From the IMG/VR virus record IMGVR_UViG_3300044987_000827, positions 1 to 39,792 of that record: a DNA stretch of 39,792 nucleotides. The stretch is one strand, 5' to 3'. The notes under the pieces were generated by a model. That model was not told the origin of the DNA. It saw only the letters and a list, made by a program, of their open reading frames with translations, and did not search any database. This document shows, in pieces, positions 1-39,792 of this stretch; the first letter of the stretch is position 1; every line of letters begins with the position of its first letter. This DNA is from a virus. The translations under genes were made by a program, and so were the position numbers.

Positions 1-7289: not shown

Positions 7290-7980
7290 CACAAATTATT
7301 TGAATAGAGAACAGTCCAAAAAAATATTTCAAGATGGTTTTGTAAAATATGATTATTTCGAAATGTGTGGTTTTGCTAGGTGGGCTAAAAATTGCGAAGG
7401 ATGGTCTAAGGAAAAAATAGAAAAACATATTCGTTCCGAGTTTTTCAAAAACGGATTAAATGTCGTCCTATTGAGAGAAACGATTCATAAGGCGGTTTTA
7501 GGCTCTAGGTTTGATTTCCTAGAGAGGGAAACCGTAATCATAACAAGAGAAGAAATTGAAAAGATTTCAAAAATAAAAAATAGAAAATGGGAAAAATCTG
7601 TTTTCAGCATTCTCGTTTATTCTAAAAAATATGGAATTTATTCTGGGAAAAATATTTATATTTGGCAAAGTCTAAAAGAGATACTTGGAAGATATAATAT
7701 CTTTATGGGAAAAAAAGAATATGATGAATTCATAGGATACATAAATGAAAAAAATTATATTGTAAGTGTGGTGAGAAAAAGAAAACTTTCTTGGAGAATC
7801 CAAATTTATACAGAAGGGGACTTCTTCTGCGAAATAATGAATTTTTCTAATTTTCAAAATTTACTTCCTTTCTTTTGTTTGGAATGTGGGGTGATAACGG
7901 AGGGGAGAAATAAATATTGCAAAAGTCATAATAACGGGTGGCAGAGAGAGAAAAGAAAACGGGCGACTTTGAGAGTGTGA
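7282..7980 (+). CDS. hypothetical protein with C-terminal zinc-ribbon-like motif
   Basis: A 232-residue, Lys-rich protein that starts inside the end of the polymerase gene, suggesting coupled translation. No catalytic motif is recognised. Near the C-terminus it carries CLECG followed ten residues later by YCKSH (C-x2-C ... C-x2-H), a likely small zinc-binding knuckle, and it ends in a basic tail (REKRKRATLRV). Coupling to the polymerase gene makes a transcription-related partner conceivable, but that is only context. Confidence 0.65.
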   Translation: MANTNYLNREQSKKIFQDGFVKYDYFEMCGFARWAKNCEGWSKEKIEKHIRSEFFKNGLNVVLLRETIHKAVLGSRFDFLERETVIITREEIEKISKIKNRKWEKSVFSILVYSKKYGIYSGKNIYIWQSLKEILGRYNIFMGKKEYDEFIGYINEKNYIVSVVRKRKLSWRIQIYTEGDFFCEIMNFSNFQNLLPFFCLECGVITEGRNKYCKSHNNGWQREKRKRATLRV

Positions 7981-8008
7981 CTTACTTGATAAGGAAAAGT
8001 GTGTTTCG

Positions 8009-8566
8009 ATGGCGAAAATAATTTGCGGAATTTATTATATAAAAAACAATATAAATAATAAGATGTATATAGGTCTATCTATTGATGTTGAAGCTAGAAT
8101 TAGAAGGCATATGAAAGATTTGAAAGTAGGGGTTCACCCCAATGTTTACCTTCAGAGAGCTTGGACTAAATACGGAAATGAAAACTTCGAATTTGGAATT
8201 TTGGAAGAATGCGATAAAAGTAAACTGGCAGACAAGGAAATTTGTTGGATAGCTTATTATGATTCTTATAATTCTGGATACAACTCAACAATTGGTGGGT
8301 ATGGGACAAAATCAATAAACGAAGAAGGTAAGATTAAGAAAGCTCTCTCTAGGGAAGGTAAGAAACTTCCAGAGTACATGATTATTAAAAAATTGAAGAT
8401 ATTGTTATATAATTTGAGGTCGCATTGTCTTTCAACTTACGGGTTAAGTTTTGAAGATTTTAAAATAAAAGACAATAAGACTAAGAAACAATTGAGGGAT
8501 TTAAAAAGATTTGAGGGATGGGTTGATGAATTAGAGATTATGAGAAATATTTCAGCACAAGATTAA
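8009..8566 (+). CDS. GIY-YIG homing endonuclease
   Basis: A 185-residue protein. Residues about 5-90 form a GIY-YIG nuclease domain: GIYYIKNNINNKMYIG (the GIY and YIG elements), R27-like arginines in ARIRRHM, and E at ADKEICWIAYYDSYN with N in GYNST. The remaining C-terminal half is basic and probably binds DNA. ATG 8009 follows AAGGA by 13 bases, a long gap that hints at weak translation, common for homing genes. It lies about 1.7 kb after the group I intron, so it may be the intron's mobility enzyme acting from outside; that is inference. Confidence 0.88.
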   Translation: MAKIICGIYYIKNNINNKMYIGLSIDVEARIRRHMKDLKVGVHPNVYLQRAWTKYGNENFEFGILEECDKSKLADKEICWIAYYDSYNSGYNSTIGGYGTKSINEEGKIKKALSREGKKLPEYMIIKKLKILLYNLRSHCLSTYGLSFEDFKIKDNKTKKQLRDLKRFEGWVDELEIMRNISAQD

Positions 8567-8597
8567 CTACTAATTATTACAGATAAAGAGGTGAACA

Positions 8598-8837
8598 ATG
8601 TTTAATGACCCTATAAATAATCCGAGTATTTTGCAAATAGTTATTGTTCCCTTAGAAACTAGGGTTCACTGGTCGGATGGAACTGTTACTATGGTAAAAC
8701 TGGAAGAAGGTGATGCCTTCAGTGAAGAAAGTGGTATGCTTTATGCAATGTTGAAAAAGTTTATTCCAATGTCTCAAATTTTAGAAGCTATGAAATCTGG
8801 AAAGAAGTCTTTGGAATTTTTAGGAACACCACGATAA
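8598..8837 (+). CDS. small hypothetical protein
   Basis: A 79-residue protein behind a strong AAAGAGGTG site. The first half is beta-like (ILQIVIVPLETRVHWSDGTVTMV) and the second helical (FIPMSQILEAMKSGKKSL). No family recognised. The stop codon sits in the third copy of the dyad element. Confidence 0.65.
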   Translation: MFNDPINNPSILQIVIVPLETRVHWSDGTVTMVKLEEGDAFSEESGMLYAMLKKFIPMSQILEAMKSGKKSLEFLGTPR

Positions 8838-8851
8838 AAGAGGTATTTTAT
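8834..8851 (+). promoter_or_regulatory. dyad element ATAAAA-N6-TTTTAT, copy 3
   Basis: ATAAAA 8834-8839, centre GAGGTA, TTTTAT 8846-8851, flanked by ACG and GA as in copies 1, 2 and 4. Here the centre contains the GAGGT ribosome binding site of the next gene, and that gene's ATG (8850) starts within the right arm, so an RNA hairpin would cover the initiation site. Confidence 0.55.
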
Positions 8852-9185
8852 GAGAGACATGGTTTTAACAGATGAATTTGTAAAAGAATTTTCTGAACAT
8901 TCGAGAATGACACAAAAGGATGTTAGGTATTTCTTACAAAGTTTAGGTTCATTCATAGACCTCTGCATAGATGAACAGGTTTCATTTAAAACAAATGTAT
9001 TTGAGTTGTACTACTCTGAAATGAAAAGCAGGGAAACTAAGATGTTTGGTAAACTACCACCTACCCGTAAGGCTAGGGCGAGATTGGCAAACAAATATAG
9101 AAACAACCAAAAATCGCAGAGTAAGATTTACAGAACAGTTTTAGAGAAAACTGAGGCTGAACAGACCTTGACAGAATTCGAATAA
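8850..9185 (+). CDS. possible HU/IHF-like DNA-binding protein
   Basis: A 111-residue basic protein. MTQKDVRYFLQSLGSFIDLC resembles the helical body of HU/IHF proteins, VSFKTNVFELYYSEMKSRE the start of their beta arms, and LPPTRKARARLANKYR a basic arm-like stretch, but the canonical GRNP is absent. I offer this as a weak fold guess. The start ATG 8850 uses GAGGT in the dyad element. Its 3' end contains the -35 box of the promoter of the noncoding RNA region. If the guess is right, it would bend or coat phage DNA. Confidence 0.6.
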   Translation: MRDMVLTDEFVKEFSEHSRMTQKDVRYFLQSLGSFIDLCIDEQVSFKTNVFELYYSEMKSRETKMFGKLPPTRKARARLANKYRNNQKSQSKIYRTVLEKTEAEQTLTEFE

Positions 9186-9196
9186 TGTGATAAACT
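9168..9196 (+). promoter_or_regulatory. SigA-type promoter for the structured RNA locus
   Basis: TTGACA at 9168-9173, 17-bp spacer ending TGTGA (extended -10), TAAACT at 9191-9196 (four of six matches). It points into a stretch of about 440 bases that holds no gene, with a predicted transcription start near 9203. Confidence 0.68.
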
Positions 9197-9202
9197 TATT
9201 GA

Positions 9203-9600
9203 AATTGGGAGATATGAGCCAAGCGGTTAATTATTGAACCCGTAAGAGGAAACTCATTCTCATAACATTTTTAGGGGGAAATTCTAAAATTTTAATTCTT
9301 TACTTTGTGGGCTGAGGATGTTCACTATTTCTTCGGCGTGATGTAACTTACGGCAATGCTACCGAAGGCAACCGTAAAAATTAGACAGCGAGTAAACCGC
9401 GCATCTAGACCCACTATTTTAGCCTCCATAGTTCAATTGGGAGAATTCCCTGCTTCTGCGGGGAAGTGAGAGTTCGAATCTCTCTGTAGGCTCATGTACC
9501 AGTCATAACTTTAGAAACTTTAAAAGGTGGATTAAACGGGTTGACGAGAAAACAGACTTTATTGGTAAGAGGACTGGTACAATTATTTTAAAATTTAGCA
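9203..9600 (+). ncRNA. candidate ornate structured noncoding RNA containing a tRNA-like element
   Basis: No gene fits between 9186 and 9627, yet pairings are dense. Domain I: GAGATATGAG (9209-9218) with CTCATTCTC (9253-9261), nine pairs and one bulge, enclosing GGTT/AACC (9225-9240); then TTTTAG/CTAAAA (9269-9289). Domain II: GTGGG..CT..GATG (9307-9320) closes with CATC..AG..CCCAC (9402-9414); inside, CTTCGG (9331-9336)/CCGAAG (9362-9367) and TTACGG (9348-9353)/CCGTAA (9372-9377) interleave as a pseudoknot, next to GCG/CGC (9388-9400). Then the tRNA-like element, then domain III closed by a perfect 10-bp stem TGTACCAGTC (9495-9504)/GACTGGTACA (9572-9581). A dedicated promoter precedes it. GOLLD and ROOL RNAs are known phage-linked, tRNA-adjacent large RNAs, but those I remember are longer; ends and family are unproven. 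Confidence 0.65.
9422..9492 (+). tRNA. tRNA or tRNA-like element, anticodon arm abnormal (UCU-Arg if functional)
   Basis: Acceptor GCCTCCA pairs with TGTAGGC (one mismatch), D-arm GTTC-AATTGGGA-GAAT, and a textbook T-arm GAGAG-TTCGAAT-CTCTC, so the tRNA fold is clear; no CCA is encoded. The middle arm is odd: CCCTG (9448-9452) pairs with CGGGG (9459-9463) leaving only six loop bases (CTTCTG), and the pairing can extend to eight pairs with a TTCT loop. Read with U33 at 9454 the anticodon is TCT, which would decode AGA, the dominant arginine codon of most genes here. It may be a working, degenerate or purely structural element. Confidence 0.6.
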
Positions 9601-9627
9601 ATACAGAAACTTAGGAGAAACAAAATA

Positions 9628-10587
9628 ATGACTGTCGTATGCCCTGTTTGTGATAGTGAAGATGTAATCAGTAGAGGATATTTAACAAGAAAACCAACTG
9701 GCGAGAAGTATGCGAAAAGATTTCATTGTGAAAATGACCATTCCGATTATGTTGACGAGAACGGGAATGACCATAGTTGGTTTAGCGTTCCTTTAGAGTT
9801 TAGTGTTGAAAAAAACAAGAACGCTCCGAAGATTTTGATTTTTGATATTGAAACTCAAATCAAGAAAGCAAACTTATTTAGACATGGTAAACAGTATGTA
9901 AACGCTTCTGCTTTTGAAGACTACGACTCTATGATTTGTTGGTCTGCAAAATGGTTGGGTGACAATGAAGTTTTCGGAGATGTTTGTACATCTAAGGAAG
10001 CAAAGGCTAGAGACCATAGTAGAATTACTAAGTCTTTATGGGATGCAATGTCTCAGGCGGCTTTTACGATTTCCCACAATGGTATCTATTTTGATTTGCC
10101 TATGGTAAACACTTTCTTTGTTGAAAACAGGTTGGGTCTTCCTAACTTATTTAGAAATATTGATACTTGCCAGATTGCAAGAAAAAACTTTAGATTTGAA
10201 TCTAATTCTCTCGATTCTCTTTGTAAGAGATTGGGGATTAATGATGGAAAGATTGACACAGATATTGACCTTTGGCTCAATTGCTACAAGGGAGACCAAG
10301 AAGCATTGGATTATATGTTCAAATATAATCAGATGGATGTTACAGTTTTGGAAGATTTGTATAATGTATTTCTCCCATATATTCCAAGTTTCCCAAATAT
10401 GGGAATCTGGGGTGATGTGAAAGAAGCGAAGTGTCCTTATTGTGGTAGTACGAATTTCAAGGAAAAGGGCTACAAGTACACCCCATCTGGTAAATACATT
10501 TCTTATCGTTGTGAGTGTCAGGCGTTATTCCGAAGTAAAGAAAACTTGTTATCTAAAGAATTCAAGAAATTGCAGATGATAACGTAG
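9628..10587 (+). CDS. DEDDy 3'-5' exonuclease-like protein flanked by two zinc ribbons
   Basis: 319 residues. Residues 5-50 form a zinc ribbon (CPVCDSEDVISRGY ... HCENDH). Residues about 65-260 are an RNase H-fold exonuclease: D73 and E75 in FDIET (ExoI), D156 in HNGIYFDLPM (ExoII), and Y233/D237 in YNQMD (the DEDDy type of ExoIII). Residues about 275-305 form a second ribbon (CPYCGSTNFKEKGY ... CEC). It resembles predicted exonucleases related to the PolB proofreading domain found in phages. Substrate, DNA or RNA, is unknown. TAGGAGA precedes ATG 9628; a strong terminator follows. The two similar ribbons (CPxCxS...GY) may be an internal duplication around the catalytic core. Confidence 0.82.
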   Translation: MTVVCPVCDSEDVISRGYLTRKPTGEKYAKRFHCENDHSDYVDENGNDHSWFSVPLEFSVEKNKNAPKILIFDIETQIKKANLFRHGKQYVNASAFEDYDSMICWSAKWLGDNEVFGDVCTSKEAKARDHSRITKSLWDAMSQAAFTISHNGIYFDLPMVNTFFVENRLGLPNLFRNIDTCQIARKNFRFESNSLDSLCKRLGINDGKIDTDIDLWLNCYKGDQEALDYMFKYNQMDVTVLEDLYNVFLPYIPSFPNMGIWGDVKEAKCPYCGSTNFKEKGYKYTPSGKYISYRCECQALFRSKENLLSKEFKKLQMIT

Positions 10588-10591
10588 TCTA

Positions 10592-10609
10592 ATAAAAGAA
10601 GCATTTTAT
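10592..10609 (+). promoter_or_regulatory. ATAAAA-N6-TTTTAT dyad, divergent copy
   Basis: ATAAAA 10592-10597 and TTTTAT 10604-10609 with the same spacing as the other copies but without the ACG/GA flanks. It lies between the exonuclease stop and its terminator. Confidence 0.35.
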
Positions 10610-10624
10610 TATAGTATTTCAAAG

Positions 10625-10654
10625 GAGTCTGTGAAAACAGGCTCTTTTTATTTT
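10625..10654 (+). terminator. Rho-independent terminator after the exonuclease gene
   Basis: GAGTCTGT (10625-10632), GAAA loop, ACAGGCTC (10637-10644, one U.G pair), then TTTTTATTTT. An 8-bp stem, GNRA tetraloop and U-tract. Confidence 0.92.
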
Positions 10655-10688
10655 AATTATATAAACGTAAATAAAAGGAGAAAACAAA

Positions 10689-11399
10689 ATGGCATTAAAA
10701 TATATTGCAAATGAAGCTGGCTTTATCAATTACCTTGCTCTCTCAACGGATATTGACGTTGATGACAAAATTCCCGGAGCGGTTGCTGTTGGACGATTGG
10801 TTTATTTGACCGATACTGGTGTGACTAAGGTTATTTTGGATGACCAAAGTTTAGTTTCGTATGCCCTCCCTGCCACATTTTCTGGTTCTATTGCTTTAGG
10901 TAGCGTTGATATTAATCAGACAACTCCCGGAACTACAAATGGTGTTGCGGCTGGAATCTCAGCGGTGGGAGCAGACGGTTTCGGTAATCATGTTTCAATT
11001 TTGACCGCTCCCGGTTCAGTAAACTCTGCACCGTTAGCTACTTTCCCTTATGGTTACAATGGGTCAACTTGGGATAAGATTAGAGTTCCTAATATCAATA
11101 AAGATTTGAATGCTCTAGCGATTGGGACAATCACTACGGTTTGGACTCCCGGAACGGGGAAGCGTTTCAGATTGATTGGTGGAAGTATTTCTGTGAGTGG
11201 AGCAGTCTCAGTTTTGTTTGAAGATAATGCTTCGGGAACGACTATTTTTAGAACTCCCAAACTACTTGCCGATACTCCATATAATTTTACTTGTAACGGT
11301 GGTCAAGGTATCCTATCTTCAACTGCAAATTTTGTTTTGAAAGTTACTTCTAGCGGAGCGGCTAATATCACAGGCACAATTTGGGGCGTTGAAGAATAA
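10689..11399 (+). CDS. probable virion structural protein
   Basis: A 236-residue Gly/Ala/Thr/Ser-rich beta protein without Cys-rich, catalytic or membrane features apart from one Cys. The second half (VPNINKDLNALAIGTITTVW, then WTPGTGKRFRLIGGSISVSG) resembles the beta-sandwich modules of phage decoration or fibre proteins. It has an optimal AAAGGAG site and follows a terminator. Its composition, with abundant Gly, Val and Thr, fits an abundant virion protein. Exact role unknown; it lies well upstream of the main structural block. Confidence 0.62.
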   Translation: MALKYIANEAGFINYLALSTDIDVDDKIPGAVAVGRLVYLTDTGVTKVILDDQSLVSYALPATFSGSIALGSVDINQTTPGTTNGVAAGISAVGADGFGNHVSILTAPGSVNSAPLATFPYGYNGSTWDKIRVPNINKDLNALAIGTITTVWTPGTGKRFRLIGGSISVSGAVSVLFEDNASGTTIFRTPKLLADTPYNFTCNGGQGILSSTANFVLKVTSSGAANITGTIWGVEE

Positions 11400-11426
11400 T
11401 CTTTTAAATAAAAGGAAAATATAAAA

Positions 11427-11633
11427 ATGTATAAAGTTGTTAGTCGAGTTCAAGTTCCGAGTACAAACGAAGATGGTAAACAGGCTCATTTGTTAGTTGC
11501 TGGTAAGAAAGGTAAAATGCTTGCAATTCCTTGTTGGAAGATTGATATGATTGAAATTAAGAATAATCTTACATTCGATGAGGCTAAACAGGTTCGTAAA
11601 GAACATAAAGATTCTAAGATTGTAAAGGAATAA
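11427..11633 (+). CDS. small hypothetical protein
   Basis: A 68-residue basic protein (MYKVVSRVQVPSTNEDGKQ at the start) with AAAGGA upstream. It looks like a small beta-barrel followed by a Lys-rich helix (FDEAKQVRKEHKDSK). No family recognised. It directly precedes a 52-residue gene and likely forms an operon with the virion-like protein upstream. Confidence 0.65.
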   Translation: MYKVVSRVQVPSTNEDGKQAHLLVAGKKGKMLAIPCWKIDMIEIKNNLTFDEAKQVRKEHKDSKIVKE

Positions 11634-11635
11634 GA

Positions 11636-11794
11636 ATGTCAGAAAACACTGAACATATAGATGAGATATTTTTTGAACTATTTAGTGAAATTTTACGAGA
11701 AAAAGATAGTAATCAAAATAAATCTCGTAACTGGTCTGTTTTGAACACCGAGTTAGAGAAAGTATTTGCATATTATAAAACATATTGCGAATAA
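11636..11794 (+). CDS. small acidic hypothetical protein (52 residues)
   Basis: A short gene starting two bases after the previous stop, with AAAGGA six bases before ATG. MSENTEHIDEIFFELFSEI suggests an acidic amphipathic helix; the C-terminus is aromatic (VFAYYKTYCE). No motif recognised. It lies directly upstream of a VSR-type homing endonuclease. Confidence 0.5.
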   Translation: MSENTEHIDEIFFELFSEILREKDSNQNKSRNWSVLNTELEKVFAYYKTYCE

Positions 11795-11852
11795 GAGATT
11801 GGAATCTATTGATAGGTTATTTTTAATTAGACATACTTTTTTGAGGAATAGG

Positions 11853-12758
11853 ATGGGAAAATTTACAGACTTGATTGGGTTTAGATTTGGAAGACTGCTT
11901 GTTTTATCCAGAAAAGAAAACAGTAAAAACAATAAGATAACTTGGGAATGCCTATGCGACTGCGGTAAGAAAAAAACTATATTGGGAGCAAGTCTTTTAA
12001 ATGAGAGAACTGTTTCTTGCGGGTGCTATTCTAAAGAAGCGACAAGAAATTCCAATCTGATAGATATTTCAAATATTAAATTTGGAAGACTTCTAGCTCA
12101 AAAATTTGTAGAAATAAGAAAAAACAAAGCATATTGGGAGTGTATTTGCGATTGCGGAAATATTGTTGAGGTAAATGTTGGTGGGTTGCAGAGCGGAAAC
12201 ACAAAATCTTGCGGATGTTACAATAAAGACTCATTGATAAGTAGAAAGATAAATCTTATTGGAAGAGTGTTTGGAAATTTGACTGTTTTAAAAGAATCGG
12301 GGAGAGATAATAACAATAAAATAATGTGGTCATGTGGGTGTTCTTGTGGAAACATTGTTATTGTAAGAGGGAATCATCTGGTGAGAGGGATGATAGTTTC
12401 TTGTGGGTGCAACAAAGAATCTATAATCGCATCAAAACTTAAGGAATATTTTAAGAATAACCATCAATCTATTTCCGAATACAGGGTATTTGTAAATCCA
12501 AAAACAAAATATACTCTCCCATATGACATCTATATTCCCGAAAATAAAATTTTCATAGAAATAAACGGGGTTCAGCACTATGAATTTATAGAATTTTTTC
12601 ATAAAACAAAAGATGGCTTTTTGAAAATGAAGAATCACGATAAAATGAAAAAGAATTATGCTATGAAAAATGGAAGATATATCACGATTGATTTAAGGAA
12701 GAAAGAAGATTTAAGTTCTATTATAAGTAGAATAGAAAAAATAATAAAATCTTCTTAA
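11853..12758 (+). CDS. VSR-type homing endonuclease with three zinc-binding repeats (no. 1)
   Basis: 301 residues from ATG 11853 (GAGGAATAGG upstream). The first two thirds hold three copies of a module: GRLLVL..., then W-x-C-x-CDCG (third copy W-x-C-G-CSCG), ending T/V-x-SCGC, about 60 residues apart, a zinc-binding DNA-reading repeat known from phage homing proteins. The C-terminal domain has LPYDIYIPENKIFIEINGVQHY and KMKNHDKMKKNYAMKNG, matching the VSR-like EDxHD endonuclease fold of the I-Bth0305I type. It would cut an intronless target and spread by homing. It is free-standing, followed by a terminator and the PhoH-like gene. Confidence 0.85.
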   Translation: MGKFTDLIGFRFGRLLVLSRKENSKNNKITWECLCDCGKKKTILGASLLNERTVSCGCYSKEATRNSNLIDISNIKFGRLLAQKFVEIRKNKAYWECICDCGNIVEVNVGGLQSGNTKSCGCYNKDSLISRKINLIGRVFGNLTVLKESGRDNNNKIMWSCGCSCGNIVIVRGNHLVRGMIVSCGCNKESIIASKLKEYFKNNHQSISEYRVFVNPKTKYTLPYDIYIPENKIFIEINGVQHYEFIEFFHKTKDGFLKMKNHDKMKKNYAMKNGRYITIDLRKKEDLSSIISRIEKIIKSS

Positions 12759-12777
12759 TAATATTCTAATTTTTATA

Positions 12778-12815
12778 GAAGTCCGAGAGTTTACACCGGG
12801 CTTCTTGATTTTTGT
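12778..12815 (+). terminator. terminator between the VSR endonuclease and the PhoH-like gene
   Basis: GAAGTCCG (12778-12785) pairs with CGGGCTTC (12797-12804, one U.G), an 11-base loop, then TTGATTTTTGT. The stem is 8 bp with a moderately U-rich tail. Confidence 0.75.
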
Positions 12816-12832
12816 CGGATGGAGGTGTCCTT

Positions 12833-13642
12833 TTGTACACAGGGATAAGAGAAATTGAACCTAGTGAAAGTGAACTCGCAGATTTTTATGAGGGAAAAAT
12901 AAACTATGATGTTTTACCAAATCAATATTTGGCAATAAAAAAAGATGGTAACTACATTGACAAATACAAAAGAGACAAAAACGGGAAGTTGGAAAAAGTA
13001 AAATTTAAGGTTATCGAAAGTTCCCTAATGGGTAAGATAAAGCCGAGAAATTTTAAACAAGAACTTTATTTTGATTTATTAAACTCGGATATTCCTTTAG
13101 TTGCCATTGGTGGGGACGCTGGCGTTGGAAAAACGTACCTAACCACTTGCTATGCTCTTCAGGAACTAGATAGGAGAACATACGACAAAATTGTTTTCAT
13201 TCGCAACAATGTATCAATCCAAAATGTCCCGGAGCTTGGAATTCTTCCGGGTGATGAAAATCAAAAACTACGTGGATATTTCTCTTATGTTTCCGATATT
13301 CTCAATCCATTTATGTTTGAGAATTATTTGCAACAACAGAAAATTGAAACTGTGTGGCTTGGGGCAATGAGAGGTAGGAGTATTTCTAATAGCTTGGTAA
13401 TATGTTCAGAAGCTCAAAATCTCACAACTGAATTAGTTAAAATGATAATTACTCGCATGGGAGAAGGTTCTAGATTATTCTTTGACTTTGACCTATGTCA
13501 AATTGACAACAAGGTATTTAGTAAGGATAACGGGATGAGTAGCATGATAAACTCATTGCAGGGGCATGAATCTTTTGGTATGGTTACTTTGGACTTGGTT
13601 GAAAGAAGTTCTTTGGCTAAGTTGGCATCTCTCATCAAGTAG
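12833..13642 (+). CDS. PhoH-like ATPase with altered Walker B
   Basis: 269 residues from TTG 12833, seven bases after GGAGGTG; earlier in-frame starts overlap that site. After a short N-terminal beta region (LPNQYLAIKKDG), the ATPase carries Walker A GDAGVGKT (residues 94-101), FIRNNV, GAMRGRSI and RMGEGS, the usual PhoH order. The Walker B motif, normally VDEAQN in the family, reads CSEAQN here (S192 in place of Asp), and the later GDxxQID motif reads FDLCQID. PhoH proteins are RNA- or DNA-linked ATPases of unclear role, common in phages. The changes could alter metal binding; E193 remains. It sits eight bases before the ClpP-like gene. Confidence 0.85.
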   Translation: MYTGIREIEPSESELADFYEGKINYDVLPNQYLAIKKDGNYIDKYKRDKNGKLEKVKFKVIESSLMGKIKPRNFKQELYFDLLNSDIPLVAIGGDAGVGKTYLTTCYALQELDRRTYDKIVFIRNNVSIQNVPELGILPGDENQKLRGYFSYVSDILNPFMFENYLQQQKIETVWLGAMRGRSISNSLVICSEAQNLTTELVKMIITRMGEGSRLFFDFDLCQIDNKVFSKDNGMSSMINSLQGHESFGMVTLDLVERSSLAKLASLIK

Positions 13643-13649
13643 GAGTTTT

Positions 13650-14276
13650 ATGGTGTACAGAATCGGAAATGGTCACGAACACGAAACAGATAATCTAGAA
13701 CCGTTGAAAATGTTTAATAGTTTTGAGAATGAAATAATTTATAATGGACTAACTAAAAAAAGAACAATTCATATTTGGGACGTGGTAGATGATAGAATGG
13801 AGTTGATTGTAACTTCAGCAATAGAGAGAATGTCTGTTCCTGATAAAGATGGTAAGAAACTCCCAATAACTATTAAGATTAGTACACCGGGCGGAAGTGT
13901 GACTTCTGCTTTCTCGATAGTTTGTTCTATGGAAACTGCAATCTCAAAAGGATTTGAAATAAATACTTTTGGATACGGTTCTATTATGAGTGCGGGAACT
14001 ATTATCTTTGCTAGTGGGACAACTCGACTAACTCAGAGAATTTCTCGCTTTTTACTACACGATGTCGGTTCCTTCATTATATCCAATGCTACGAGTGAAA
14101 GTATTCGTAGAGATGCTGAGGATATGGAAGACTTCTTGAAAATGTATGAAAAAATCCTGTTCTCAAAAACAAAGGTTGATAAGATTAAATTTAGAGAGAA
14201 TGTTTCTAAAATTAAAGATTGGTCTTTTTGGGGAACTGAGGCTGTAAAGATGGGATTGGCAGATGGTTTATTTTAG
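13650..14276 (+). CDS. ClpP-like serine protease
   Basis: 208 residues from ATG 13650, preceded by AGGAG. The core ISTPGGSVTSAF, GYGSIMSAGTIIFASG and SRFLLHDVGS matches the ClpP/crotonase-like S14 fold: nucleophile S114 in GSIMSAG and H137 in LLHDVG. Length fits ClpP (about 200). Phage ClpP-like enzymes often process the prohead, and terminase genes follow shortly; however a second protease-like gene lies next to the capsid gene, so this one may instead act with a host Clp ATPase or on other targets. The acid residue of the triad is not assigned. Confidence 0.82.
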   Translation: MVYRIGNGHEHETDNLEPLKMFNSFENEIIYNGLTKKRTIHIWDVVDDRMELIVTSAIERMSVPDKDGKKLPITIKISTPGGSVTSAFSIVCSMETAISKGFEINTFGYGSIMSAGTIIFASGTTRLTQRISRFLLHDVGSFIISNATSESIRRDAEDMEDFLKMYEKILFSKTKVDKIKFRENVSKIKDWSFWGTEAVKMGLADGLF

Positions 14277-14284
14277 GAGTATAA

Positions 14285-14584
14285 ATGGCTAAGAAATCTG
14301 AAGAAAAAAGTGAGATGGAATTATACAGAGAAGGAAGTATCGACTATGAAAAGTTTCATGGAATCTCCGATGCTACTTATGTTGTAGAATTCTCAAAACC
14401 ATTGCTAGAGATTGGCTTTACGACAGAACAAATTATGACTATGTATGTTAACAAAATTACAGTTGATTTATCAATTGAACTAAAACAAGCAGACATCGAA
14501 ATCGAGAAATATAAACTAAGTGGTGGTGTCTGTAATTGTCCTGATTGCCGAAAGGAAAGAGGTGAAGGCGAAGAAGGACTGTAG
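14285..14584 (+). CDS. hypothetical protein with C-terminal CxCxxC motif
   Basis: A 99-residue acidic protein with an ATG eight bases after the ClpP-like stop, preceded by AGGAG. Residues 30-80 are helical; near the end GVCNCPDCRKER gives C-x-C-x2-C, a possible metal knuckle. No family recognised. It lies in the operon between the protease and the terminase subunits. Confidence 0.65.
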   Translation: MAKKSEEKSEMELYREGSIDYEKFHGISDATYVVEFSKPLLEIGFTTEQIMTMYVNKITVDLSIELKQADIEIEKYKLSGGVCNCPDCRKERGEGEEGL

Positions 14585-14592
14585 GAGATGTG

Positions 14593-15663
14593 ATGGAAGA
14601 AGAAATTCTTAATAATGAGGTTGTAGAAGATAAACCCACTCCTCAAAAGAAATTAAAGCTCAAAAAAAATTGGAGAACAAATTTCGTCTCGCCCACAGGA
14701 TTTAAAATTTCGGAGATTTATTGTCGCCGTTGCGTACAATATAAAAATCCTAAAGATTTTCAAACTTCTCAAGATTCTACACTCGACAAGAACGGTATGC
14801 TAAGTATCTGCCGTTCTTGTTGTGAGGAAATATATCAAGATAATCTTCGTGCGGAAAAAGATATTGCTAGAGCCTTGTTGAAGACTTGTAGAACTCTTAA
14901 TTGGGTTTTTTATTCTCCCGCAATAGAAGCAACTATTGAGAAATATAAAAATACTAAGGAAAGAAATCCAGACGGTAAAAGTTCTTTTACTACTGCATAT
15001 TGGGGAGTTATAAACGGGACAAACAATATGAAATATTCTGAAATCCCAATTATGACTTTTACTGAACCAATTAAAGAAGACTTTATTCCTACGGAACTAC
15101 TTGAGAAAGAAGTAGATAGTAGTATCATAGATTTTTGGGGAAAGGGATTTTCTTTTGATGAGTATGAAGAACTTCAAAAAAATTACTTAGACTTCAAACG
15201 AGATTACACCGTTGAGGTAAAAGGTGAAGTTTTCTTAGTTCAGCAAATTTGCTATAAAATTTTGGAACTGAATAAAACAAGAACTGGTGGTGGTTCTACT
15301 GACGGATTATTGAAAGAAATCCAAACCATTATGAAAAATTCTGCTCTAACTCCTGCTATGGCAAATATGGCAAATAGTGGAAAAGCAATGGACACATTCG
15401 GGATGAGAATCGCAACAATACAAAAAGAAGAACCTGCTGAATGGTTGGACGGAGAAGACAGAAGGAAAAAATATTTGAATTATGGAGACCTTCAATATTT
15501 TAAAGACTACTATGTTAGGAGTTTGAAAAACTTTATACTACAATCAAAAGATTGGAATATTGAAGGAGAAATACTTAAAAACGAAGACGAAGATGATGAT
15601 TTAGAAATTGAAAATTTTGTGATGGAGGATGCCGATGACATCGAATCAAAGGAAGAATCCTAG
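14593..15663 (+). CDS. putative small terminase subunit / packaging protein with zinc finger
   Basis: 356 residues from ATG 14593 (AGGAG five bases upstream; a GTG three bases earlier is less likely). Residues about 40-80 form a zinc finger (YCRRCVQYKNPKDF ... MLSICRSCCEE). The rest is helical and ends in a very acidic tail (NEDEDDDLEIE). It lies directly before the large terminase and overlaps it by 29 bases, the place usually held by the DNA-recognition subunit. Similar zinc-finger proteins sit before terminases in other large Firmicutes phages as I recall. Its length is greater than classical TerS, so the function is inferred from position. Confidence 0.62.
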   Translation: MEEEILNNEVVEDKPTPQKKLKLKKNWRTNFVSPTGFKISEIYCRRCVQYKNPKDFQTSQDSTLDKNGMLSICRSCCEEIYQDNLRAEKDIARALLKTCRTLNWVFYSPAIEATIEKYKNTKERNPDGKSSFTTAYWGVINGTNNMKYSEIPIMTFTEPIKEDFIPTELLEKEVDSSIIDFWGKGFSFDEYEELQKNYLDFKRDYTVEVKGEVFLVQQICYKILELNKTRTGGGSTDGLLKEIQTIMKNSALTPAMANMANSGKAMDTFGMRIATIQKEEPAEWLDGEDRRKKYLNYGDLQYFKDYYVRSLKNFILQSKDWNIEGEILKNEDEDDDLEIENFVMEDADDIESKEES

Positions 15664-17470
15664 ACCGTATGGAAAAAATGAATATATAAAAAACAGCCAT
15701 AAAATAGACCAGTTTAAGCAAGGAAAAGAAATGCTTTCACAATCTGAATATTCTAGAGATGAAATAGACAGAATGAAGGATTGGATTACATTTTTTAGAT
15801 TGTATCCTAGTATATTTGTGGAGTTTTGGTTAGATATTCCTCTATACGAATATCAAAGATATTGGATGAACTTAATGGCTCAAAGTACAAACTTTTTAGC
15901 CGTTGCTTCTCGTGGTAGTGCCAAGTCTATGATGATAGGTCTTCTAGCGATTGTCAAAGCAATACTTTATCCCGGTATAAAAATAACGATAGCCGCAAGT
16001 ACAAAAAAACAGGCTGGATTAGTTATAAGTCAGCATATATCTCCATTTAAAAATCAAAGTGTAATGTTGGCGAGAGAAGTAGAAACTATTTTAATGAATG
16101 GTAACGATTACAAAGTGGTTTTTCATAACGGAAGTGTTATAGAGGTTGTTGTTGCGGGAAGCGGAGGAAGAGGCGTTAGAAATTCAATTTCAGTTCTCGA
16201 AGAAAGAAGGCTCATTCCTAATGAAATCATAGACACAATCTTGCGTCCATTTTCTGTTACTTATAGAGCGCCTTATATGTTTAAAAAAGAATATGAAAAA
16301 CTTCCACCAATCGAGGCTCAAGAATTTTCAATTACGAGTTCATATTACCAGTCTGCGGAATGGTATCCAGAGGCTAAAAAACTTTTTAAAATGATGGCTA
16401 ATGGAGATGCTGATGTGAACTGCATAACTCTAGATTATCTTATTTCTATTAGACACGGGACTAAGACTATAAAACAAATTGAGAAAGATAAGATAAAATT
16501 CGATGAACTTTCTTTTCTTATGGAGTATGGAAATATTGCTCCGGGTGGAAGCTCACATGCTTTTTATAAATTACAAATGTTCCCAAGAGTTATAAAAAGA
16601 GGATGGAGACCTTCTCATGATTCCTTTATTACATCTCAGAAAAATCCATATGATATAAAAAAGAAATCAGATGAAAAAAGAATAATAAGTTGTGACTTGG
16701 CAATGCGAGGTGGACGTACTAATGACCTTAGTGTTTTTACCTGTGCAAGACTCACCCCCACACTTAAGGGTTGGGAAACAGAAGTGACATACCAAGAAAC
16801 ATTTTCTGGAAAAAACGCAACAATACAAGCGTTAAGAATAAAACAATTGGTTGATGAATTTGATGCAGATATAGTGATACTTGATATTGGTGCGGGTGGT
16901 GGTGGAATCCCCGTATTTGACATTCTAACTCTTCCAACTAAGGATGAGGAAAAAATGAAGGAATACGAAGCATACACTGTGGTTAATCATTATTCTATTG
17001 ACAAATCTCTTTATGAGGACATGCAGAACAGAACTTTAGGTGTTAACGCTAGACCAATAGTTTTTCCAATTAGTGCAACCCCTCAATCAAATGCCCAAAT
17101 GAGTGTAAAATTAAGGGATAGGCTGAAAAGAAAACTATTAAAGTTTCTTTGTGACGATACCACTGCTGAAGAATATTTAATAAATTCTGGGAATAAAGAT
17201 GTTTTTGACGATTCTAGTGATATTAGAAGTTATTTACTTATTCCCCATATTAATACATCGCTAATGATTAATGAATGTATTTCTTTAGATATGACATCGA
17301 CTCAAAATGGGAGTTTTAAACTTCAAGAGCCATCGGGTATGAGGAAAGATAGGTATAGTTCATTAATGTATTTGAATTGGTATGTAGGGATAATGGATTC
17401 GGAATTACTAAAACAGTCGGGAAACGAGGACGAATTCGAGGTTCTTGCGAGTTTATTTTACTCTGGTTAA
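15635..17470 (+). CDS. terL: large terminase subunit (ATPase and nuclease)
   Basis: 611 residues from ATG 15635, six bases after GGAGG. N-terminal ATPase: Walker A SRGSAKS (residues 92-98, K97), and a Walker B-like SVLEER with E189/E190. C-terminal RNase H-fold nuclease: D354 in IISCDLAMR and D417 in VILDIGAGGGG are two of the expected metal ligands. A typical size for TerL. It cuts concatemeric DNA and drives it into the prohead through the portal. It overlaps the putative small subunit upstream; a promoter and small RNA unit follow directly after its stop, then a homing endonuclease separating it from the portal gene. Confidence 0.95.
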   Translation: MTSNQRKNPRPYGKNEYIKNSHKIDQFKQGKEMLSQSEYSRDEIDRMKDWITFFRLYPSIFVEFWLDIPLYEYQRYWMNLMAQSTNFLAVASRGSAKSMMIGLLAIVKAILYPGIKITIAASTKKQAGLVISQHISPFKNQSVMLAREVETILMNGNDYKVVFHNGSVIEVVVAGSGGRGVRNSISVLEERRLIPNEIIDTILRPFSVTYRAPYMFKKEYEKLPPIEAQEFSITSSYYQSAEWYPEAKKLFKMMANGDADVNCITLDYLISIRHGTKTIKQIEKDKIKFDELSFLMEYGNIAPGGSSHAFYKLQMFPRVIKRGWRPSHDSFITSQKNPYDIKKKSDEKRIISCDLAMRGGRTNDLSVFTCARLTPTLKGWETEVTYQETFSGKNATIQALRIKQLVDEFDADIVILDIGAGGGGIPVFDILTLPTKDEEKMKEYEAYTVVNHYSIDKSLYEDMQNRTLGVNARPIVFPISATPQSNAQMSVKLRDRLKRKLLKFLCDDTTAEEYLINSGNKDVFDDSSDIRSYLLIPHINTSLMINECISLDMTSTQNGSFKLQEPSGMRKDRYSSLMYLNWYVGIMDSELLKQSGNEDEFEVLASLFYSG

Positions 17471-17474
17471 AACC

Positions 17475-17503
17475 TTGACAAAATCATTAAAACGTGGTAA
17501 TAT
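17475..17503 (+). promoter_or_regulatory. SigA-type promoter for a short RNA
   Basis: TTGACA 17475-17480, 17-bp spacer ending CGTGG (extended -10), TAATAT 17498-17503 (four of six). The seven bases AAACGTG just upstream of the -10 also occur in the promoter at 1006-1034. Expected start near 17510. Confidence 0.7.
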
Positions 17504-17509
17504 GAAAGT

Positions 17510-17577
17510 CCCCAAGAAGTTAGAGATGCAACTCGAAAAGTGTCTGCTGAACACCTGTTCTTGGGATTTTATTTTTT
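17510..17577 (+). ncRNA. candidate 68-nt small RNA or attenuated leader with its own terminator
   Basis: The transcript expected from the promoter at 17475 begins at the left arm of a hairpin: CCCAAGAA (17511-17518) pairs perfectly with TTCTTGGG (17558-17565), followed by ATTTTATTTTTT. Between the arms are two small hairpins, GTT/AAC (17519-17532) and GTGT/ACAC (17540-17554), giving a three-way junction. Promoter, body and terminator are nearly back to back with no reading frame, so this is either a stand-alone small RNA or a leader that terminates before the next gene unless refolded. No known family is recognised. Confidence 0.6.
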
Positions 17578-17607
17578 CAGCACTATTGACAGCTAATAGG
17601 AGAAATA

Positions 17608-18555
17608 ATGGGTCACGGTGAAACGAGATTTAGTTTAGATTTTGTTGCAAGTTCTTTTGCCGAAGAGGGGTATTTACTTCTCAGTAAATCTTATAAGAAT
17701 AATGTTCAAAAATTAAGAGTTAAACATTTGAAGTGTGGAAGTATATTTAAAATAAAGTTCGTTGATTTTAGGTTGAGAAATACTAGATGCCATGAATGTA
17801 GTAAAAATGTTAGATACACCATAAATAGCATTGGTAAAATATGTAAAAAACTCGGATATGAAGTATTATCTTTGGAATATAAAAATTCTAAAACACATAT
17901 GAAATTTAGACACAAAGAATGTGGAAAAATTTTAATTAAGACTTGGGGTTGTTTTTATAGGGGTAATCAAAGATGTTCCGACTGTAGAAAAGAAGAAAGA
18001 AGTAAATTCAACCGCGAAAATAGAGTAAGGGCAAAGGGTTCTTTATTTAGTTTTTACCCAGAAATATCTGAAAGTTGGTCTATAAAGAATGAAGACTCCC
18101 CGGATATGTACACCCCTTATTGTGATACGAGAGTTTTTTGGAGTTGCCCAAAAGGACACCCCGATTATTTAGCGTCAATTGTTTCCAGAACTAGGGCTGG
18201 TACAGGATGTCCTGTTTGTTCTGAATCTCAGGGAGAAAAAAGAATAAGGAAATTCTTTGAAAATAAAAACATATCTTTTATTTCACAAAAGAGATTTGAT
18301 ACCTGTAGAGATAAACAACCACTCCCTTTTGATTTTTTTCTTCCAGATTATTCGTTGTGTTTAGAATACAATGGGATTTTTCATTATAAGACAATTAGGG
18401 ATTTTACTTCAAAATCTGACCTAAAAGACAGGAAGAAAAAAGACAAGATAAAGAAAAAATGGGCTATAAAAAACGGATATAGATTTATAGAAATCCCATA
18501 TTGGAAATTTGAAAACATAGAAGAAATATTGACAGAAGAATTAAATATAAAATAA
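17608..18555 (+). CDS. VSR-type homing endonuclease with zinc ribbons (no. 2)
   Basis: 315 residues. Repeated C-x2-C modules (HLKCGS ... RCHECSK; RHKECGK ... RCSDCRK) precede a DUF4379-like zinc ribbon (SCPKGHPDYLASI ... GCPVCSES). The C-terminal nuclease has PLPFDFFLPDYSLCLEYNG followed by FHY and RKKKDKIKKKWAIKNGYRF, the VSR-like EDxHD fold. It resembles the gene at 31354. It is inserted between the terminase and portal genes, a typical intronless-homing position. Its start has AGGAG upstream, but the terminator of the small RNA lies just before, so expression depends on read-through. Confidence 0.85.
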   Translation: MGHGETRFSLDFVASSFAEEGYLLLSKSYKNNVQKLRVKHLKCGSIFKIKFVDFRLRNTRCHECSKNVRYTINSIGKICKKLGYEVLSLEYKNSKTHMKFRHKECGKILIKTWGCFYRGNQRCSDCRKEERSKFNRENRVRAKGSLFSFYPEISESWSIKNEDSPDMYTPYCDTRVFWSCPKGHPDYLASIVSRTRAGTGCPVCSESQGEKRIRKFFENKNISFISQKRFDTCRDKQPLPFDFFLPDYSLCLEYNGIFHYKTIRDFTSKSDLKDRKKKDKIKKKWAIKNGYRFIEIPYWKFENIEEILTEELNIK

Positions 18556-18559
18556 TACA

Positions 18560-18597
18560 AAAAACACATCTTAATTATATGGGGTGTGTTTTTGTTT
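18560..18597 (+). terminator. terminator after VSR endonuclease no. 2
   Basis: AAAAACACATC (18560-18570) pairs with GGTGTGTTTTT (18583-18593, one U.G), 12-base loop, tail continuing TTTGTTT. The stem is AT-rich but 11 bp long. Confidence 0.65.
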
Positions 18598-18608
18598 AAA
18601 TAAAATCT

Positions 18609-18624
18609 TGGCAAGAAATTGCCA
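18609..18624 (+). promoter_or_regulatory. GAAA-capped hairpin before the portal gene
   Basis: TGGCAA (18609-18614), GAAA loop, TTGCCA (18619-18624); no U-tract. It ends seven bases before the AGGAGGT of the portal gene and may shape or protect the 5' end of the message. Confidence 0.5.
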
Positions 18625-18642
18625 CTATGGAAGGAGGTAATA

Positions 18643-20262
18643 ATGCCAAGAAGAAAAAAGATGGATGCGGAGATTTTGGAAAATAATAAACCACTTTCTT
18701 CCGATGAAGTAGATTATGTTATGCAATTTGCTCGTTCCGCAATTGGTGGGATGTATGGTCTTCCAAATGTATTCAATCCCTTGTCTGTATCTCAGAGAAT
18801 GGTTGATGTTGGATTGAATCCAATCATCGCTGATGCTGATAAAATAGAGAATGCCTTAAACTCTCCAAAGACAAGTGAAAAAGAATTGATTGGGTATTCT
18901 GAAGATTTGTACTTAAAGAATATGCTTATGAAAAGAATGGTTCTTTATTTGTCAAATTCACTATCTTGGAATTTGGACTGGGTATGTACTACCCCAGATA
19001 CGGATTACAATTCTAAAGAATATAAAAAAGATAAGGCTAGAGTTATATCATTTTTTGATAGGTTTAACATAAAAGAACAATTTACACAAATAATGCAGTC
19101 AATGGTTTTAGACGAGGTTTATTTTGGTCAGCTTAGAGACGATTATGAGAAATATTCTTTTCAACAATTACCACAGCAATATTGTGCTTTAACTGCTAGA
19201 AATCCTTATGGATTTAATTTTGACTTTAATTTTCAGTGGTTTTTTCAAGCAAATACTTCCATTGAAATGTACCATCCAGTTTTCAAAAGAATGTATAATG
19301 ACATTTTTTCAAATGGTGGGAGTTATGTTGGGTATAATCCCGCCTCCTCCTTTTTAGATAGAGAAGGAACGTGGTCTACTTGGACTCAGACAAATTTAGA
19401 AGATGGGTTTTGGGCTTTCAAGTTACAACCGTTTTTAGCATCTAGAATTCCATTTTTAGCACCGTTATTTATTGATGCTTCATTACAACCACTTTATAGA
19501 AAATTAGCTCAAAACTCCGCATTACAATCTGCTCAAAAATTATTATTGGGACAGGTTGGGATGAATAAAGATACTAAGGGTGGTAGTTTGGCAAATAATT
19601 TCAATCTTACGGCAGACCAATTAGGAAAGTTCTTACAACTTGTGAGAACGAGCATCTCCGAGTCTATTGCTGTTTCAGCCGCGCCATTGGAGAATATGAG
19701 TACCCATAGTTTCGACCTTCCGAGTAGAAATGTTCAAAGTGAGAGCAATATGATACTCGCATCTCAGTCAGGAATTTCAAGCAGACTTCTCTACACATTA
19801 GATAAGTCTAATTTGGAAGAGACTCGCAATTCCATCAGTGTAGATGAGATGATGCTAAAACCCGTTTATTCTAGTTTTGAAAATTTCTTAAACTTTAGAA
19901 TTAATAAGGAAACTAAGAAGCATAAATTCAAGTTCATGCTTAGTGGTTTTGAATTTGATTCCAGTAAGAGAAAAGCCAGAGATGATTTTTTTCAATATGC
20001 CAATTTAGGAATATTTCTTCCGGGAAAACTTGGGGAATCTTTAGGAATTCAGAGATACGACATTGAGAGAATGCTTGCTGAGACTAAAGCTGAAAAATGG
20101 GAAGATAAAATGACCTTCATTACCCCAATGTTTCAGCAAAGTGCAGAACAACAAAACTCAGGTTCTAAAGGTAGACCTCAAAAGAAAGATGATGAACTGA
20201 GTGATGGTGGTTCTGAGACAAGAGAGAATGGTGAAAATATCGAGAGGGGGGGGAAAATATAA
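18643..20262 (+). CDS. portal protein
   Basis: 539 residues from ATG 18643, with AAGGAGG seven bases upstream. The gene lies after the terminase, and the sequence has portal features: helical hydrophobic N-terminal half, a central LQSAQKLLLGQVGMNK segment, ISESIAVSAAPLENMSTHSFDLPSRNVQSE block and a polar, Gln/Glu/Gly-rich C-terminal tail. Size fits dodecameric portals. It would form the DNA entry vertex and docking site of the terminase. It overlaps the next gene by one base. Assignment rests on order and sequence character, without an alignment. Confidence 0.85.
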   Translation: MPRRKKMDAEILENNKPLSSDEVDYVMQFARSAIGGMYGLPNVFNPLSVSQRMVDVGLNPIIADADKIENALNSPKTSEKELIGYSEDLYLKNMLMKRMVLYLSNSLSWNLDWVCTTPDTDYNSKEYKKDKARVISFFDRFNIKEQFTQIMQSMVLDEVYFGQLRDDYEKYSFQQLPQQYCALTARNPYGFNFDFNFQWFFQANTSIEMYHPVFKRMYNDIFSNGGSYVGYNPASSFLDREGTWSTWTQTNLEDGFWAFKLQPFLASRIPFLAPLFIDASLQPLYRKLAQNSALQSAQKLLLGQVGMNKDTKGGSLANNFNLTADQLGKFLQLVRTSISESIAVSAAPLENMSTHSFDLPSRNVQSESNMILASQSGISSRLLYTLDKSNLEETRNSISVDEMMLKPVYSSFENFLNFRINKETKKHKFKFMLSGFEFDSSKRKARDDFFQYANLGIFLPGKLGESLGIQRYDIERMLAETKAEKWEDKMTFITPMFQQSAEQQNSGSKGRPQKKDDELSDGGSETRENGENIERGGKI

Positions 20263-20723
20263 TGCCTATTTCTAGGAATGAATATAGAGACAGGGTATTG
20301 TCCCATAAACTATCTGTAAAAGCTGGAATTCAAAGAGTGGTGGATGAATTATCTACTCGTGGTGAACATCATGACGATGATAAACTGGAGCAAGAAACAT
20401 TCGAAAAATTTTATCAAACAACTGAAAAGTTTAATGGTTGTGAATTTGGTTCTCCCGAATATACACAATCATTACTAGAATTGAAACCCATACTAGATGT
20501 TCATTATGGGAAAAATCCTCATCATCCAGAACACAGGGAAAACGGGATAAACGGTATGACCCTAATTGATATTATGGAAATGCTGATTGATTGGAAATCT
20601 GCCTCATCTGCTTATGGTGATTCTTTCGAGAAATCTCTTGAAGTTACAAAAAAAAGATTTAATATTGATGACCAACTTTTTCAAATATTGGAAAATACTG
20701 CTAAGTATTTGGGATATATTTAA
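20262..20723 (+). CDS. DUF5662-like (HD-like) protein
   Basis: 153 residues. Contains GEHHDDDKLEQETFEKF, then HYGKNPHHPEHR and LIDIMEMLIDWKSAS, the H..D.SK / NpHHPEh / EM..DW pattern I associate with DUF5662, a phage-frequent family thought to have an HD-like metal-binding helical fold. The conserved His and Asp residues suggest hydrolase activity on an unknown substrate. It overlaps portal and lysin genes by single bases (TAATG), so all three are translationally coupled. Confidence 0.75.
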   Translation: MPISRNEYRDRVLSHKLSVKAGIQRVVDELSTRGEHHDDDKLEQETFEKFYQTTEKFNGCEFGSPEYTQSLLELKPILDVHYGKNPHHPEHRENGINGMTLIDIMEMLIDWKSASSAYGDSFEKSLEVTKKRFNIDDQLFQILENTAKYLGYI

Positions 20724-22462
20724 TGAGTGGTTTACTTGGTTGTGATGTTGCGTTCTACGAAGCGAATCCTAACGGAAGAATAGATTTTATAAAAATGAAA
20801 TCTGCTGGAATGAAATTCGTAATAATTAGAACTGGACAAAACTTATGGAAAGACCCTAAGTTTGATGTAAATTGGCTTGATGCTAAAAACGCAGGAATTC
20901 CTCGTGGTTCATATTTCTTTTATGATAGTAGGGTTTCTCCAGAATCTCAGGCAAAATTATGGAAAGACATTGTGGGAAATGATTTAGGTGAAATTCCGTT
21001 ATTTGCTGACTATGAAGAATCGTACAAAGGCAATTATGCAGGTGGACAGAATTTCAAAATTTTTCTGGAAGAAGTAAAACGATTAATTCCAAATAAGGAA
21101 ATAATCATATACACAGCTTTCTGGTATTGGAAGGACAATGTTTCTATTTCATTACACGATTATTTTTCACAGTATAAATTATGGATTGCTAACTACGGTG
21201 TAGCAAAACCATCCATCCCTCTCCCTTTTACGGATTGGGAATTTTGGCAATACTCAGAAGATGGTGACGGCTCTAAACATGGTTGTAGTGGTGGTTTAGA
21301 TATGAATTATTTCAATGGAACAGAAGAAGAATTCAATATTAGATTTTCTATCTCCAAAGAAACCACACCTTCACCAACAGTTGAAGACCCAAAAGGAATA
21401 AATACTCACAATGGAGTAACGCTTCATCAAATTGAAAGATTTGGAACGAAGTGTTTTGTTCACATGGTAGACCCTAAGAAAGCCAGAGTATTTGTTACAC
21501 CCAGAGGAAACTTTGGAACTGTAAAAACTGTTATCGGTAAATATAAGGCTCAAGTTGGTTTGAATGGTGGAGGATGGGCAAATGTCCAAACTCCTTCAAC
21601 TATATCGAATGAGATATGGGTATCCGATGGGAATTATATTCAACTAACTGCTAAAGATGATAGAGGATTTATAAATGTTTCGAAAGATGGTGTTCCATCA
21701 ATTAGAGAAACAGATAAAGATATTTCTAATCTATGGAATGTTTGGGGGTTTGATAGAATACTGTTGAAGAACGGGGTGTTCAATTCGGCTATCTCAGACA
21801 GAACCGTTAAGGATGCTAGAACTGGAACCGGAATAACTTCGGATGGAAAAATAATTTTACTATCCTGCGAAGGAAATGACTACTTTCAAAAGGGTTTATC
21901 CTTCCCTGAAATGGCTAAAGTTCTAATTGAATTTGGAGCAGTCATTGGCGGAAACTGTGATGGTGGGTCTTCTAGCCAAGTAATAAATACTGCAATATCT
22001 GGTGAATCATTATTTATTGGAAGTGATGGAAAAGATGCTAATGTAATAAACCACGTTCTTATTTATGCCACCCCAATTGGTGATATTCCAGATGTTGTAG
22101 TTCCAGAGATACCAGTAGGAGAAACTTTTATGAATTATAAAGTTATTTTAGGTGTGAAAGCAAGAAAATCACCGAGTATGTATGAAACAATTTCAAAGAG
22201 TGTTGCCACAGGAGCAGAGTTTGTATCTGAAATAAAACAAACCCTTACCGAAAAAATTCCTCTTGTGGGTGGAGTAAATTATTCTATCACATGGATTCAA
22301 ATGCCTGATGGTTATTGGATTCCTAGTGAATACAAAGGTGTTCGATATGTGCAAGAAGTTTCAATTGTCGTTCCACCTCCCGTAGATACAATTATAAAAA
22401 GAATTTTAGAAATTGATACTGCTACTGGAAAAATTAGAATAGATGGTGGAGCATGGCAATAA
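20723..22462 (+). CDS. multidomain lysin: GH25 muramidase plus phosphodiester glycosidase plus SH3-like tail
   Basis: 579 residues. Domain 1 (1-210): GH25 muramidase, with D8 in GCDVAFYEA, the catalytic ADYEES (D96, E98), WQYS and DMNYF. Domain 2 (about 228-460): NAGPA-type phosphodiester glycosidase, with LNGGGWA (N281-W285), TGTGITSDGKI and NCDGGSSS (D413). Domain 3 (about 470-555): SH3-like wall-binding repeat (VKARKSPSMYE ... GYWIPSEY). GH25 cuts the glycan of peptidoglycan; a NAGPA domain could remove sugar-phosphodiester decorations such as teichoic acid substituents, an inference. No signal peptide. Placed among virion genes, so it may be a virion-attached lysin rather than the final endolysin. 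Confidence 0.88.
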   Translation: MSGLLGCDVAFYEANPNGRIDFIKMKSAGMKFVIIRTGQNLWKDPKFDVNWLDAKNAGIPRGSYFFYDSRVSPESQAKLWKDIVGNDLGEIPLFADYEESYKGNYAGGQNFKIFLEEVKRLIPNKEIIIYTAFWYWKDNVSISLHDYFSQYKLWIANYGVAKPSIPLPFTDWEFWQYSEDGDGSKHGCSGGLDMNYFNGTEEEFNIRFSISKETTPSPTVEDPKGINTHNGVTLHQIERFGTKCFVHMVDPKKARVFVTPRGNFGTVKTVIGKYKAQVGLNGGGWANVQTPSTISNEIWVSDGNYIQLTAKDDRGFINVSKDGVPSIRETDKDISNLWNVWGFDRILLKNGVFNSAISDRTVKDARTGTGITSDGKIILLSCEGNDYFQKGLSFPEMAKVLIEFGAVIGGNCDGGSSSQVINTAISGESLFIGSDGKDANVINHVLIYATPIGDIPDVVVPEIPVGETFMNYKVILGVKARKSPSMYETISKSVATGAEFVSEIKQTLTEKIPLVGGVNYSITWIQMPDGYWIPSEYKGVRYVQEVSIVVPPPVDTIIKRILEIDTATGKIRIDGGAWQ

Positions 22463-23178
22463 GGAAACTTTCAGTATCTAGTAATGGTGACATCTCTGTG
22501 ATTGATAATCCAGTTAAACAGTATTATCTAATCCTTGCAGATGACCAAATCCCTAATGGGAAATATGACAGACCCGCCGATAATTCACTTGGTTTTCCAA
22601 TGGTGTTCAGACTTGAGACGCATTCTACAATTAAAATGACTAAGGAAATACAAGAATACATCTTCAGCTTCAATCGCTCAGACAATGAGAAGCGTGATAG
22701 AATGGCATTTCAAGGTTATTGCGATACATGGGCAACAAACTATGGAAAAGTTAGAGACTGTGCAAATTTTATAACTGGTGAAAATACTTTCCTACCCCTT
22801 CCTAAGTGGACTAACTTAGTCTGCGGTGGGAATGTTATTTGTGGTGAGGAAATGATTTCAGATGGTTCATACGGAATTAGGTCTGGTGTTAGAGTTTTGA
22901 AAGTTGAAACGATTGATAGCAATAATCTAATTTCTGGGTTGAGTTATGAAAACTCCCCACATTTAGTACATCACATGACAATCATTAGACCGAATACTAT
23001 AAATGGAAGATTGGCTGTAAATCCATTCCCTCAAATGGGGGGAAAGAGTAATGAACCATACAGACCATCTTACTACCCATTGATGTCACCAAAACCAGTT
23101 TACATAGAAATGGTTCATTTGAAGAAATTAGAATTAGGGTCTGGGATTCCGAACCCGTATAACCCAGAATGGAAATAA
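22453..23178 (+). CDS. hypothetical protein, probably virion-associated
   Basis: 241 residues; overlaps the lysin end by ten bases. Mixed beta/alpha, with no membrane segment and no motif recognised. Segments such as KWTNLVCGGNVICGEEM and HLVHHMTIIRPNTING suggest a compact globular domain. The position between lysin and virion proteins, and the terminator that follows, make a structural or adsorption-related role plausible only. Confidence 0.6.
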   Translation: MAIRKLSVSSNGDISVIDNPVKQYYLILADDQIPNGKYDRPADNSLGFPMVFRLETHSTIKMTKEIQEYIFSFNRSDNEKRDRMAFQGYCDTWATNYGKVRDCANFITGENTFLPLPKWTNLVCGGNVICGEEMISDGSYGIRSGVRVLKVETIDSNNLISGLSYENSPHLVHHMTIIRPNTINGRLAVNPFPQMGGKSNEPYRPSYYPLMSPKPVYIEMVHLKKLELGSGIPNPYNPEWK

Positions 23179-23194
23179 TCGAATATTAAGTACG

Positions 23195-23212
23195 ATAAAA
23201 TACTTATTTTAT
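23195..23212 (+). promoter_or_regulatory. dyad element ATAAAA-N6-TTTTAT, copy 4
   Basis: ATAAAA 23195-23200 and TTTTAT 23207-23212 with ACG and GA flanks exactly as in copies 1-3, 17 bases after a stop codon. It overlaps the left arm of a terminator-like hairpin. Confidence 0.5.
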
Positions 23213-23230
23213 GAATAGGTATTTTTTATT
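23197..23230 (+). terminator. terminator before the 23263 virion gene
   Basis: AAAATACTTAT (23197-23207) pairs with ATAGGTATTTT (23215-23225, one U.G), 7-base loop, followed by TTATT. An 11-bp AT-rich stem with a run of six T. It overlaps the fourth dyad, so the two hairpins are mutually exclusive. Confidence 0.65.
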
Positions 23231-23262
23231 TAACAATTAGAAAATATAGGAGGATTTATAAC

Positions 23263-23910
23263 ATGGCTTTCTCTACACAGGAAATTTACAATCTCAATAA
23301 TGCAATGGTTGCAAATCAGGACGTTGCTTTGGGTACGCTTTTGAATGACGTTCTTTTTGGTGGTCTTCCTGACCCCGCCGTTGGTACGATTACAAATATG
23401 TCTGCTGTTAAATACACAGTTGCTCCCGCTGTTGGTTCTGCTACTGCTACAAAAGCGGCATTGCTCCTGACTGTTGGCGCACAAGCTGGCGTTACCGCAG
23501 GTATTACGAATCCCGATGTCCCCCGCATCGTTACGATTAAGGGTAATGGGGCGAATGTGACTGGTGATGTAGTTATTCACGGAACAAATATTAATGATGT
23601 AGTTATTAGTGACACAATTGCCGCTAGTGGTGCGAGTGAAGTTGTTGGTGTCAAGGCTTTCAAAACCGTTACTTCAATTGACTATCCTCCATATGCCGTA
23701 GCCGGGACAGAGAGCATTTCAATTGGTCGTGGTGTCAAAATTGGCTTCCCTGCCGCTATCCCGAATGCTAGTGTCGTTATTGCCAAGAGCTTTGACGGTA
23801 GTGCTGATAACGGAACGGTAAGTGCTTCAGCAACGGTTGAAGGTTCAATCTATGCAGTCGCAGGAACCATGAATGGTGTGAAATTAGTAGAACTAACATT
23901 CTTAGTGTAA
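23263..23910 (+). CDS. virion protein, decoration or fibre-like
   Basis: 215 residues, very rich in Ala, Gly, Val and Thr, nearly all beta, without Cys; resembles highly expressed capsid-decoration or fibre proteins. TAGGAGGATT precedes ATG 23263. Codon choice (CGC, CTC, GCC) is more biased than in neighbours, like the capsid gene, which points to high expression. Its exact place in the virion is unknown. Confidence 0.68.
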   Translation: MAFSTQEIYNLNNAMVANQDVALGTLLNDVLFGGLPDPAVGTITNMSAVKYTVAPAVGSATATKAALLLTVGAQAGVTAGITNPDVPRIVTIKGNGANVTGDVVIHGTNINDVVISDTIAASGASEVVGVKAFKTVTSIDYPPYAVAGTESISIGRGVKIGFPAAIPNASVVIAKSFDGSADNGTVSASATVEGSIYAVAGTMNGVKLVELTFLV

Positions 23911-23938
23911 TTACAATTAAATAAAGAGGAGGGAAAAC

Positions 23939-25846
23939 ATGCCAATAAGAGTTGAGCGTGGCGGTGGCGGTGTTACCGATTACAATGCCCTCAGTAATAA
24001 ACCAGATTTAACTATCTTAGTCCCATATACAGGTGCTTCAACCGATGTGGATTTAGGTGTGAATGAAATTAAAACAAATAACCTTCAACTAAATACCTCC
24101 CCTACTGTGGGAGGGTTTAGTGAGGGTAAGATTTATTATGATGTAACGAATAAAACAGTTTCAGCAATGATTGATGCTGATATAACTATGCAGATTGGTC
24201 AAGAAGAATTAGTTCTTTGTTATAACAATACTGGCGTAGATATTATGAACGGAAAAATGGTTTATCCTACGGGTGCGTTGGGAGATATGCCAACAATCGC
24301 TTTAGCTAAAGCGGATTCTGTCTCTACATATTTAGATATTGGTATGACGACTCAAATTATTCCAAATGGGGAAAGTGGATTCGTTACCAATCGAGGAATT
24401 GTTCACGATGTAGACACAAGCACTTTTACGGCTGGACATACACTGTATCTTAGTCCTTTCATTGCGGGAGAAATTACGAGTGTTGAACCAACGGATAATG
24501 CCCACTTTGTAGTTAAAATTGGTGTCGCATTATTAATAGACCCCTTAGTCGGTTCTGTTTATATTAGACAGGTTCTAAATAATAGACTTACCGATTTAAG
24601 TGATGTAGCAATTGAAATACCAGTCGTAGACCAAATACTGACATATAACGGTACACAATGGATTAATGGTAATCAACGTGCTATTAGTGCGGGTGCGGGA
24701 GTTGCTTTTTATTTAGACAGCACAACCGTAATTCCTTCTGGTGTCCAAAGTATAGGACTTGAGTCTTTAAATAAATCTCCGTCTATCGGAGTAGAAGAAA
24801 TACATAGTGCCAATGCAAATTCTAGTACAGTTCCTTTAGCTAGATTTATTTATAACACCCCTTTAGGTAGAACTAAAATAGATGCTGGTGCTTGGGTATT
24901 CAACACCTTTTGCTATGTGAGTAGCCAAAACGGAATATCATCTGTTCCCGTAACTGTTCGAAAAGTATTGTCTAGTGTTGGAACTATTACGACAACTGGA
25001 ACTGGTACGACAAGAATCGCAACCGTAACTGGTGGAACACCATTTCTTTTAAGCGATGCAAATACAGATATTACTCTGTGTGGCTCTATTCAAACATCTG
25101 CCGCAATATTGAGGATAACTGGATTTACATCATCTTCTGTTGTCACCGTTGAGGTATTGACTGGATATGTAAATCAAACTTCAGTTCCTTATTCTACTCA
25201 TAGATTTCTTTTTACTGATGCGAATACGGAAGTCAATAATGAAGTTATTGGTTTAGTAACATCTAAATCAATTCAACCAGAATTCCCTTTAGATTTAACG
25301 GACAAACTCTCTATATCTTATTATGCTAGAAGTACGTTAAACAGAATTTTATACCTATATCATAGTGGATTGAGTAACTATACTTATTTTGAAACACCAT
25401 TAGCTGTTCTCCATAATGAATTAGCTGGATTGCAGGGTGGTTTAAGTGATGAGAGGTATCATTTATCTTTGGATAAATATACTGTTGTTGGAAACACTAC
25501 GGGTACAAATTCTGGAGACCAAAATTTATCTGGTTATGTAACAGTAAATGGGCAGTACGGAAGTATTTCCACAAAAACAACTGATTACACAATGCTATTA
25601 ACAGATTATACGATAATTGGAAATTCTACGTCTACAATAAATATCTTTCTCCCTCTAGCTTCTACTGCATATAATGTTACTTTGGGTGCTGGAATTGTTT
25701 ATAACATTAAAAATATAAATCTTGGAAATGTGATAGTGGAAGCTTTCGGTTCTGAACTTATAGACGGTCAATTGACTAAGATTATATCGGGAAGATATAA
25801 TTCTATGAGTATAACTACTGATGGCGTATCTTGGTATATTATTTAA
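23939..25846 (+). CDS. tail-fibre-like structural protein
   Basis: 635 residues. Starts RVERGGGGVTDYNALSNKPD, a linker and collar motif common in phage fibres; contains LSDERYHLSLDKY and TGTNSGDQNLSGY, typical fibre and baseplate-wedge linker motifs. The last 100 residues (DYTIIGNSTSTINIFLPLA ... YNIKNINLGNV ... GSELIDG) form the beta-rich C-terminal module seen in many fibre proteins. Probable role: host adsorption or virion surface. GGAGGG precedes ATG 23939. Confidence 0.78.
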   Translation: MPIRVERGGGGVTDYNALSNKPDLTILVPYTGASTDVDLGVNEIKTNNLQLNTSPTVGGFSEGKIYYDVTNKTVSAMIDADITMQIGQEELVLCYNNTGVDIMNGKMVYPTGALGDMPTIALAKADSVSTYLDIGMTTQIIPNGESGFVTNRGIVHDVDTSTFTAGHTLYLSPFIAGEITSVEPTDNAHFVVKIGVALLIDPLVGSVYIRQVLNNRLTDLSDVAIEIPVVDQILTYNGTQWINGNQRAISAGAGVAFYLDSTTVIPSGVQSIGLESLNKSPSIGVEEIHSANANSSTVPLARFIYNTPLGRTKIDAGAWVFNTFCYVSSQNGISSVPVTVRKVLSSVGTITTTGTGTTRIATVTGGTPFLLSDANTDITLCGSIQTSAAILRITGFTSSSVVTVEVLTGYVNQTSVPYSTHRFLFTDANTEVNNEVIGLVTSKSIQPEFPLDLTDKLSISYYARSTLNRILYLYHSGLSNYTYFETPLAVLHNELAGLQGGLSDERYHLSLDKYTVVGNTTGTNSGDQNLSGYVTVNGQYGSISTKTTDYTMLLTDYTIIGNSTSTINIFLPLASTAYNVTLGAGIVYNIKNINLGNVIVEAFGSELIDGQLTKIISGRYNSMSITTDGVSWYII

Positions 25847-25868
25847 TGATAAACAAAGGAGGTGAGAG

Positions 25869-27074
25869 ATGAGCTTTTTAGAAGAAACTAGAACTGCGTA
25901 CAATCAAATTGGAGTAGATGCTGGCGGGAGAATGAGAACTTCAACCCTAACCACTTTATCTGATTTGAAAACTTTGGGTGCAGACAGACCATTACTGATT
26001 GAAACCGCAGGGACAGGCACGAATACTTTTGCGGTAAATCAAAATACGATGAGCGTAACCGCTGGACAATTTGTTATTAGACAAGGAAAAAGATTTTCAC
26101 ATTACTTCAGTGGTAAAAGTCAAATGATTGAAATGACATCTAGAAATTTCAACCCAGAAGCAAATGTTGTAAAAAGAATGGGATATTTTTCTAGTAATGC
26201 GGTAACTCCATTTGACACAAGTAAGGATGGGGTATGGCTTGAATCAGATGGAACAACGATTAGATTGGTTACAAGTAGACTTGGTACAGATACATTCAAT
26301 GTACCTATAACAAGTTGGGACGGATATGCTCAATTGGCTGAATATCAAACAGTTGCGAATTGGAATAGATTTACGGTTTTAATTCTTGAATTTTTATGGC
26401 TTGGTGGAGCGGTGTTGAGACTTTGGATTAAAAACTCAAATGGTTTCACGCTCTGTCACACATTGAATTATGCGGGAAGTGCAACTGCTGATTCTGTGTT
26501 TATAGCAAGTCCAAATCAACCTATTAGATATGAAATTAGAAGCACTACTGGTACTGGAACTTTTACGGATGTGTGTTCCCAAGTTTCAACTGAAGGAACT
26601 GTAAATCAATCTGGTATGAGTAGAAGTGTTAATAGTGGAACTACTTCTATAACCACATCTACAATTGGCACAACTTACCCGCTATTAGCAATAAGAAAAC
26701 AAATAGCTTATCGTGATATTGCTACAGAAATTGTAAATTCACAAATATTCGTCAGTTCTAATACCGATACTATGTTGTGGAGCTTACAGATAAACCCTGT
26801 ATTTTCAGCACCTCTCACTTATACGGCAGTTGCAAATTCGGCAGTTGAGTTCGGGAGAGGAAATGGAACTATAACGATAACTGCTCCCGGAACAGTCTTA
26901 TCTTCTGGGATTATTACAACAAACTCTGTGGTGGATAGTAATATTTTGAATGATAATTTCTTGAGTTATTTAGGTGGTTCATTGACAGATGTTCAGGATA
27001 TTATTTGTCTCTGTGGAACACCGATAACTTCTGGTATAACATCATATTCTCAAGTTGGGTACAAAGAATATTAG
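25869..27074 (+). CDS. virion structural protein
   Basis: 401 residues, Thr/Ser/Gly-rich beta protein. FSHYFSGKSQMIEMTSRNF, then GYFSSNAVTPFDTSKDGVW and a WDGYAQLAEY segment, are similar to proteins I have seen in structural modules of large phages, but I cannot name the family. GGAGG precedes ATG 25869. It lies between two fibre-like genes and is probably part of the same surface appendage. Confidence 0.65.
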   Translation: MSFLEETRTAYNQIGVDAGGRMRTSTLTTLSDLKTLGADRPLLIETAGTGTNTFAVNQNTMSVTAGQFVIRQGKRFSHYFSGKSQMIEMTSRNFNPEANVVKRMGYFSSNAVTPFDTSKDGVWLESDGTTIRLVTSRLGTDTFNVPITSWDGYAQLAEYQTVANWNRFTVLILEFLWLGGAVLRLWIKNSNGFTLCHTLNYAGSATADSVFIASPNQPIRYEIRSTTGTGTFTDVCSQVSTEGTVNQSGMSRSVNSGTTSITTSTIGTTYPLLAIRKQIAYRDIATEIVNSQIFVSSNTDTMLWSLQINPVFSAPLTYTAVANSAVEFGRGNGTITITAPGTVLSSGIITTNSVVDSNILNDNFLSYLGGSLTDVQDIICLCGTPITSGITSYSQVGYKEY

Positions 27075-27084
27075 GAGGTAAAAT

Positions 27085-28734
27085 ATGGCACAAGTTACAA
27101 CTTATGAACCATCTCAACCCCTGATTTCTGGTAGTCCCTATGTTTTCCCTGCTTTTCTGTTTCAGACAGCAAATAGCCAGAACATAAGACAAATTCCAAC
27201 TTTAGGAATAGGAGATGTTAAAATTTCCGTTGACGGTGGTGGATACTCAAATATCACAACCTTACCTATTGAGGTTGGAACTACTGGTGAGTTAACAGTA
27301 TCTTTGAGCGCATTAGAAACTACGGGTGCGACAAAATATATAACGATTAAATTTCATGATGTAAGTGGTTCCGAATGGACTGACGCAGTTTATCAAATTG
27401 ATGTTGATACTCAAGAAATAATCAACTTGGATAACTTAGACGTAGCGGTATCTACGAGATTATCTACATCATCTTATGTTGCTCCAGATAACGCTACGAT
27501 TGGAACAATTTCAACAGACGTTCAAAGTATAGAATCAACTATGCTAGTGAGTACGGATACGAGATTAAATTTCTTGGATGCGGCAATATCTAGTCGTTCT
27601 ACGATAACTCCTTCTGATGTATGGAATTATGTTACGAGAACCCTGACTTCAAGTAGTGGGATTAGTGCCGCTGATGTTTGGACTTACGCAACAAGAGAAC
27701 TTACTGGATTCAACTTTACGGTTGATACAATAAAGGATTTGGATATAGATGCTATAAAAGCTAAAACAGATAATCTTCCAATTAATCCCGCTTCTCAAAC
27801 TAACTTAGATGTTGCAGTATCTACACGACTACCCACTTCATCTTACACAGCACCCGACAATGTAACGATTGGTTTAACAAGCTCAAATGTTCTATTGATA
27901 CCAACTAATCCATTATTGGATAACGATATTAGATTGATTAATTTAGACACGCCTGTTTCTACAAGATTAGCAACCGCTGGTTATGTAGCACCAGATAACG
28001 CTAGAATTGTCAATATAAATGCGATTGTTGAAACTATTCCTACGGATACTTTGACTAGCACAGACCCAAGATTAAACGCTTTGGATACTACTATTTCAAG
28101 TCGCTCTACTTTAGTTGCGAGTGATGTTTGGGCAAATCCAACACGCACTCTAACTTCTGGTGGAGGAAGTGGTGGTGCAACTGCTGAAGAAGTATGGTCT
28201 TATCAAACTAGGACAATTACTGGAGCATCTGGTTTAGCTTCTAGCATTTGGGAATATGAAAATAGAACTCTTACTAATTGGCGAAACATAGTTACAGATA
28301 TTTGGAACGCTGTTCCCGCATGGTTTAGTAAGAAGATTGAACAATTAATTGAATCTGATTTATACATCTATAAAGGTGTGACGAATAAGATTTCAATTGT
28401 TGGAGCGGGAAATATAGGTGGAAGTAGCAATATAGTTTTCACTGTGAAAAACAAACATACAGATTCTGATGCACAATCCATATTGAGAATAGAATTTCTA
28501 AATGGACTTACTATCTTAAATGGTGGTCAATATCCAATAGGAACAGATGCCTCAATATCAATATTAGATGAAGCGAGTGGAGATATTGAGATAATTCTCA
28601 ATTCTACTCCGTCACTTAATTTGATTCCAAGTCAGAAAAGACTTTATGATATTAAAGCCAGAGTTGGGAATGATGTCAAATTGGTTTCTCGTGGAAAGAT
28701 TGATATTCTACCAGATGTTACAAATGATATATAA
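27085..28734 (+). CDS. repeat-containing fibre-like virion protein
   Basis: 549 residues. The N-terminal 115 residues look like a beta-sandwich. Then a repeat region: LDVAVSTRLSTSSYVAPDN recurs with changes at residues 118, 241 and 287, and a second repeat, roughly D-V-W-x-Y-x-T-R-x-L-T, occurs about six times between residues 175 and 415. The C-terminal 140 residues (IYKGVTNKISIVGAG onward) form another beta domain. Such V-W-x-Y-x-T-R-x-L-T repeats are known from fibre and decoration proteins of phages. AGGAGG precedes ATG 27085. It is followed by the ferritin gene. Confidence 0.72.
   Translation: MAQVTTYEPSQPLISGSPYVFPAFLFQTANSQNIRQIPTLGIGDVKISVDGGGYSNITTLPIEVGTTGELTVSLSALETTGATKYITIKFHDVSGSEWTDAVYQIDVDTQEIINLDNLDVAVSTRLSTSSYVAPDNATIGTISTDVQSIESTMLVSTDTRLNFLDAAISSRSTITPSDVWNYVTRTLTSSSGISAADVWTYATRELTGFNFTVDTIKDLDIDAIKAKTDNLPINPASQTNLDVAVSTRLPTSSYTAPDNVTIGLTSSNVLLIPTNPLLDNDIRLINLDTPVSTRLATAGYVAPDNARIVNINAIVETIPTDTLTSTDPRLNALDTTISSRSTLVASDVWANPTRTLTSGGGSGGATAEEVWSYQTRTITGASGLASSIWEYENRTLTNWRNIVTDIWNAVPAWFSKKIEQLIESDLYIYKGVTNKISIVGAGNIGGSSNIVFTVKNKHTDSDAQSILRIEFLNGLTILNGGQYPIGTDASISILDEASGDIEIILNSTPSLNLIPSQKRLYDIKARVGNDVKLVSRGKIDILPDVTNDI
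27436..28011 (+). repeat. coding repeats, three copies of a 69-bp unit
   Basis: Copies at about 27436-27504, 27805-27873 and 27943-28011 encode LDVAVSTRL-type units ending APDNxxIxxI. DNA copies have diverged more than the protein, so they are old and selected at protein level. Confidence 0.6.
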
Positions 28735-28748
28735 AAAGGATGTGAAAA

Positions 28749-29234
28749 ATGTTAATTTCTGAAAGCCTTAGAAGTTCACTCCTCGAACAATGGATTGAAG
28801 AAAAAGAGAACTCCCAATTTTATCTATATATTGGAGGATGGCTCAAAAATGGTGGATATGATAATCTGGGAAAATTTTTCATTGATGCGAGTAAGGAAGA
28901 AGACGAACACGCCTTGATGATTTTTAATTTGCTAACAGATTTAAATATCCAATTTGAAACAAATCCAATTGGTTCGGGAGTATTTGCTATTTTGTCAATT
29001 ATAGACATTGCTGAGAAATTTCTTAGCAGAGAAATACAAACAACTCAATCTCTGAGAGATATTAGGGACTTATGCTCAGGCGAAGAGTCTGGAAGTTCCG
29101 TAGTTGAAGAATTCATCAGGGATATGATTTCAAAACAAAGAAGCGAACTTGAAGAAGCAACTACTTTCATGGACAAGGCAAAAGTTATGAATGAGTGGAA
29201 ATTCGTAATGCTTTGGGACATGAGTTTAAAGTAG
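28749..29234 (+). CDS. ferritin (FtnA-like) encoded in the head-gene operon
   Basis: 161 residues, all-helical. By eye it aligns with bacterial FtnA along its length: LLEQWIEEKENSQFYLYIGGW with the first helix, then GKFFIDASKEEDEHA with the second, LSREIQTT with the third and SKQRSELEEA with the fourth. The diiron ligands of FtnA all have counterparts: E18, E51, H54, E95, Q130 and E133. It lacks an evident targeting peptide. It would oxidise Fe(II) and store iron, or detoxify it. It lies 15 bases after a fibre gene and just upstream of the protease-scaffold and capsid genes, which recalls encapsulin systems pairing an HK97-fold shell with a ferritin-like cargo; that link is inference. Confidence 0.85.
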   Translation: MLISESLRSSLLEQWIEEKENSQFYLYIGGWLKNGGYDNLGKFFIDASKEEDEHALMIFNLLTDLNIQFETNPIGSGVFAILSIIDIAEKFLSREIQTTQSLRDIRDLCSGEESGSSVVEEFIRDMISKQRSELEEATTFMDKAKVMNEWKFVMLWDMSLK

Positions 29235-29243
29235 AGATATATT

Positions 29244-29474
29244 ATGTATATGATAAACAGGGAAATGCTTCGAAAAATACCTTGTTATATAACAGATAAA
29301 AAATTAGGGAACTTTTTGATAAATAGAAGAGGACTTCCAGTGTTATCAATAATTGGAGATAAATACTACTTTAGTAAAACAAAAGTTTCTGACAGAGTTT
29401 TTGAAAGCGAAATCCCATTATTCTATAAATGGTTTTCTACTATCTTAGAAAAAAGGGGAGGTGAAGAAAATTGA
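29244..29474 (+). CDS. small hypothetical protein
   Basis: 76-residue basic protein, ten bases after the ferritin stop and overlapping the next gene by four bases. It contains KLGNFLINRRGLPVLSIIGDKYYF, which suggests a small alpha/beta fold. No ribosome binding site of strength, so it is probably coupled. No family recognised. Confidence 0.6.
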   Translation: MYMINREMLRKIPCYITDKKLGNFLINRRGLPVLSIIGDKYYFSKTKVSDRVFESEIPLFYKWFSTILEKRGGEEN

Positions 29475-31114
29475 GTCAAAAAATAAATTTTGAAGTTGAG
29501 AGTGGTGAAATTATAGATGACCCATCTCAATCAGAATTTGCAACTGCTAAACTTAGATTATTTTCCAGTGGAGCAAACAGACATGGGATGTATTGTGAAG
29601 AAGATGTTTTGCAATCTACTGCTATTACAGCATATGAGAAACCCGTTGTTTTTGAAATTACTGGAAATGACTTCGGAGGACATTCTGGGAAAACGATTCC
29701 CGCAGGATTTATCGTTCCCAATAGTGGAGAATTTATTAGAGAATCTGACGGAAGAATGTCTTTCAATGTTCTTAGTAAAATCTGGAAAAGATATTCTGGA
29801 AAATTTCTAGATATTTTTGCAAGTAATAGCAGAACGAAATCCAAACTTTCAGTTGAGATGATAATGGATGAAACTGAAGATAGGGAAGATGGTTTAATTG
29901 GAATGAAAAGATTTTACTACACAGCGGCAACTATCCTCGGTGACTTGCTGACTGAAGCGTCTCCCGATGCAAACATTGAAATGCTTTCATTCTCATATGA
30001 AAACGCAATTGCTAAAGAGTTTGGTTACAATAAATATAAAGACCTTGACTTTCAAATTCCTTCCGAAATAAAAGAGTTGGCTAAAAATACGATGAGTGAA
30101 TACACTAGAGTCGGTAAGGGAGGAAATTCTGTTTCCCTCTCTAATGCCAGATTCTTTATAAGGGAAGAAAAACTAAATCCAGAAAGAGTGAGAACAATTT
30201 ATAAAAAATTGTCGTCATATTCTAAGGGTTCTTTAGAATCCGAAGAAGAAAAAATTCGATTTAATCTTTGGGGTGGAGAAATAGGATTGAATTGGGTTAG
30301 AGAATTATTTAATAAGCTCGAAGAAATAGACAATAAAAAGTCTGGTTCTTATTTTGCTGAGAATATGGCGGTTGAAGAAACTCCGTCTATTGAAAAAGAA
30401 AACGGAAAGGAGGAAAAAAACGTGAAAGAAGAAGAAAAAGAAAAGGAAGAAATGGCAGTAGAGCCAGTGGTTGAAAATAAAGCTGAAATGGCTGTCGAAA
30501 CTCCTGAAGAGGAAAAAGTGGAAGACCCCAAAGAAGAAGCAACTGAAACACCTGAAGAAGAAAAGAAAGAACAGATGTCTTTAGACTCTTACTTGGATAT
30601 GGTCTACACTCTCGCACTTATGGAAGAAGAAACCGAAAGCAGAAAAGAATTTCTCAAAGAGGAAGACGAGTTTGCTTTGAAGTGTGCTGTCGATGAAATC
30701 AAAAAAGATGGGGAAAAAGATTTTGCGGTAGTTAGCAGAGGTATGTTTGCTTGCTTGAAGGAGATGTCTGCGAAGATGTCCAAGATGGAAGAATCAAACA
30801 AGGCGTATATGGCTGAATTTGAATCTCTGAAATCATTCAAGAAATCAATTGAAGATGCCAAGTTTGGTTTCGAAGTTGAATCTACTTTGAAAGAAGTTGA
30901 AAATTCAATGCCGGTTGAGGAAATTGAAAAGGCTCGTGAAGAGTCTGCTAAATTCTCACTGGAAACAATTGATGGTTGGAAAAACGCAGTCAAGGCTAAG
31001 GCTTTCAGTTTTAGTAAGACCGCTGATAAAAAGGATAAAACACCGATTACTCCAAGATGGATGTACGATGTTAATACCTCTCAATCCAAAGATAATATGT
31101 GGGTAAAGAAATAA
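29471..31114 (+). CDS. prohead protease-scaffold fusion protein
   Basis: 547 residues from TTG 29471, eight bases after GGGGAGGTG. Residues 1-200 resemble head-maturation protease domains: ANRHGMYCEED, then FGGHSGKTIPAGFI (H71) and KLSVEM (S127) as a possible His/Ser pair, followed by GLIGMKRFYYTAATILG. Residues about 300-375 are an extreme Glu/Lys linker (EKEEMAVE and similar), and the rest is a helical, coiled-coil scaffold-like region ending in TPITPRWMYDVN. A protease fused to a scaffold that is digested during maturation is known in tailed phages. It lies just before decoration and capsid genes. Catalytic residues are my reading, not proven. Confidence 0.75.
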   Translation: MSQKINFEVESGEIIDDPSQSEFATAKLRLFSSGANRHGMYCEEDVLQSTAITAYEKPVVFEITGNDFGGHSGKTIPAGFIVPNSGEFIRESDGRMSFNVLSKIWKRYSGKFLDIFASNSRTKSKLSVEMIMDETEDREDGLIGMKRFYYTAATILGDLLTEASPDANIEMLSFSYENAIAKEFGYNKYKDLDFQIPSEIKELAKNTMSEYTRVGKGGNSVSLSNARFFIREEKLNPERVRTIYKKLSSYSKGSLESEEEKIRFNLWGGEIGLNWVRELFNKLEEIDNKKSGSYFAENMAVEETPSIEKENGKEEKNVKEEEKEKEEMAVEPVVENKAEMAVETPEEEKVEDPKEEATETPEEEKKEQMSLDSYLDMVYTLALMEEETESRKEFLKEEDEFALKCAVDEIKKDGEKDFAVVSRGMFACLKEMSAKMSKMEESNKAYMAEFESLKSFKKSIEDAKFGFEVESTLKEVENSMPVEEIEKAREESAKFSLETIDGWKNAVKAKAFSFSKTADKKDKTPITPRWMYDVNTSQSKDNMWVKK

Positions 31115-31135
31115 ATTTTATTTAGGAGATTAACT

Positions 31136-31327
31136 ATGGAGGAGAAAAAATATTTCTTCTGTTATTCGCTTCGTCTAAAACTTTTTTTAAAAAGTATAGG
31201 TTTTCGTTATGAAATTGGGGGAAATAATAATAAGACAGACAAGCCTTATTGGGCATACCTTCGTTCTGAAGAATTGAGTGATGCTTTAAGTAAATGGAGG
31301 AATATAAATAATTATCCTTCGAGTTAG
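31136..31327 (+). CDS. small hypothetical protein
   Basis: 63 residues with TAGGAGA upstream. SLRLKLFLKSIGFRYEIGG ... KPYWAYLRSEELSDAL resembles small phage proteins of the DUF5659 type as I recall, which have a short helix, a flexible Asn-rich loop and an aromatic strand. Placed between the protease-scaffold and a homing endonuclease. Confidence 0.6.
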   Translation: MEEKKYFFCYSLRLKLFLKSIGFRYEIGGNNNKTDKPYWAYLRSEELSDALSKWRNINNYPSS

Positions 31328-31353
31328 ATTATATGTTTAGGAGACTATTTTAA

Positions 31354-32319
31354 ATGACTCAAGAAAAACTTTCTGAAAAATATGTTAAATCTTTTCTTTA
31401 TGAACACGGTTATATTTTTGATGGAAAATTTGAATATTCTAAAAATAATATTACGCTAGAGGATTTTGATGGATATTTTTATTTTATAAAATTTTCCGCA
31501 TTAAAGTGGAATATAGAATTAAATGAGAAAATAGGAAGATTATATAAACCTATGAGATTTTCTACAAAAAATCCATACACCATAAATAATATTTGCAGAT
31601 GGGTGGTTTTAAATAAAAAACCTTTTGAATTTATACGTGGTGATTATTTTGGAAATGAGGAGAAAAGTTTATATTTTAAGTGTGATAAATGTGAACAGGT
31701 GTGGGACACCAACTGGGGAATTATTTTTATGGGATGTGGTTGTCCTTTTTGTGGAAATATAAGAGTCGGGAATAATACTCTTGGAAAAGATAGACCAGAC
31801 TTGGTAGACGAATGGAATTATTCTAAAAATGGCAACATAACTCCTTATGATGTTCGACCCCTTTCCAATAAATCAGTTTGGTGGGTTTGTAAAAAAGGAC
31901 ATGAGTGGAAAATTGAAATATCCAATAGAAATGGAAAATTGCCAAGAAATAGAACTAATTGTCCAGTTTGTAATTTTTCAAAAGGAGAAAGAAAAATAAA
32001 CAATTTCTTATTGGAAAATAATATAAAATTTATTACCCAAAAAAGATTTTTAAATTGTAAAAATAAAAAACCACTACCTTTTGATTTTTATTTACCAGAA
32101 ATAAACACACTCGTAGAATACGATGGACAACAGCACTTTTATCCAGTTAGATTTGGAAATATCTCGGAAGATGATTCTATTGATAATCTTGTAACCGTAA
32201 GGAAAAATGACGAAATAAAAAGAATGTTTTGTGAGAAAGAACGTATAAACTTAGTAAGAATATCATATTGTGATTTTGACAATATAGATGATATTTTAAA
32301 AAATGTATTTAATTTATAG
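31354..32319 (+). CDS. VSR-type homing endonuclease with zinc ribbons (no. 3)
   Basis: 321 residues. Zinc knuckles KCDKCEQVW ... CGCPFCGN, then a DUF4379-like ribbon (LVDEWNYSKNGNITPYDV ... WVCKKGHEWKIEI ... NCPVCNFS), then the nuclease: KPLPFDFYLPEINTLVEYDG, QQHF, and VRKNDEIKRMFCEKE. Very similar in plan to the gene at 17608 (both share QKRF...CxxxxPLPFDF). It is inserted between the protease-scaffold and decoration/capsid genes. AGGAG lies 12 bases before ATG, giving weaker translation than the structural genes around it. Confidence 0.86.
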   Translation: MTQEKLSEKYVKSFLYEHGYIFDGKFEYSKNNITLEDFDGYFYFIKFSALKWNIELNEKIGRLYKPMRFSTKNPYTINNICRWVVLNKKPFEFIRGDYFGNEEKSLYFKCDKCEQVWDTNWGIIFMGCGCPFCGNIRVGNNTLGKDRPDLVDEWNYSKNGNITPYDVRPLSNKSVWWVCKKGHEWKIEISNRNGKLPRNRTNCPVCNFSKGERKINNFLLENNIKFITQKRFLNCKNKKPLPFDFYLPEINTLVEYDGQQHFYPVRFGNISEDDSIDNLVTVRKNDEIKRMFCEKERINLVRISYCDFDNIDDILKNVFNL

Positions 32320-32330
32320 GAGGATTTAAA

Positions 32331-32870
32331 ATGGCACATGGTATTATGATTCCGTCCGCTGTAGCTTCGTTAAATGTGGACTCGTATGTAAGACACGCAA
32401 AGGGAGCCGTTGATTTGGATAACGGTAATGTTGTTTCTTTAACCGCTTTGACAGCCGTTGCTGGAGAGCGTGAGGTTTGGACTGCGGCAGTTCCCGCTAC
32501 AGGGGCAACTCTAACCAATTTGTTTATGGTGGGAGAACCAGAAATTGTATTGACTTCTTCAAAATATAAAAATATTGACCCCAATGTTCAGAATTTTTAT
32601 AATGTTACAGGAGATGTTTTTAGTGCTTTCAGACTTCAACTGGGAGACGTTGTCTCCCTCAGCGCGGATTGTTTAGGTGGAACTATTGGCGCAAATACTT
32701 TCGTGGTTGCCACGAATGCTACAGCCAAATTGACCTGGAGTGCCACAGTGGTTAGTGGTGTATCTTTGAAATTACTCGCCACCGAATACGTTAGCCTCCC
32801 CACAACTGGAGCGATTGGTGAAAGTCAGCGAGTGACTATGTATCGCTTTGAAGTTGTTGCGTTAGCTTAA
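32331..32870 (+). CDS. probable head decoration protein
   Basis: 179 residues, beta-rich, Ala/Val/Thr-rich, located 28 bases upstream of the major capsid gene, where phages often encode a decoration or stabilising protein. VVSLTALTAVAGEREVW and YRFEVVAL are typical of such beta-tulip or sandwich proteins. Strong TAGGAGG site and expression-optimised codons (CGC, CTC, GCC). Function from position and composition. Confidence 0.7.
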   Translation: MAHGIMIPSAVASLNVDSYVRHAKGAVDLDNGNVVSLTALTAVAGEREVWTAAVPATGATLTNLFMVGEPEIVLTSSKYKNIDPNVQNFYNVTGDVFSAFRLQLGDVVSLSADCLGGTIGANTFVVATNATAKLTWSATVVSGVSLKLLATEYVSLPTTGAIGESQRVTMYRFEVVALA

Positions 32871-32898
32871 TAAATATTGTATATAGGAGGAATAAAAA

Positions 32899-34041
32899 AT
32901 GAAATATAATAAACAAATCGTAGCTTTCTCAGAGGCTTACCCTGACGTAGCACCACTTCTTGAAAAAATTGAGGATTATTACAATCACTATCTCTTTGAA
33001 GTGGAAGGAAAAAAAAATAAGGCTGGCACGTTCAAAACTATGGGAGTAAATGCTGAAGGTAGAGATGTAGCAATTACTTTTGCTGAAAAAGAAAGCATCA
33101 TCAACGAAGAATTCAAAAAGACAATTTACAAATTGGCTGGTGTTCAAAATCCAAAAATGCTTCCCGATATTGTTTGGTCAACCAATCCTCAAGTGGGTTG
33201 GTACACCTATGCTATCGTTGCAACAGCCATTGATGCCGTGTTGCCGAATACCTTGATTGACACAATTGGAATGTACTCCGATATTCGCAATATTGGATGG
33301 GGAGATTCGGCGGTCTTCAATATCGAACCTCGTGACCTCTTCCCTGTTTCTAAAGCTGGTCGTGGGAAACGCACGGGGGAACTACAGAAACAATTTAACG
33401 GTCAGGTTTCTTTAGTTCCTCAAAATCACGAAATGACAGTAGGTGTTGCTCTTTATCGTGTTTTGAGCGGTGCGGAATCTCTTGCCCGCTTTGTCTCCAA
33501 AGCTATTCGCTCAATGGAAACTCAGGTAACGATTGATGCTTTCACAGCTTTTAATACCGCCATGCTCGCTCTGCCCAATACCCCCGGTAATGGTCAACTG
33601 CGTGCCGCTGGTTGGTCACAGGACACTTTCACCAACTTTGCACAGAAAGTTTCAGCTTGGAACGGTGGCTCACAAGCTATCGCTCTCGGTACGAAACGTG
33701 CTTTGGCTAAGGTTCTTCCTTTGAATGCCAACTATCGCTATGACATCGAAAGTGATTTCGTGCGTGTCGGTTATATCCGTAACCTCGCTGGTGTGGATAC
33801 TCTCGAACTCCCGCAGGTCGCTGATTGGGAAAATCCTTTCGGTCTGAAACTGAATGACGATGTGATTTATATCATGTCTCCTTCGGCTCAGAAACCTGTC
33901 AAACTTGTTCTTGAAGGAACCACTTTGTCCTACACCCAGAACCAGTTTGATGCCGCTAATTTGACTCAGACAACCACATTCCAGAAGTCTTGGGTTGCCG
34001 GTGTCGCTACCAATGCAATTGCCGCCACAATCACTCTCTAA
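32899..34041 (+). CDS. major capsid protein
   Basis: 380 residues; TAGGAGG precedes ATG 32899. The order protease-scaffold, decoration protein, this gene, then connector genes marks it as the HK97-fold capsid protein. Features fit: N-terminal helical arm (KIEDYYNHYLFEVEG), a central region with WGDSAVFNIEPRDLFPVSKAG, long helix SLARFVSKAIRSMETQVTIDAF and a beta-rich C-terminal P domain. Arginine is coded largely by CGT/CGC here whereas most genes in the window prefer AGA, a sign of very high expression. A strong hairpin lies just after the stop. Confidence 0.88.
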   Translation: MKYNKQIVAFSEAYPDVAPLLEKIEDYYNHYLFEVEGKKNKAGTFKTMGVNAEGRDVAITFAEKESIINEEFKKTIYKLAGVQNPKMLPDIVWSTNPQVGWYTYAIVATAIDAVLPNTLIDTIGMYSDIRNIGWGDSAVFNIEPRDLFPVSKAGRGKRTGELQKQFNGQVSLVPQNHEMTVGVALYRVLSGAESLARFVSKAIRSMETQVTIDAFTAFNTAMLALPNTPGNGQLRAAGWSQDTFTNFAQKVSAWNGGSQAIALGTKRALAKVLPLNANYRYDIESDFVRVGYIRNLAGVDTLELPQVADWENPFGLKLNDDVIYIMSPSAQKPVKLVLEGTTLSYTQNQFDAANLTQTTTFQKSWVAGVATNAIAATITL

Positions 34042-34049
34042 TTAAAAAC

Positions 34050-34079
34050 AGAGGGGTTGGATTTTTATTCAGCCCCTCT
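34050..34079 (+). other. strong stem-loop after the capsid gene, no U-tract
   Basis: AGAGGGGTTG (34050-34059) pairs with CAGCCCCTCT (34070-34079, one U.G), 10-base loop. A-rich sequence follows, so it is not a classical terminator; possible mRNA 3'-end stabiliser, processing site or partial terminator. Confidence 0.7.
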
Positions 34080-34115
34080 AAAATTAAAAAATAATAAATA
34101 GGAGAATTTTAAAAA

Positions 34116-34724
34116 ATGAAAGCCAAAAAAGTTTCAACCCCCGTAGTCTCAAATGAATCGGAGATTGAAATTCTCAAACGTCAAGTTGCCGAAATGCAGG
34201 AAAAACTTAGCCTTGCTCCAAAAGAAGTTCAAGTCAAATCAGAAGATATTCGACTGGATAGAGTTGTGAAAGTCATGAGTCTCTTTAGAGGAATTTTGAA
34301 TTTATCGAGAGGTAAGGATAAAGATGAACTTAGATTTACTGAGTTTGGTGAAATCAAACGAGTTCAATATTCCGTATTATTGGAAATCCTTGACAGGAAC
34401 GAAAATTTTTACAAAAACGGTTTGTTCATTATTTTAGATGAAGAGGTTGTTAAGAAACTCGGTTATGAAGACTTGAATGTCCTCAACAAAGACCAAATTG
34501 AAAGAACAATTGATTCAACCTGTAAAACGGAAGATGCTTTTGAATTGTATAAGAATGGTTCTGACAGACAGAAATCTACAATCGTAGATGTTTTGATTTC
34601 AAATATTAGGGACGGAAAAGATGTCAATCAAAACTTAGTCAGACTTATTGAGAGAGAAAGCAAAATTAAAATTACAGAAAAGGCGGAAGAAGCTAAAGAA
34701 TATATGGCTCTCGGACTACCCTAG
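34116..34724 (+). CDS. hypothetical head/neck protein
   Basis: 202 residues, helical. Coiled-coil N-terminus (EIEILKRQVAEMQEKL), then SEDIRLDRVVKVMSLFRGILNLSRGKDKDELRFTEFGE broken into helices, and a C-terminal region with DRQKSTIVDVLISNI. TAGGAGA precedes ATG 34116. It directly follows the capsid gene, where phages encode capsid-associated or connector factors. The segment resembles proteins of unknown function from other large phages as I recall. No catalytic motif. Confidence 0.65.
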   Translation: MKAKKVSTPVVSNESEIEILKRQVAEMQEKLSLAPKEVQVKSEDIRLDRVVKVMSLFRGILNLSRGKDKDELRFTEFGEIKRVQYSVLLEILDRNENFYKNGLFIILDEEVVKKLGYEDLNVLNKDQIERTIDSTCKTEDAFELYKNGSDRQKSTIVDVLISNIRDGKDVNQNLVRLIERESKIKITEKAEEAKEYMALGLP

Positions 34725-34751
34725 ATATTATTTTTAAGAGGAGGATGAACT

Positions 34752-35216
34752 ATGACAGGGACAGCATTTTCTGAAATATTTGACCTTTTCATGGTTCAGA
34801 TAAAAGATTGGAGACTCCAGAATTTATACGAGTCTTCAATTCTGGACTTTGAAATTTATTTGAGTGGATTTTTAATTATTGCAATTCCTCAGTTCAATGA
34901 GAATTGTAACCAATCATTATCCTACAATGAAACCACCAAGTCATTCACGGACATCTTGACAGATGATAACAAAGTTATGTTGTCTAAGTTGATGGTTGAA
35001 AAATGGCTTGAAAAAGAAGTGCAGGATGTAAACCAAATGAATCTCCATCTTCAAGATAGAGACTTTAAAGTTTATTCTGAAAGCCAAAATCTAAAAGAGA
35101 AATCTTTGCATTTGGATAAGGTCAAAGAATATAATGCTCAAAGTATAACTGTTTATTCCTACAATAAAAGTACAGATTGGGCTAATTGGTTTAGTGGGAC
35201 TTTCTATGTTCCATAA
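34752..35216 (+). CDS. probable head-tail connector protein
   Basis: 154 residues, helical, acidic; GAGGAGG before ATG 34752. IFDLFMVQIKDWRLQNLYESSILDFEIYLSG resembles small helical adaptor proteins that dock under the portal, and the gene is second after the capsid gene, the usual place for adaptors. Assigned by position and helix pattern only. Confidence 0.6.
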   Translation: MTGTAFSEIFDLFMVQIKDWRLQNLYESSILDFEIYLSGFLIIAIPQFNENCNQSLSYNETTKSFTDILTDDNKVMLSKLMVEKWLEKEVQDVNQMNLHLQDRDFKVYSESQNLKEKSLHLDKVKEYNAQSITVYSYNKSTDWANWFSGTFYVP

Positions 35217-35230
35217 AATAAGGAGGTAAA

Positions 35231-36511
35231 ATGCCGTATAAATATACGCAAATGCAGACCGCCTTAATAAAGAACCCAAAGACAACTTACATAGAAGATT
35301 TCAATGCCAGATTAGAGGAGGGGTTTGAAAACTCCTCCGACTGGTTTACAATACAAGAAGAAACATCATTTGCATCTGAAGAATATGTTGACATAGACGC
35401 AAGAATAAATTATGTTATTGCCGCTGAAACAGGCGAAAAGATGTCCGATGATTTTAAGATGCTTTGGTTTAGAGATACCTCCCACACCGTAAAACTTGGA
35501 ACAATGTTTTATTTCAATGAGAATTATTGGCTCTGTATAAATACGGAAAAGATAAAGTCTCTCACTACTGCTGTAACCATCAAGAGATGCAATAATACAT
35601 TAAGGTGGATGGATTCAAAGGGTGGAATTTATAATGTGCCATGCACTATGGCAGACCCATTAGTTAGAGAAAATAGAGATTATTCAACTACGGGTAGTGC
35701 TGTGGTCAACGTCTCTGGTGTTATCGAAGTAATGGTTCAATTCAATGAAAAGACTAATAAAATTAAATCCAATCAAAGATTTTTGTTCGGTAATCCTGAT
35801 AACTGGTATTGCTATAAAATCTTCGGTGCGGGTGTAAATAATATTAATTTAATGAAAACAGATGATTTTTATTCATCTGGATTAATTAGATACTCAATGG
35901 GTGGATGGCAATTGAATGAGGACACAGATGATTTAGTAAATGGAATTTGTGATGTGTATCAAAATGAATATGAGATACAAGTGAATCCATCTTCTCTCAG
36001 CCTAAATGTCGGTGAGCAAATAACTTTATCTTATTCTGTAATTCACAACGGAAGATACGAGATACACGATGTTGAATGGGTTAGTTCTAATCCTTCGATA
36101 GTAGAAGTCTATAATGGATTGATAAATCCTAAACAATTGGGATTATCTACAATAACTATAAAATTGAAAAACAATGATAATGTATTTGTTGAAGTTCCAG
36201 TAAGTGTTGTAGCCGAACCAAATGAAAATTGGGAGATAAGAGTTTCACCGAAAAATAACTTTGTTCTTGAAGGCACAGTGGAAGTATTTACAACACAACT
36301 ATATATAAACAATGTAGATACATCTAATTCGTTTACTTACTCAATTATTGGAACATCTGTTCCAACCGCTAATTACACATTTACAACTCTCACGGGAAAT
36401 ATGTTCTCTATTGAAAATGTGGAAAAATATCTAAATCAATATCTCGTTGTGAGATGTACGAGTGGTAGCCATTATAAAGACGTTTCAATATTGTTAAAGG
36501 GAGGATGGTAA
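35231..36511 (+). CDS. virion protein with Ig-like (BIG2) domain
   Basis: 426 residues; AAGGAGG before ATG 35231. The N-terminal 240 residues look like a neck or tail-adaptor domain (TYIEDFNARLEEGFENSSDWF ... LRWMDSKGGIYNVPC). Residues about 245-320 are a BIG2 Ig-like domain (VNPSSLSLNVGEQITLSYSV ... WVSSNPSIVEVYNGLINPKQLG), followed by a second beta domain. Ig-like domains on phage structural proteins usually decorate the surface and may bind host glycans. It overlaps the next gene by one base. Confidence 0.72.
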   Translation: MPYKYTQMQTALIKNPKTTYIEDFNARLEEGFENSSDWFTIQEETSFASEEYVDIDARINYVIAAETGEKMSDDFKMLWFRDTSHTVKLGTMFYFNENYWLCINTEKIKSLTTAVTIKRCNNTLRWMDSKGGIYNVPCTMADPLVRENRDYSTTGSAVVNVSGVIEVMVQFNEKTNKIKSNQRFLFGNPDNWYCYKIFGAGVNNINLMKTDDFYSSGLIRYSMGGWQLNEDTDDLVNGICDVYQNEYEIQVNPSSLSLNVGEQITLSYSVIHNGRYEIHDVEWVSSNPSIVEVYNGLINPKQLGLSTITIKLKNNDNVFVEVPVSVVAEPNENWEIRVSPKNNFVLEGTVEVFTTQLYINNVDTSNSFTYSIIGTSVPTANYTFTTLTGNMFSIENVEKYLNQYLVVRCTSGSHYKDVSILLKGGW

Positions 36512-37077
36512 TGACTAAAGAAACTCCCTTTGATAAACTTGATAGAATTGCATATAATTCTTTCAATGATTACGATGAAATTCCATACCAGATAATAAAT
36601 CATCTGATGGATAACAACGAATTGATTTGGAAACTTCTCAAGTACGATACTCCAGATGCCTATTTGCAATTAGATTTAACTAAGGCAGAGAAGGCTAAAT
36701 TGATTTATAACGGTGAAGAATTGACAACAGATTTTAGAGTTTTCATGGATGTAGGACAGCCTGACGCTGTAACAAAAGAAATAACTCTTTTGAGAATTTC
36801 TCATTGGCACATCACACCTAAAACAAGAACTGTTGGAATTATCACTGTATCTTTTCAAGTCTATGCTCATTATAAAATAAATCATCTTTCTAATTACAAA
36901 ACTAGAAACGATATAATTATAAATGAGTTGATAAAAACGATGAACGGTGTTCAAATAAAGGGTGGACTTGGAGTTCTGTATTTCGATGGAAAGAGAGAAC
37001 TAACAGACAGAATGATTGTTACTGGTCAAATTCCTTTCATCGGTAAACAACTTTTTATGAGTATGAATTATGGCTAA
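36511..37077 (+). CDS. probable tail-completion or neck protein
   Basis: 189 residues from ATG 36511, six bases after GGGAGG; an ATG at 36505 touches that site and is rejected. Mixed fold: YNSFNDYDEIPYQIINHLM, then TRTVGIITVSFQVYAHYKIN and a short C-terminal sheet (GKRELTDRMIVTGQIPFIG). Order between connector genes and the tail-tube-like gene makes a tail-terminator or neck role likely, from position only. Confidence 0.6.
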   Translation: MTKETPFDKLDRIAYNSFNDYDEIPYQIINHLMDNNELIWKLLKYDTPDAYLQLDLTKAEKAKLIYNGEELTTDFRVFMDVGQPDAVTKEITLLRISHWHITPKTRTVGIITVSFQVYAHYKINHLSNYKTRNDIIINELIKTMNGVQIKGGLGVLYFDGKRELTDRMIVTGQIPFIGKQLFMSMNYG

Positions 37078-37858
37078 AGAATTTTCTAAATATGAAATGT
37101 CGTATATTTACGATGATGTTATTTCATATAAAGGATTAGAGATTCATCCTGTCGGAATGAGGGATTATTTATCGTTCTTTTATTTCGCTGAATGTTTCAC
37201 TTTGGATAAGAACAGTATAAATGATGCGAAAACAATATCCATGACATACATGGATTATATGTATTCTATAAATACGGATGAATTTCCGTATATTGCGTTC
37301 TTTGATGCTGTTCTAAAAATAGTCACAAAAAATCCAGACTTGAAAGTTATTTATGCTAGAAATAAAAAGAATAAGCCTATTTTTATCGTGGATGGACGCG
37401 AGTATAACTCATCGGATTTCGATGAAATAAAAAAAATAATATGTGAATATAACATGGTCGATTTACCTGACGATACTATTCAAAAAGAAATTCGAGATAA
37501 TATGAAGAAAGCACAGGAACTAAGAAATAAGTCATCTGGAAAGATGGCTTCTTTGGAAGACCAAATAGTTTGTGTTTTGATTTCATCTAGTCTATCGTTG
37601 GAGCAAATCTATTCCCTCTCGATTCGTAAGTTTACGAAGATATTGGAAAGAGCAGATTTGCAACTTCATTATAAGGTATATTTGGGTGCATCCATGAGTG
37701 GAATGGTTGAGTTCAAAGATAAATCATTCATAAAACATTGGATGTCCGATTTGACTAAGAATAAACTTGACCTAGTTCCATTCGAACAAATAAAAGATAC
37801 TATGTCGGGTAAGCCTTCTGCGGCAAGAAATAAAACTGGCGGTAGAGGAAAAAAATAA
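37070..37858 (+). CDS. hypothetical tail-module protein
   Basis: 262 residues; overlaps the previous gene by eight bases. Helical, with no membrane segment; contains GMRDYLSFFYFAECF, a segment DLPDDTIQKEIRDNMKKAQ broken by turns, and a basic, flexible C-terminus (KPSAARNKTGGRGKK). It resembles tail-assembly-chaperone-like proteins in helix content but I cannot assign it. It precedes the tail-tube-like gene. Confidence 0.62.
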   Translation: MAKEFSKYEMSYIYDDVISYKGLEIHPVGMRDYLSFFYFAECFTLDKNSINDAKTISMTYMDYMYSINTDEFPYIAFFDAVLKIVTKNPDLKVIYARNKKNKPIFIVDGREYNSSDFDEIKKIICEYNMVDLPDDTIQKEIRDNMKKAQELRNKSSGKMASLEDQIVCVLISSSLSLEQIYSLSIRKFTKILERADLQLHYKVYLGASMSGMVEFKDKSFIKHWMSDLTKNKLDLVPFEQIKDTMSGKPSAARNKTGGRGKK

Positions 37859-37870
37859 GGAGGATTTATA

Positions 37871-38914
37871 ATGGCAGAAAAATTATTTATGGTTTCTGTT
37901 GCCGATTACTATATGTATGATGGCGACCAAAATATGTTGGCGGCTGGAAAGACGCTTTCAGAATCGACTATGGAATTGTCGGTTAATTCAACGGATGTTC
38001 GTGGTGGTAAGGGTGCGCCATTGCAGTATATTTACTTCAATTCTCCCGACATGAACATTACCTTGACAGATACTCAATTCAATCTCCCGTTCATTTCACT
38101 TTCAACTGGTGAAGCTATTGCCAATGGTGCAAATGTTTGGACGGAAGAGAATGTTACTTTGAGTGCTGGCTTGACTGGTACGGTTCTTGGGACTCCTGCG
38201 GGATTCTTGGGTAGTGCCACAAAATACGCTTGGGTTACACATAGCGATGGTTCAATTGAAAGATTGGCTTTCACTTCTCAAACATTCACTTCTGCTACAG
38301 GCACAAGTGGAGAAATTGTTTGCGCTAGATACTATGAGACAGATGCGGCGGCTAAAGAAGTTACAATCCCCGCAAATATCATTCCTTCAATCGTTACTCT
38401 CGTTCTTGATGCTCAATTGGCTTCAAGTGACGAATCGACAAATATTGTTGGTAGCGTTCAAATCGTGTTCCCCAAAGTTCAACTCACGGGCAACTTCACT
38501 CTCAGCATGACGATGGACGGAGTTTCTACGACTCCTCTTACCGCTCGTGCTTTGTCATACACCCCCGTAGGTGTGGCTGGTTGTGCAAATCAAGATGTGT
38601 TCGGTTACATCAAACAAATTCGTCTTGCCTCCAATTGGTATGATGATGTGTATGCTTTGGCTTTTGCTCCTTCAGAAATTGCCCTAGTTCATCCTGCGAC
38701 TCGACAACTCGTGTTGAAAGCCCTTCATGAAAGTGGAAGTCCTTCAACTCCTCCGATGTCTGCTTTGACTTTCGCTAGTGATACCGTTGGTGTTGCTACG
38801 GTTAGTGCGGGTGGTCTTGTGACAACGGTTGGTGCTGGAACAACCACCATCTCAGTCTTCATTACTGCTAAATCTACTGTTGACGCTTTCGCTGAAATTA
38901 CTGTGACTATCTAA
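37871..38914 (+). CDS. probable major tail (tube) protein with C-terminal Ig-like domain
   Basis: 347 residues; AAGGAGG before ATG 37871. Beta-rich with a tail-tube-like pattern (MELSVNSTDVRGGKGAPLQYIYFNS broken into strands, long beta hairpins, VQIVFPKVQLTGNFTLSMTMDG). Residues about 285-347 form a BIG2-like Ig domain (LTFASDTVGVATVSAGGLVT, then VGAGTTTISVFITAKS), a common appendage of siphophage and myophage major tail proteins. Codon bias like the capsid gene suggests high expression. A 14-bp hairpin follows. No sheath gene is seen, so tail type is open. Confidence 0.72.
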   Translation: MAEKLFMVSVADYYMYDGDQNMLAAGKTLSESTMELSVNSTDVRGGKGAPLQYIYFNSPDMNITLTDTQFNLPFISLSTGEAIANGANVWTEENVTLSAGLTGTVLGTPAGFLGSATKYAWVTHSDGSIERLAFTSQTFTSATGTSGEIVCARYYETDAAAKEVTIPANIIPSIVTLVLDAQLASSDESTNIVGSVQIVFPKVQLTGNFTLSMTMDGVSTTPLTARALSYTPVGVAGCANQDVFGYIKQIRLASNWYDDVYALAFAPSEIALVHPATRQLVLKALHESGSPSTPPMSALTFASDTVGVATVSAGGLVTTVGAGTTTISVFITAKSTVDAFAEITVTI

Positions 38915-38923
38915 ATAAAATAG

Positions 38924-38955
38924 TTTGTGGGGTTATAGAAATATAGCCCCACAAA
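38924..38955 (+). other. very stable GAAA-capped stem-loop after the tail-tube gene
   Basis: TTTGTGGGGTTATA (38924-38937), GAAA loop (38938-38941), TATAGCCCCACAAA (38942-38955): 14 consecutive pairs with one U.G. The following sequence (TAAAGG) is not U-rich, so it is more likely an mRNA stabiliser or processing hairpin than a terminator. Confidence 0.8.
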
Positions 38956-38971
38956 TAAAGGTTGGTGAAAA

Positions 38972-39211
38972 ATGGAAGAAAAGAAAAAGGAAGATAAAGA
39001 GGTAGCATATAATTATCAGTATCCAAAGAAAGAAGTCATTAAAGAAATAAAGAAAGAAAAGTTTGAAGTTGTCTTAATTGGTAAAAATTTTCTTATATTG
39101 AAAAATAGTGAAGGTAACAACATTAGAGTTATTTGCCCAGACACGAGTAAGTTTTCAGTAAATGAAAAAATCTATAAGGAAAATGGTATATTTTTATGGG
39201 AGAGGAAATAA
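38972..39211 (+). CDS. small Lys-rich hypothetical protein
   Basis: 79 residues, starting with a charged stretch (MEEKKKEDKEVAYN) and followed by a small beta domain (FEVVLIGKNFLILKNSEGN, then IRVICPDTSKF). GGTTGGTG precedes ATG. The end overlaps the next gene by 16 bases. No family recognised. Confidence 0.62.
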   Translation: MEEKKKEDKEVAYNYQYPKKEVIKEIKKEKFEVVLIGKNFLILKNSEGNNIRVICPDTSKFSVNEKIYKENGIFLWERK

Positions 39212-39675
39212 CTTCTGGGGACAGAAGATTAAACCAACTAGAAGAAAGATTTACCAGAACGGAGGATAAGGTCATGCAACTGGATAAGAGCATCGCCGTT
39301 TATTCTGCTATTTTTGAAAGAAATTTACAAATTCAAGAAAAATTATCCACAGCTATAGATAGACTAACTGAAACAACTAGCGGACTTCAAAGAACTTTGA
39401 TTGGTGTGTTGCAGGATATTAAAAGAAACGCTGAAGCACAGGAACAAAATTCAATGAAAATCGGTGAGATAGAAGTAGCCACTGATAAAAAGATAAATGA
39501 ACTGGAAACAAAACTGCATGGTAAATTAGAAACCTTAGATGTAAAATTAAATACGGTTGACGACAAGGGAAAATTTGACTTCATCAAATTTCTAAAAGAA
39601 AACTTCATCTCCGTCACGATGTTTGTATATATTATAGTAGATGGAGTAAAAAGCTATTTGCAGGTGGCTAAATAG
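39196..39675 (+). CDS. coiled-coil protein with C-terminal membrane helix (holin-accessory-like)
   Basis: 159 residues. A long coiled coil (residues 8-125: LNQLEERFTRTEDKVMQLD, KIGEIEVATDKKINELETK) followed by a single hydrophobic segment (FISVTMFVYIIVDGVKSYL) and a short tail. This layout, helix bundle plus one C-terminal membrane span, resembles XhlA-type hemolysin/holin-accessory proteins. It would sit on the inner membrane face. It starts inside the previous gene without a close ribosome binding site, so coupling is likely. A structural coiled-coil role is the alternative. Confidence 0.65.
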   Translation: MGEEITSGDRRLNQLEERFTRTEDKVMQLDKSIAVYSAIFERNLQIQEKLSTAIDRLTETTSGLQRTLIGVLQDIKRNAEAQEQNSMKIGEIEVATDKKINELETKLHGKLETLDVKLNTVDDKGKFDFIKFLKENFISVTMFVYIIVDGVKSYLQVAK

Positions 39676-39690
39676 CACAGGAGGAATTTT

Positions 39691-39792
39691 ATGGCTGGAT
39701 ATAACAGAATATTTTTAGACACAGAAAATTTTTATAGACTGCAAACAAGTTATACTAACGTACATGGAATTTGGTTATATCCATTAGAGTAC
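39691..39792 (+). CDS. N-terminal fragment of an unknown gene (partial)
   Basis: Open from ATG 39691 (AGGAGG eight bases upstream) to the right edge; 34 codons seen, starting MAGYNRIFLDTENFYRLQ. Too short for assignment; the strong ribosome binding site suggests a well-expressed tail-module protein. Confidence 0.7.
   Translation, partial: MAGYNRIFLDTENFYRLQTSYTNVHGIWLYPLEY

Follow-up and report, generated by a model that had tools for sequence, protein, structure and literature searches.

A candidate structured RNA leader around an apparently exchangeable tRNA, upstream of the exonuclease gene of an SPbeta-related phage

In the window, by which we mean the whole stretch of 39,792 bases of a virus record that was analysed, positions 9186-9627 make up a noncoding stretch of 442 bases that carries no gene. 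The question raised by this locus is whether it encodes a structured phage RNA, as the initial annotation proposed, and what such an RNA could do for the phage. Judged from the genome sequence, the source is an uncultured SPbeta-related phage: its terminase and the protein encoded at 4425-7289, a YonO-like single-chain RNA polymerase (for YonO see PMC5467207), are related to those of SPbeta-group phages. The locus has the following parts.

9168-9196, plus strand: promoter, TTGACA (9168-9173), 17 nt, TAAACT (9191-9196), with extended TG
9207-9414, plus strand: 5' structured domain
9422-9493, plus strand: Arg(UCU)-like tRNA gene, recognized by ARAGORN and by Rfam RF00005
9495-9597, plus strand: 3' structured domain, directly before the exonuclease gene
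9628-10587, plus strand: downstream gene, DNA polymerase exonuclease subunit (phrog_403, E 2.4e-69; RNase_H_2)

Between the stop codon at 9185 and the start codon at 9628 there was no open reading frame of at least 60 amino acids, in agreement with the about 440 gene-free bases noted initially, and the SigA-like promoter claimed ahead of them was also found. Its -35 box overlaps the last part of the upstream gene. The window contains 7 such promoters with an exact TTGACA, somewhat above the 2.3 expected from shuffles. The promoter at 9168 is credible because four TTGACA-N17 extended -10 promoters, at 1006, 3212, 9168 and 17475 of the window, have counterparts at matching, syntenic places of a related phage (3547, 6709, 13561 and 22034; one of them TTGACT), and transcription is expected to start near 9203. 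The upstream gene (8850-9185) encodes a 111-aa protein, which occupies the place of the HU-like protein in SPbeta-group relatives and looks HU-like by eye; it matched no Pfam or PHROG family.

The related phage, IMGVR_UViG_3300031521_000228 (G001; loci L002, L105 and L106), was the single relative found in the viral collection. It has the 111-aa gene (64% identity), the promoter at the same place, a noncoding stretch that holds a tRNA, and the gene of the exonuclease, whose sequence is 83% identical to that of the window over residues 61-319. Because a further locus, L109, is 99.99% G001 and thus the same phage, there are two lineages in total. It must be noted that all comparative evidence comes from two independent sequences, those of the window and of G001 (L002), and it is this comparison of two genomes that yields the layout, the conservation and the covariation described below. 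The two phages share a common plan of promoter, 5' domain, tRNA, 3' domain and exonuclease, with the same order and spacing.

From the window sequence alone an ornate RNA could not be established. In folding energy the region as a whole does not stand out (z -0.65; of 100 shuffles, 27 did equally well), and the at least five helices that had been taken as a sign of ornateness correspond to chance: there are five perfect helices of at least 6 bp within 60 nt, and shuffles average 5.2. The interleaved pair (CTTCGG/CCGAAG with TTACGG/CCGTAA), which the initial annotation read as a pseudoknot, does exist in the window, but such a pair occurs in 42% of the shuffles, and the insert that holds it is missing from L002. 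A stem of 10 bp or more is found in about 5% of the shuffles of the region, and nine perfect 10-bp stems occur across the whole 39.8-kb window. As the energy, the helices and the interleaved pair are all at chance level, comparison was needed. These same values are what would be expected if the locus were just a common tRNA gene flanked by protein genes and its hairpins were incidental, but that explanation has to face the compensatory changes and a constraint that, before and after the tRNA alike, far exceeds the one on synonymous sites, and we regard it as extremely improbable.

The tRNA-like element noted initially is a tRNA gene by both programs, with an RF00005 score of 45.8 bits in the window and 68.6 in L002 (gathering score 29). 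The window tRNA has an anticodon loop of 6 nt, CUUCUG, one base short of 7 (the anticodon was assigned by inspection), and no encoded CCA, whereas the slot in L002 is filled by a clean tRNA-Gly(UCC) with a normal anticodon loop. With this short loop and low score the window tRNA may not be charged; the loop may reflect decay or damage, a special role, or a sequencing error of one base. The most telling feature of the locus is that the identity of the tRNA is swapped, Arg-like in one phage and Gly in the other, within flanks that are kept, so that these flanks do not depend on a particular anticodon. That the RNA recognizes its tRNA in the manner of a T-box was considered and is unlikely, since the tRNA identity changes and the flanks do not. 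In 18 large genes of the window, Arg is encoded most often by AGA and Gly by GGA, so both tRNAs fit codon supply.

The strongest evidence comes from the 3' domain, which begins with the long stem.

9495-9504/9572-9581, plus strand: perfect 10-bp stem enclosing a conserved 67-nt loop
9582-9597, plus strand: U-rich tract after the stem, AUUAUUUUAAAAUUU in the window and UUUACUUUAAAAUAU in L002 (by inspection)

The perfect 10-bp stem with arms 67 bases apart, already noticed in the initial annotation, held up well in the comparison: all ten pairs are kept in L002, four of them through compensatory double changes, and none is broken, while in slid controls pairing was found in 25-42% of the cells. 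With two sequences the shuffle control for this stem can only reach 28/500, therefore we consider the covariation strong, though short of overwhelming. Between the phages, the loop blocks AUAACUUUAGAAAC-YUUAAA, GUUGACGAG and AGACUUUAUUGGUAAGAG are identical at 46 of 47 positions, as compared with 46-48% of the fourfold-degenerate codon sites in the flanking genes; what is constrained is thus the nucleic acid as such. On inspection the domain is not protein-coding, the open frame of the window being broken by an indel and a stop in L002.

In the window the stem begins within 2-3 nt of the 3' end of the tRNA. In gut phages this is exactly the place of theta (HDV-like) ribozymes, which adjoin the 3' ends of tRNAs (PMC10879173). 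The 3' domain resembles them in that it is structured and follows a phage tRNA on its 3' side, and it has a highly conserved unpaired core. It could accordingly be imagined as a theta-like, self-cleaving ribozyme that trims the 3' trailer of the tRNA. It differs from theta ribozymes in that no HDV-like nested pseudoknot was found: our own, crude descriptor of a nested double pseudoknot with a catalytic C before P2' gave 0 matches in both phages, and no ribozyme family was matched in Rfam. We hold such a ribozyme to be very improbable.

The U-rich tract has 6 U in 8 positions in both phages and follows an A+U-rich 10-bp stem with a 67-nt loop; together they possibly form a weak terminator, although a terminator scan of the window called no standard terminator at 9581.

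The 5' domains of the window and of L002 are homologous on the strength of their global alignment, the score of which (30.5) was equalled by 0 of 500 shuffles (-35 plus or minus 8.7). They share, in this order, the elements GGGAGA, UCAUUCUCA, GGGGGAAAUUC, UGAGGAU and AUCUAG, and the helices are placed as follows.

9209-9218, plus strand: 5' arm of P1, GAGA-U-AUGAG, pairing with 9253-9261
9253-9261, plus strand: 3' arm of P1, CUCAUUCUC
9274-9284, plus strand: conserved GGGGGAAAUUC, identical in both phages
9307-9321, plus strand: 5' arms of P4 (GUGGG, 9307-9311) and P5 (GGAUGU, 9316-9321)
9322-9400, plus strand: variable insert between the P5 arms, about 79 nt against about 20 nt in L002
9331-9336/9362-9367: interleaved helix CTTCGG/CCGAAG, inside the variable insert
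9348-9353/9372-9377: interleaved helix TTACGG/CCGTAA, inside the variable insert
9401-9414, plus strand: 3' arms of P5 (9401-9406) and P4 (9410-9414), conserved AUCUAG

P1 has 9 bp in both phages, with one compensatory and one one-sided change. P4 and P5, between the 5' arms of which UGAG is conserved, show one compensatory change each; the P4 arm of L002 was set by inspection at 3536-3540, a second UUGGG not being the arm meant. The covariation in homologues suggested as a check was thus seen, in the sole homologue, in the 3' stem, P1, P4 and P5. A fold with P1, P4 and P5 together is 3-4 kcal/mol less stable than the minimum. There is also a tentative long-range helix, 9223-9228/9395-9400 (3477-3482/3567-3572 in L002), which keeps its pairing through three double changes; in L002 it competes with P5, and its joint chance of about 0.003 applies before allowing for the fact that it was picked after a search.

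Positions 9255-9262 can pair with 9313-9320 instead of taking part in P1. This 8-bp alternative is possible at the homologous place in L002 too, and may be a lead to a switch. It could mean that the region is a cis-regulatory switch, in which the 3' or the 5' domain responds to a factor and, as an attenuator or antitermination element, decides on read-through into the exonuclease operon; in the 5' version 9255-9262 would pair with either 9209-9218 or 9313-9320. The difference of under 4 kcal/mol between the two folds, the U-rich tract after the 3' stem, and a second promoter of the same phage (17475) that also precedes a conserved, terminator-like leader are in line with this idea. On the other hand, the alternative pairing is invariant between the phages, hence covariation lends it no support, the ligand or factor is not known, and the A+U-rich 3' stem with its very long loop is unlike a standard terminator and was not called by the scan, thus we consider a switch rather unlikely.

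Maturation of bacterial tRNAs involves cutting at the tRNA ends by RNase P and RNase Z, and in Firmicutes structured 5' ends slow 5' exonucleolytic decay. In our preferred reading, to which we assign a probability of roughly one half, the region is a phage-specific RNA leader consisting of the 5' domain, the tRNA and the 3' domain before the exonuclease, from which the tRNA is excised. The host sigma-A polymerase would transcribe the leader from about 9203, the tRNA (9422-9493) would supply a codon heavily used by the phage, and RNase P and RNase Z would excise it. Excision would free the 5' domain (9207-9414) as a separate small RNA, and the exonuclease message would now begin with the 3' stem, which might protect the message or conditionally terminate it. 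The processing by RNases and the role as cap or terminator are what we infer; against them it can be said that the conserved 67-nt loop exceeds the needs of a simple cap.

Instead of being a leader, the region might encode an independent structured RNA, noncoding and about 390 nt long, in which the tRNA is one module and which ends at the 3' stem and the U-tract, a particle or scaffold RNA of GOLLD-like layout; the exonuclease would then be expressed by read-through. GOLLD, which is often longer than 800 nt and assembles into a 14-mer cage, has a conserved 3' region, a less conserved 5' region and sometimes tRNAs in the linker (PMC12286853). The likeness lies in the layout only: the present RNA is also phage-encoded, and it has a promoter of its own, a 5' domain that is less conserved, a linker with a tRNA in it, a strongly conserved 3' domain closed by a stem, and a U-rich tail. 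However, with about 390 nt, and 442 nt between the flanking genes, it is less than half the size of GOLLD, it shares no sequence or model match with it, its fold is no more stable than those of shuffles, and the distance of only 30 nt to the Shine-Dalgarno region of the exonuclease gene suggests a leader. A stand-alone RNA is improbable in our judgement.

The kinship with GOLLD or ROOL supposed in the initial annotation did not find support. In Rfam scans of the region in both phages, at gathering scores and with E up to 10, the tRNA alone matched, and GOLLD was absent at gathering score from either whole record. ROOL, about 660 nt long with its own conserved fold (PMC12286853), is similar in being a phage RNA near tRNA genes, and differs in that it gave no model match and that the tRNA lies inside the present RNA. 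Of the structured phage RNA proposed initially, what stands is a promoter-driven, conserved region around a tRNA with a long 3' stem, without the relationship to GOLLD or ROOL and without the pseudoknot. Two other cases can be likened to it by description only. The stable RNAs C and D of T4, a phage of another group, are small structured RNAs co-transcribed with phage tRNAs and are not known to have a particular function. The HK022 put RNA, a lambdoid antitermination element of known structure (PMC9378689), is likewise a structured RNA close behind a phage promoter and before an operon.

The tentative idea that we are dealing with a new class of phage RNA goes further than the leader. It would be a tRNA cassette made of two conserved domains with an exchangeable tRNA between them. 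The 3' domain, whose 67-nt loop hardly varies, would be active itself, either by self-cleavage or by binding a factor that controls the replication operon; we think this doubtful. It is usual to regard phage tRNAs as genes that stand by themselves. At this locus the tRNA seems to be exchangeable and the structured flanks are strongly constrained, which points to a role of the flanks in release of the tRNA or in control of the exonuclease operon. If confirmed, the locus, being smaller than GOLLD or ROOL, would offer a compact system in which to study why phages put tRNAs inside structured RNAs.

Beyond G001, the searches of viral contigs, genome contigs, phages and plasmids yielded no holder of the RNA. 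Blastn with the window region against phages and plasmids gave no further homologue, the best matches of the L002 region in phages fell on annotated tRNA-Gly genes, and protein scans with the exonuclease, the 111-aa protein, the terminase and the portal led to no further holder. Apart from those in G001, all matches of the 3' loop DNA patterns in viral and genome contigs were chance matches, with neither the second block nor the stem. With a covariance model of the 3' domain, run over related loci and 18 records, nothing else scored well; a weak match at 39518 (E 2) was rejected as chance. The RNA element is, as far as these comparisons go, real but so far very rare and lineage-restricted.

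Some other features of the phage may be mentioned. A group I intron at 6050-6275 (RF00028, 38.4 bits, E 1.5e-8; below the gathering score of 50) splits the gene of the YonO-like RNA polymerase (4425-6053 plus 6276-7289) exactly at the codons of the catalytic DFDGD motif; in G001 this gene is uninterrupted. The one 40-kb record also has four free-standing homing-endonuclease-like genes, HNH and GIY-YIG, at the following places of the window.

489-998: homing-endonuclease-like gene
8009-8566: homing-endonuclease-like gene
11766-12758: homing-endonuclease-like gene
17608-18555: homing-endonuclease-like gene

The second conserved promoter, at 17475, is followed by a leader (17475-17600), which had no Rfam match and in which about 66 nt, reading CCCAAGAA...UUCUUGGGAUUUUAUUUU, are identical in G001. 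This leader contains a terminator-like stem with a folded loop, and its UGCUGA could pair with UCAGCA located after the U-tract, which makes it a candidate attenuator or switch.
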